Shown: in pieces, positions 1 to 64,000 of the stretch
Layout: every line of letters begins with the position of its first letter
Position numbering within the stretch: the first letter of the stretch is position 1
Assembly: GCA_030248195.1 (NCBI GenBank)
Contig: JASAND010028019.1
Coordinates: forward strand, 1 to 64,000
DNA from: Trissonchulus latispiculum
Taxonomy: Eukaryota > Nematoda > Enoplea > Enoplida > Ironidae
DNA length: 64,000 bases
Direction of reading: 5' to 3'
Notes under the pieces: generated by a model
What the model was told of the DNA's origin: nothing
The model's database searches: none
Seen by the model: the letters and a program-made list of their open reading frames with translations, nothing else
Position numbers and translations under genes: made by a program

Positions 1-433
1 GGGCGTGGTAACGGTGTTAGTACGTAGGCTAAACTACTACCCCCGCTACACCGGCAGGCGCACACCTTACAATTTTTCGCAATTGTCAGAAATGCTCTAC
101 TCCGGTAGGCGCACACCTTACAAAACTGAGGGCGTACTGTAAAACGCTCTACTCCGATAGGCGCACACCTCACTAAACTGAAGGTTTACTGCAAAACGCT
201 CTACTCCGGGAGGCGCACACCTTACAAATAGGGATTTCTTGTACTAGTGATAATACGTACTAAACTGATTGCAAACTAAAATTGCACAACTGTTACAAAA
301 TAATTAATCACCGCAACATGACCAGCAGGTGTAGATGTAGTTGTCGGAACTAAATGCAAAAGAAAAATATAACACAAATGTATTGAAAAGGTAAGTTCCG
401 CCGTTACAGGCGCCAATTTTAGGAGACATTCTG

Positions 434-854
434 GGATCTTTTCAGGATAACCCCCCAGGTCCAGATTCCGCAAAACTTGACCAAATGAGCTGAAATCTGG
501 TATGGGTATGTTTTCGACCACGCTGAGTTCAATTATCGCAAAATCTTTCGATTTCGCGAAAAGTTTTAAGCTTAAAATTTAAGCTTATACTGAGCTAACG
601 AAAAGCTGAATCGAAAAACGGATTTCAGATTCGTGTTCTGCGACCTTGAAAACCCCTGAATACAACTTTTCAGCAAAATCGAAGACAAAAATTTTTCGGT
701 TCCCCTTACGAATCGAAAAAATCGAATTTCGCGAAATCGAAAAATTTTGCGATATTTGAACTCAGCGTGGTCGAAAACATACCCATATCAGATTTCAGCT
801 CATTTGGTCAAGTTTTGCGGAATCTGGGCCTGGGGGGTTATCCTGAAAAGATCC
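434..854. mobile_element. hAT-type MITE, nested
   Basis: This 421-bp foldback has near-perfect inverted arms starting GGATCTTTTCAGG. It is flanked by an exact 8-bp duplication, ACATTCTG, at 426-433 and 855-862. An 8-bp target duplication is typical of hAT elements; that assignment is inferred from length only. It sits inside the larger element at 42-2168 and so inserted later. It has no coding capacity. Confidence 0.8.
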
Positions 855-1779
855 ACATTCTGTAATTAAGTGGACTTTCTGGCGCTAGGAAAATGCTATA
901 CAAGAGGATACAAATTACATCTAGCCACAGTAGTAGCAACACTTTGCAATGGATGCTGTTCGCGATCCCACGTTGACAGAAATTACTACTATGTGACAAT
1001 TAGAAGGGGCTGCTGTTGATTATTGTCGTGAGAATGGCATTCTTGCCGGATCATATTCAGAATTTCCCCTCCCAGGTTCTCATATGAAGAATTTCCCCCC
1101 TAGCAGTGAAAACACATTTTCAAGCAGAATGTTAACTGATTTTGGTGGTATTAGTATTGCTGGTGTCATGAAATCAATGCCAATGTTTCTCGCCAGTGTA
1201 CTTTTGGAGTATATATGAATTTTATAGAATTTAAAGTTTTGTCAGTATTAATTAAGGTGTTCTGATTACTTTTAAAATAAATAAATTTGGTAAAGCTGTT
1301 AAAGTTGATGAAACTTAGGCAAAAGCTCTTGATTAGTTCGATGATATACCTGGTCAACTAAACTTTGCCAACACCTTTCCTTTTTACGCAAAATCCTTTT
1401 GTTACTTTGTTTTATACATATAATCAGATTCACAAAACAAAACAGGGTCAATTTTAACTCAGTTCAGCAAGACAAACCAGTTTAATGTCTAAGTTCTCAT
1501 AGGAAGAATTTCCCCCCTTAGTGTTAGTAGGGGAAATTTTGCATATGATCCATTTTGCCTAACTCAGACGCATTAAGCTTATATACTTCATGAAAGCGAT
1601 GCTACTTGTTTAATGTATAAGTAAGTGTTTGCGGCAGCAGTTTAGTACATATTATCACTAGTACAAGAAATCCCTATTTGTAAGGTGTGCGCCTCCCGGA
1701 GTAGAGCGTTTTGCAGTAAACCTGCAGTTTAGTGAGGTGTGCGCCTACCGGAGTAGAGCGTTTTACAGTATGCCTTCAG

Positions 1780-2168
1780 TTTTGTAAGGTGTGCGCCTAC
1801 CGGAGTACAGCATTTCTGACAATTGCGAAAAATTGTAAGGTGTGCGCCTACCGGAGTAGAGCATTTCTGACAATTGCGAAAAATTGTAAGGTGTGCGCCT
1901 ACCGGAGTAGAGCATCTCTGACAATTGCGAAAAATTGTAAGGTGTGCGCCTACCGGAGTAGAGCATTTCTGACAATTGCGAAAAATTGTAAGGTGTGCGC
2001 CTACCGGAGTAGAGCATTTCTGACAATTGCGAAAAATTGTAAGGTGTGCGCCTGCCGGAGTAGAGCATTTCTGACAATTGCGAAAAATTGTAAGGTGTGC
2101 GCCTACCGGAGTAGAGCATTTCTGACAATTGCGAAAAATTGTAAGGTGTGCGCTTACCGGAGTATCAC
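1780..2168. repeat. 51-bp minisatellite
   Basis: About seven head-to-tail units of 51 bp, each containing GTAAGGTGTGCGCC and CTGACAATTGCG. Units start near 1831, 1882, 1933, 1984, 2035, 2086 and 2137. Because 51 is a multiple of three, both strands show spurious repetitive ORFs. Inverted single copies occur at 60-235. Confidence 0.9.
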
Positions 2169-2169
2169 C

Positions 2170-5056
2170 AGTTTAACATTTTGTTCATCTTCTGCTCTGA
2201 TCAGGCTCACTGACTCATGAAAATCATATTTGTTATCCCTGAGGGGTCGTGTAGTTGTTTTGCAATATATATGTATATAGCAATCGTAATCACTGTGAAA
2301 CTTTACGCTGAGTCCATAGATCCAGAGCAAATTGTAGTTCGATCAAATTTGCCGTATCAGTCGGGCTTTATGTTACCTATCTCATGGATGCAACTGTAGA
2401 AGCCGTTTGTACTGCTAATAGCTATAACAGCCAAAATGGTTTGACATTATCCCATTAACTGTTGATTAACTGTTTGACCTGACTAATCCTATTTGGCTCG
2501 AAACTATTTGAATGTTAATGTTATTGCGCTGAGGTTAGTATTAAAGCCGGAAATTGTACTATCAAAATTGCATTGGCAGCAGAGCTATATCGTAAAACAG
2601 GTTTTTAGTTCAATGGCACTGAAATGTTGAAGTCACTATTTTTGTACCAACCAACCATATCAACTGTTAGTCTGTCGATATCCAACCTTTGGTCTACATT
2701 AAACCCCCTTTTGTGCAATTTCCGAATCTTCATCCGTTAAATGCCAAACTTGACAATTTTGTAAATATTATAACAATTTAACACTTGAATATGTAAGGAT
2801 TATATAATCCTACAAGCAGCAAACTACATATTATTATATAACATATATAACATTATATAACATATTATATACATATTATATACATATTATATTATATAAC
2901 TCCTACTAGGAAACTAGCAAACTGTGGAAGTGTGTGACTACAATAATGACTGTTAGTTACATAATGAAACCTTTCGCAGGACAGGACACCAATATTAGGT
3001 GGTTTCTGTCCAATTCTATTAAGGCTGTTTTGCTGCACTACGATTGCATAGTCGTTTTTGCCAAAAAATCGCGCTATAGAACAATTTTCATAAAATTTCA
3101 AACGATTGTTCGTATAATGTTTTCTCAGCTCACCGAGATCTATAGACTGATACTAATATCCGAAAGTTTTTTGTTTTGAGTCACCTCGATCAGAATTTGT
3201 CATTTTATACCCTTTTCTGGTACCTTAGTTTAATTTTCATAATTTTGACACTTTGGCCCTCTTACAATTTACAACGAGGGATTACAAATGGTACCAATAT
3301 GGCGTTAGTTAGTCTCACTTTTAATCATTTACAACATCACCGTGTCGAATACTTTCGCATATCGCATCGAGGGTGAACTGAACCCCACAAATGAACAGGA
3401 CAAGTTCATATCTCCTACAACGCAAATGCAAATTTTAGTAGAATCGGTTAGGGTCAACCCTCGCCAAAATCAGCCCAGTTCGAATTTGACCCACCTTGAG
3501 CAGATTTTGCTATTTTTACCCCGTCGAAGCTGCATAACTGTCCTATATTTTCACGTTTGATTGCAACTTATAATTTTTTCGAGAGCTGTCGAGTGAGATT
3601 CATATTAGGCTGTTTCCGTCAATGTCAATTTCGACCATATGAAACTTTGCCGTGTCGAGTATTTCCATGCCGCATCGACAGCGGTAGCCCCAGATACTCC
3701 GAAACATTTCACCCCATCTTTTCCACATGCAAAATTTCTTACAAACCGGTCAATCGAATGTTGGGCTGCGTGAGGTGAAGTAATAATAAATAACGGACAT
3801 ACCGAAATTAAAGGGTTGCTTTTTCCAGAAAAAATGCGGCAACTTAATAAACGGACTATGTAACTGGTTACCTTTCCTTTGGAAAGTTGGGCAACATAGT
3901 AGCAAATACTTTACAGTGCAAAAAGTGAGGGGGAAGCCATGCTATAGTTAAACGAGTTAAAAAAGGACGCTTTATCTTGACTCTGCTCTAGATTGCTCTA
4001 CTCTACTCTGCTGTATATCTCCTGAAAGGCCGTGGAAAACAAGCGGTGTGCATACTTTCGCTGTGGTAACGTTGAGAATAAACATACAATTCAAATTGTT
4101 TCGTACTGGTTATCAAGTTATCATGTGAAAACCCGGGCTAAGTCGCTAACCCGGGTTTACTTGCCTATCTTTAACACATAAGTTTAGCCCGGATTTACGA
4201 CTTAACCCGGGTTTTGACGTTGATAACATTGGCCCCAGATTGACTCGAAATTTGGTCACGACATCAACTCTTAATGTTATCAACTAAGGCGTAGGTTTCC
4301 CATTATAAGATTTACCTATTGGATTCAACGTTTCGAAAGCTCAAATTCTTTTCCTGTCTGATACTGCTTTGCAGTCTCTTCAAGTCAAGTTTGTTGCATA
4401 GAATTGCTTATGTAGAGAATGGTGATCTTACACCCTAAGTTGCATACCATGGCTGTTCCCAAACAGAGCATTAAGCTAAGTGTGTGCTAACGATGGGACT
4501 TGCAACTCTAAAAAGCAACTTTGCAATCACTAACACGGGGTTGAAGTTTAGGGTTTTAATCTGACTCCGATGAGAGGTCACCTCTGAAAAATTTCAACAT
4601 CATAAAAGAGTCACCTCCAAATTTGCAAAAAAATGATCATGTTTGTATACTTTCTTGGTCAAAAATAAGTAAAAATAAAGAGCTTAGCTATTTTTAAGAT
4701 AAATTTGGCACAGTGCACATTGCACCGCCCAACCGCCCCCATTCCTTCCCCTCCCACGTTATGATTGCATACAACACCATTTTCCAAAACAATGAAACCG
4801 TTTCCAATAAATAAAAAATATTGGGTTTGCCTAAAGTGATGGAATAAATATGGGCAAAGGTATTCCTAATGGGATCTCAATAAAATCAGCCTAAACCGTA
4901 AAACCTGCCAGCATCAAATCTTACAGTTACTGGAATTTACAGTTATAAGCGGCAGACCGGAGTATATGTGTAACTAGTATGGCTTCGGTTGAATAATGTT
5001 TCTACGACACTTTCGCGAGTCACATAATCTCAAACCTTGTCCGATAAAATGCACTC
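2170..5056. other. intergenic, no gene recognised
   Basis: AT-rich sequence with an ATATTATATAAC-type run at about 2825-2900. There is a weak diverged repeat around 3340-3375 and 3645-3680 (GTGTCGAATACTTTC-like) and the hairpin described at 4126-4217. No convincing coding frame was seen. The 3' part probably contains the promoter and a 5' untranslated exon of the SET-domain gene, but no specific site can be supported. Confidence 0.5.
4126..4217. repeat. 92-bp inverted repeat (AACCCGGG hairpin)
   Basis: Two arms of about 36 bp, each carrying two CCCGGG or near-CCCGGG blocks (AAAACCCGGGCTAAGTCG against its inverted copy), are separated by an ~18-bp loop. Flanking TTATCA/TGATAA sequence extends the symmetry. 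It could be a tiny foldback element or a cruciform-forming site. Confidence 0.7.
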
Positions 5057-5101
5057 ATGATAAACTGTAGTGGTCATGAAAATTTCTATTGTTGCAGCCA
5101 A

Positions 5102-8100
5102 ATGAGGTCATCAATTTATACACCTGCAATAGTGCTGTTCGTTTGGCTGCACCTGTCAACAGGGATCGGAACCGGAATCATTTCCTATGACGTTGGCAAT
5201 CTGAAACTGTTGATGGAAAATCTTTGCGAATTCACTGCTAAACCAGGCAAAACTGATCATTACCTTTCGGTACTTCTGAAACTGCAGGACGAAATCAGAG
5301 ACACTCAGAAGTATTTTTCTCGCAGCTGGCATCTACCATCGGAACACCGAGAACGCAATCTGAAGACATTTTTAGAATGGGCTAAGAAAACGATATTCGT
5401 GAATGGAATTGAAGTGGCCAACATTGACGGAAAAGGCATGGGCCTGAGAGCCACCAGAGACCTCTCACCAAACACGACCATCCTAAAGGTTCCTTTGAAT
5501 GTAACACTTAGCTCTTCCGAAGCAAAAAAATCACTCAGTCCTTGCATTGGAAATATTTTCAGATTTAAGTTTGCTAAATTGAATAACTTTCGCAAACGAA
5601 TTTGGCTATCACTTTTGGTTCTGTCTAAAGTGCTAACGGAACCTCATTTGAAGCCTTACCTTGACGTCTTGCCACGAGATATAGACGTGCCGCTTTTCTA
5701 TGATTATGGTAAGTGAATTTCAAGAGCGAGAAGAAATTTTGTTTTTTAACAAAAAGAAAATTTGGGCTTCAACTATTCAACTTCAACAATGACAACCAGA
5801 ATATGTATTTCTTGGCACTAATAGGACGTCCTTAAATTTGCAGGAACAAATTATTATTAAGGTCACTACTTGTGGAAAGACAAAAATTGTATCTGTGAAA
5901 TTGCAAGACTGCTGGATGCAAATTGTACTAAGATCTATCACACTGTTTTAGATGTCCTCAGTCTACTAAAGGGAACTGATGCTTTCAAAAGGATTGTCCG
6001 AAACCGTCGACTTGTTCTGGCCACATATGCTGCTATTTATTCAAGACTGCTAGAATCTCCTAATAGATGCCTGCGCTATGGTATGTAAGTCCGGCGGTCA
6101 ATTGTTTGTTGTTATGGCATAAACTAAACAACAGATTTGAAGACACTAATGAATAATAGTCATGAAAGCGAAGCATATACCATACGTTTCATGATGTATT
6201 GTTAGTTTGAGTAGCAGTTTCATAACTTATTCCTTCACGCATTTAATGCTGTTTTATCATCACAAGTTTATCGCCATCGGCAGCCACTGAGACTTGAGAA
6301 ACCAATAATTTGGCAGCAAACACTGCTGTGTTCCTCAAAAAGCAGGAATATTTGAAAAATGCTGGTTAGAGAAAGTAAAACGAAAAGAAAGGTAAAGAAA
6401 CGAAATAATCAAAACGTAGACAACTAGAATAGAGTAGCTGCATTGGCTTTATTTTTGACTAATGCAATTAGCAATATTGCGTATTATATAAGTATTATAG
6501 CAATATAAGCAATATATGCAATATAACTATTATACAAAAATCAAATCAAATCAAATATAATATTATTACAATAATATAATGAATTAGTTTTTAAAGGTAT
6601 TACGTTGGATGCTTTTACTTTGGATGCGTTCCTGTGGGCCTACTCAATAGCTCAAACCAGAGCCGTTGGATTGCACAGAGACACAAAAATCATACCATTG
6701 TGGGATATGTCAAATCATGAAACTGGAGAAGAACATATGCGAGAATCTGTGGAAGGTATGTGCATTTTAGTTTATTCAACGTATGTAAAGTGTTAATGGT
6801 ATGATTTAACATGCTCAATTGAACGCTGTTGCATAAATTTACCCGTTCAAAATAAATAACAACAATTTCACGAGTTAGCGTTAAATAATTAAGCTATTTC
6901 TAATTTATTGCTTGAAAGCTTGTTTGGATATAAATTCATTATACCAAGGTGATCAGACGTTCATCATCTGAGTGATCTTGAACCAATCCATTTGAGCTAA
7001 AGATTTGGATTGCCGAAACTGTCTGTGCTCCTCTGCAATGACAATAGCTAGTCATTCATAACACCCTATGGAAAAGACAAAGTCAGATGTGAATTATGTG
7101 AAACAATGATCCTGGACCCCGAGCATAGTAGTGAATCTATTGGCGCCAGCATAACTAATTAGACACCATCTATGCAAGTGCTTTAATTTTAATATTACTA
7201 AACTGTTTTAAGCAGTAAGCTATAGCTTGTATTTACGAAATATTCTTGCTTTAGATGTCAAAACATCCAACCCCTACTTTATCTCTTGGGTAAACTCTGC
7301 CGTGTCGAAAGGAGAAGAAGTGTTGAACTCTTATTATGGAACAGATATGGACATGGGAATTGCTTTTGAGAACTGGGCAATGGTATCTCCTACTACGGAA
7401 GTCCTTGTCTCCAGTCGGGTCGATAACCATGATCCTGAGATCACGATGAAGCTGCAGTCACTGCATCGACTTAGTTTGAGCTCCGATGTGGAATTTTGTT
7501 TATTACCATTCACTCAATCAACGCTAATTTCTCCTAAGGAGTTTAGGATACTATTAACACTTGCAACAGGTTCTACTGGTTTTTGGTTAGGTGTGCAACA
7601 CACGTGTACTTGGAGGCTGAGACTGAGGATATGACCATCACATTGCCACGGCAGTACGTATATCAAAAGATATTGAGTACACAACCCAAGCAAAATTCCT
7701 CAAATAGGGCTCATTCAATATTTTGCTCCCGGAATTCCATAGAATATTTCAGGCGTAAAAACGGCTAGCTGCATTCCAACCAATCCAGCTTGATACCCTG
7801 GAATGGGCGATACTAAGGCAGACGCACACCTGAGCGTAACTTTCGCAAAACTTAACCGATTTAATTCAAATTTGGTATGGATGCATTTGAACACATTTCT
7901 GATCGATCTGCAGCAAAATTTTAAAATTTTAAAAATTTTAAATTTTTAAGTTTTCCAAGGGGGGACCAAGGGAAACCAAAACATTTTATGTCTCCGATTT
8001 CGCTGAAAAGTTGCATACAGGGGTTTTCTTGGTCGCTGAGCACGAATCTGAAAACCGTTTTTCGATCCAGCTTTTCGTTAGCTAAATATAAGCTTAAACA

Positions 8101-9509
8101 TTAAGCTTACAACTTTAGCTTATTTCTAGCTAACGAAAAGCTGGATCCAAAAACGGTTTTCAGATTCGTGCTCAGCGACCAAGAAAACCCCTATATGCAA
8201 CTTTTCAGCGAAATCGGAGACAAAAAATGTTTTGGTTTCCCTTGGTCCCCCCTTGGAAAACTTAAAAATTTAAAATTTTTAAATTTTTAAAATTTTGCTG
8301 CAGATCGATCAGAAATGAGTTTAAATGCATCCATACCAAATTTGAACTAAATCGGTTAAGTTTTGCGAAAGTTACGCTCAGGTGTGCGTCTGCCTTAGTA
8401 TCGCCCCTGGAATGTTCCAGGTTAATTCTAGGCTGAAAGATTCCAACTGTGCCAACACAATTCCGTAAAATGACTGAACCTAAGCACAGTCTAAGCCATA
8501 TCTAAGCTCAAATCCGACAAGTTGGTTCAATTACGTTTAAAGCTATCGTGTCTTAGCACAGTCTAAGCTTCATCTAAGCTTAAATTCAAAAACTTGGCTG
8601 AATTCTGCGACAGGTTTACGTGTCTGAGCCCATTTAGCAGGATTCCATTCACGCCAGCAAGTTTCTCTGGCGTTGGTTTGGACTAAACTGGACAGTGCAC
8701 TTATAGCCATGCCTGCTCAATTTCGTGGAAACATTTTGAGGCAAAACTTAGCTTGAGTATCGTTGCAGAGTCATGCTTGGTTTGTGTACTCAGTTTCTTG
8801 TGATGACCTACAGGACCTTCCTGAACAGTGGAGTCGTTCACCTCAAACAAATGTTTAGGTTTTTTGATCGGAATGCTGCCGGTCGCTGGATGTTGTCAAA
8901 AGACAAATCTAAAGACAATTGTCATTAAAAACGAAACATTTAGATATGGTGTAAAGTTGACAGAAAATTTGTAGAGAATTGTGCAAATTTTGTCGTTTAC
9001 ACAGTTTTATTTATTCGTGACATTCTTCCCAACTGACTACATTCAGAAAGCCGTACACTCCCAACAGCATAGTGAATTTTGAAATGACAATTTTTGGAGT
9101 TAGGTATTGGCAAACAAATTCCTTAACAATTCTCAACAGGAAGGAGTTTCTATTTAGTTGTTGCACAGTGCGCCAATGATTTGATTGGTAATTCAAAAAG
9201 ACAATAGAAGTATCTTCGCAGCTGTTTCGTATTTTTACAGGGAAAACGAAGATTGAAGGTCATGAAACTTTTGCAAAATCATGGGAGTATTTGGATGATT
9301 TGATTGAGCTGAAGCTATCCGCCTATCCACGATCCTTGGATGAAAATCGTCGCCTGTTAGAATCTCCGGATCTTAGTCCGATGGCTTATTTAGCTGTGCA
9401 ATTCATTGTTGTTGAGCAAATAGCCTTGGAAACATCTAGGCAAAAATGTCGCCAGTTGGCTGACGGCCCAATAATCGATGTATTGGATAAGAAGCGTTTA
9501 AAATACTAA
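5102..9509 (+). CDS. SETD3-like SET-domain protein methyltransferase
   Basis: Five exons were reconstructed: 5102-5708, 5862-6080, 6597-6755, 7255-7569 and 9241-9509, giving 522 codons plus stop, with every intron in phase 1. The protein matches SETD3 and the related plant SET/Rubisco methyltransferases. It has GKGMGLRATRDL at about residues 110-121 (start of the SET fold), a PYLDVLPRD segment at 185-193, IIPLWDMSNH at 307-316 (the Asn-His cofactor motif) and NSYYGTD at 353-359 (the catalytic Tyr region). A C-terminal helical Rubisco-substrate-binding-like domain includes SWEYLDDLIELKL. Animal SETD3 methylates a histidine of actin; whether this protein does is inferred from similarity. The 5862 acceptor was chosen because the nearer CAG at 5841-5843 would put a TAA in frame. 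A consensus acceptor just before the ATG (TTGTTGCAG) suggests a 5' untranslated exon. Unusually, residues 8-20 are hydrophobic and resemble a signal peptide. Human SETD3 is somewhat longer (594 aa). Confidence 0.88.
7805..8405. mobile_element. 601-bp foldback MITE in intron 4
   Basis: A near-perfect palindrome whose arms begin GGGCGATACTAAGGCAGACG and extend for almost half the element, meeting near 8105. It is flanked by CCTGGAAT at 7797-7804 and 8406-8413, an 8-bp duplication suggesting hAT-type insertion. It lies in the last intron of the SETD3-like gene and leaves the splice sites untouched. Its ends resemble those of the element at 42-2168. Confidence 0.82.
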
Positions 9510-10530
9510 GAAACGCTATGGAAGGACACAGTTAACAGCAAATTGAGTTGCGTTTTTGTGCTATTTGTTTTAAAGCATTATATAGTAGATAGTAATGCAT
9601 TTGACTGTGGCATCACTGTTTATCTTAAATTCTATTTATCAAAATTTATGTGTGCAAACGTTGAGCGTTTATAGCAGATTAACCTTAAGGGTACATCCCA
9701 ACAATGAATATACTTTCAAAATCGTCAGGAACTCCGGATTGCCAAACTCCCGAAAGTCCGGAGTTTGAGGTTTCTTTACCGGAAAATCTGAAACTTTTGT
9801 TTCCCCCCATTTTTATCGCAATCAAGATTTTGTTTCCTCGATTCAAGAGCTGGTCCAAATGCACACTTTTGCTCTTTTTAGTTTGGTATTCCGGGTATTT
9901 AAAATTTCAGAATTCTAAGAATTTTCTCCTATGGATATGTAGAATATTTCCTTGATTTTACCCTAAATCATTCAAAAGTGAGTGCTAACTTCATCTAAAA
10001 TCAATCTAAATTTGACTCCTGTGTACGGTCCAACGCCGTACATAGCTAATACATCTTCGTCGCCATTTTGATTACGATTTTGATTCAATCATTCAGGTTT
10101 TTCAAACTTACTATCGGTCGGCGGCTTGGGCGCCATTTTTACTACTACGACTTTCTGACTCAGTTTGGGACACCGTTGAGGAATTTTGGGGTTACACCCA
10201 AGCACTTGGCTGGAACTTCTGTACGGTTTGTTATTTTGTTTTGGTCTTTTACAAATTTAATAGTGTGCTTGCCCAAATACGTTTTGTCTGTTTAATTCGA
10301 ATTTTATGAAGGTGTTTTGAATTTTGAAATATTGTTTTGTCTAGAATTGGCTGTATTTCTATTACTCTTTTGGTGCGAAAGTAAATCCGTGTGTAAATTT
10401 AGGGTTGTGCCGTTTAGTTTAAGTAGGATAGCGATTAAGTAGGGTTAGAATCAGACTTATTACACACTATACGAACCTTTAATCTTTGCTGAGTTTAAAT
10501 TATTTACTGCGAATATTCATAATTCGACAA
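9510..10530. other. 3' flank of SET gene and possible LTR
   Basis: No gene is recognised. The last several hundred bases before the primer-binding-site-like sequence at 10533 would be the place for a 5' LTR of the gag-like element, but no second LTR copy is present in the window to define its limits. A small imperfect palindrome around ACTCCGG / CCGGAGT lies at 9731-9764. Confidence 0.4.
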
Positions 10531-10532
10531 AC

Positions 10533-10550
10533 TGGCGACCGTAACTTTGG
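10533..10550 (+). promoter_or_regulatory. tRNA primer-binding-site-like sequence
   Basis: TGGCGACCGTAACTTTGG begins with TGG, as retrotransposon primer-binding sites do (complement of a tRNA CCA end). It lies 8 bp before the ATG of a gag-like ORF. The role is inferred; the matching tRNA was not identified. Confidence 0.5.
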
Positions 10551-10557
10551 AGTAAAT

Positions 10558-11100
10558 ATGTCTGATTCTTCCCCCCGGCTTACTCGCTACCTAAAAAAAT
10601 TACGTGACGGCACTGCCCGACTTTTTTCCGAATTACCCAGCGGGCAAGCACCCGAAAATTCTGATAGTTTTTTAAATCAACAATTTTTCCAAAATCGTCG
10701 GTCACCAAATTTGGGGGGAACAGAGTTGGGGGGTTCTCAACCCCCCCAAAATTTTGGGGTTGCTGGGGATTCAGGTGCCAGTTTGGGGGCACCTGTACGG
10801 TTGTCTGTAGGGGAAGTGGGGGGACAGAGTCTCCCCCAAAATTTTCAAAATTTTTCCCAAAATTTGCAAAATCCCCCCCAAAATTTGCAAAATCTCCCCC
10901 ACAATTCTCAGAATCTCCCCCAAAATTTTATGAACTCTCCCCAAAATTTCCAGAACCCCCCTCAAAATTCACAGACTCTCCCCCAAAATTCATCAAATTC
11001 TCCCCAGAATTTTTCAAATAATCCACCCCATTTCAGTTTGCAGATTCCCCAATCTGCACCCCCCCCAAGTTCTGATTTCGTCTCCTCCCCCAGTTTCTGA
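10558..11100 (+). CDS. gag-like low-complexity Q/N/P-rich ORF
   Basis: 180 codons from an ATG just downstream of a primer-binding-site-like sequence. The first 35 residues are basic and helix-prone (SPRLTRYLKKLRDGTARLF), as in the N-terminus of some Ty3/Gypsy Gag proteins. Residues about 90-170 are a run of degenerate NLPQNF / NPPQNS repeats, from a C-run plus AAAATT DNA repeat. The same DNA repeat continues in another frame to about 11200, so the ORF is probably cut by a frameshift. A G-run followed by TGTTCGCC at 11213-11228 looks like a polypurine tract and LTR start. No pol follows on this strand. Confidence 0.4.
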   Translation: MSDSSPRLTRYLKKLRDGTARLFSELPSGQAPENSDSFLNQQFFQNRRSPNLGGTELGGSQPPQNFGVAGDSGASLGAPVRLSVGEVGGQSLPQNFQNFSQNLQNPPQNLQNLPHNSQNLPQNFMNSPQNFQNPPQNSQTLPQNSSNSPQNFSNNPPHFSLQIPQSAPPPSSDFVSSPSF

Positions 11101-11319
11101 ATGTGATTCTTTGCAGGTGGAGCCGCTCCACCCCCAAAATCAAAACCTCCCCCACCCCGAAAATTTGGAAAATCAACACCCCCAAAATTCAGTTCCTTCT
11201 CCTACGATTTTTCGGGGGGGGTGTTCGCCCCTGGCAACCGGGGGTATAACGATACTTTGCTATAAGATACTTTCATAGATATAGCAGTAGATACGATTAA
11301 GACAATTGTAACATTTTAA

Positions 11320-12395
11320 ACTTTATCTTCTAGACACAACGGCCTTCCTTCCTTCTGTAAACGTTAGTCGGGACGGAAAACCCCACATCCAAACCAGGAA
11401 TGAAGGCAAAGGGCGTCTTCGTTGTCGGCCAAGTCTGACAGGGCGCGGTGCCGGTTCATCCGGAGGAATCACTAGATTCGGAACCTCAGGATTTATGTCT
11501 TGAAAGGCTCCATTTCCAAAAGCATAGGCAAACTCTTCGTCGTCAGTGTTCAAGCTTGTTGACCTGGTAGCTCTTGCTCTTGTCTGTTTTTGCCCTACAT
11601 CCACACACTCCCGTCTGCGGAGTTGGTTTCTATGCCTTTTCCAGATTGTCTTTTCCACCTTCACCTGATACATTCGAGACCCTGTTGTAGATACAGTTTA
11701 CGGGACCCAAGTAAATCCCGTACCCACACCTTGTCATCTTCCATGAATGCTCCCAGAGCTGGCCCTCCAAACCTTCTTTTGGAGGGGCCAGCTCTGGGAG
11801 CATTCATGGAAACCTCTGTCACAACCGAGAGCCGAGTACGCAACCATCTTCCAAACACAGCTTCTGCTGATGATATGCGTGTTGTTGCATGGGAGTAATG
11901 CTAGTTGAGCAGGAATTGGTGAAGGTCCTGTTGCAGAGACGGCCTAGGAACGTGCTTCGCTATTTTCTTGAAGGTTTGAATAAAACCTTCGGCCAGACCT
12001 TTGGACGCAGGCTAGTAAGGAGGAGAGAAGAGGTGTGGGATTCCGTTTTTCAAGCAGAAGTTTTTGAACTCTGCAGATGTGATAACGGAACCATTATCGG
12101 AAACCAGGACTTTAGGTAACCCAAAACGAGAGAAAAATTCTCCATCTCGAAACTTCGACCTAGAAGCGCTAGAAGTGAAGAGCATGTTTTCATAAGTTTT
12201 TCCACCGAATAGAGGATCCGTTGTAGCCTTTTAAGCACACAGAGCTCAGGATTAACGAAATGTCTGGGAACGGCTTTGTCCAAAGACTGAGAGAGCATAT
12301 AGAAATAGCAGCCCCGGTGTCTAGCTCCATCTGTATAATTTGTACTTTTCAGAATTGTAAAAATTCTCCGCAATGCCGACAGGATAGAAATCATT
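11320..12395 (-). pseudogene. Decayed Ty3/Gypsy pol: protease and integrase
   Basis: Read on the - strand, 12330-12200 holds a retropepsin start with MELDTGAAISIC (the catalytic DTG). The frame then breaks. From about 12140 to 11810 there is an integrase core with [12 protein letters not shown] (second catalytic Asp) and GLAEGFIQTF (region of the catalytic Glu). From 11740 to 11323 comes the integrase C-terminal module with DDKVWVRDL and WKRHRNQLRRRE. There are several stops and frameshifts. Reverse transcriptase and RNase H are missing: protease is followed by integrase within about 100 bp, so an internal deletion is likely. A hairpin insertion lies at 11741-11809. Confidence 0.8.
11741..11809. 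repeat. Near-perfect 28/29-bp hairpin in integrase relic
   Basis: CCATGAATGCTCCCAGAGCT starts the left arm and its exact reverse complement ends the right arm. There is a 12-nt loop and a single 1-nt bulge. It lies inside the Gypsy integrase relic, between the core and the C-terminal module, and so is an added inverted duplication. Confidence 0.85.
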
Positions 12396-12479
12396 CGAGA
12401 GCTCTTAACGAGAAGAAAACTTTTGTAATAGAATGAACTTTTGAATATTAACGCAACTTCCGGAACACATGGTAGTAGG

Positions 12480-12790
12480 TATAAAACCCGGGTTCTAAAG
12501 CAAATCTGGAGCCATATTTAATGTAAATGTCCGGGTCCCCAAACCTCTCCCTATTACAAAATGGCAACTTAATTCAGGTGCCTTCTTGGCACCTGAAACT
12601 GGTTTCAGGATTCACAAGACAAGCTAGGCACGTTTCGACCCCTACCACGAGGTCTCATCAGACGGCTTGAGGCTACAGCTTATCTTTTTCTTTTTTATTT
12701 TATTTAATCAAACAACATAGTATAAAATAGCGATCATAACAAACTATGCTTTAACGTATACAAGATACATACTAACATTTTTCTTATTAT
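12480..12790 (-). repeat. Dispersed repeat, copy 1 (inverse of 42.45-42.73 kb)
   Basis: Shares blocks with 42450-42730 in the opposite direction, including GCACCTGAA.., GGGAGAGGTTTGGGGACCCG, TCGAAACGTG and AACCCGGGTTTTATACCTAC. The ...CTCGTGG..TCGAAACG.. segment resembles 3' ends shared by many LINE and SINE families. No ORF. Confidence 0.7.
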
Positions 12791-13219
12791 TCAACATATG
12801 TGCAACTTCTTTTACTGGAACATGCCCAACTTCCATCATTCCAGAGGTAAGCAGATCCGACTTTCCATAGTTTATAGTAATAGATATTCTACTTTTACCA
12901 TTGAGGAGGTCATTTAACCTGTGTAACCCAAAAATTTGTACTCATGTTTGAATAGTCATCAAACTGTTCCGAGCGGATCCCAAAAGATTCCGTGCTAAAG
13001 TTGTAATAAGACATTATGAATCAGATTATGTAAAACAAATAGCCTCCTCTCTTTTATTAATTCAATAAATACCCTCCCAGGTCTACTCAAATAACATGCA
13101 GAATGAAGATTTCATTTCATGTGTTCACTTAGCACTCTCCCAAATCCCGCGGATACGCATCCAATTCAATAAGACTGTAAAGATACGAAGCATTATTAGA
13201 GAGGGTTTGGTATGACTTG

Positions 13220-13360
13220 GCCCAACTCTGAAGTGGCCCAATAATTATGATTGGTTCTTTACAAATTCAACTATTCCAATCAAATGTAAATAACGGACAC
13301 ATACGCGTGCGTTATACAGTCGTATACTTGTGCATTAGATCAAACTGGTGAATATATATA

Positions 13361-13410
<50 letters not shown>

Positions 13411-13795
13411 GAAACGTTTATTTAAAAATGCATAATTGTATATAAATTTGGAGGAACTTATTTAAAAATGGTTTTAATTTTTAGTTAGGTGTGTAAGTTT
13501 GAATGTGAATTTTGCAAGACATTTCACGTTAATGGATTGTTGGAATGAATTTTATTGTGGGTTATTTTATTTTTATTGGGCAGATACAGATCCTACAAAA
13601 ATGACCAGTTTAAGTTTGTTAATTTAAAATTAAAAAACACAGTTTTACAGCATCTTTAAAGAAAATTTTGTAAGTAGTCCCCTCCGCTCATTTCTATTTT
13701 CAAGTAATAAAAGCTACCGTAAGACATTCCCTCTTTAATAAAGTGGGCGGGGCTTAGCAATTTAAATGACAGTTGGGCCAGTTCAGAGTTGGGCT
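13220..13795. repeat. Foldback repeat containing a (TA)n tract
   Basis: Inverted ends CCCAACTCTGAAGTGGCCCA (13221-13240) and TGGGCCAGTTCAGAGTTGGG (13774-13793). A (TA)n run lies at 13353-13408. No coding sequence. It sits immediately 3' of the TBP-like relic and may be an independent MITE. Confidence 0.6.
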
Positions 13796-13999
13796 AAACA
13801 AGAATACACCTTAGAGAGTGTGTAAAAGATCCTGAAGAATTTTCCGAAGATGCTTTCTATCTAAATACAGTAATATTATGGAAGAAATTTGATAGAGTCA
13901 TTGGTAGAACACAGGATGGAAATCCCTGCAGATCTATTCGAGTCGTGTCCAATGAAGAAGAAGACTTTGTAGTAACTGCATTTCCAGTATAATTATTTT

Positions 14000-14492
14000 C
14001 TAAACAATAGACATTTGCGTACAACAATGCGTGCAAGTGTATGGATTGATTGTTCATTATATAGTCCAGTAATAAAGAATTTTCCATTATGAAAGAGTCG
14101 AATTGTTCCACATTTTGTTTCCATAGTAGACCACTGTATAGTTCAGACTCCATACTGACAATACAATTTTCATTAAGATGCTCATACAGTCCATTGAGAT
14201 TCACATCAAAGCCGTTATGGTGTGACAATACCAAGTTAGCAGTTGACATTGAAACAATATTCCTTTAAATCATATGAGCTAGCTGTTGAGAACAGGTCTC
14301 TCCCTTAGAAATGCTCTTCGCTCCCAAGCATCCAAAGCTTCCGGTTGTAAACAGAAGAAAAGTGCAACCATCATGCGAAAGCACTCCTCCACTAAATCTT
14401 CCAGGATTATAAGCAATGCCGGGTATAGTTCCAACATGTAGACAAGCATCAAATTTACCCTTTATGACAGCGTTTACAATCTGCATCTGCAT
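14000..14492 (-). pseudogene. TBP-like gene (two repeats), decayed
   Basis: The first frame (14492-14265, 75 codons) matches the first TATA-binding-protein repeat: QIVNAVIKGKFD, YNPGRFSGGVL, FLLFTTGSFGCLGAKS. A TAA at 14267-14265 ends it. The same frame resumes at once, and 14243-14110 matches the start of the second repeat: NLVLSHHNGFDVNLNGL, ESELYSGLLW. Near 14109 the match shifts frame and goes on with TIRLFHNGKFFITG, the equivalent of the repeat-2 IFVSGKVVLTGAK strand, to about 14000. Both halves of the TBP saddle are therefore present, with one stop and one frameshift. The ATG overlaps the 3' end of the protease gene by 38 nt. TBP positions RNA polymerases at promoters; here it would be an element-encoded factor, which is inference. 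The host TBP is a different gene, since this copy is highly diverged. Confidence 0.8.
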
Positions 14493-14940
14493 GATTGCCC
14501 AATGTGAGTATGTCTAACGACACGTAGTTTGTCAACGAAGCGTTTGACAACTGAGTCATCTTTCTCTCGCTTTTCCTTAAATAGTCTACGATTTCCCCAA
14601 AAGCACGCCCTCGCGCACGTTTATACAAAAAGTAAATACAATATTCACCGCATACATTAGTATCAAAGTCTTGCAAACAATAACTATTTACAATTTCCGG
14701 TTTAAACCGGTTACATTCCTGAATAGGATCTAAGCCATAACTATCAAAGTATTCTACATAACAGTCAAAATACACTAGAACCCAATTTTTCCCAGGCCAA
14801 GTTGATGGATCTGTGTTGACAATAAAACGTGCGGGTCGATGAGTCACAGCCGGTAATTGATCACAAGCGGAAACACCCATAAAATGTTTCCTTAGGTATT
14901 TATCCATTTGAATAGTTTCCAATATTTCAATAGTATTCAT
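14455..14940 (-). CDS. Polinton/adenovirus-type cysteine protease (PRO)
   Basis: 161 codons, intact frame. It matches the adenain-like proteases of Polintons: RPARFIVNTDPSTWPGKNW, EYFDSYG (Asp of the triad, D66), SYCLQ (oxyanion Gln, Q90) and NVCGEYC (nucleophile Cys, C97). The usual catalytic His just before the Trp is Asn here (PGKNW, N52), so activity is doubtful. The ATG overlaps the stop of the capsid gene as ATGA, and the 3' end overlaps the TBP-like gene. Such proteases mature capsid proteins in the related viruses. Confidence 0.85.
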   Translation of the reverse strand: MNTIEILETIQMDKYLRKHFMGVSACDQLPAVTHRPARFIVNTDPSTWPGKNWVLVYFDCYVEYFDSYGLDPIQECNRFKPEIVNSYCLQDFDTNVCGEYCIYFLYKRARGRAFGEIVDYLRKSERKMTQLSNASLTNYVSLDILTLGNHADADCKRCHKG

Positions 14941-15227
14941 ATTGAGTAGTCAAAAAAGGGTGTCCTGTTGTAATCAATAGAAATCAAATTTTCAAATTCT
15001 TCGTATATAATCAATTCAACTCCCTGTGCATTAGTGGTAGAAAGTGGTTTGGTCAGTTGCATGTAAAGGGATAAATCACCTTCTCTTATTAATTCCATTG
15101 CTCCTCCATCCACATTATCAGCAGTCAGATCAAAAACAAATATGGTGTAACCGTTTGAAAAATCCTTGTATGAAATATCTAACCCTCTATCACTATGAGC
15201 CATGTTACATCCCTCATACAGATGCAT
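14937..15227 (-). pseudogene. Polinton capsid protein, C-terminal part
   Basis: 96 codons to a natural stop. The segment with FVFDLTAD, LIREGDLSLYMQL, ELIIYEEFENLISIDYNR and a final DYS matches the C-terminus of the Polinton/adintovirus capsid family (often annotated F54H12.2-like, probably the major jelly-roll capsid protein). The upstream frame is closed by a TGA five codons before the first ATG, and a 1-kb TTAA element lies 77 bp further upstream, so the N-terminal three quarters or more is missing. The stop overlaps the protease ATG. Confidence 0.75.
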
Positions 15228-15307
15228 GTAATGCGTCCGTCAATATAACGTTAGCAGACGATGTTAAGAAACTATGTGAATTTAGCAGCTTTTTATTATG
15301 AATTTAA

Positions 15308-16313
15308 GGTGCTGGTTTCCTTTCGGGTATTTTTGACTCCTACGGCTTTAATCCTTTACGCAAAGGGCTAAAACTTACGAAATAACCTATTTCCGTGCTC
15401 TTTAACATTTTAGGACCAGTCCCGTATTCTTAGGCCTAAAGATAAGAAAGTTTTGGTTTTTGGCCTTAAGCTCCCAGCAGGTAAACAAGACACGGGAATG
15501 GTTGGTATGGCTGGAAAGAGGACTCGAAAATAAACATTTTTGGTCTTACAACCTTTGAGCTATCTCCTGTGGTTAAGTCAGTATAAGGAAAAACTGTTTT
15601 TAGGGTCAAAAAATGGCCATTTTCGATGAAATCAGTTTTTTCAAAATTACTGCCACATGCTAAGGACAAAATTGGCTTAGTTATACTCAATCGATACATC
15701 GTCCAAATGCACATTTTATGAATGCCGATTAGCCAGACTTTATTGCTTTCCGATAGAGATTTGGCTGAAAAACCATTTTGGCAAAACTGCGATTATTTTG
15801 TTTCGAACATCGATTTCTCAAAAACTACTCGACGGATTCCGGAGATTTTCGGCGGAATCGAAATTTGCACTTCTGCGGAGGGACGATTTTCTTGGTTTGG
15901 GCTAAAACATATTGAGTAGCAAGAAAACTCAATGAGAAGTTGCGAAATTTCGTGTTATTGTGCATTTGGCCGATATTCTCGACCGTTAAGACCTGCTGAG
16001 CCAAATCCAAAAAAACGTCCCTCGGCCCATATGTCCTTCATATCGTGGCACAAAAAGAACTTTTGGCCGATTCTTCAGTTTTGAGAAATCGATGTTCAAA
16101 GACTTTTGGTCTATATTCATCCTGTTAGATGTCAGCTTGTCAGAAAATGTCTGCAATTTTTTTGCTAATTTTGCCAGTTCTGTAAGCTCATGTGAATGTG
16201 CAGATAATAAGCTTTAAAACGATATATAAAGCTCTTTGCGACTCCCAAAATTGCGAAAGTTATAGCGTTTCAAAGAACACCACAAAAGCACTGCACAAAA
16301 GGATACCAGCACC
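15308..16313. mobile_element. TTAA-flanked ~1-kb element, copy A
   Basis: Ends GGTGCTGGT and ACCAGCACC, flanked by TTAA at 15304-15307 and 16314-16317. The terminal ~50 bp, including TATTTTTG and GGCTTTAAT blocks, resemble the ends of the copy at 43337-44330. No transposase frame. TTAA targets are typical of piggyBac transposons; that assignment is inferred. It lies just upstream of the truncated capsid gene. Confidence 0.75.
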
Positions 16314-16317
16314 TTAA

Positions 16318-18500
16318 GTGCTATTTTCATTTTCACCCAGAACTAATACATTTACGTAGAATCTACCAAGTTTTTATTATAACGGAACACATTGACATAG
16401 AATGACTGCTTTTTTGCGCAAAACTTACATTTCTGCAGGGATTTAATGCAGAATCGCTAATTCTGCATCAACGAGCAGCAAAATTTTAATCTACGTAATA
16501 TTTATGCGTGCTAATTGAAAGACTGCTAAATCTACACAGAGTCTACTTATCTTTTTCAAAATTACAATATATACTCGGAAAACCTATTCTAAAAGAACTG
16601 TGTTCACGAATGTGCATAAAATTTACAGCTTGTCTAGAAGTTTTACATTCTCCAGTCTTTAACTCTTCTTCTATTTTCTTCATTTGTTTTTCATTATCCT
16701 ATGGTTGTTTAATAAGCAGAGTTTTCGTTTTTTAGACCCAAGAAGACATTTGCATGCCTATGTTTCAATTTGCCGAAGAATACAAAGTTGGACACTACAA
16801 GTCCATTGTATTTTTATTCATTACAATGACATTGCATACAGTATTTATTAAAAATCAAACTTCGATGCATGGTAAAATGAACATTTGCTTAATCAACTCT
16901 CCATTAGCCTTTGCAGGCAAGCGGTAGCAATGGCTAATCTTGACAGGATCCGTGCAATAATTGCTTAACTTAAATTTCTCCAAAAAGGCTGATGCCCTTT
17001 CAGCAGAGCGAAACTACAGCTATGGGGCGCGGGGTTCAAGCACTACGTATGGCGCAGCAGGAAATGATGTCATACTCTGATAACTGGAATCCAATTTTCT
17101 CGCTGACTGATCTCATAAATGCCACGGCCACATCTTCAACGGAATCATCAATACTGTGGTTGAATTTTGATTACACAACGATATCAGTCAAGGACACACG
17201 GTTATCCTTTTTGATACGGGGAGCCACAGATACTTTAAAATCTTGCTTTAAATCTTAACTGTCACAAACCGCATTGAGGGGTGGCGGGGAATAAATGGAA
17301 GACACCACAGCCAAGGTATTCGTGTTGGATTCGGATACTTCAGGAAGGCTCAACTGGTAAAATATTCATCAACTTTTCGGGGAGCTCACAGTGCAGTAAC
17401 CAAACAGTTACTGAAGCTTCCAATTTTGTTGCACAGTGACTGAGCTGGTGAGAGAGAAGGAAACGGTACGAGTCCTGAAGAAAAGAAATATTGTTGGTCG
17501 TAGTAGTGTTCGCACCTAATAGTAGGGGCCAACAAAATGTCTAGAACCCAGGTTTTAAAGCCGCCCTATGTAATAGCCTGGCTATCCTTATTACATGAAG
17601 TCAGCCGTAAATTCAGTGTTGATAGCGAAATCTTGTAGCCTGGTCCCTTAAAATGAGTAATATATCAAAGGGTTTTAAAGTTCCCAAATTAAACGGACCA
17701 ATTCGGAGTACACCACGACATTTCAAACTTACTGGTCAACAAAGGAGTTTCACGGGTTTTGCATGAACTGGTTACTAATACATTTTTACTTACTGGTTAA
17801 TGACAAATCTTTTGTCCATATCAACTTTCAAAATCAGGCAAAGCAATAAGTAGAAAGCACAAGAATAGTACCGATCAACGTTAAACTAAAAAAAACATGG
17901 CATAGTTAACTATTGGAAAATCAAACAAAATTCTTTTACACCAGGCTGTTTCAGATTAACCAACTTCCACCGGACTCTTTCACCAATCGGCCCCACCCAA
18001 GATTTTATGGCTTAAACCCTCACCTACTCGTGACCACAATTTTGAGATTCTGGTCAAAACTAGAACAAATCTTTCTTGACATTCTCTGCCCACACTATAT
18101 CAAGGTCTTACTCGAAATTTCAAAAAATCGTTTTTATATACTCATCCATGCTTATACGTACTTTCTAGCATAGTTACCGCAGAAATCGAGCCACTTATAC
18201 TGCATTTTTGCCAACTTTAGAACATTTCAGCCTTGTCCAATTAAAGAAGAGTGCAGCAAACCCCCGCTGTTCTACGTCAAGAAAGACTCAATAGAGTCAA
18301 GAAAGACGCAGAGATGCTGCTATACTAAAAACTGTTATATTTAAGAGGAATGGTCATCAGAAAGTCCTACCGCGGCGCAACCAACAGAACATATACCCGA
18401 ACATACAATCCTGCATTTGCGCATCGTAAGAAGAAACTTCAGTAAAACTAGTGTCTTTGAAAATGCAGAACCCGACTGTAAATCCAGGTTTCCTTAGCTT
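16318..18500. other. No recognised gene
   Basis: AT-rich. A stretch of slightly higher GC at 16985-17330 has an 88-codon + strand frame, but neither strand resembles a known family and no good splice sites bound it. Nothing else was seen. Confidence 0.4.
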
Positions 18501-18514
18501 TTTAAGAAGCCAAT

Positions 18515-18655
18515 CTGGATCGCCGGATTGGATCGGATCGACCGATCCAGGACACGGATCGGTTCGGATCGACCGATCCAGGACCTGGATAGGATCGAAT
18601 CGACAAACGATTTTGCTGGACCGGATCGGTTAAATTTTTAGCTGCCGATCCGACC
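18515..18655. repeat. GATCGG/CCGATC-rich cluster
   Basis: Two imperfect tandem units of about 37 bp (CGGATCGACCGATCCAGGAC twice, then a diverged third), dense in GATC tetramers and in GGATCG / CGATCC palindromic pairs. The flanks lack this motif. Confidence 0.7.
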
Positions 18656-18699
18656 CACATCACTAGAGCTTGGTTTGATAATAGAAATTTATAGCGCAG

Positions 18700-19195
18700 C
18701 GACAAACTTTACAAAAGCTGAAACGTTAACTAACAAAGTGAGAACTATAAACTGACAAAGTGATAACTATGGACTATTAAGTGACACACCGCGAACCAAA
18801 CGAGCAGAAAGAACATTGACCCCAAAATATCAGAAAGCTCCAACTAAATGTTCAATTGTTTGAACAGCAGTAACTTCTGTTCTCGACAGCTGTGCTTTTG
18901 GCCATTGTTAGGAAAATTGCAACAATTAAGAAAATTTGTGTTCGGCTTTTCTTGCAATCAATTTAACTTAATCCTAGTTATACACATGAGCTTAGTCCTG
19001 ACAGACAAGATCGCTGTTTAATTTATGACACATACGTACGTTCAATTTCTATAACAATTTTTATAACATTAAGGGCTGCTTTCCGACTAATTATATTATC
19101 ACTATCTGCATCTAGGTACCAAAATAGCAACTGCGACTTTCTGTTTCTAAGTAAACGCCAGACGCGCGACACTGGTGTACTGTTGGAGACGTTAG

Positions 19196-19257
<62 letters not shown>

Positions 19258-20400
19258 GGGATTTTCAAATTTTCAAATGGGCAATAAATGTTTGGTGATT
19301 GACAGGACACGTGAAAGTCTTTGAAACTTGCATTAGCAGAAGAGAAACATTCTCATATGTATGCACGTATACCTACCTACGTAGCAAAGGTAACTAGATA
19401 TACATATTGTATTTGTGATTCAAAGTTAGAATGGCTACTATACTGCAGCCATAGCTTTTATGAAATGTGTATAGAAATTAGCAGCAATACTTCCAATAAC
19501 TAGTCAGGTCGAGTGCTAAGTTTCACGCTGAATGAGGGTCTGTATATATATATATATATCGACTGGTACGCAGCATAGCTACCTATAGTTTAAATGTTGA
19601 AACTGAACCAGTAAAATAATGTTGAATTAAAAAGGCTTCAAGATAAGTAATGCGAAATATATCGTCCATAAAAGATTTTCCTATTTGTTCGCGCTTTGTG
19701 ATTTTACTTTGAGGTTGCAATAATTTAGACATTATAGTGGGCTTGTAGTGATCAATTACACCACAATGAATACTTTTACACATTGAAACTGTTCATACGT
19801 ATATACTCAAAGGCTGGAAACCTTTGACTTGATGTCAAGTCAAAACTGCAGACTTTGCTTTCTGGTAAAGAATAAAATTGGGTACAAAAACTACCAGCTG
19901 TAACGATATTCATGTAAGAACAGTTAGCATCAAACACCTGGGACCAAAATAAGTGGGCTATGATATTACAATTGAACCCTTGCAACTAAATGTCCCGTGT
20001 CAAACAATTAAATTTTATGTCACTTAATCATACACATCACAAAACTGTTAAACTTTTCAACCAAAACTGAAGACCTTAAGTTTTGAATGGGATTGGAAGC
20101 AAAAAGGACCAATTTTAGGCATTAAGTAGTGATACATATGCAACAGTTAAGATCAATTAACATCAAAAACCTGGGGCCCATAGTACGTGGACTATGACAT
20201 TATAAGCTCAATGAGCACTTCCTTACAATAACTAAGTGGCCAGCGTAAACTATATATATAAGTAAAAAGCGTCACAGATTCACACAAGCGTCACGGATAT
20301 ATAGTTGCAAACTTCGTCTTGGGAATTCAAATATCAAAGACTGCCTCTTATTTCATCAGTTTTTTTGACAAATCGAAGGTAAGCACATTTCTTCAGCGTT
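18700..20400. other. No recognised gene; (TA)n at 19197-19256
   Basis: A pure TA dinucleotide tract of about 60 bp lies at 19197-19256. Around 19880-19980 and 20130-20200 there are two copies of a diverged segment (CACCTGGGACC / AACCTGGGGCC context). No gene was seen. Confidence 0.5.
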
Positions 20401-20424
20401 CAAATAGCTGGTATTTTGTAAGGG

Positions 20425-20740
20425 TAAGGTGTTCGACTAAAGATCTTACGGCCCTAGTTTCGAACCCCCGCTGCCACAAGACTTTCGCAAATCCCCTTGA
20501 GCAAGGGACTAAGCACATATCGGTTCGCCGTGGGCTCCAGCCAACCCAGCTGTCTATGCTTAACTGGTCGGTAAATGGGTACCACTGCGGTGGGAAGGTA
20601 ACAGGGGTCTGTGTTCTGGCGTAATACCTGATGAAGGGCTGTCGTCATTAGGCTTACACTTGATGCCAAACTTGACCACCTTTGAAGACAGATTTCTAAC
20701 CCCTACCGTAGCCCAGACCCTCCAGTTGTTATAACTTGTT
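20425..20740 (+). repeat. tRNA-derived SINE
   Basis: The head at 20425-20475 has an A-box-like GGTAAGGTGTTCGACTAA and a B-box-like TTTCGAACCCCC, the two internal pol III promoter elements of tRNAs. The body (GAGCAAGGGACTAAGCACAT ... TGATGAAGGG) looks like a tRNA-SINE body, with a poorly defined A-rich tail at 20760-20800. No inverted ends, no ORF. Family assignment needs a repeat library. Confidence 0.6.
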
Positions 20741-20957
20741 AATTACATTATGCAATTTAGTTATTAAAAATAAAAAATTAGAAATATTAAAATCAAAAAC
20801 TGCAGAAAGCGCGTTCCCGCATAGAAAACCGAGTTTTAGTTTTACTTTGTATATACATTGTATATAATGAAACGAGTTTCCAAACCGTGTTGCGCTCCTT
20901 TAATTTTTGACACAGTCCCTAAACAGATTTAAACTAGAATTCTATAAATCTACTTGA

Positions 20958-20959
20958 AA

Positions 20960-21010
<51 letters not shown>
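20958..21010. repeat. (TA)n microsatellite
   Basis: About 50 bp of pure TA. Other TA tracts in the window include 13353-13408, 21809-21870, 22550-22574, 23053-23120, 25085-25117 and 26497-26573. Small ORFs rich in Ile/Tyr are artefacts of these. Confidence 0.95.
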
Positions 21011-23055
21011 AATACAGTACGTATATACATCTTTACACACTTATTATTTATCCCCCCAGCTCCGAAGAAGCACCGAGCAAGTTGACGGCTTGAGTTGGTA
21101 GTTGTAAGTTTTCAGATAGGCTGATTTCAAAAATGCAAAAATTTATTTTAAAAAATTTTAAAACTTTAGTTGGTAAGGGGAAACCACTTGATCAAAAATT
21201 GGTTTGTCCATGATTTGGCTGAAAATTTGCATACATGCAAAACTTGCATACATACATTGCAACTTGCATACATCGGAAGATGTAAGCTTGTCCTGAGCTA
21301 ACGAAAAGCTGAATCGAAAAAGAGGATTTCAGATTCGTGCTCAGCGCCCCAGAAAACCTTATATACAAATTTTCAGAAAATCATGGTCAATACATTTTTG
21401 ATCCCCTTGCTTCCACCTTAATACCAACAAAAATTTTAAATTTTAAAATTTTTAAATTTGAAATATTTGAAATCAGCAGATCCGAAAACCTACCCCTACC
21501 AAATTATTTCTCAATCCGTCAAATTCTGCTTCTTCGGTTCTTTTTCGGAGCTGTGGACGGGAAAGACCCGTCGATCAAACATTACATTTGTAAGCGGAAG
21601 TTCAACGCGCAAGAGCTCCAAATCTTCATTGGAAAACCAAAGTTTTCTAAGTTACGAATCATCCATGCTAAGGTTGATTCAAATACGAAATTAGAGAGAA
21701 AATGATTGCCTTAAAGTATGCATTTTATTTTTAATAGAATACATGTATATATATATAAACAGATTTAAGCTTAAATTCCATAAAGCCTGCTGTAAATCTA
21801 CAGTACATATATATATATATATATATATATGGACTGTATATACATATATATATATATAAATATATATATATATATGCCTTTGATATGAAGAAGCTACGTA
21901 TATACTACGTATATATATATACCTTTAATCACGTATGCATAACATTTAGTAAGCCTTATTATGCGGCTTAATGAAAGACATCTCCTAAACAGTTTCAACT
22001 TCAATTCTGTACAAATAATACGTACGTATACTATACATACATATTACAACAGTGTGTGGTCGGTAATATTAAACGCTTGAGCCAACTAAGGTAACTGAGG
22101 CCTAAGTCTGGTATTTAATTGCACATGTGTTTACACAGGAGTGTGAATGAAATCTTCAGGTATCCCGCAGAGCAGCAGCTCCTCGTCTATTGGTCAAAAC
22201 TCATTCAAAGGAACCGACTGAATTAGTTCACTGAATGACAAAAACACATATACATACTGTAACAAATTAGACGAACTGACCAATCAGTTTAAACTATGAC
22301 CCCACACAGTGTCATAAAACCATTCATCAAGTCACAATGTATACGGTAACCCCATCAATGTAAATGTGACAAGGTACATCACACCGTTAAATCTTCCTCT
22401 GAGAGACGGTGGCTCTATTTTGGCCACTTCCAGTTTAATCATTTGTTTCTAATTTCTCTTATTAAAAGGTAAGAAAAAAGTTTTTCTTTTTGCACTCGCA
22501 CACCCATCGTTAATCTTTGCTAGGTTAAGTGTGCTAATTATTTTTCGTTATATATATATATATATATATATATAATAGAATTAAGTAAGCAATCTTCGCA
22601 GTCTTAGTTGCGAGGAAATATAGACGTAGTTTGGTAGACGCGGATCAAGTATACATCCCTCCCAGCCTCAATGGGGAGGATAGCACTCTTGATGCTAGCT
22701 AACTGTAACGAAACTATTTTAATTAAACAAAAACTAAATGTGGGTGCATCCAAACACATATACACCTGATTTATTGGCAACGGCACTTTAAAATTTTTAA
22801 AACTTAGTTTTTAAAAATTTTAGCTGAGAAGCAGGCGGTCCCCAAACATGTTTCGTCATCAATCTTGCTGGAACTCGGAATGTTGTGTGTAGAGGATTTC
22901 TGGGTCATAAAACACGAATCAAAAACAAAACATTCTCGATTCCCCGACATTCTCCCTTAAAAATATAAAATTCCGAAAATTTTGTTACCAACCAATCAAT
23001 CAGTTGTGTATAGGATGCATCCACACAAATGGATAATAGGAATATAGGATGTATG

Positions 23056-23087
<32 letters not shown>

Positions 23088-23280
23088 AATATATATATAT
23101 ATATCTTTATATATATATATCAAGTCTGCTACCATTCCTTCCCCATCGGGCTCGGTTGTGATATTTCCTCGCAATTCAGGCCGGGGAGATTGGTTTCTTG
23201 GTTCTTCGTAATATGTTGTTTTTTGCAATTATATATATATTAACTTTATGTTGAATATCCATGAATTGATTGTATGCAAT
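21010..23280. other. No recognised gene
   Basis: AT-rich with several TA/TATG tracts. The segment 21180-21400 shares short blocks (AACGAAAAGCTGAATCGAAAA, CAGATTCGTGCTCAGC) with the foldbacks at 434-854 and 7805-8405, so it is a diverged relic of that MITE group. No gene was seen. Confidence 0.5.
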
Positions 23281-23289
23281 GTAAACGAA

Positions 23290-24030
23290 AATGCGGTAAA
23301 CCGCACGCATGCGGTAAATGTTGTAAAAATTAAATTTAAATTCAAAATTTCCAGAAAAAGAGAATCAAAAGAGAATCAAGACAGTGGTTTACGTCATTTT
23401 GGGTCAATTTTGAAGCGCGATCTGAAAAAATGACTAATTTGGAACGAAAAAATTGAAATAATATCGAAAACGGGGTTTTGATAGGCTGCATGCATGCGGT
23501 AAATGTTGTAAAAATTAAATTTAAATTCACAATTTCCAAAAAAAAGAGAGTCAAGACAGTGGTTTAGGCCATTTTGGGTCAATTTTGAAGCGCGATCTGA
23601 ACAACATGACTAATTTGGAAAGAAAAAATTTGAAATAATATCAAAAACGGGGTTTTGATAGGATGCACGCATGGAGTAAATGTTGTAAAGACTAAATTTA
23701 AATTCAAAATTTCCAGAAACAGTGGGGTCAAGACTGACGTGTCATTTTGGGTCAATTTTGAGGCGCCATCTGAATAACATGACTAATTTAATTTGGAAAG
23801 AGAAGATTGGAAATAATATAAAAACACAGGGTTTCAATAGGGCTGCACGCATGCGGTTTAAAGCAGTAAAGAATAAATTCACATCCAGAAGTTCTAGAAA
23901 ACAGCAGGGTAAAGTTTGATGTTTCTATTTAGGGCCAATTCTGAAAAATAAAGTCTAATTTGGAAAGAAAAAGATGAAATAATATCAAAAACGATATTTT
24001 AATAGGCTGCACGCATGCGGTAGATGATGT
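23290..24030. repeat. ~180-bp tandem repeat, array 1
   Basis: Units start with GCATGCGGTAAATG at about 23307, 23489, 23668, 23849 and 24013. Each holds TCATTTTGGGTCAATTTTGA, then CATCTGAA, ATGACTAATTTGGAA and AAACGGGGTTTTGATAGG. The same repeat forms a second array at 28.69-29.70 kb. Confidence 0.85.
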
Positions 24031-24227
24031 TAAAGCAACAGTAGTGTATATATATTATCCCGATGTCAAGTGATCATAATTCATAGCTACTGTAAACGTT
24101 ATAACTAAACATGTATATATATATGTATATATACTTATATATATATATATATAATGTTGAACATGCATGTATATCATAAATATATGACTTGAACATAAAT
24201 TGAATCATACGTACGTTAGTGATGGGC

Positions 24228-24290
24228 ACTGGATATCCGGATATCCGGAAATCCGATTTGAGAAATATCTAGATATCCGTTTACACTCGA
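24228..24290. repeat. GGATATCC palindrome cluster
   Basis: ACTGGATATCCGGATATCCG and a following ATATCTAGATATCCG give overlapping GGATATCC/CCGG palindromes. A related GATAACCGGATATCCG occurs at 24495. Function unknown. Confidence 0.6.
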
Positions 24291-24662
24291 GGCAAAGCAA
24301 CGGAAAGTTAACAAGTTACTGACAAAATTTTTAAATTTTGAACATATTTTTAAAAGTTCTTTCAAAACATGTTGGAAATCAAGGCAGTATCTTGACTGCC
24401 GACATAGAAATTCATAGCGCAGCCAAACATGACAGAAAACTTTTAACTGTAAAATTGAAATATTTTCTTGAAATTCCGTTTTGTGTGGTATCGATGGATA
24501 ACCGGATATCCGTTAACAAGATGTCCTTATATGAAAAATGCAGGAAACGGGTTGTCTAGGTACTACGTCGTTACTGTATTTGTTGTTACTGTTATGTCAG
24601 TATTTCTATTGTATATATTCTTTCAACTGTACAACTATGCAAGCTATGTGTATTTTGTTTAG

Positions 24663-25029
24663 TATGTCGGATGTGCCAGCAGGTCTCGTATCAGAGTACC
24701 TTGTAAGGACTGGATCTATTGGTGCCTTAAGGGATGGGTTCTTTCGCAATGGAACCCCATATCTGCTCTGGACCAGTGTGCGGAGCTGGTTCCAACATTT
24801 CGGCTCTCATGGTCCCAGTTTGGAGAGTGAGGACCCCAAGTATCGGGACGAATCTAATGCCATGGCAGGCTATTCCCGGCGTGGCCGCCGCCATTCAGAT
24901 CGGTTACGGAGACGGCCCCACCATAAAAATCCTCTTGACGGGGCCTCGGCCGGGAGGGGGAAGCAAAGTCCGGCTGATCATCCTACTCAATGATTTGGGA
25001 GAAGCCAGGCTGATCTCATATCATTTGAA
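24663..25029 (+). CDS. Possible internal exon, unrecognised
   Basis: A GC-richer island in AT-rich sequence, preceded by a good acceptor (TGTATTTTGTTTAG) and followed by GTAAGC. Two overlapping frames stay open. The one through the donor includes VRTPSIGTNLMPWQAIPG and GDGPTIKILLTGPRPGG. No family is recognised and no partner exon was found, so it may also be a captured fragment inside a repeat. Confidence 0.25.
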
Positions 25030-25081
25030 GTAAGCAACTTGGCGTAATCAATACGTACACTGTCAGTATATCTATATATGC

Positions 25082-25118
<37 letters not shown>

Positions 25119-25119
<1 letters not shown>

Positions 25120-25499
25120 TGGGCTTATTCTAGGCATTTTTTCTTGGGGGGGGCTTCTTGAGGGGCCCCCTAAACGTCCGAGGGGAAAGGAAATTTTGGG
25201 GGTGGGCGAAAATTATTCTACAAATATGCTAAAAATAGCCCTATTTTTCTGGCATGCACTGTAAAAGTTGATTTTTATTGCAAAAATAAACAGATTTAGT
25301 GTTAAAAAAGGCAAAAAATGAGTAAAACTCTCCGGCAAAGCCGGAAAATTTTTGAAAATTTGGCCTTCTGAGCGATTTTTTCTGGGCAAAATTTGGTAAC
25401 AAAAGGGGCACCCACTTTGGGGGGATTTGGGGGGGGGGGGTGACGATTTTGGGGGGGGAGGGTGTTTATGGGGGGACCCCCCCAGTAGAATAAGCCCAG
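25119..25499. mobile_element. GC-homopolymer MITE, copy 1
   Basis: 381 bp with inverted ends CTGGGCTTATTCTA and TAGAATAAGCCCAG. The interior has long G-runs, CCGGCAAAGCCGG and ATTTTTGAAAATTTGGCC. A second copy in the opposite direction is at 35333-35720. No ORF. Confidence 0.8.
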
Positions 25500-26243
25500 A
25501 TATTGCGGAAAACCTGGTATCCTGCGGATTGCGTGACTACGTATGTAATTTTCGATTTACGTGATAGTTTAAGAGCAGGCAATTTCGAAATTTTGATAAA
25601 AGCTTAATTATAATTTCGAAATATTTTGCTTTGTAAACTTTGAAAGCATGATTGACTTGAGTTCTACAAAAGCGTCTGAAAAAGAAAGAGAATAAATGAA
25701 ACTAATAATTTCAGAACATCGTGTTTTCTGGGTTCTTCATACGTACGTATATATATACACTAGCGTAGCCAGAAAAAAATTTCGGAGGGGGCAAGCCAAA
25801 AAAGCTCGGAAATTTCTTCCGCAACTGAACAGTTGGTGGGAAAGTTCAACTAAAAGTGCTTTTTCAGCTCTAGTGCTTTTTGAGATATTTTCGTTCAAAA
25901 GTAGCGCCGCAGACGAAACTTTTTCGAAATATTTATTCACGCTACTGCTACTCAGCCAAATTTAAAGATGTTTGGTCAAAATTTTAAATAGTCTTTGGCT
26001 TCGTCGGAAGTTTCTGATCAAAAATCGTATAGGTTGGTACTCAAACTCAATCGGAATCAGTTGGACCTTCCCCTGCACTAGTGGGGGAGGGAGGCTTCCC
26101 CTCCACTCCCGCCACCCCCGCTTTTTTCGCCAAAATAAACTCAGTATAGCTATGCGTTTGCATACGTAGCTACCGTCCGCTACAATAGGAAGCTTAAACA
26201 CATATCCAAATCAGTTTGCTAAATATATAAGGTCAGACTGTAC

Positions 26244-26401
26244 CTGCCATCGCTAGATTCAGAATCTGAGGAGCCATCAGATGCACTGTATGTTAGATTG
26301 CGATCGTCAGAAGCTACACTGCTCTCTTCATCTGAGGAGTCCGAGGGACGCTGACGGGCAGACAACCTGAGCTTTCTGGCCAATTCTCTGGCCAGGGCCA
26401 T
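26244..26401 (-). CDS. Possible exon, acidic Ser-rich protein
   Basis: From an ATG at 26401, about 52 codons reading MALARELARKLRLSARQR, then a Ser/Asp/Glu-rich tract (SDSSDEESSVASDD), ending at a consensus donor (ATGGCAG followed by GTACAGT). The composition suggests a nuclear or phospho-regulated linker. No family is recognised and the next exon was not found. Confidence 0.3.
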
Positions 26402-26495
26402 GAAGGCAGTGCGGGCAGGGCGGTTGTTCGTGGGTTACAGGCACATACAAAACCGAACCACAACTGAAACTAAAATGGCATTTAAAGTCATATTG

Positions 26496-26577
<82 letters not shown>

Positions 26578-26823
26578 CTAATACTCGTAGTTTAGAAACC
26601 CAAATAGTTTATTACTGGCATTCTGAATTGTGGAGGGGGAATATGGGAGACCCCTTGAAGTAGAGGGGGAATCGGGGGTCATCGCCCACTAAAAATGCCA
26701 TCGCCGGATTTTTAACAAGGCTTTCCGTGCCTTTAAGACACCGGCCTCGGTCAGGCTTTTTCCCATTGTGCATTAAATGCAAAACAACATACTTCTCTTT
26801 TAGACATATTTTCCTCTTTTCAG

Positions 26824-26960
26824 ATGGGCCCACGGGCGATGCGCCAAATCCAGTGGACACCGGTTCCTGTGCTGCCTTTACAGAAGCGACGACGACGACG
26901 ACGTCGCCCCATGGTCCAATGGGCAGCCCCGCGGATCAAAATCGATCTTCATTCATCCAA
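26824..26960 (+). CDS. Possible exon, Thr/Pro-rich, unrecognised
   Basis: Follows a strong polypyrimidine tract and CAG (TTTTCCTCTTTTCAG) and ends before a GTGTTG donor. The open frame includes GPTGDAPNPVDTGS and a run of Thr from a GAC repeat. Could be coding or a repeat fragment. Confidence 0.22.
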
Positions 26961-27039
26961 GTGTTGATAGATGTAGGATATAGGAGACTCTATAAGTTCT
27001 TTGTGCAAATATGTTTTCATATTTTAGTGTGTTTATGAT

Positions 27040-28680
27040 GTGCATGGCATTTTCAAAATTTTGAGCGGTGCAAGAGCATATCTGGCATTTTTTTAGGGTT
27101 TTGAAAGTGGGGGCTTCGCCCCCCCCCCCAAGTGGGGAGAGGGAAGGGGGGGGGAGCCAAAGGTAAAAATATACCGAAATGTTTAGCGAAAAATTAGCAT
27201 TTTTAACGTTAAAATGCAAAAAATCGCTGTTATTAAGCTTCAAATGAGGTTAGAAGTCCATAAATTAGCTAAAAATTGAGAAATTTTTGAAAATTTGACC
27301 TCAAAATCTTGATTTTTTGACACTTCTAGGTGACTCCGAAAAACGTGAGTGGGGGCTTGCCGAAACGTGGGGGGGGGGCGAAAGTGGGGGCCCCCCACCC
27401 CCCATAAAAATGCCAGTATATATATACGTATATATTGCAAACTACATATCCTTTATAATTAACTGTTAAAGAAACATTAGACGCTAATCTTAAAAGGGGT
27501 GTGACACTCTGGTCCTCATAAAAACAGAAAACAAACTTTTTGAACAGGCAAGGGGGAATATAGTAAAAAAGGGAGAGTCATCCACTCAAAATGCCATGTT
27601 AATGTTATGTTAATGGTTGTTTACATTGCTCAAGCTTTAACGGCATTGTATGTTTTATTAATTTCTATGTGTGTGCCCGGCCCGCACCCAGGATTTTGAA
27701 ATGGGAGGGGTCCAAGGTCAAATGGAACGAGGGGTCTGGGGGTGGAGCCCCCCAGAACTTGAAGAATCTTTTCATTTTTTAAAAAATGCCACAGGCTACT
27801 GGCGCGAAAATTTTGAACTTTTATATCCGCCCTGCGGGCGGACAATAGAATTTATATACATCAAGTTTCGGGGGGGGGGCTGTCGCCAACCCCCGCCCCC
27901 ATTAAGTGCGTCCCTGCTCCAACGTAAAATATGGCCAGCTGTTATTATTGCTCAAGCTTTAATGTAATTCCTAAGCATATGTACATGCAATTTTGTAAAC
28001 AATGTAGATGAAAATATTTTTGTAGAAATTTTTCGAGGAGCGAGATTTCGGTATCCAGGCTAATTCATTAAAAAACCAGAAAGACTACTTTCGCTTAAGA
28101 TAGAAATCTTCAAGAAAATTATACTTATATAATTAGAATCAAGGCTTGCAAGAAAACTTCTATCCAGCCATATGTACATCCTCGCTATGTTATTATAATA
28201 CGTATATACTTAATTAAAGTGATCATTGTGACGGTTGTGAATTTATATTATGTTAAGAGTATGCATCATAATGTCATCCTTTCCGATGTCTTGTCTGTGT
28301 GTTTGCAAATGTATTCATTAATATAAGTAAACTTCTTGGAACTTCGTTATATATACACACCTTCAGGAGCAGGCAAACAGTACATACGTACGTACCAGAG
28401 ACAACCTACCGGGGCGCCTTGGTAATCAAGTCTCAGTTGAAAATTTTCAAAACTGAAATTATAATTTTGCAAATGATGTTTCAGATAGCCACAATTCTTG
28501 TCTTCGTTCAAATAAGAAAGGCACTTTACGATTTTTGACAGTTTGACCTATTTCGACTTAGAAATTGCAATTCCAGAATTATGGAGAAAAGATATCAGAA
28601 ATTTAAATTCAAGATATCACTAAATTTCGGCACACATCGATACCGGGGCCACGACCGGTCATGCACTCCTAGTACGTACA
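27040..28680. repeat. GC-homopolymer-rich repeat relics
   Basis: 27080-27415 has ends TGGCATTTTT and AAAAATGCCA and an interior of G- and C-runs, like the elements at 25.1 and 35.3 kb. 27665-27930 is a second such block (TGGGGGTGGAGCCCCC). 27960-28680 shows nothing recognisable. No gene was seen. Confidence 0.5.
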
Positions 28681-28689
28681 AATACAATA

Positions 28690-29710
28690 TATACCGTAGA
28701 TGCTGCTAAAGCAGCCCGATTAAATTCAAACACTGCAGTTCTAGAAGAAATGGGGCCAGGTTTCAGGTTTGAGTAATTTTTGAGGCGCCGTCTGAAAAAA
28801 TGGCTTATTTGGAAAGCAAAAATTGGAAATAAAATCAAAAACGGGAGTTTCGTAGGCGGCCCGCACGCCGTAGATGCTGCTAGAGCAGCCTGATTAAATG
28901 CAAATACTGCAATTCTAGAAAAAAGGGGATCAAGTTTGAGGTCCAGGTCATTTAGGGTCAATAAAGGGGACCATCTGAAAGAAATGGCTAATTTGGAAAG
29001 CAAAAATTGGAAATAAAATCAAAAGCGTGATTTTCGTAGGCGGCCCGCATGCCGCAGATGCTGCTAAAGCAGCCTGATTAAATTAAAATACTGCAATTCT
29101 AGAAAAAGGGTCAAGTTTGAGGTTCTGCTCATTTAGGGTCAATTTTGAGGAACCATCTGAAAGAAATGGCTAATTTGGAAATCAAAAATTGGAAATAAAA
29201 TCAAAAGCGTGATTTTCGTAGGCGGCCCGCATGCCGTAGATGCTGCTAAAGCAGCCTGATTAAATTAAAATACTGCAATTCTAGAAAAAAGGGGGTCAAG
29301 TTTGAGGTTTGAGTCATTTTGAGGCCAAAGCAAAAATTCGAAATAAAATTGAAAATTGGGTTTTGATAAGCTGCTCGCATGCCGTAGATGCTGCTAAAGC
29401 AGCCTGAGTAAATTCAAACACTGCAGTTCAAGAAAAAAAGGGGTCCGGTTTGAGGTTTGAGTCATTTTGAGGCGAAAGCAAAAATTCGAAATAAAATTGA
29501 AAATGGAGTTATGATAAGCTGCTTGCATGCCGTAGATGCTGCTAAAGCAGCCTGATTAAACCAAACACTGTAGTTCTAGTAAATCACGTTTGAGGTGTGA
29601 GTCATTTAGAGTCAATTTTTTAGGCGACGTCTGAAAGAAATGGCTAATTTGGAAATCAAAAATTCGAAAAAAAATTGAAATTAGGGTTTTGATAAGCTCC
29701 CATAACAGCA
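28690..29710. repeat. ~180-bp tandem repeat, array 2
   Basis: Six units start with GTAGATGCTGCTAAAGCAGC at about 28694, 28869, 29055, 29237, 29390 and 29537. Each is followed by TGCAATTCTAGAAAAAAGGG and ATGGCTAATTTGGAAA. Homologous to the array at 23.29-24.03 kb, but the units here carry an extra GCTGCTAAAGCAGC palindrome. Confidence 0.85.
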
Positions 29711-29719
29711 AAAATATAA

Positions 29720-30560
29720 AAATTTTACCATTTTTACCCGAGACTTTCAAAAACTTTTCCGGGATAAGGTATCAAGGGATAAGCCAGAAACAAACTGAAA
29801 CTGAACCTGTTTGGGGAGACCTGAAACTGAACCTGTTTGGGAAGGAGATCTGAAACAGAAACCGTCTGAAACTGGAACTGAAACTAAAATCGGTTACTGA
29901 AACACTATAAACGTATATATAGCATGGTTAACCAAAAACAACAACTAATCAAGGGTACGCTGGATATGTTTAAACCAGAAGTTATTGCAGTCACAACATG
30001 CAGTCTAATTATATAGCATGAACTTCAAATACTAAACCAGATCTTCAATAACGTTCGGAAAACTTGTTGATTTTAAGCACTACCATACTACAATGCAACC
30101 ATCAATTTCTCTGTAACAGGTCCACATTGAGAGTATATAAATGCTCCGTCAGAATCATATGAACGAAAACACGAAAGGGCGAATAAGGAATGACATATAC
30201 CCCTTACGGGCTATCTGTGAGGCGTCAATATGAGCCCGAGAAAGCGAGCTGCTCATATTAAACTTTTAAATCTTGCCCTTTACGTAATTAAATGCTGGCT
30301 CATATTTTACATTTTAGATCTTGTCTTTTCTCGAATTGAATGCTGTCCTTCTGGCTCATATTGTATTTTTCATGCGACTGCAAGGAGCATTTTTCCTACT
30401 TCTCCTATTTCATTTTTGTTAATGAGGGAATGTGTAATGTGTTAATATGGTTATTGACCATAACATTAACGCTTACTGTTAAAACAAATGCTACACCAGT
30501 AACTTGAACCAGGAACTGGTTCACGGTTGAACCAGATGAACCAGACGAGATACGGCGTCG
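29720..30560. repeat. Short tandem motifs, no gene
   Basis: 29795-29890 has two to three copies of CTGAAACTGAACCTGTTTGG. 30253-30400 has three diverged units with GGCTCATATT..TTTTA..ATCTTG. No coding region recognised. Confidence 0.5.
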
Positions 30561-33500
30561 TCGACAATATGCTCATCGTGTTCAGCGACCCCGATTTACT
30601 AAATGGCTGTCACCAAAAGTCCAAACATATATAGCTGTTTTGGGGACTTTTCCCAACTTTGAGCCTGGGCGAGGAACCACGGGCGCCATGCAGCCCGAGG
30701 GTCACATCCGTCGGTTTCGGCGATATGCTCATCGTGTCCAGCGACCCCGATTTACTATATAAGGGCAAGCTTGCAGGCAGTTACAACTTGTCTACTTCAA
30801 GTTACAGGGCGTGCTGCACGGTGCGCAGCACGATAGCAGCACCGCACAGCGACGAGGATACTCTCATCGTGTTCAGAGACCCCCGATTTACTATATAAGG
30901 GCAAGCTTTCAGGCAGTTACAACTTGTCTACTTCAAGTTACAGGGCGTGCTGCACGGTGCTGCGGCTGCAGCGCCGCAGCGCAGCACGATAGCAGCGCCG
31001 CACAGCGACGAGGATACTCTCTTCGTGTTCAGCTACCCCGATTACTATATAAGGGCAAGCTTTCAGGCAGTACCAACTTGTCCATTTTAAGTTACAGGGC
31101 GTGCTGCACGGTGCTGCACCTGCAGCGTCGCAGCACAGCACGATAGCAGCGCCGCACAGCGACGAGAATACTCTCATCGTGTTCAGAGACCCGATTTACT
31201 ATATAAAAGGGCAAGATTTCAGGCAGTTACAACTTGTCTATTTCAAGTTACAGGGCGTGCTGCACGGTGCGCAGCACGATAGCAGCACCGCACAGCGACG
31301 AGGATACTCTCATCGTGTTCAGCGACCCCGATTTACTATATAACGGCAAGCTTTCAGGCAGTTTCAGCTTATCTATTTCAAGTTACAGGGCGTGCTGCAC
31401 GGTGCTGCGGCTGCAGCGCCGCAGCGCAGCACGATAGCAGCGCCGCACAGCGACGAGGATACTCTCATCGTATTCAGAGACCCCGAATTACTATATAAGG
31501 GCAAGCTTTCAGGCGGTTACAACGTGTCTATTTCAAGTTACAGGGCGTGCTGCCGCATCTCAGTGCAGCGCAGGACGATACCAGCGCCGCACAGCGACGA
31601 GGAAACTATCATCGTGTTCAGCGACCCCGATTTACTATATAACGGCAAGCTTTCAGGGAGTTTCAACTTATCTATTTCAAGTTACAGGGCGTGCTGCACG
31701 GTGCTGCGGCTGCAGCGCCGCAGCGCAGCACGATAGCAGCGCCGCACAGCGACGAGGATACTCTCATTGTGTTCAGAGACCCCGATTACTATATAACGGC
31801 AAGCTTTCAGGCAGTTTCAACTTATCTATTTCAAGTTACAGGGCGTGCTGCACGGTGCTGCGGCTGCAGCGCCGCAGCGCTGCACGATAGCAGCACCGCA
31901 CAGCGACGAGGATACTCTCATCGTGTTCAGAGACCCCGATTTACTATATAAGGGCAAGCTTTCAGGCAGTTACAACTTGTCTACTTCAAGTTACAGGGCG
32001 TGCTGCACGGTGCGCAGCACGATAGCAGCACCGCACAGCGACGAGGATACTCTCATCGTGTTCAGAGACCCCGATTTACTATATAAGGGCAAGCTTTCAG
32101 GCAGTTTCAACTTATCTATTTCAAGTTACAGGGCGTGCTGCACGGTGTTGCGGCTGCAGCGCCGCAGCTCAGCATAATAGCAGCGCCGCAGCGCAGCATA
32201 ATAGCAGCGCCACAGCGCAGCATAATAGCAGCGCCGCAGCGCAGCATAATAGCAGCGCCGCAGCGCAGCACAATAGCAGCGCCGCACAGCGACCAGGATA
32301 CTCTCATCGTGTTCAGCGATCCCGATTTACTATATAAGGGCAAGCTTTCAGGCAGTTACAACGTGTCTATTTCAAGTTACACGGCGTGCTGCACGGTGCG
32401 CAGCACGATAACAACACCGCACAGCGACGAGGATACTCTCATCGTGTTCAGCGACCCCGATTTACTATATAAGGGCAAGCTTTCAGGCGGTTACAACGTG
32501 TCTATTTCAAGTTACAGGGCGTGCTGCCGCATCTCAGTGCAGCGCAGGACGATACCAGCGCCGCACAGCGACGAGGAAACTATCATCGTGTTCAGCGACC
32601 CCGATTTACTATATAACGGCAAGCTTTCAGGGAGTTTCAACTTATCTATTTCAAGTTACAGGGCGTGCTGCACGGTGCTGCGGCTGCAGCGCCGCAGCGC
32701 AGCACGATAGCAGCGCCGCACAGCGACGAGGATACTCTCATTGTGTTCAGAGACCCCGATTACTATATAACGGCAAGCTTTCAGGCAGTTTCAACTTATC
32801 TATTTCAAGTTACAGGGCGTGCTGCACGGTGCTGCGGCTGCAGCGCCGCAGCGCTGCACGATAGCAGCACCGCACAGCGACGAGGATACTCTCATCGTGT
32901 TCAGAGACCCCGATTTACTATATAAGGGCAAGCTTTCAGGCAGTTACAACTTGTCTACTTCAAGTTACAGGGCGTGCTGCACGGTGCGCAGCACGATAGC
33001 AGCACCGCACAGCGACGAGGATACTCTCATCGTGTTCAGAGACCCCGATTTACTATATAAGGGCAAGCTTTCAGGCAGTTTCAACTTATCTATTTCAAGT
33101 TACAGGGCGTGCTGCACGGTGTTGCGGCTGCAGCGCCGCAGCTCAGCATAATAGCAGCGCCGCAGCGCAGCATAATAGCAGCGCCACAGCGCAGCATAAT
33201 AGCAGCGCCGCAGCGCAGCATAATAGCAGCGCCGCAGCGCAGCACAATAGCAGCGCCGCACAGCGACCAGGATACTCTCATCGTGCTCAGCTACCCCGAT
33301 TACTATATAAGGGCAAGCTTTCAGGCAGTACCAACTTGTCCATTTCAAGTTACAGGGCGTGCTGCACGGTGCACGAGGATACTCTCATCGTGCTCAGCTA
33401 CCCCGATTACTATATAAGGGCAAGCTTTCAGGCAGTACCAACTTGTCCATTTCAAGTTACAGGGCGTGCTGCACGGTGCTGCACCTGCAGCGTCGCAGCA

Positions 33501-34050
33501 CAGCACGATAGCAGCGCCGCACAGCGACCAGGATACTCTCATCGTGTTCAGCGACCCCGATTTACTATATAAGGGCAAGCTTTCAGGCAGTTACAACGTG
33601 TCTATTTCAAGTTACAGGGCGTGCTGCACGGTGCGCAGCACGATAACAACACCGCACAGCGACGAGGATACTCTCATCGTGTTCAGCGACCCCGATTTAC
33701 TATATAAGGGCAAGCTTTCAGGCAGTACCAACTTGTCCATTTCAAGTTACAGGGCGTGCTGCCGCATCTCAGTGCAGCGCAACAGCGGCACCACACGGCC
33801 AAGCTAACATGCCTATCGTGTTCAGCGACCCCGACTTACTATATCTGGCTGCTACAAAAAGGCCAAAAATAGCCGTTTTTAGCGACGTTTTCCAACTTTG
33901 ACCCTGGGCGAGAAACCACAGGCGCCATGCAGCCCGAGGGTCACATCCGTCGGTTTCGGCGATATGCTCATCGTAACGATACCATCGTTTTCAGCGACCC
34001 CGATTTACTATATGTGCGCACCACCAAATGGCCGAAAATAGCCGTTTTGG
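30560..34050. repeat. Promoter-like tandem array, ~20 units
   Basis: Units of mostly 133-157 bp repeat the order GACGAGGATACTCTCATCGT, TTCAGCGACCCCGATTTA, CTATATAAGGGCAAGCTTTC, CAAGTTACAGGGCGTGCTGC and then a GC-rich hairpin. TATATAAG (or TATATAACG) occurs at about 30755, 30891, 31044, 31199, 31335, 31491, 31635, 31789, 31944, 32079, 32330, 32465, 32609, 32763, 32918, 33053, 33303, 33410, 33565 and 33700. Both flanks (30560-30740, 33800-34050) carry variant units with CCTGGGCGAG..CACAGGCGCCATGCAG. Small ORFs on both strands are repeat artefacts. A repeated core promoter is one reading; a plain satellite is the other. Confidence 0.9.
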
Positions 34051-34059
34051 GGACTTTTT

Positions 34060-35330
34060 GAGAATTTTCTATGTTGGGACCCTCGAAAATTTTCTAAGTC
34101 CGAATGTTCGTGAGCCCATGTTTGACAGTCTGTAGAAACCGCTAGAAGCCGAATTAGGCCGAAATAATCAATAGTGAACAGGTTCATGGTTTCGCTAACA
34201 AGATAATAATAGATAAAGGTTACCACCATAAGGCATGTGAAAAATCAGTGTGCTAGAATATATAGCACGAGCGTAAAGGAGAAACACAAGAGAATAAAAA
34301 AACCCACTTAGAAAGTAGGTCTGAAAAATGAAAATTTTCAAAGTTCATTTTTCCGCGCAAGTTTGGTATCATTCGAAAGCTCTTGGGGATTTCAAAAATG
34401 TAAATATTAGCTCTTAATTCCTTACCGTTAATTAGTTACGCCTAATTAAGCATTTTGAAAACACGCAATGTACCTTTTTGGCTCATATTATGGGGCGCTC
34501 TCCGAGCTGCCCCATGACAACCTACCAGTAAGTTGCAGTTAACGAAAGTCGGTGATTTTTTTGTTATCGGTTTCACAAAAATCATCCTTTAACAAAAAAA
34601 TCAGTGGCGGATCGGATTCCACAGAGCAGCTAGCAACGTCCTGGCTTTCTCCTACAGGGGGAGGGGTGGGGCGGCCCCTGGCTTATCCCTGTTGGGGGGG
34701 GGGTGGGGGCCGCCCCCACTGGGGCCCGCCCCCCAGTGCCCGGAAAAATAGGGTTTTGAAAATTTTGAAACACTTTTGCGGCTTCGCCGGATGTTTAGGC
34801 ATTTTTACGTATTTTAAACTTACATTTAGGTTAAAAATAGTTACTTTTTCAACTCAGCATCAAAAAATAGCTATTTTTCTAGCATTTTTGAAAAATGTTT
34901 CTGCCTCCTCCCCAGACCTGGCCCTTGAAATTTCTGCCTAGGAAAAAGCCAGACGTTTTCTCATCTGTTTTGGATAGAGCGCACTAAATTACATATTTAG
35001 AACCCAAAACAGCTGACGTAGTGTTCCAACTAGGGCAACTGACCCCGCCTAAGTATTATATAGTGGTCATTGATGGCGCCCGGTAGCGTCTAGGATGAAG
35101 TGTGGTGTCTCTAAAATATTGTTTTAAAGGCTAAAGTGTTGTTTTTCGTGTTTGTGAGTGATTATATAACTCATTTCCAGGCGTTTTGACAGAGAAACTT
35201 AGGACTTCGTATGTTGGTAGGATATGACCCACGGTCACGTGACATAGGTGTACCGGACATAGATGTACCTTGAGAAAAGTTGGGGTGGGGGTAGCTGAAA
35301 GGTGGGGGCAGCCGGTTTTGGGTAGGGTAG
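34060..35330. other. No gene; GC-homopolymer relic at 34640-34750
   Basis: 34640-34750 carries runs of G and C like the other GC-rich elements, with CGGAAAAATAGGGTTTTGAAA downstream. The remainder is AT-rich with nothing recognised. Confidence 0.45.
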
Positions 35331-35332
35331 GG

Positions 35333-35720
35333 CAGGGCTTATTCTAGTGGGGGGGGCCCACCCATAAACGACCTTCCCCCCTCCAACATTCGTGATCCCC
35401 CCAAAATCGCCCCCCCAACCCAAAGGGTGCCCCTTTTGGTTATATACCAAATTTTTCCCTGAAAAATTCGCTCAGAAGGCCAAATTTTCAAAAATTTTCT
35501 GGCTTCGCCGCAGGTTTTTACTTATTTTTGCCTTTTTTAACACTAAATCTGCCTATTTTTGCAATAAAAATCAACTTTTACAGTACATGCCAGAAAAATA
35601 GCGGCATTTTTAGCATATTTTTTGAAAAATTTTGCCCCCCCAAAAATTCCTTGCCCCTCGGACTTTTGGGGGCCCCCAAGGAGCGCCCCCCCCAAGAAAA
35701 AATCCCTAGAATAAGCCCAG
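35333..35720. mobile_element. GC-homopolymer MITE, copy 2 (inverted)
   Basis: 388 bp with ends CAGGGCTTATTCTAG and CTAGAATAAGCCCAG; in reverse orientation it matches the copy at 25119-25499 along its length (CAGAAGGCCAAATTTTCAAA, CTGGCTTCGCC). No ORF. Confidence 0.8.
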
Positions 35721-35814
35721 TTGGGTCCGGAAAAATAGGATTTGGGGAAGGTGGTATAAATTTTTTCTTCAAAATTTTAAGAAAAATTTTACGATTGTGC
35801 TAAAATGACGCTAT

Positions 35815-37602
35815 ACAAGAAAGTAAAATGCTCCTCCGGAGCATGGAAAAGTACTATGGGTGGATGTGGTGAGGTTGCGAAATCAAGAGAGGACTAGCTT
35901 TGAAAATGCTTAAGGTGGTGATTCCCTTTGGTCACATAAAGTTTGCACTATTATTACTCATACATTACTTGGAGTTAAGAAGCCATTTTTATATCAAAAT
36001 ACAGCTTGACATTTTCTCTTTTTAATGCATACGATGAAACTAATGTTGCTTTTCTAAAATATTTTTAACACATTTTAGAATAAGTACAATTTTCCAGATT
36101 TTTTGCAGACTCAAGTAAATTTTTTCGCGAGACATCGGTTATATCATTCGATACCCCCATCAAATAGCTGGGGTTGATTTTGTATTTATTGTGAAATCGC
36201 TCTTCGTTATAGAGAAATAAGCAGAAAAGTGTGCCTAACCTGTATTTTGCATACTTTTTCCAAATTTGTCAAGCGATTACTTTAGCTAGAAAGCAGTAAT
36301 CGGGGCAACTAAAAAATCGTCCCTGGGTATATATGCGCAGAACACATCCGTTAAGTAGCAGCCCTCCACCTTGCATGGTGAATGCTCCACAATCTTTGGA
36401 AAAAATTGGTCGTGTTTTGCAAAAACTACATTTTTTATGATAACAACCTACGGGATTGCAGTTGGAAGACGATCATGCGTCGGATAATTTGCCTCCAGGA
36501 GACCTTCACGTCGACACCCTTACTTTGATTTCACGGCTAGCATAGTTCAAGAAATAATAGATTATTTGATTTCTGCAAAAATACCAAGTTTTCGACGCCA
36601 AAATAAGAAAATTGGCTATATCTCACGATAGAGAAAAGCTAGAAAGTCGCTTCAAAAAGCAAACATGTAGAGCTCGACGAGATCATTCGAATGAATATAG
36701 CCATGATTGTATAAATACTGCCAAACTTTCAGAAATTGGGAAAAACCGCCCTGACCAGAAATCTCAAATTTTTGAATCGGGATTGTGCGGAGGGTGTTAG
36801 AACGCTAAAACAACTTAGTTCGGAAAGTTTCGTCAAATTTCATCTTGATTTACGCCGCCAACCAATAATATGTGACCAAAAGGAATCACCACCTTAATAT
36901 GGGCTAGGTTCTAAAAGAAAGGAGGACTAGGTTGTGATCGAACTAAGATGGGCACAGCGTCGCCGAACAACCCATATTCGCGGGCTGTAAATATTATACA
37001 TTCATCTATATCAGTTTCTAGACTTTAAATTATAGCTCCAGATTCTAAATCAGATGATATAATCTATATCCGAATATTCGTACTTCCATGTATTATATAG
37101 TTAGACTTTTCCTTCGAGAAAGTTTAAGCTTACTGTTCATTTTATGCATTCATACAGACAGCATATTTAAAGGATAATTTAATAGCGATTGTCCTTGACT
37201 GAAACCCTGCCGGATTGAACCAATGGTTTTACCGCCACATCCCCATGTTTCTGTCCGATACTTGTCATAGTCCAACTAAATTTAAGGTATATAGCTAGCC
37301 TAAAACTGCCCAGGCAAGCAACTACTATATCTCGCAGATTATATACCTATTCAACATTTTTTACTCTAATGTTGACCGTTCTATATGCGACAAACGCAGA
37401 AGCGAAGCGTGGAAGCCCGCGAATATGGGTTGTTCGGCGACGCTGTGCCCATATTAGTTCGCCCACAACCTAGTCCTCCTTTCTTTTAGAAGCTATGCCC
37501 CATATTAAGCAATTTCAAAGCTAGTCCTCTCTTGATTTCGCAACCTCACCACATTCACCAATAGTACTTTTCCATGCTCCGGAAGAGCATTTTACTTTCT
37601 TG
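35815..37602. mobile_element. Long-inverted-repeat element hosting a TTAA insert
   Basis: The ends ACAAGAAAGTAAAATGCTC and GAGCATTTTACTTTCTTGT begin inverted arms of about 200 bp. The arms continue through CTTGATTTCGCAACC, TAGTCCTCCTTTC and GGTTGTTCGGCGACGC (left arm 35815-35913 plus 36898-36990; right arm 37405-37602). Between the arms is about 400 bp of AT-rich non-coding DNA. The left arm is split by the element at 35914-36893. No transposase is visible. Confidence 0.85.
35914..36893. mobile_element. TTAA-flanked ~1-kb element, copy B
   Basis: Inverted ends GGTGGTGATTCC and GGAATCACCACC, flanked by TTAA at 35910-35913 and 36894-36897. The uninterrupted right arm of the host element has a single TTAA at the equivalent place (about 37504-37507), which confirms the insertion and the 4-bp duplication. 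No ORF. Confidence 0.9.
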
Positions 37603-37929
37603 TCCTCTTAGCAGTTTAAAGATTCTCTGACAATATTCCAATGCTGTTAAACATTGGCCTTAAGATTAGCTCGCTCGTATGTCGAGGCCGAGGGAGAAGT
37701 GGCAAGGGGAGGCCTCCATGAACGAACTTCCCCATCAAAAAAGTGGATCCCCCTTTGGTGCCAAATTTTCCAGTGAAAAAATCAGAAAGCGAAATTTTCA
37801 AAATTTTTCTTGTTTAACTTAACTAGTTTAATTAGACGGCTTAGCTTAATTTTCCGGCTTAATGATGGATGCGTTTCTAGTGAGATTAATGAGTTAAGAA
37901 GGAGCCGAGCATCATCCCGCAAGGTACTT

Positions 37930-38660
37930 ACAGTACACAGGACTATGGGGCCACGTTTCGTGGGGTTTGCCAGTGGTCAGTAGGCCGTAGTGACCACTGG
38001 CCACTTCCATCGGTTTCGGCAATATGCCCATTAAAACGATATAAAAACGTCCGCAACTAAAATCCCGAAAAACTAAGTTTTAGGGAGTTTGACCACTGGT
38101 CAGTAGATCACCTAGACCGTAGTGACCAGTGGTCACTCCCATCAGATCTGAAAATGTGCTCATTGAGGCGAGCGTAATCGATTTACTATAATATGCCCCC
38201 AACCAAAACGCCGAAAGATAGGCCATTTGGCCAGTGGTCAATAGGGCCCAACGGCCGTAGTGACCAACGGTCACTTCCATCGGTTTCGGCAATATACTCA
38301 TTGAAACAACCGTAGTTGATTTACTACATATGCCCCCCAACCAAACCGCCGAAAAACTCTGTCTTAGGCCATTTGACCAGTGGTCAATAGGCCCCATAGG
38401 TTGTAGCGGCCAGTGGTCATTTCCGTCGGTTTCGGCGCTATGCCCATTGAAACAAGCGTAGTTGACTTACTTTATATGCCCACAACCAAAACGCCGGAAA
38501 AGGCTGTTCGTAGCGAGTCTTCCCAACTTTGACCCTGGGCGAGGAACCACGGGAGCCATGCTGACCAGTGGTCACTTCGGGCGGTATCGGCAGTATGCCC
38601 ATCGTTTTCAGCGACCTCGATGTACTATATGTCAGCACCACCCCAAGGCCGAAAAACGCC
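37930..38660. repeat. ~130-bp tandem array with TGACCA palindromes
   Basis: Four to five units contain TTTGACCAGTGGTCAATAGG.., then GTAGTGACCAGTGGTCACT (a 17-bp palindrome in its best copy), CATCGGTTTCGGCAATATGC and a TTTACTATATGCC block. The TTTCGGCGATATGC, GCGACCTCGATGTACTATAT and CCTGGGCGAGGAACCACGGG segments are shared with the flanks of the 30.6-34.0 kb array. No gene. Confidence 0.85.
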
Positions 38661-38699
38661 ATTTTAGTGACTTTTAGACCATTTCTAGTAAAAGTGGGA

Positions 38700-40450
38700 C
38701 AGAGCGAAATTAAAAAATCCCCCTCATTACTTTGTGTGCATTGGCCGAAATATTCAAATAAAATAAACCAAACCGATCTAGCTGCTAGCCTGCGAAAAAA
38801 GTCCACCACAACCGAAGTGCCAAAATAGCTAAAGTCCGACTTTGGGGCCTTGGCACAGAGACAAAATTGGCCAGGTGCCAAAATGATCAAAAAAAGATAG
38901 CATGGGGGGATACTGTCTGCCAACATATAACATTAGTATTGGACCAACATGCCCACAACGTTCCAACACTTCGCTAGAAAATGCACTTCCGAAAAGCGTT
39001 ATTCACCTAGAAAAAACCCAAACGCAAACTAACTGTTGCCAAGTGCAAAAATTTGAAGTTTCGAATTCGAGCCAAAAGTATGGTGATACTTGTAGTACTA
39101 CTCGAGTACTTTACGATGGTAACATTTTTAACCTTCCCGAACCTCTAATTAGCTGGCACCAGGCCAACACGGTCTCCAGGGGGCCGCGCAGACGCCTTTA
39201 CAATTTGGAAAAATTTTGGGTAGGAGTACCCCCCAGTAGCCAGTAGGAAAACATTTCTTAAAAACACTCAAATTATGCATATAAACAGCTGAAAAATTTT
39301 TCAAGGGGGGGCCGACACCCCAAAGGGAGGGGCCCAAATCGCAAAGGGGGGTCCCGGGGCAACCGGCCCCCCCCTGCCGCCGCCACTGGTACCCCCCACC
39401 CCCCTGGTGATAGTATGGGGTAGCCCCCCCGAACCAGTAGCGGCGCCAGGACTTTTTGAAGGGGGGCCGACCCAAAAATCGGGCCAACTCTTTTTGGGAA
39501 CCTTCTAACATTTTTGCCAAATTTTGGCAAATTTTACCTTCATTTTCCAGAAAATTTCTCAATTCTAGCCAAAATATTACAATTTTTAATTTAATTTTAT
39601 TACGATAATAATTTAACTTGCCGATTTTGTGTAAAAAAATTCTTAAAACATGCCAATAAACAGCTGAAAATTTTTCTAGGGGGGCACACCCCATGGGTGT
39701 GGCGGGGCTTCCCGACGGAGGGTGGGAGACCCCCAAAATTTTATGCCATTTTTGGCCACTTTTTGGCCAAAAATCTGGGGGGGGGTAGCAATCTGAAAAT
39801 CGGGAGGGCCGCCAAAATTTGTCATTTTGGTGGGGGGTCCCCCCACCCCCCCTAACTCATCTATGCCACTCCCCAAAGGGAGCGGCCCAAATCGAATATG
39901 GGACCGTGGCCTCATAGTGTCAACAAAAATTTTGGTTGGGGGGGTAAACTACGGAAATTTGGTGGTCGACCCCCGAAATGTGATGGGGAGTACCCCCCGA
40001 ATCCCCCCCCAAATTCGGACCTCAGAAAATTCAAAAAATGGCCTAAAAACTCAAAATTTTCTGTATTTTAATGCTTTTTTGTCAAAACAAGGCTTGTTTT
40101 TATTGTTTTAGGCATTTTACACCGTTTTAAACCAATTTCAAGCCAAAATTTGAGATAATGTTTTGAAAAAATGACCATTTTTAGCAAAATTAACCAAAAG
40201 TGGGGGAGGCCGGGAGGGATAGTCCAAAAATCTGAGGGGGGGGGTAAAGTTGGTCGAAAATTTTGGGGGGAGTACCCCAACCCCCCCCCCTGGTGAAACT
40301 ATGCGTGGCCCCTCCTGGCCACTGCCCCAACCCCCCGCCCCCTAACAGCTCTGTCGGGACGGTCCCGGATGCCACAGTCCCTGGGGTGGGGAGGGGGAAG
40401 GCATTTCCAGGAAAGAGGAGATATTTTTTCAGAGGGGCCAAAAATTGGTA
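38700..40450. repeat. Nested GC-homopolymer elements
   Basis: 39150-40440 is a mosaic of G- and C-run blocks with recurring AGGGGGGGCCGACAC, TATAAACAGCTGAAAA, CCCCACCC..GGTGATAGTATG and CAAAATTTTG segments in both orientations. It looks like several copies of one nonautonomous family inserted into each other. ORFs here are low-complexity artefacts. 38700-39150 shows nothing recognised. Confidence 0.5.
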
Positions 40451-40777
40451 TTTTTTGCTATGTTTTGCACATAGAAACGCTAAAAGCTCTTAAATCGGTC
40501 ATTGAAAAGAAAAACCTAAAACCCGTTTAGTCCTTCCAAAAAGTCTTAGAGAGACAAAGAGGCAAAACTGCTGCTGAGATGTGCATTAGCAGAACAAAAC
40601 TTTGATACAACACCAACAAGTTTTTTTATATCCTTCCGCTTTAAATAACTTCTTCAAACGGTTCTATTTCTAAATAGGTTCCAAATAGACCACATGATAA
40701 GGAGGCTGGCTGCTGCTGTAGTTCCGCTGCTGTAAAAACATTCCTCTCTTTGTCGTTTTCACTTTTGGGATATCATC

Positions 40778-41904
40778 CTAATATTTCACTTCGCTGAAGA
40801 TATTTTCGATTGGATGTCGACAAATTGGACACCCAGGCATTTCCACGTTTTCCCAAAGCTTTCGCATACACCCAAAGCATGTGACATGCATGCAAATCTC
40901 ATTACGTAAGCTTCAGATACAGATACTACATTTCTGGATAAGATCCTCTAAACAAAGAAATTTATTAAGCACAAACTTTTAGAATTCAGCTTCATTATGC
41001 TGCTTTATATCCATGAAAACTTCTGCTCTTTAGAGATCGACTTATATAGAATTAAAAAACTACTGATGAAAATTGCTATATTTGGTGTGATATCCTTTTC
41101 AAAAAATTCAGATTATTACTGTAATTTTTAAAAACCTCTTCTCTGCCAGTAGCCACAGCTGTAGTAACTTCGTCAATATGCTCTTTCTTTCGAGCTTGCA
41201 TATCTTTAATAATGTCTGGCAAGTGGGTCTGAGCCAAATCACTGAATTCAATCCAATATGATCGTGAAGAATGTTCTAATTTCGCTTTATATTGGAGTCT
41301 TCCATTTATTTTCCTCTAAATTATATAATATTGTCATACAATATCTAGTTGCATTTCCACATTTATAGCAAACAGGCTTCAACAAAAACTTTCAATTCCT
41401 TCTAAACTAGAATACAATATTTTGCATTTAGTTTCACTTAAGATTTCAGATGGTTATCAGCATTATTATATTCATGGGCAGTTCACTTTACCTTTTTTAA
41501 AAACTGAACTTTCTCTTTCCTTCTACTGATTATAAATCTGTGAACAGACTCCAAGCAATTCGTGAGATCATCAATGTTTACCCATGAGTTGTAGCGACTT
41601 GCATATCCCCTCCACTTCACTGAATAATCTATAACATATCCTCGTCTTCTCTAAAACAACAATATTAATGAAACTATCTTTTATTTATTTCGTTTAATAA
41701 CGATTTTGTTTGTGTTCTAGTATTAACATGATAAATCCATCAAATTTCAGTAAGCTTGTCAGTCATATTATATATTTACTACTATTAAACAAATAATGCT
41801 ATTTTAAAATAATATTTAATATATTCACTAAATTAGATTTTTGCAAATTTTACCTCTCCTACAATTTTCTCCACCTCCCATATGGACTCGTCACGATTAG
41901 ACAT
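40778..41904 (-). CDS. Tandem-chromodomain plus RING-finger protein
   Basis: Four exons on the - strand: 41904-41854, 41650-41492, 41315-41120 and 40947-40778, 191 codons before the final TAG, in register across GT-AG introns of 203, 176 and 172 bp (phases 0, 0, 1). Residues 9-57 are a chromodomain: WEVEKIVGE, then GYVIDYSVKWRGY and NSWVNIDDL. It keeps all three cage aromatics (W9, W30, Y33) that in HP1/Polycomb-type domains bind methyl-lysine. Residues 74-112 (GRLQYKAKLEHSSRSYWIEF, then PDIIKDM) look like a second, diverged chromodomain or shadow-type module. Residues 142-178 form a complete C3HC4 RING (C142, C145, C154, H156, C159, C162, C175, C178), typical of E3 ubiquitin ligases. One in-frame TGA (40915-40913, codon 147) interrupts the RING. 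The third donor (ACA-GTAATA) is the weakest splice site. A role as a chromatin-directed ubiquitin ligase is inference. Confidence 0.75.
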
Positions 41905-41989
41905 TTTTGCAATGTGAGAATTGAATGTGATACTAGGCTTTAAATTGGAGCTTATATAGCAATAGTATTCCATAAATTTAGTCATCAAA

Positions 41990-42115
41990 CTCTGCGATGT
42001 ATCAATTTTATTTTAACCAATTTGTAACTTTTTCATTGCGCTTAACATTCTCCGTGATGTAGAAACTTTATTTTAACCAATTTGTAACTGATCCATTGTG
42101 CTTAACATTGCTCTT
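41990..42115. repeat. Direct duplication upstream of chromo-RING gene
   Basis: Two adjacent copies of about 60 bp, each with TTTATTTTAACCAATTTGTA and CATTG.GCTTAACATT, lie 90-210 bp upstream of the modelled ATG. They could be promoter elements or a simple duplication. Confidence 0.65.
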
Positions 42116-42369
42116 AATATTGTGCTTAACTGGATTTAAATTGTTGTTCATAGAGTAGTGAACTTGCTACTATATTTCAACCAGTTCTGTTTATGAGAAC
42201 TACTATATAGCTGTATGCTCATTCTATAAAATGCTCATCTAATACAGACTAGCAGATAATACTGCTGCTACTGAGCAGGGAATCAAATACTGACATAGAC
42301 ATCTAGAGCTATACATTATGCTAAACTGGACGCTTACATATATATCAGCTCAGCTATATAGTTTCAACG

Positions 42370-42740
42370 CTTTCGCGATCGAGTGGGCTAAGACGCTAAT
42401 TTCAATTGGTGGTTCGAGTCTCATTGGAATTTAACTGCAAATTATTACAGTATGTGTATGCATTTTATGTGTTTATGGTGATCTTAATGTTATGTATAGT
42501 ATGTTGTAGTTTTTAAAAAGAGAAAAAATAAGAACAAACGTAATGGTAGCCTCAAGGTGTCTCGAAACGTGTCTAACTTGTCTTATGGATCCTGAAACCA
42601 GCTTCAGGTGCCAAGAAGGCACCTGAATTAATCTGCCATTTTGTAATAGGGAGAGGTTTGGGGACCCGGACATTTTCATTAAATATGGCTCCGGATTTGT
42701 TTCAGAACCCGGGTTTTATACCTACTCATGGTTTCCAGAA
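42370..42740 (+). repeat. Dispersed tRNA-headed repeat, copy 2
   Basis: 42370-42425 resembles a Ser/Leu-type tRNA 5' half and T arm: GAGTGGGCTAAGACGCTAAT (A box) and GGTTCGAGTCTC (B box). The following ~300 bp, with GCACCTGAA, GGGAGAGGTTTGGGGACC and AACCCGGGTTTTATACCTAC, matches 12480-12790 in reverse. Probably a SINE; the other copy lacks a recognisable head. Confidence 0.6.
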
Positions 42741-42999
42741 TTTTAAAAATATCTCCAACAGCCCACAATATCAGTATCATTTAAAACTCTCCTATTGTAG
42801 AGCTTTTTGAAGCTTTCTGAAGCTTTTTTGTGAGCTCTTGGAAAGCCAATATCTAAAAATGCACCAAATCTCACGAAAAAGTTTCTAGCTAGAGTAAAAT
42901 CCGCTTAAACAACAACGTCAATAGTTACAGCAAATACTTCCAACTAAAGAAACAGCAATATCACAACATTTCCACTCTACTTTTCCTGCTGCAGAGATA

Positions 43000-43171
43000 A
43001 TGAATGATGACTATTCCGAAATGAATCAGGAAATAATGGATCCTTTCTCTTATTGGTTGAACAAATTTTATTATGACAGAAATCTCCAGAAGCTTTATTC
43101 AGATTTATCGCAATATTTGAATAGGTTGGCGGAACGAGAAAAGGTTGAATTGTTGCCCCTGACCTTTCTTA
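43000..43171 (+). CDS. Possible first coding exon, unrecognised
   Basis: Preceded by a strong acceptor (CTTTTCCTGCTGCAG, 4 bp before the ATG) and followed by a perfect donor (GTAAGTG). 57 codons: MNDDYSEMNQEIMDPFSYW then a Tyr/Leu-rich helix (YYDRNLQKLYSDLSQYLNRL). Phase 1 at the end. It lies 1.1 kb from, and divergent to, the chromo-RING gene. The TTAA element at 43337-44330 would lie in its first intron. A small phase-compatible candidate exon is at 45897-45946. No family recognised. Confidence 0.4.
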
Positions 43172-43336
43172 GTAAGTGTTCGTTATGACTCATACCACAT
43201 GTTCGTAAATCCAACCTCTAAATCGGAAAGAATCTATGCTCCGCCCAAAAGTTTGGGGAAACAAAGGCTGCATGACAAGTCCACACTGACATTCAATTTT
43301 ATTACTCTCTGCCTGAAATGAGATGTGAAGTCTTAA

Positions 43337-44330
43337 GGTGCTGGTTCGGGTATTTGCAGCAAATTTTGAAAGACTGTAATTTGCTCAATTTTTGGTGTTC
43401 AACAATAATTTTTATATCATTTCAAAGCTTAGAATATGCTTGTTACAACTAGGTACAGTATAGCTGTCTCATTTCAACTCTTCGGCTTGAACAACATGAA
43501 ATTTGAACAACAACTTGCAATAACATGAAAACAATTTTTGAACATGGATTTCTCGAAGTGTGGGAAAGCTAAAGAAAAGCGCCCAGTTTAGGCTTCAAAA
43601 GAAACGTCCTCCCGAGGGCTATTTTTCTGAAATTGTTTAACGAGTAAAGAATCTCAAGATTTTGAGAAAAACGTAAATTTTGTTCGATTTTCGTCAAAAT
43701 GTTCAAGTTTGGACGCTTATTTCTCTCGAATTGAAAGACAAAACGCAAAACCATGAAACATAGCCCTCGGCAATGGTCTCAAAATACGGGCGTAAAGCCG
43801 TTTTTAACTGATTGCATGAGCTGAGAGAAATCCGTGTTCAAAACAATTTTGAGTTTTCAAAATTTCACATTTTCGCTGCTGTGCGAAGGCTGTGAAGCCG
43901 CAGAGAGCTCTCCGTTGGACACGGCATGTCCTTTAGGACTACAAATATGGACAATTCTTGACCGACGGACCAACGCTGTTGAAGCTGTCGAAATCCTGCA
44001 ATATTTGATTTTTCGAAAAATGGCCGGTTTTGGCGTTTTGGCCGAAAAATCAATTTTCGATGTTATCTCTTAAACCTTACCGAATCGAAGAATACTGTCA
44101 AGAGTAAAGTTGTAGGTCTTGGTGAGAGGCTTCGAATGACTATAAGTTCATCTTTGTAGGGTGGCCACAGTGCACGTTATGGCGGATTAAATCTAATTTC
44201 TCCAAAACTCAAATTTTCAAGCCGCGATTTTTCTAAAATGTTTTATAGGCTAAATAATGTAATTGTAGCAAATTTGAACGAATTTCAACGACAATTAAAG
44301 CCCAAAAATACACGAACCCGAACCAGCACC
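43337..44330. mobile_element. TTAA-flanked ~1-kb element, copy C
   Basis: Ends GGTGCTGGTTCGGG and CCCGAACCAGCACC, flanked by TTAA at 43333-43336 and 44331-44334. Its ends match copy A at 15308-16313. The internal sequence has no coding frame of note. Confidence 0.85.
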
Positions 44331-44695
44331 TTAAGGCCAAAGATTGATTTTTTCGGAAGGAGCGTACATTACGTTTTTCAATGAAGTTGGCGAAGTAGTG
44401 CCTTTCTAAAAGCAGCATTCTTTAGCTATCATTCCACTTCGTTAATATGACGTATCTTTGTGAAGATTAAACAGTAAAAGTAAGCTGCGCCAGAGTGATT
44501 AGTAGCTACAACAGACTAGCATAAACCGTGCTTTTCTGGTTATGGACCCAAAAAATTCTTGACCACTGCAGCAAAGGAATGCGAATAACAAAAGATATAA
44601 CAAATTCAACAGGACAAACTTTCATCAATGAAAGCTCAAGTTCAAATAGAGAAATAAATTTTGTTTTTTCAAGTTGCTGTAGAAGATGGTTGTGG

Positions 44696-45311
44696 GTCCG
44701 TCAATTTTAAAGTGGCAAAAGAATGTACCTAGATTTCGCAGTTGAGTGATTGCTTCTAATTAGAATTAGCCGAAAGAATTCTCTCTTATTTTGAATCTCA
44801 TTAAAAAGCATGCACACAAAAGACGCATTGTTTCAGAAATAACAGCTTCCAAAAATATGTTCCATATTTCTATTCAAAATTCGCACTCTTATAATTTTGC
44901 ACTCTTAAAACCTCATTAGAAATTTGAGACGAAATTTTATTTGCTGCTATTTGTATGTAGAGTTTAAGTTCCAATATTTGACAGGTGCTACTTTCCACAT
45001 GTAAAGCATAGGGAGTTTTATAGGCAGTTTATAACACAAGCGTTTTCTATTGAGAACTCCTAAGAGCGCTTTGAAATTATAGTAAGAATAGCACACTAAT
45101 TTAACGCCTATGCATAAGTAGCCATGATTCAACAATGACTTTCACAGCATCTGTTAATTCTAATTAAAATTCCAATTTCACCAAACTCAGTCTATTTAAA
45201 ATTAGCAAAGGCGAAACATGAGGCCGCACCCAATCTAATTAAAAATTACTTGTGTAAATATGAATTTTAATGAGATGCGTTCATTCTTTTGCCACTTTAA
45301 AATTGACGGAC
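44696..45311. mobile_element. 616-bp element with 30-bp inverted ends
   Basis: GTCCGTCAATTTTAAAGTGG begins a perfect 30-bp inverted terminal repeat (44696-44725 and 45282-45311). The interior is AT-rich and non-coding. No target-site duplication was recognised. Confidence 0.75.
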
Positions 45312-45319
45312 TCATTTTC

Positions 45320-46700
45320 ATCTCCCTTGTTCATACAAATTTAACACTTATACACAAGTCTTCCCCCTTCTTTCTGTCAGTACATATCTATCTATAATTA
45401 CTTCACATAATGTGTTAATTTGACCATAGCTATCTCTTAACCTTTATTAACATACAAATACACTTACTTACAATAAAGTCTTTATATTACGTTATACAAT
45501 ACACTTTTGTGTTCCCTCTATTATTGTTTCTTTTGCAATTACGTTTATTGTTGTTTTTTACTATCACTATTATTGTTCTTTTTAAATGTATTTTATATAC
45601 GGGGAGGTACATGAGTGAGATACACGAAGTGTGCGCCGCATTATTACACCATTAATCAGACTTTGAACATTAATAGTCAGTGGTCGGACCATTAGTTATG
45701 AAATCAACTTTTCTCATTGTAATTTTAGGTTTTCCTCATTCTTCTCCTAAATCCTTTTCTCACTTTTAAAAGATTGCTTCTGCAACCCGTCAAACACCTC
45801 CGCCCTTACAGAAAAATTGGGCTACCAATTTTAAAAATGCCAATACGCAGAAGTGTTTCTGAATACGCACAGGTAACAAATTATTGCATCTGACAGAAAT
45901 TAGCGGTAAATCAAAAGATAGCACAACAGATTCAGCACTTGCAAAGGTAACAACAAATGATAAATTACCCTATATAAATAAATCTGTACAGACAGTAAAA
46001 CTGGAACGGCGTCGACGTGTGCAACCGGAATGCAGTTACATATCAAAGGGAAAGCAAATTCTGATTCTGATATCATCATAGGGTTGAGGGCATCAGACTT
46101 GGTTGAGCACCAGCACCGTTTACAAATACCCCTGCACAAGTACCTAAATTACGCAGACACAGATTTCGTTCATGAACGAATGCAGTAGCATTAAGCATTT
46201 GAGTAAAACGTACAGCAGCATAGTTTTAAAGAAAAGGTATGTCCTTTGGCTTGGAAGTAGGATAATTTATGTGAACATGAGATTGTAAATTATGTAAACA
46301 TAGAAACTGTATGATTGGCAACGAGGAGATGAGCCAATTTCGGACAATAAGCATCTCGATAAACAAAATGTTTAAAGACCAGAGGCTTAGAGCATCATCA
46401 TTTACATAAACTGTGATCCAGTGATCAAAACGCTTAGAAAAATTAGGGCAATCGGCAAACCTACCTTAAGAAAGAATACCAGATGCAACCTACAATTAAT
46501 TATAAATAAATCACTAAATATTTTACTAAATTCAAATGTACGCCACAAGCTCATTCACCGAAACATTATTATTTTGTAATTTATCTAGCTGAATCTAAAA
46601 TAGATGGTTATCTTATTTAAAAGCTACACCTACTACGCCTGGTTGGGTAGTCCCTAGATGATACGTTTTCCCTTGATGAGTAACAGAGCAAATCTTGAAT
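45320..46700. other. No secure gene
   Basis: 45897-45946 is a small exon candidate (ACAG acceptor, AAAG-GTAACA donor) that keeps phase with 43000-43171. 45976-46188 has an open + frame with GKANSDSDIIIGLRASDL and LQIPLHKYLNYADTDF that reads like coding sequence, but no family is recognised. The rest shows nothing. Confidence 0.3.
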
Positions 46701-46743
46701 TGACCAGCTCTCTACAATGCTATAAGTCTCAGCATGAGAATAC

Positions 46744-46950
46744 CTGGGCCATCGTAAGCCAACGAAAAGTTCGATCTAAAGTTCCCAAGAAAAGATGCAT
46801 GACTGCCATACACATGAGGTTCATCCTCTGGCGGGTTATCATACACAGTTTTTGAATCAGCATCGTCTGGTTCTACTGGTACCTCAAGGGCTGCAACGAC
46901 ACCGTAGCCATATGCTCGGACAGAGGTTGGCACAAAATCCGGAAGAGGTA
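46744..46950 (-). CDS. Possible coding exon or relic, unrecognised
   Basis: An open - strand frame with RRRPRIRLPLPDFVPTS, VPVEPDDADSKTVYDNPPED and SFLGNFRSNFSLAYDGP ends at a consensus donor (CCCAG-GTATTC). Just upstream (46960-47130) another frame encodes an Asp run from a GAT repeat followed by TNYLSGIDSSVSSGYISDS; the two are out of register. Composition is protein-like, but no family is recognised. Confidence 0.3.
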
Positions 46951-47129
46951 ATCGAATTCGCGGACGGCGCCTTTCGGGTCATGGTGGTGGAGTCCGAAAT
47001 ATATCCCGAGCTGACACTACTGTCAATGCCAGATAAATAATTCGTGTCATCATCATCATCATCATTACGATTTGGACAAATTAACCTAACCGACCTGACC
47101 AAAATACGTAGACCACTACAACACATGAG

Positions 47130-48118
47130 TCTATCAAGACAGTCTGACTCTGGCTAAACGGGCAGAATCACGATTTTTCCGCACTGCAAACATCTTTAGC
47201 TGCATTCCGTGGAAAGACATTCCGAGGGATCACAAACGAAAACGTTCCTTGCTGTAACTATCCTGCACGCATCTAAACAAATGCATCAGTAAATAATGGC
47301 CAACAACATGTTTTTAAGCTATAAATTACAAACCACATTCATATAAATTAGGATTTCAAATTTGGATTTGTCGTGGAAAACCTTTAACCTAGCGAATGAA
47401 ACATGTGGCTATGATACACCGCCATGACATAAAACGTTCCCCTTTGCACATATTACGGATTGCCAGACTTTTTAATATTTCCATGGAATGTGCTACCTGC
47501 GATGCTCAATCAGCAACATTCCCGGAACTCAAATAGCAGGATTCCGACACTGCCAATCCAAATGACAAAATAACAGCGGCGGCAGCTTTCCGCAGATTTT
47601 GTTTTTGTGTCGCTCAAATTGCTAAATTAAAGAAGGATTAGCAACAATTCGCGGAGTCTATTTTCTAGTTACACACGTTGCAAAATTCCCAACACAAGTA
47701 GCACTTTTCCTCGGAAACATTCCATGCTGCCCCACAATTACCCAAATGACCCGGAATTTTGCAGTTTAGCCAGATTCAGAATGTTTTGATAGACGCAACA
47801 GAAAAAAATTAAAAACATACTTTGATTATTTTGTTATCTCAAAGGACAGCTGTCTTGATAGGAAAACACTGAGTTGTTTGCATACACGGCCAAACTTTTG
47901 GTTGGATAAATAATTGCTGATTTGTCAGTATAAGGAATTTGTCTATATTTCCACGCGGAAGAGGGTGGTACACTTAATACTTCCCGTATGTATTAAAAAT
48001 CTGTGTTATTATTTTATAAGCCGTCACATATATGTTCCTGGTATTATTCTAAGTAATCTGACGCGCATCGTTAAATAATCTATTTCTGCAATTTATTTGT
48101 TTAACAGACACCTTATAC
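47130..48118. other. No recognised gene
   Basis: Moderate-GC stretches at 47160-47280 and 47480-47770 have short open frames on both strands without recognisable domains or splice sites. Confidence 0.35.
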
Positions 48119-48595
48119 TTACATAATCTGGTGGGTGTATCCGTTTGCTAGATGTTTGCGCAACGCCACCAGTAGACGGCCCATTGTAGTGACAGTGAAT
48201 GTAGTGACAGCCAAGGGTGCACCACTGCCCCAGTAAGAATCGTATGGACTAGCTTCAATTAGATGTACCCGTTGATAAAAGATGTTGACGCAAATCTGGA
48301 TGTTGGGTGTACTTTGCGTAAAGGGCCGCATACATGTGGTACTGTGCAACAAAGTACCAGGAGCTGTCAGTAATTTTAATCAGTACTCCGTCCAGTCGTT
48401 TCTGTGCCACAGGACCGAAAGTGGCTAAGATATCAATGGCAATGTCGGGCTTATAAAAACCAGGACTTTCTCGTTCTGATATGACTGTTCGACACATATA
48501 AAGTCTTGATCAGCAATGGTGATAGGGGAATTCGGAAAGGCGGCGTTCGGTTTCTCCGGCGATACTTTCGCTACGAAAGTTACACTTCCTATCAT
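48119..48595 (-). pseudogene. NADAR-domain protein, frameshifted
   Basis: Reading on the - strand, three successive frames together cover one NADAR domain: AAFPNSPITIADQDFICVEQ (48535-48476), then YKPDIAIDILATFGPVAQKR and YAALYAKYTQHPDLRQHLLS (to about 48265), then LIEASPYDSYWGSGA and MGRLLVALRKHLA (to 48119). The SPI.I....F..VEQ.YQ, KYTQ..DL...LLSTG and EASPYD..WG.G blocks are family hallmarks. NADAR proteins act on N-glycosidic bonds, for example in riboflavin-pathway intermediates or ADP-ribosylated bases; the activity of this copy is unknown. Frame changes lie near 48455 and 48258, so it is a pseudogene unless the assembly is wrong. Confidence 0.75.
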
Positions 48596-48651
48596 GTAAC
48601 GGATCTCCAGAGCAGAAGAGTAGCCATGAATGGCAGAAAGTTAATAGGAAG

Positions 48652-50345
48652 TCAAGCCAGGCTCAGGGTACATTCGATGCAAAATAAGTAGAGCAGCAGC
48701 CTCGAATGTTTTCTGGGAATTTGCCGAAATTTGTCGAGATAAAGCGAAAGTTCGGCAAAAAGAGTGTCAACTTGACTTTCGGAGCTGTCATTAAGATAGG
48801 ATGCTGCAGCTGCCGAATCAGGCTGTAATGTACCGGATGAGGGCAATTTATTTTGAGCAAAGATGTCACCGTCACCATCTGCGAAGACGTCTGAAGGACC
48901 AGGGACTGGGGCTGATGGGATATTTTTTCGATCAGACGGTATTGAATCGACAGAGCTATCGTCTGACCAACCGTTCTGTTGTCTGAGTTTCTTTTCTCTA
49001 GGTTTTTTGGGAAGAACAAGACCGAAATGTTTTAGTTGTACGACGTGCCTCTACGATGATGTTCCAAAGGCAAGGCCGTAATAGAAATATGATCGCGACA
49101 CCCATTCAGCAAAACCATGATTGTGTCAGTTGTAATATTTCTAGTCAGGGGATTGCTGATACAGTACTAAGCAATTCTCCGCTGCTATGTATTATCGGAT
49201 ACAGCATGCTCGAGCTGCTGACTAACGAGGACCAAATCAAGTCCAAAACACTGAATCCGTTTACTCTTTTCAATTCCACACAGAAACTTCATTGGATAGG
49301 TCAGACCAACCGTTTGCTCTCCTGAGCGCTTGAAGTACTGACGATGCTCGGTTACGGACAGAAAGATTTGCGATAGTTCAGCCAGATGACGGAGAGGAAT
49401 CTGGTAGGTGTCGTAAAGGCACTGGCCATCTTTATGGGATCCATTGGCGATGAAATGACGAATCGTTGAAGGTTCGATGGAAAATTGATGGTCTTAAAGT
49501 TCGTTATGAATCCGATGCAGAGCTATAAATATATTCAAGATCGGACGAAAACGCTAGCTGTAGAATGTTTATTTTACTGCCGGCGTACTTATGGGCACCA
49601 TGGTCCAGTCCTTCGGTATTTAGGGAACAATATTTGTGCGTTTGGGCTTTGGAGAACAACTGAGGAAAACGACTCTGAGAAAACGAAAAAACAAAAATGT
49701 TTCTGCTGCGAGCAGACAATCACTGGTCGTCCAGGACGATTGGGGCGCGAAGACGGATGACTTGGCTGTTTGGGATAGTAGCGCTGTTCACGAGTTCTCC
49801 CTCTTCAGTTCACTGGAGATTCGTCTTTGTTATTCATCACCAGCAACTAGTAAGCAGACCGCACAGGATTGAAGCGACTGGCAAAGCGTAAATAGAGAAA
49901 CGTGGTCGCCCAATTACATCGAGCAAACATTAAAACAAAATAAATGATAAAATTAGTTAGACTTAGCAACACGCCAATTGATAACACACTTGTTCAGCTG
50001 ACCTAATTACAGTACCTTAAATTAAATTCCTAGTGTATATAGTTGTAAATTAGATTATGTTAAACTGCTTAAGTAAATTGGCGTTTAATCTGGCTCAAAG
50101 CGTTTAACTCGCTTTCGCCTGTGTGCGGAGTTTATATCTTGTGGCAGAAGAATCTAAGGGCGTTGATGGTTGGTTTTGATCATTTCCACAATTTACAGTC
50201 CTCCTCAGCGTCGTCATCCCTTTCCTCAACGGATATACCCTCAACTACGTCAGGATCTACCTGAACCAATTGTTCATAGTTTGCTTGAAATCGCTTCAAA
50301 TTTTCTTCGTTAATAGCAGACAAGGCCGGATACTGATTCTAAGTT
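48652..50345 (-). pseudogene. Coding relics upstream of NADAR segment
   Basis: Three protein-like open stretches on the same strand precede the NADAR domain. 50341-50180 includes NEENLKRFQANYEQLVQVD and EERDDDAEED. 49487-49190 includes STIRHFIANGSHKDGQCLYD and RQYFKRSGEQTVGLTYPM. 49055-48652 includes HFGLVLPKKPREKK and an acidic/Ser-rich tract, then LFAELSLYLDKFRQIPRK. Stops and frame changes separate them. They may be exons of one gene ending in NADAR, or a decayed intronless element. No family is recognised for these parts. Confidence 0.35.
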
Positions 50346-50449
50346 GTATGGATGTGGACTTACGGTGGTAGTGCCACTACCGGGGTGGACTTGGAACAGA
50401 TACTGTGAACTAAACACTTATAATCCATCGGTTTGATTTTTGGCATATT

Positions 50450-51840
50450 TGTTCTTTATCATGTTCTGCGTCAAATGAGCTTGCCTACTACGTTGCAGGA
50501 GTTGGCTTGTTGTCTACACAAGAGGGAATGTATTAAAAGTTTTGAATTTAAATATCTCCTTGAATCCTCTATGAATTTGTTTGAAATTTTGCGTGTCAGC
50601 CTTATTAACCTATATGCTCAGGTATACTTATACCAATACGTATACGATGATTTAACATAGATTGCTAGTACAAACGGTCTAAAATCAGCTATATGTAAAA
50701 TCAACTGTTACTTTTGATAGAAACCACGTACAGAATAGGGGTTTACAGCGGGTTTTGTGCTCTTTCACAAGGCAGATTAGAAAACTTACGTAGGTAATCA
50801 CGGTGGTGGTACTACCACCTTAAGCAAAGGACCACCTTAAGAAGCCTCTCTCTTCATAATCAGAACAATATGTTGACCATTGGAGCGGAATTAAAAGGGA
50901 CAAATGATCTAAAGAATGTGCATAGGGCTTCTTGATTATTAAATCAAAGTTTGTTAAATTAATTAATTAAAGAGCTTACCTATAATAATTATAATAATAT
51001 CCATAGTATATAATAATAAGTGATATAACTTGGTGTTTGAAGTCACAGCTTCTGTTCGGTGAAGACCGATGAAATATTGCTCAACTTCAAATTGACCTCC
51101 ACATTTTAATTTAATGGTAGGTAATTGTGTTTCCTAAAATTTTTCTTATTCCCACAGCTGACACAAATTCCATGTCAGTGCAGTTCATCTGAGTTCATTC
51201 AGTTTACAACTGATCATTTAGGGTTAGGGTTATGTTACAATCTAATTATAGTCCAAAGATGAAAGTGAAAATCCCATATTACAACATGAACTCAGTCCCC
51301 AATCAGTAGGAATGTCAAACAAAACCAATAGGCTATCATAGCATAATTATCACAACATAACCAAGGCATACAAATACACAAGACTGTATTGTATTTTAAG
51401 TTCCAGTACAGGGTATGTTTTTCTAAAGGAAACGGGAAGTAGGTGTACTGGAAATGGGTGTATTAGGTGTAACTTAGCTTCTCACTCAGAAAAGTGATTT
51501 CTGTCATTTATTTCTCTTACAGTGTAAGTACATTAAACAAACTTGTTCAATAATTGTTGCCTAATATAGTTAACATCTAAAGCTTAGCTCTATTAGGAAA
51601 GGAAAGTTTAAGACACTTACAGAATTATGGTTAATATTAAGTTTTAAAATTGTTACTATAAGTAGATTTAATGCAAATTTAGAATTAACATCAGTTTCAA
51701 GTTGTGAAGAAACAGAGATAGAATCCCTGAAGCCTGAAGAATTAGAATACGGTCTTATAAACTTAAAATACTTAATAAACTAAAATTTAAATTACAGTTT
51801 AACTTAAACTAAATGAACTTACTCACAATTTTAAAACGAA
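50450..51840. other. No recognised gene
   Basis: AT-rich. 50350-50365 and 50780-50830 share a GGTGGTAGTxCCACTACC-like palindromic motif next to ACTTAC. A GGGTTAGGGTTA dimer at 51221 is too short to be telomeric. Nothing else was seen. Confidence 0.4.
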
Positions 51841-51847
51841 GCTCAAT

Positions 51848-51998
51848 TTATGTTTCAGGGTTGTTTCTGCTCCAAAACGGAGGCCTTACAGCTGCTCTCC
51901 CTTTCACTGCGCCTACTGAAATCCGTTTCTGTAACTTCTGTTGAAATGCCAATACAGCGATTATGTTCTGATATTCGGAAGTAAAGTGGTCTATTTGC
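51848..51998 (-). CDS. Possible terminal exon, unrecognised
   Basis: After a TTATTTTAG acceptor, 49 codons stay open to a TAA: QIDHFTSEYQNIIAVLAFQQ, then QKRISVGAVKGRAAVRPPFW. Composition is protein-like. It lies 0.3 kb downstream of the capsid relic on the same strand. No family recognised. Confidence 0.3.
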
Positions 51999-52316
51999 CT
52001 AAAATAATAGTTAATGCAAACGTAGGTATAAGCAGAACTGTTAGAAATCTAATATTGATAAAGTTTAAATTTTAAATAAGTAATTAAAATAATAATAATA
52101 ATAATAAATAATATAAGTATTTAAATATCTTTTTGCCGAAGGATCTCTTTTTAAAGTTACATCAATCTCTAGACTGTTCATATTGTGCAGCCAAAGAACG
52201 GTTTTGATCTATGGAAATTAAGTTATCAAATACTCCATATATTATGATTTCCACACCTTGCGGGTTTGAAGTGAGCGGTTCCTTGAGCTGCATATATAGT
52301 TATAGGTTCCCTTCTT

Positions 52317-52721
52317 CTAATTAGCTCCATTGTTCCCCATCCACACTTCAGAGGCTTCAGAGTCGACCATCACCATAACAACCCTTCTAGGAAGTTGACC
52401 GGAAAATATTGAATACTCCACTATTGTTTGAGATTGTGGTGCGATATGCCGCGTTACCATTTTAATATGATACATTTTACATATACATTTTAAATGTTTT
52501 CTACTTGCCAAACTTAATGACTCTTGAGGTTTCTCCTTCCATACATGCCATTTAATGTCTTCTACATTGAACTTATATTCTGTATCATCACTCAGTTACC
52601 TTATTAGCTCAGTCAAGAGATCCGTATCACTTAGCATATGTCTGTCTTGTTTGAAAATGTCGCACTGTAATGGAGCCACCAATTCAACGTCTTTGTTTGT
52701 CGTGAACGGTTTACCTCGCCA
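52317..52721 (-). pseudogene. Polinton capsid protein, internal fragment
   Basis: An open - strand frame with a single TAA (52598-52596). It has KPFTTNKDVELVAPLQCDIF, then a Lys-rich stretch, then TIVEYSIFSGQLPRRVVMVMVD (FSGQLPRRVV is a signature of the F54H12.2-like Polinton capsid family, usually GQLPKRIVIGLV). It covers a different part of the protein from the fragment at 14937-15227. It ends early at a TAA, so the C-terminal jelly roll is missing. Confidence 0.7.
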
Positions 52722-52749
52722 TTACATAAAGGTGATGGGGAAGGTGAAA

Positions 52750-54340
52750 GATACGTACATAAAGAGACGTACGTCATGAAATGAAATACTTTCGTGACTA
52801 TATACTTTTCTGTTTTTAGGATGATGATTAATTTTGTATTCCTAATTTTAAATTTTCCTGTTGAAATATTACAATTTCCAGCTTCATCTTCTTGGAGTGA
52901 TGGAATTAAGCTTGAAACTTTCGCTGTGGCTGATGAAAACAGTGAAACAACAATCGCACAACTACCTAGGGATATCGGAAGCGGAGAGCTACGGAGGAGC
53001 TAAATACTAGCCAGTCAGGGCGATATCCTGATCGCCGGCCCGGGGAGTGTGACATTGATACCTCTCAGGAATACGACAATTGCCAACTATCAACAACGAT
53101 GGGTCGTATGGGTTCGATCGGTCTCAGGAATAAGATCCTAGGAACTATCAACAACAGTATTCCGATCATACTGATGGGACACATGGGCTCAATCACTCTT
53201 AGGAATACGTTACCGGGAACTAGATTTCTAGTTTCCCGGTAGAGGACATATAGGAGCTAACTGTTGGAAAGCGACAGAATAATCATTGGGTGTCAATCCA
53301 ATCTGGTCTAAATGGAATACCTCTAAATTTATATTCTTAAAGGTTTAAAACGAATGTTTACAGAACTCGTTCAATTAAAGCCTAACTGGGCCAATATTTT
53401 ACTTAAATTGCACATGCTTGAAAAAATATTACCTCCATACCTAACGTGGAAAGGAGCTGAAAACAAAAATGAATAAGGTTTGTATGTTGTCTTCTTAATC
53501 TGGTTTACAAATTTGTGTAGCTAGCAAAGTTTCAATAAGGAGCTTTTTCAGTCTCAGCCTAATCATCGAAACAAATGTTTTGCATCCAAGATATAAAGAG
53601 TTTGCACCTTTCACCAGCTGAAAACTATCGCGAAAGCTTATCCTAAAACTCTATAACTGCCATTTTTAGGGACAACCATTTTTCAATTTTTTAAACTCAA
53701 GTTGCATTATCGAACGAATTTTGAAGCAAATTTAGGAAAATATAGTGCTCACTGAAACATTGGGTTATAATTTTTTGGATGCAGATGGTGGGCATTTGGA
53801 AAAAATTCCACATTTTCCAGAATGTGTATCTGCACGTGAGCTTCGGCCCCAGCTAAGTGTGGAGACGACACATCTTCGTACGAGAACTTGCATTAATAGT
53901 ACTAGGCTGATATTTGGGTTAATAAACATATGAATTAGAAACTTGTAACTATTGAACAAAGTTTAAAGAGAGAACCGTCCGCGTTGCATGCTATTAAGTC
54001 CAAAGTTTGACACAAAAGATTCACGTCGACTGCTATAAATTACAGTAGAACTTTGGTGTTAGAGACATATACAAATCACAGCACCTCCCAACTTTTCATA
54101 AAGCTTTATTTACAAGCCAGCCCACATGGAAACAGTCACAACTTTGTTATTTTAATAGCACTGGCGTTCAGTGTTTAGCTCCAGTACTGTTAAACTCGTT
54201 TGAGCTACATAAACTTTCATTGGGTTACTTGTTTAAGGTTAAAGAGAACATCTTTGTTCATATAACTCAATTTAAACCTTTCTGCGCTGCCAACAAAATG
54301 AGATTACATTAGATTACATTACTACTTTGACATGGGCAGT
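52750..54340. other. No secure gene; ~75-bp repeat at 53050-53230
   Basis: 53050-53230 has three diverged units with CTCAGGAATA, AACTATCAACAACG and ATGGGTTCGATC. A + frame at 53728-53935 (GYNFLDADGGHLEKIPHFPE) follows a TTTAG and reads like protein, but is unrecognised. Nothing else was seen. Confidence 0.35.
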
Positions 54341-54354
54341 CCAAGTAGTAGCAA

Positions 54355-54723
54355 GAGTACATAATGATAAGAGTATGCCACTAGGCAAGCTCTCTTATCA
54401 AAACGAAAACTATGCTCTGCTCGCTAACGGCCCACCCCCCCCCGCAAATCAGACCCTAGTCATCCCCCCGCAAATCAGTATCTAGTCGAAACAGGGGTGC
54501 GCTCACTCGCTCTATGTTTATGTGCTTAAGCTTGAAAACACAAGCTGTGTGTTAGCGAATTTTGTGCCTGCTTCGAGCTTTAGAACATAAACATAGCGCA
54601 CGAAATTATTTGAAGTGATGGGTCTAATTTGCGGGGGGGGGGTAGGCCGTTAGCGAGCAGAGCATAGTTTTTGCTCTGATAACATAGAGTGTGCCTAGTG
54701 GCACACTCTTAAATTATGTACTC
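54355..54723. mobile_element. 369-bp foldback MITE
   Basis: Inverted ends GAGTACATAAT and ATTATGTACTC. The arms carry GTGCCACTAGGC-like and CTATGCTCTGCTCGCTAACGG blocks and meet around two runs of C (left) and G (right). No ORF, no clear target duplication. Confidence 0.8.
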
Positions 54724-54729
54724 ATGGTA

Positions 54730-55850
54730 GTAGTAATAGTAAAATTAATCTTATACTTTTGCCAATGGGGAAATGTGGTCATTCCTGCAAATGTTTTACA
54801 CTGTTGATTATTTTTGCCTAAGGCCAGAACAGTCTTCACGGAGAGAAGACGAAATGTCTGAAGTGCAATGCTACGGCCTCGAGATCGGAGAAGTTGAAAC
54901 CACATGAAACGCCTCCATCTACTACTGAATAGTCCCAGAAACGAAAAAGCAAGTCATTAACTTCTTCCATATCACTGCCTGGTGACTTATGTAAATATGC
55001 GATGTATGTACGTAAATGTCCGAACGTAAACTGTCACTTGCGGCAGCATCAGGTTTAGCTGGCAAATGGAACGCTTTCCATTGAATGATACCTCAGTAAA
55101 CGCTACAGTGTCACCAGCCCAGAAGGATTTAGATTCGGATACATACATACATACTCCGCATACACGTGTACATATATGCTTGTGACGAATAATAAAAAGG
55201 CAACTGCTCTTTCCAGAGGTTTCTCCAGCTTACGTAGAAAGGACAAGTGGACGTCTACGCTAAACAAATATAAATCGTAGCCTCACACGAACATTTTCTC
55301 GAATTGGAGCAAGTACGCACAAACAAAATTTCAGAAAGTGAGGGGACTTTTTGTACTGAACAATTCGAGATGCATAGGTTATTAAAAGCACTATGCAAGC
55401 TAAGGCTAACTGCCCAATTCTCACTTACACCCGATTGGCTTAGCGTGCACAAACTTACCCATTGTGGGGTACCTAAGCACAGCTTTCAGCGCAGAGAATC
55501 TTGACGTATGCATTTCACTGAAATCTGCAGGTTTTTGTTTGATGATATAAAAAGTTAAACTTGATAATATAAAAAGGGATATGACAGACTAGATGTATTT
55601 TATTATTTTTAATTTTTCGCTCAAATAACTCGAATTTCGCTCAACTAGAATTTTTTAGTTTTTATACAGTTAATGTCGACTCTAGAGCTTCTTACAGTGA
55701 CTAAAATAATTATCACGATTTTACAAATTATACAACAGTTTGAACATTGCATTACTATTCGCAAACTAACATTTCATAAATTATACCTAGCAATTTAATA
55801 ATAATACATAGCATTTCAACCTATTGCGACTTTCATTTTATTTTCGGCTA
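54730..55850. other. No recognised gene
   Basis: AT-rich with short open frames on both strands, none with a recognisable domain or good splice sites. Confidence 0.4.
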
Positions 55851-56473
55851 CCCCTTTCTTTAATCTACACTAATTCCTCATCTATAGTCTAAGGTTAAGT
55901 GCATCAAAATGATAGTGTGTCAAATTCTAACAATAGCTATATTGTCTTGTAGGAGAAACGACACGCAATCTATACGCAAACACTTCAAAGTCATGTTCGC
56001 GTATAAAATTCAATGTGATGAGTCGCGTACTGGTTGTTGTATTCGTTTGTGCTATTTTTCTGATTTCCAGGAAGTTAAAGGAAGCATTCACCGTATGCTT
56101 TCGTTTATGTCGAAATCTTAGGTTATGTCGACGTAAATAATTAACTACTTTTTATTTCAGCGACCGATGAAGAAATGCTCAGTTATCTCAGCTATTCTTG
56201 GAAGAAGGCTGTAGTAAAGCAACTCCGAATCACAAAAGTACGTAGCCTATACTACTTAGCACTGAACCAAAGAGAAAAGTAGGAATACTGAAATCGAAAG
56301 CGATGTAGTTGTTTCACTCTCTATAATTAGAAAAAGTAAGCATTTGCAACATAACTTCCATTACAAAGATTAAAACGCACGAAAATTTACAGTTACTATC
56401 GCACTTGTGCATATATTAGCAACAATAACATTTTGCTCTACAATGAAATAGAGCAATCGAGCAAGTAAATGCG

Positions 56474-56535
56474 AGCGTAGTGTATTGGTTACTGGCTTAA
56501 TGTCAGGTCTGGGTTCGAATTCCAATCTCGCTTTC
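56474..56535 (+). tRNA. tRNA-like sequence, copy 1 (pseudo)
   Basis: GCGAGCGTAGTGTATTGGTT (5' stem and D arm) and GGGTTCGAATTCC (T arm) with a closing CTCGC. The anticodon arm is shortened, so it is a pseudo-tRNA or SINE head. Confidence 0.45.
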
Positions 56536-57159
56536 TTTTTTACTTTTCCCCAAGGAGAAAATACGTTTTCCGTAGAATCTGCAGCTGAATTCTTTAGAAA
56601 ACTAGCTTATTTTTATGTACTTTGAATAATTTTAAACTTAATTTGTTTCCAGATTTTACGCAATAACTTTAATTCTGTGAGTGATTTATTGTTGAGTAAT
56701 TACAAGTGGTAAACATGTGAAATGGAATGAATCGCTCGTAACTTACGCATAACTGAATGAAACAACTCAGCTTTTAGACTTAAAATGTACGACATATGTG
56801 GCTAGATAAAGGGAGAAATTGAGCAGAATCCGTGAACAAAGTGCTTTTCACGATGGACCCTCCTAACCTTTGCTATTCTGTTTTGTATTTAATGCCAAGA
56901 CAACACAGTGAAATTCTAATAAAATAAACCCAAATATTAGCTCATTCAAATTCTTGTTTCAGGTCCACCTTGCCCAAAAGTGGGAAGGATCACTGTACAA
57001 CTTGGGCGATTTAGCGATCAGATGCACGCATGGAATTTTGCAATAATCAAACGGTGCAAAAGCCGCACCAGGTCTTTGTATAGTTCAACATGACGTGCAT
57101 CAACATGGACAAGGTGTGCGTGTCAGCAGACACCGAACGGAACGACATGAGCTCCGACG

Positions 57160-59005
57160 ACTAATCAGCCCTCCTCCCATGCCTGCGATAACTGCGGGAG
57201 CTACTTCAAATCTAACGACCACTCAGACACCGTGTAAGTATTGCAAGGTATTGCCTTCAACTGGACGAGGGAAAGTTTTGATATACTCTGCATTATCTCA
57301 TTTTTACATTCTTTTTTAGTCTGAAAGGTTGCTAACAATGGAGTGTCTGAGTTACTGAGTAACGTTCCAACAGTTATTAAAAGATCAAATTCCTATACAT
57401 TGCATTTTTCATTTGACTTATTTGACAGCTATTATATATAATTAATAACTTAAATTAAATTAAAAGCTTGAAACTAGATATGAATTAATGAATAAAATAT
57501 GATAAGCTAACTACAACTTTCTTTGTATCTACACTAATTCCTCATTCTATACGTCTAAGGTTAAGTGCATCAAAATGACAAGTGTGTCAAATTCTAACAA
57601 TTGCGGTATTGTCATGTGGAATTATGCATGTAATTGTAACATTAACATTTTGGTCTACAATGAAATAGAGCAATCGAGCAAGAAAATGCGAGCGTAGTGT
57701 ATTGGTTACTGGCTTATCATGTCAGAGGTCTGGGTTCGAATTCCAATCTCGCTTTCTACTTTTCCCCAAGGAGAAATTACGTTTTCCGTAGAATATGCAG
57801 CTGAAGTCTTTAAAAAACTAGCTTATTTTTTATTGACTTTAAATAATTTTAAACTTAATTTGTTTCCAGATTTCCACCCATGGGAATTTTGCAATAACCA
57901 AACGGTGCAAAAGCCGCACCAGACCTTTGTATAGTTCAACATGACGTGCATCAACCTGGACAAGGTGTGCGTGTCAGCAGACACCGAACAGAACGACAGG
58001 AGCGCTGACGACTAATCAGCCCTCCTCCCATGCCTGCGATAACTGCGGTAGCTACTTCAAATCTAACGACCACTCAGACACCGTGTAAGTATTGCAACGT
58101 ATTGCTTTCAACTGGAGGAAGGAAAGTTTTGACATCATACTCTACATTATCTCATTTTTATATTCTTTTTAGTCTGAAAGGTTGTTGACAATGGAGCGAA
58201 AGTTCCAACAGTTATTAAAAGAGAAAATTCCTATGTGTTCATCAATACAGACCATCTTTCATTTCTGGACCTGACAAACGACTTGGCTTCTGGAACTAAC
58301 GACCAGTTCCTGAAATCCTTCAGAGCACACGTCCTGTAAATGGCTGAATCTTCACGTGCCAAATCAAGAGCACCTGTCCCAGAAGTAACAGTACCTTAAA
58401 ACAGAAAGCTATCAGCGACGGCGATTATGAAGAAATTAAACGAATTTGGGAAATGGAAGGATTCCGCGACATGAGAGAAATGCTGTATGCTATGAAATCT
58501 TGATGTTGTACTCTTCCGCTCAGCAGTGGAGAAAATGTTTGCTCGTTTCCAGGAACTAAATATCGAAATGTTCAAAGGGTCCTTGTCAATTCCAGGAGTC
58601 GCAATGCGATGCGGCACCTCTGGCACAAAGTCCCCAGCATTATGTCACACTGTGGAACCAAGAACACTTCCATCATCACCAAACTAAGAGACAATATTTG
58701 TGGAGGCCCTTCAATTGCTTTTCACGGCTCCACATTGTCAATGACACTACAATCAGAGGTGGCAAATCGGTAAAGGCAATCCTCGGGTTTGACACAAACA
58801 GTTTATATCTATGCTCTTGATGCCAGTCCATGCTGGTTGGGCTGTATTCTATTTCAAAACCGGTTATAGATATGGTGTAGGTATCCCGGTTAATGTTATG
58901 GGTCTGTCACGTCAAACTACACCAACTGATAGAGGTGACTGCTGTGGCAGTGCATATATTCAGTATAAACAAACAAACATTGTCCTGAACATGCGGAGAT
59001 AATAT
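57160..59005 (+). pseudogene. Protein-primed family-B DNA polymerase relic
   Basis: Fragments in several frames follow the order of the DNA_pol_B_2 type found in Polintons and related viruses and plasmids. A zinc-finger-like CDNCGSYFKSNDHSDT lies at about 58037-58084 (copy 1 near 57183-57230). YVFINTDHLSFLDLTNDL at about 58233-58286 is the exonuclease region. GGPSIAFH is at 58702-58725. ILGFDTNSLYLCS at 58780-58818 is the polymerase motif with the first catalytic Asp. MPVHAGWAVFYF continues in another frame. There are many stops and shifts, and the palm C-terminal motifs are absent. Clearly inactive. Confidence 0.72.
57689..57752 (+). tRNA. tRNA-like sequence, copy 2
   Basis: Same as copy 1 but with a full anticodon arm: stem CTGGC / GTCAG around the loop TTATCAT (apparent anticodon ATC). 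The outer acceptor stem pairs for five of seven bases and the T stem for four of five. Probably a pseudo-tRNA or SINE head; no body with a poly-A tail was recognised. Confidence 0.45.
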
Positions 59006-59009
59006 CAAT

Positions 59010-61880
59010 TTAACAGTTTCATCAAAAATAACCAATTTTGGACCACATAAATCTCTTCTGGTTTATGCCAGTTAGCTCTGAGTTTAGTTGCACGGATTAT
59101 CTAAATTTAGTTTCCTTCCGCATAGTAGTGGGTATTAATGAAGTAATTGACCGAGAACAATTTAGATAGCAAAGTTGTTAACCATAAACAAATATCTTAA
59201 TGCATTTTAGAATTTGGTACACCCAACTTTAGCTTATTTATATTTTTCCTTTGAACTAACAGTAGTTAAATCAGACGTATTTAAACTCTATTAAACTTAT
59301 TCTGTTAAATTCAAATTCAACATGATAACTTATTTGTTTACCTTTGTTACGATTATTTTCCACTATATATTTGGGCTTTTGACTTGTGAGCAGACAACGC
59401 CAACACTTGGCAACAAAACAGCTGTTTTTTGTTTGCACAATTGATTATAAGCTCAAACGAAGCAGAATTCGTTAGGTTGTAAATTTACTTTTTGTCGTTC
59501 TGGACTGAGAGCAAAGGTTAGTTGATAAACAAAGTAACTGCTAACACAAGTCAAATTACCACGAATTACCTTCACCGTTGACTTGTTTAAATTAAATGGG
59601 TCTTCTTGGCAACTACTGGTCAGCTATAATGCGGCTAACAAACAATTACTGCACTTGCTTCATGACGAAACATGGATATTAGAATATTTGTTAAAATACT
59701 ATTATTAATTTTATCTGTGAAATGGTATAGGATCAGAGGAATCCATTAGTACAGACAGTGTTGTCAAACTTTTTGTAGAATTATCATCCACTTGTGTTGC
59801 CTTTTTTAGCAATCAAAGGCTACAAGTCTAACATCTTTAGTTACGAAAAAGCTAGCAAATCAAAGGCAGCTTTAGATCAGACAAATACAAACATCTCAAC
59901 TTTTCTGCTTCTACCCAGATATGTACAGATATATTACACTGTAATGTGGCTGACTTTTAACCGCGTATCAAAGTATTGGCAGCGGGCTAGTTTGTTTTAT
60001 GCTTTTATGTTTTTGTTTGCTAGTTTTATGACTCCAAATGCAAACGAGAATTGACAAAATATATAGTTGTTCTATGTTGACTCAATGCTAACGCTACTTT
60101 GAATTGTATTGCACAATAAAGCTGAAGACATATGTCAGGGGAATGCTGAAAATGTTAACCTCAAATATATATTCGACTCATATATGCCAAAGTACCAACC
60201 GTATGTAGGCAGAGTAAGGGACGAATACACTAAGGCAAAGGCAAGTACATTTGTTATTCTTAGATGTGTTAAAGTGTATGTGTAAAAAGAAAGATTCAGT
60301 TATGCAGTCACTTCTCTTATCTCCGTTTAGATGAGTATAAATATTGGAACAAACTCTAGAGTAATGAAAACTTCTGGCAGCTACCTGAAAATTTTTAGAT
60401 AATGTGCAATGTACCTATTATGAGTCTTTAATGTTCCAATCAGCAGTCAAATTAGACTCAAAGTTTTCTCTGATAAATTTCAATGCTAATAAACTTCAAG
60501 GAAGCTACAAAAATTGTTTCAGCCTTGGTAACTTGTTTGAAAGTTTTGCCAAACTTGAGAAATAACCAATAGATATAACTATAGCTATGATTGCACTTTT
60601 GAGTATTCAATCTTCCAGGTTTTACCATCACAAGAATCTAAAGCTTTCGTTGTGAACTTATTGAACAACCAGAGCTACGTCTGCTACAAAAGCTTAAGCA
60701 TATATCATTTCATTTTCCGGTAATTAACACGATCCTTGACGCACCATGATGTGAATTTAGCAAGTCTGAGGAATAATAGCGTGGCCAAAAGTGTTGCATC
60801 CTTCCATTACCCATTCCGCATTCATCCCTGTTTTGTTGTAAAATTTTAATTGGGAGATAAAATCACGTCTATTGCAGTGCTATTTCCTGGAAGTACCAAT
60901 ATTATTCATTCAATTTCTGTCGCTAATAAACAGCCGTTTATTTGAATCTTCATTTCTTGCGCTTATAATGCGTTAAACGGTTGTTGGAATTAATGAAATA
61001 ATATACTCAACATAGTAGCGGGGGAACTCAACATGCCTAGTCTCATTTATTAGCTCTGACATATGGACGTAGGCCTAAGCGCAGATATACTATGCACGTA
61101 AAGCATATACTCAAAGCAGAATGATAACTCTTAAGTATATGCCTTTTTCTGAAAGAAGGGACTACACGTACTGAATGAAAATAGGGACTGCTGAAGACTT
61201 CACGGAAAACTAATACTGAAACTATTGTTAGAACTTTAGCAATAAGGTAGTGTCTGTATTGCAAAAAGCTTAAAACGACTATCTAAGGATGAGAATTAAT
61301 GTTTAATTATATTTTTAAGTATAATATTCTGATTTCGAAGCCTACAACTACTTAATTATATATAACTACCTAATTATATTAATCAAGTAGTTTGGTAACC
61401 TTCGTTTACACCACCCCCAACAGCTGTCAGAAATTTTATAGAAATTTAAAACCTTGACCTAGCAAGATAAAATGTGTAATCGGTATGTTTTTCACCACGC
61501 TGAGCTATGATCTGTGTTGTTTCAGTAGACGATTTTGGGTTCAGTCGGCGATCCAATATATTTTCAGTTTCAGTCGGAGTATTCAAAAAGTGAGAATTAT
61601 CTGAAAACCCAAAATTAATACAGTTTCAGGTGTACTTTAATCCTGTTCATAGAAGTGCAGTTTCTAAAGCTTGGTTCACGATGGTGTGCTTTGTGCTTTT
61701 GAGCTTTTGTGCTTTGTGTTTTCTCGATTCATTATGGTTTGAAAAGCACAATGCACGAGAAATCCCAATTTGGCTATTTATTTGATCAATTGTTGAGCTT
61801 TGCAATTACCTGGAAAATTAATTTCAAATGAAATTGGATCTCAAATCTAATTAACAATATTAGTTTTAGAAAATAACATA
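59010..61880. other. No recognised gene
   Basis: AT-rich with nothing resembling a domain. 61650-61760 has a short GTGCTTTTGAGCTTTTGTGC repeat. A 59805-60054 + frame follows TTTTTTAG but is unrecognised. Confidence 0.4.
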
Positions 61881-61884
61881 CGCA

Positions 61885-63150
61885 TAACGTTAGAAAATGT
61901 CTCGAAAATTAGTAATTGTGTCGAAAGCTACCAGTGGTATATAAAGTCCGTAATTGTCTCGAAAGGTATGACTCGAAACTTTTCAACATTTGTCTCAAAA
62001 GCTGGTGCCTCGAAAGCAGAATGTTAGCAATTATGTCTCCAAGTTGGAAATGTCAGTACATATTACAATATTTCTTGAAAATTGAAATTTTGTTTCGAAC
62101 AATATATTGCGTAACTTTCGAGAATGTTTGAAAATATTTTGAGACATAATTTTGACATAGCTGTCAATATTTGAGACATGTTTCGAGACAAATCCCAAAG
62201 TTACGAGCCTTTTTCCCAACTTTCCGGTAACCTTCTGCACTCGCTGTGGAGTTTACCCATTATGCCTTATGAAAGATGAGCTAAACTTGCTCTGGCAACA
62301 GTTTTAAGTTTGAAGACATTGTTCATATTTCGAGACATATAATCTTGGGAGACTCGGATATTTCGAGACATTTTTTGTATTTCTAGATATCCTCACGATT
62401 ATGACTCGAAACATTTCTAGTAAGTCTCGAAATATTCCAAACGGTCACGAAATATTCTATTAGTCTCTAAATATTTACAGAAGTCTCGAAAAATTTTAGG
62501 CAATTACATATAATATATCTCAAAAGAATTTCGAAATGTTTCGAAAGCTGTGAAATTGTCTCAAAATATTTCGAAACAAATCACTAACTTTCCAGAAAAT
62601 TTCTGCACTTGCTGTGGAGTTTAACGTGATCGACCCATCAATCGATACAAGTAACAACAGTCCTCTGCTCTCCAACCCCAGCTGTGTGTCGTGAAAGTTT
62701 ACAGACTATTTTATGAGACAAATTTAGGAAAAATCCTATTTCCACACATTTTCATATTTCTAAACATTTTTCGCACTTCAAGATATTTTCATGTTTCTAG
62801 ACATTTGTTGTATTTCGAGACATTTTCATAATTCTAAACAATGTTTCCAGACATTTTTCACATTTCGAAACATTTTCATGTTTCTAGACAATGTTTCCAG
62901 ACATTTTAATCTTTCGAGACTTATTTCTTGCCATTTATTCGAAACTGTTTCAAAAGTCTCGGAATGTTTATAAAACTTTCTAGACAATTGCGCAATGTTT
63001 CTAGAAATATTTTATAAATGTCTCGAAAGGTTTCACGTTTCAGGTTTCAAAACGTTTCACGACAAAATGTCTCGAAAATTGTCAACTTGTCTCGAAATAT
63101 TTCTAGACAAATTCTCAGCTTTCTGGAAACCTTCTGCACTCGCTCTGGAG
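61885..63150. repeat. TCGAGACA / TGTCTCGA motif field, ~0.4-0.5-kb units
   Basis: Dozens of short motifs of the type ATTTCGAGACATTTTC or its reverse, GTCTCGAAATATTTC, fill the interval. Three diverged landmarks mark longer units: CTTTCCGGTAACCTTCTGCA (62219), CTTTCCAGAAAATTTCTGCA (62588) and CTTTCTGGAAACCTTCTGCA (63119), each followed by C-GCT-TGGAGT. No gene. Confidence 0.75.
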
Positions 63151-63277
63151 TATAACGTGACAGACCAATTATCCCACCTGAATGCTCCAGTGAAGGTGAT
63201 GATCAGTGGGAACATGAAAAGAGGGTATGGAATAAAACCGTAGACGAAAACATGGAGAAGTGACTAAACCAAGGGCG

Positions 63278-63975
63278 TGTATACACAGCTCCTACAATAC
63301 ACAGCTCCTACGCATGATTGTTGTAGGAGCTGTGTATTGAAATCAGGGGTCAACTGTGGGTCGGGTCTAAATTAGACTACGGTAGTAGACTTTCATATTT
63401 TAGCACAAAGGATACTAATGTTTTAGTTCCTAATTTGAGTTAAATTTTGTGGCATATAATTGAAACAAAAATCAAATCCTTACAACTTTTCAAAGCAAAA
63501 TAACAATGACAGCAGTCATTTAAAGAACACAAACAATAAATTATTACAGTTAACTGTAGTTATAGAAACTATAATAAAAGTTTGCCGTTGCCAAAACAAG
63601 AAGTCTTTCTTTAGGCCTAAATTTCAAAGTAAAATTTTAGAAACAAGGTAGCCTGCCTATATCTACATTAATCATAGTGCTCAAACTGCATTCTATAATT
63701 TTTTAATAAAATTATTTGTTTCAAGAAAACGCAATTGCATATATACTTAGAAAACATAAATGATAGAATTTAAAATTTCAACTTTATGCTTCAAGTTGTC
63801 GAATGTATCTTTATAACAACGTGCGGACAAATCTTAGAAATACGAACACTAACAGTAGTAATGCATTTTTACAATTTCCAAAACTACCGTAATCCAATTG
63901 TAGGAGCTGTGTATTAAACAATGAGAGGTCATTTGTAGGAGCTGTGTATTGTAGGAGCTGCGTATGCTCACCAAA
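63278..63975. mobile_element. Element with multiple CAGCTCCTAC end repeats
   Basis: TACACAGCTCCTAC occurs twice and in inverse (GTAGGAGCTGTGTATT) at 63281-63342, and the inverse form three times at 63900-63965. The arrangement gives inverted ends of repeated 18-bp units around an AT-rich core. Non-coding. Confidence 0.7.
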
Positions 63976-64000
63976 CCAAGAGCCCGAATATAGGTACTGT

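Follow-up and report, generated by a model that had tools for sequence, protein, structure and literature searches.

The window, by which we mean the whole 64,000-nucleotide stretch of Trissonchulus latispiculum DNA that was analysed, contains a decayed, end-truncated Polinton in which a gene for a TATA-binding protein (TBP) lies close to the element end. Inward from the terminus at 12474 this copy carries the TBP gene, an adenain-type protease gene and the C-terminus of the capsid gene, up to a break at 15231; the remaining Polinton genes are absent from it, that is, from 12474 to 15231. The features are as follows:

12474..13206, minus strand: terminal segment, its outer end beginning AGTAGGTATAAAA (from alignment to other copies)
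13207..13810, no strand: insertion of about 604 bp with a TA-rich repeat inside (a gap in other copies)
13811..15231, minus strand: internal segment, ending in a break at 15231, with TBP, protease and capsid C-terminus (about 95% identical to L004, L005, L007 and L008)
13999..14127, minus strand: TBP repeat 2, C-terminal end, after a change of frame (PF00352, E 0.002, 18.4 bits, below cut-off)
14128..14264, minus strand: linker and start of TBP repeat 2, in the frame of repeat 1 past the stop (matching part of the open frames of other copies)
14265..14267, minus strand: in-frame stop TAA splitting the TBP relic
14268..14492, minus strand: TBP repeat 1 from the first ATG (PF00352, E 1.5e-7, over cut-off; 1d3u, E 5e-7)
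14458..14940, minus strand: adenain-type cysteine protease ORF, into which the TBP start reaches (37 of 39 candidates homologous at E<=1)
14943..15231, minus strand: major capsid protein, C-terminal piece (identity with the capsid ORFs of L004-L010 is 92-94%)

The terminal segment is 86-90% identical to its counterpart in 11 of the 13 loci compared, with 82% identity over part of it in L014 and a short match only in L015. Its outer boundary, AGTAGGTA, is the same in all 11 sequences shown, for the one terminus looked at, and a TATAAAA starts 7 nt inside it in nine of these 11 copies; Polintons end in AG. The insertion at 13207-13810, perhaps a short retroposon, has a duplication of about 11 bp at its junctions, with about 11 bp of the other copies matching both sides. 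The protease ORF, itself without a Pfam match, has 35 of its 37 relatives at E<1e-3, and 13 of the 37 have precomputed PF00770, so that its labelling as adenain-type in the earlier note is correct; it shows an Asn at a column where 16 other rows have His. An integrase-like ORF at 12015-12230 (minus strand) was rejected as a Polinton gene because it is situated beyond the element terminus at 12474; it is what remains of an integrase core (32.1 bits with PF00665, below the cut-off of 32.6), probably from a retroelement.

That a TBP-like minus-strand frame starts within the 3' end of the protease gene had been proposed in an earlier note, made from the letters of the window, and is borne out by profile search. 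The first ATG of the TBP ORF, at 14492, comes shortly before the protease ORF (14458-14940) ends, and PF00352 matches the 82-residue frame at 14268-14513 above its cut-off (31.5 bits against 22.9), with residues 10-81 of the frame corresponding to profile positions 2-81. The residues that had been singled out, YNPGRFSGG, FTTGSFGCLGAKS, ELYSGLLW and FHNGKFFITG, are all present in the translations. The attribution of both halves to TBP stands by profile for repeat 1 and falls short for the final part of repeat 2, where the piece at 13999-14127, 43 residues long, stays under the cut-off at 18.4 bits; the middle piece (14001-14264) has no Pfam match by itself, and the sequence matching it is read through in one frame by the open frames of other copies. 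Among the NCBIfam models, repeat 1 weakly matches ten for TBP and one that is unrelated, all far below their cut-offs, and the end piece one for TBP, also far below. In the PDB at E<=1, repeat 1 finds 34 sequences, which bear TBP, TFIID or TBP-fusion names but for one ECU04_1440 protein and the best of which are archaeal (1d3u, E 5e-7); the end piece has four marginal matches, led by a leucine-rich repeat protein and including one TBP. Structure prediction of repeat 1 without an alignment gave a mean pLDDT of 40, which is uninformative. A TBP profile match is thus present at this locus, and the corresponding ORF of intact copies belongs to the TBP family rather than to an unrelated one, these being the two points on which the reading had been made to depend. 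The broken gene is confirmed as a TBP relic from a Polinton-type element.

The finding is far larger than the window: in the 734-Mb genome assembly that contains it, related copies number in the hundreds, and in many of them a reading frame is open. A search with window repeat 1 scored the best 150 of 691 candidates as matches, the best non-self ones at 94% identity and in 173-aa open frames; with PF00352 the best 150 of 1271 candidates were scored, all over the cut-off; and with a third TBP lineage 150 of 151 matches are listed (870 candidates), many of them shared with the PF00352 search. Merged, these give at least 354 distinct loci on 339 contigs, with the window copy included, the host gene left out and some broken or partial copies among them, a number that is a lower bound because scoring covered the best candidates only. 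The earlier note had advised looking for copies in which an open frame directly follows the protease on its 3' side, and this same genome contains such copies. Four of them (L004, L005, L007 and L008), each with an open TBP frame, are 99.6-99.9% identical over 2.9 kb and have unlike flanks, which indicates that they inserted recently. The host TBP is a separate, intron-bearing gene on contig C14517, 87% identical to human TBP, and the two best matches of the PF00352 genome search are exons of it; TFIIB is not multicopy (one match among six candidates). At L030 and L046 and on contigs C1659, C10458 and C16677, TBP genes occur in pairs of opposite orientation about 0.5-3.5 kb apart, looking as if two element ends had fused.

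At least four groups of Polinton-type elements, here called A to D, carry the TBP gene as a regular component in this genome. Our view of group A, with its order capsid-protease-TBP, comes from 48 loci, a non-random set drawn from the best 150 of the repeat 1 search (the window copy, seven others and 40 chosen across lengths and identities). By BLAST with the window ORFs, a protease is nearby in 46 of the 48 and a capsid piece in 41; by profiles trained on some of the same copies, all three genes are found in 43. In eight of nine lineage representatives TBP begins before the protease ORF has ended, L025 being the exception. With this same gene context recurring from copy to copy, and PF00352 matching twice per open frame, the assignment of the gene to a Polinton-type element in the earlier note is upheld. 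Scored against the double jelly-roll family PF21738, the capsid ORF of L005 reaches 27.8 bits (cut-off 27) and three others 15.9-26.2 bits; the protease ORFs exceed the PF00770 cut-off in one case of four, with 12.5-18.5 bits for the rest. A genome search for type B DNA polymerase (PolB, PF03175) scored 77 of 935 candidates, with 158 matches, and in all seven contigs common to both lists, every one of group A, PolB lies 9317-10376 bases upstream of the TBP gene on the same strand; the other 70 of the 77 PolB contigs have no TBP among the matches listed, which says nothing firm about TBP-less elements.

Groups B to D rest on other genes, since no match to the protease profile was seen in the 3-kb stretches of 30 loci from the PF00352 search. 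The order is integrase, TBP (PF00352, E 2.1e-37), minor-capsid-like ORF and capsid ORF in group B (L056), and NADAR (E 9.8e-40), TBP (E 1.7e-38), small minor-capsid-like ORF and capsid ORF in group C (L061). In group D the TBP (E 1.9e-30) shares its contig with an ATPase-like ORF and an integrase on the opposite strand, the TBP having been scanned in L062 and the neighbours taken from L065 and L083. An rve integrase with a chromodomain was found in groups B and D (L056 and L083; in L056, PF00665 E 3.8e-12 and Chromo E 2.7e-10), and the only sign of an FtsK/A32-type packaging ATPase is a sub-threshold Pox_A32 match in L083 (13.2 bits). The capsid ORFs of group B match those of group C (E 1e-12 and 4e-30 in single comparisons), the small minor-capsid-like ORFs of the two groups also match (E 1e-6), and the L061 capsid matches the group A capsid profile. 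The capsid ORFs of L061 and L053 (group B, partial) have no Pfam match and match each other; the 'minor capsid' label of the small ORFs is read from gene position.

Several further ORFs lie beside these TBP genes. The NADAR gene of group C (PF08719; L061:1985-2572, minus strand) is directly upstream of the TBP gene, and by eye the same neighbour is seen at L060:792-1262 (plus strand) and at L085:364-1200 (minus strand), where NADAR and TBP share one frame; in the literature searched, no paper mentions both Polinton and NADAR. At L084:504-1499 (plus strand) a single open frame fuses TBP to what appears to be the next, minor-capsid-like gene. Opposite-strand ORFs with endings like DFVVTAYPV flank the TBP gene at L005:799-1221 (plus strand), L072:1922-2308 (plus strand) and L062:966-1337 (minus strand), the two scanned being without a Pfam match. 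Two small ORFs, L062:2323-2832 and L053:2571-2942 (both minus strand), look alike and are death-fold-like by eye, the former without a significant Pfam match.

The open frames scanned all encode TBP homologues. PF00352 matches twice per protein in all 13 open frames scanned (ten of group A and three of groups B-D), at E 1.2e-19 to 1.7e-38, and a profile of 19 group A TBPs retrieves 35 PDB sequences at E<=0.001 (best E 9.8e-27), which, except for one ECU04_1440 protein, have TBP, TFIID or TBP-fusion names. Like cellular and archaeal TBPs they have two PF00352 repeats, a core of about 165 aa and four aromatic positions, which we take to be, in role and place, the DNA-intercalating phenylalanines of TBP. 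Three of these positions are F in all 20 element rows and the fourth is F in 12, Y in seven and L in one, so that all four are kept in 19 of 20 rows, the lone L being that of the fused ORF in L084. The second Glu of the YEPEL motif is acidic throughout (18 E and 2 D in 20 rows), and the first is kept in 16 rows and lost in four. Unlike cellular and archaeal TBPs, they have shortened loops, fall outside the cellular group in the tree (below) and are only 24-37% identical to the sequences of the host, human, E. cuniculi and two archaea; identity to the host TBP is 25-31%, or 25-34% for near-full-length rows in another alignment.

The element TBPs are under purifying selection. Among copies whose open frames reach at least 150 aa, compared in pairs that are not independent, the median dN/dS of TBP is 0.210 at dS <0.05 (46 pairs), 0.244 at 0.05-0.2 (69 pairs), 0.158 at 0.2-0.5 (111 pairs) and 0.134 at 0.5-1.0 (28 pairs). 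At dS >1 the medians rise to 0.30-0.46 (596 pairs), and these deep comparisons are of no help because 1428 of the 2278 TBP pairs are saturated. For the same four bands the medians are 0.251, 0.188, 0.075 and 0.080 in the protease and 0.034, 0.072, 0.052 and 0.172 in the capsid, TBP being less constrained than either in most bands.

In a tree of 26 rows, with the host, human, E. cuniculi and three archaea as the cellular TBPs, the latter group together (93/91), separate from the element TBPs. Groups A, C and D fall together (96/94, starred) and group B stands alone (99/100, starred), each element group forming one side of a branch, with a support of only 81/75 for group A; given the rooting, the long branches (L084 and P. 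woesei) and the small outgroup, the number and date of acquisitions are not read from this tree. The element TBP, at its low identity to the host protein and outside the cellular group, does not nest with animal TBP.

Present in hundreds of copies and in four element contexts, the TBP offers a handle on how Polintons control the transcription of their virion genes, being a single small protein with a measurable DNA target and partners. The copy number and the open frames suggest that these elements bring their own promoter-recognition protein. We consider it probable that the Polinton-borne TBP picks element promoters and recruits host TFIIB and Pol II for the virion genes. The protein would be produced in the active phase of the element and would settle on TATA-like promoters of the element DNA through the usual saddle and aromatic intercalation; once bound, it would recruit host TFIIB and RNA polymerase II, and the virion genes would thereby be transcribed on the element's terms. 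Such a promoter-picking role, handed on to host TFIIB and Pol II, fits because of the DNA-contact residues, the linkage to virion genes and integrase, and the unmultiplied TFIIB. For its DNA binding, promoter choice, timing and partners we thus argue from sequence, namely from homology, genomic context, copy number and the conservation and purifying selection seen in key residues and in the gene. The earlier note had gone further and suggested that late transcription might be host-independent, which finds no support in that form: as TFIIB does not occur here in multiple copies, the element presumably depends on Pol II and TFIIB of the host. As to promoter signals, TATAWA occurs in 13 of 31 windows upstream of element genes against 12 of 61 coding control windows, a modest excess, and no TATA-like site there is common to more than five of nine lineages. 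An Ile codon creating a TATATA ahead of the protease start is ATA in many lineages, the site having been picked after it was seen.

The element TBP might instead be an architectural factor in integration or end replication, which bends element or target DNA for the integrase or marks the termini instead of starting transcription. In favour of this, TBP immediately follows the chromodomain integrase in L056 (group B), the terminus carries TATAAAA in most copies, and in yeast the integration of Ty3 uses the TBP-containing TFIIIB. However, the neighbours in groups A and C are virion genes or NADAR, not integrase, in the loci examined, and a pure DNA bender would not need the acid found at the putative TFIIB-contact position in 20 of 20 rows. 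We hold this alternative to be unlikely, and retain it because a TATAAAA by the terminus suggests a promoter role and an end role alike. Still less likely is that it acts as a decoy, which competes with host TBP for DNA, TFIIA, TFIIB or TAFs and so damps host transcription or defence. An identity to host TBP as low as that observed would leave the surface contacts free to change, but the DNA-intercalating positions are retained, the gene is linked to virion genes in groups A-C, and the complete DNA surface formed by both repeats would be superfluous in a protein that does no more than compete.

It is very improbable that the gene was recently captured from the host TBP or is a functionless passenger pseudogene, even though the window copy itself is broken. 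We reject the capture because an identity to host TBP of just 25-31% is incompatible with it; moreover, the host gene is separate and intron-bearing and 87% identical to human TBP, and the cellular TBPs stand apart from the element TBPs in the tree. An isolated pseudogene is likewise rejected on account of the hundreds of copies and of dN/dS medians of 0.13-0.24 at dS up to 1. Chance resemblance or an assembly artefact, in favour of which nothing speaks but the low-scoring second half of the window copy, can be dismissed as next to impossible, with 13 of 13 open frames far over the PF00352 cut-off, TBP loci on 339 contigs and a TFIIB that is not multiplied along with them.

If the Polinton-borne TBP indeed selects element promoters for the host polymerase, a counterpart in role would be ORF24 of KSHV, a TBP mimic which provides virus-specific late promoter recognition with host Pol II and in which conserved TBP-like phenylalanines are required (PMC12529657). 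ORF24 is described there as lacking the TFIIB-contact acids, and it may not interact directly with TFIIB (PMC12529657); the element TBPs, in contrast, are direct PF00352 homologues with an acid at the second Glu of YEPEL in every row. Virus-encoded TBPs are also a feature of mirusviruses, where one study gives 59% of genomes (PMC10132985), and of some algal giant viruses, for which TFIIB is listed too (PMC12085832, PMC4602308); in a green alga, TBPs lie in endogenous elements of putative mirusvirus origin, apart from Polinton-like viruses (PMC10675990). The likeness of our elements to giant viruses and mirusviruses is one of gene content, and whereas those viruses have large genomes, with TFIIB listed for the algal ones, the elements are small and TFIIB is not multicopy.

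With Polintons/Mavericks and adintoviruses the elements share a double jelly-roll capsid match, an adenain-type protease, an rve-chromodomain integrase, a type B DNA polymerase at a fixed distance and a terminus beginning AG; unlike Polintons as described, they carry a TBP gene. The Polinton gene set is without a TBP in one description (PMC4028283), and the terms TATA and TBP are absent from the main text of three further papers (PMC11071296, PMC11071308, PMC10120064). The literature having been searched incompletely, a TBP in Polintons is unreported among the matches listed, which is short of proof of absence. Polintons are considered ancestral to most eukaryotic dsDNA viruses (PMC7805220), and the element TBPs therefore bear on the origin of those of giant viruses, mirusviruses and herpesviruses. 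We would go further only tentatively, with a confidence somewhat short of even, and suggest that the Polintons here possess a promoter-recognition system of their own, in which an old, virus-specific TBP family licenses late genes on host Pol II and has been inherited through several element groups, remaining under selection while its place changed. If this is true, the Polintons here would stand out for their small size among eukaryotic DNA viruses that encode a genuine TBP, and might form a link to the TBPs that giant viruses and mirusviruses carry.

Searches beyond this genome bear on the distribution of the family. A set of 5.8 billion proteins yielded no TBP relative (3 and 12 word candidates), with the decayed window copy as the only query, and viral contigs yielded none with the window TBP piece or with TBP alignments A2 and A3. 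Scans of viral contigs with the window protease, the capsid piece and a distant protease gave no lead, and phage records held none of the group B integrase. A protease alignment found a single viral contig, L001, with a protease and then an ATPase-like ORF, and no TBP by eye. TBP alignment A4 found L086 only (IMG/VR contig IMGVR_UViG_3300027784_001594), whose 170-aa, archaeal-looking TBP at 2666-3178 (plus strand) has no Polinton gene noticed nearby.

Finally, the surroundings of the element in the window and the genome at large show some minor features. A near-perfect inverted repeat occupies 7805-8406 of the window, its 293-nt arms 97% complementary and separated by a 16-nt spacer. A eukaryotic gene lies in pieces between 5 and 9.5 kb, with a Rubisco-LSMT-type match over the cut-off and a weak SET match. 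The sequence itself makes an animal host probable, through the 87% identity of the host TBP to human TBP and through two COX1-like stretches elsewhere in the genome, which have few stops left when read under the invertebrate mitochondrial code.
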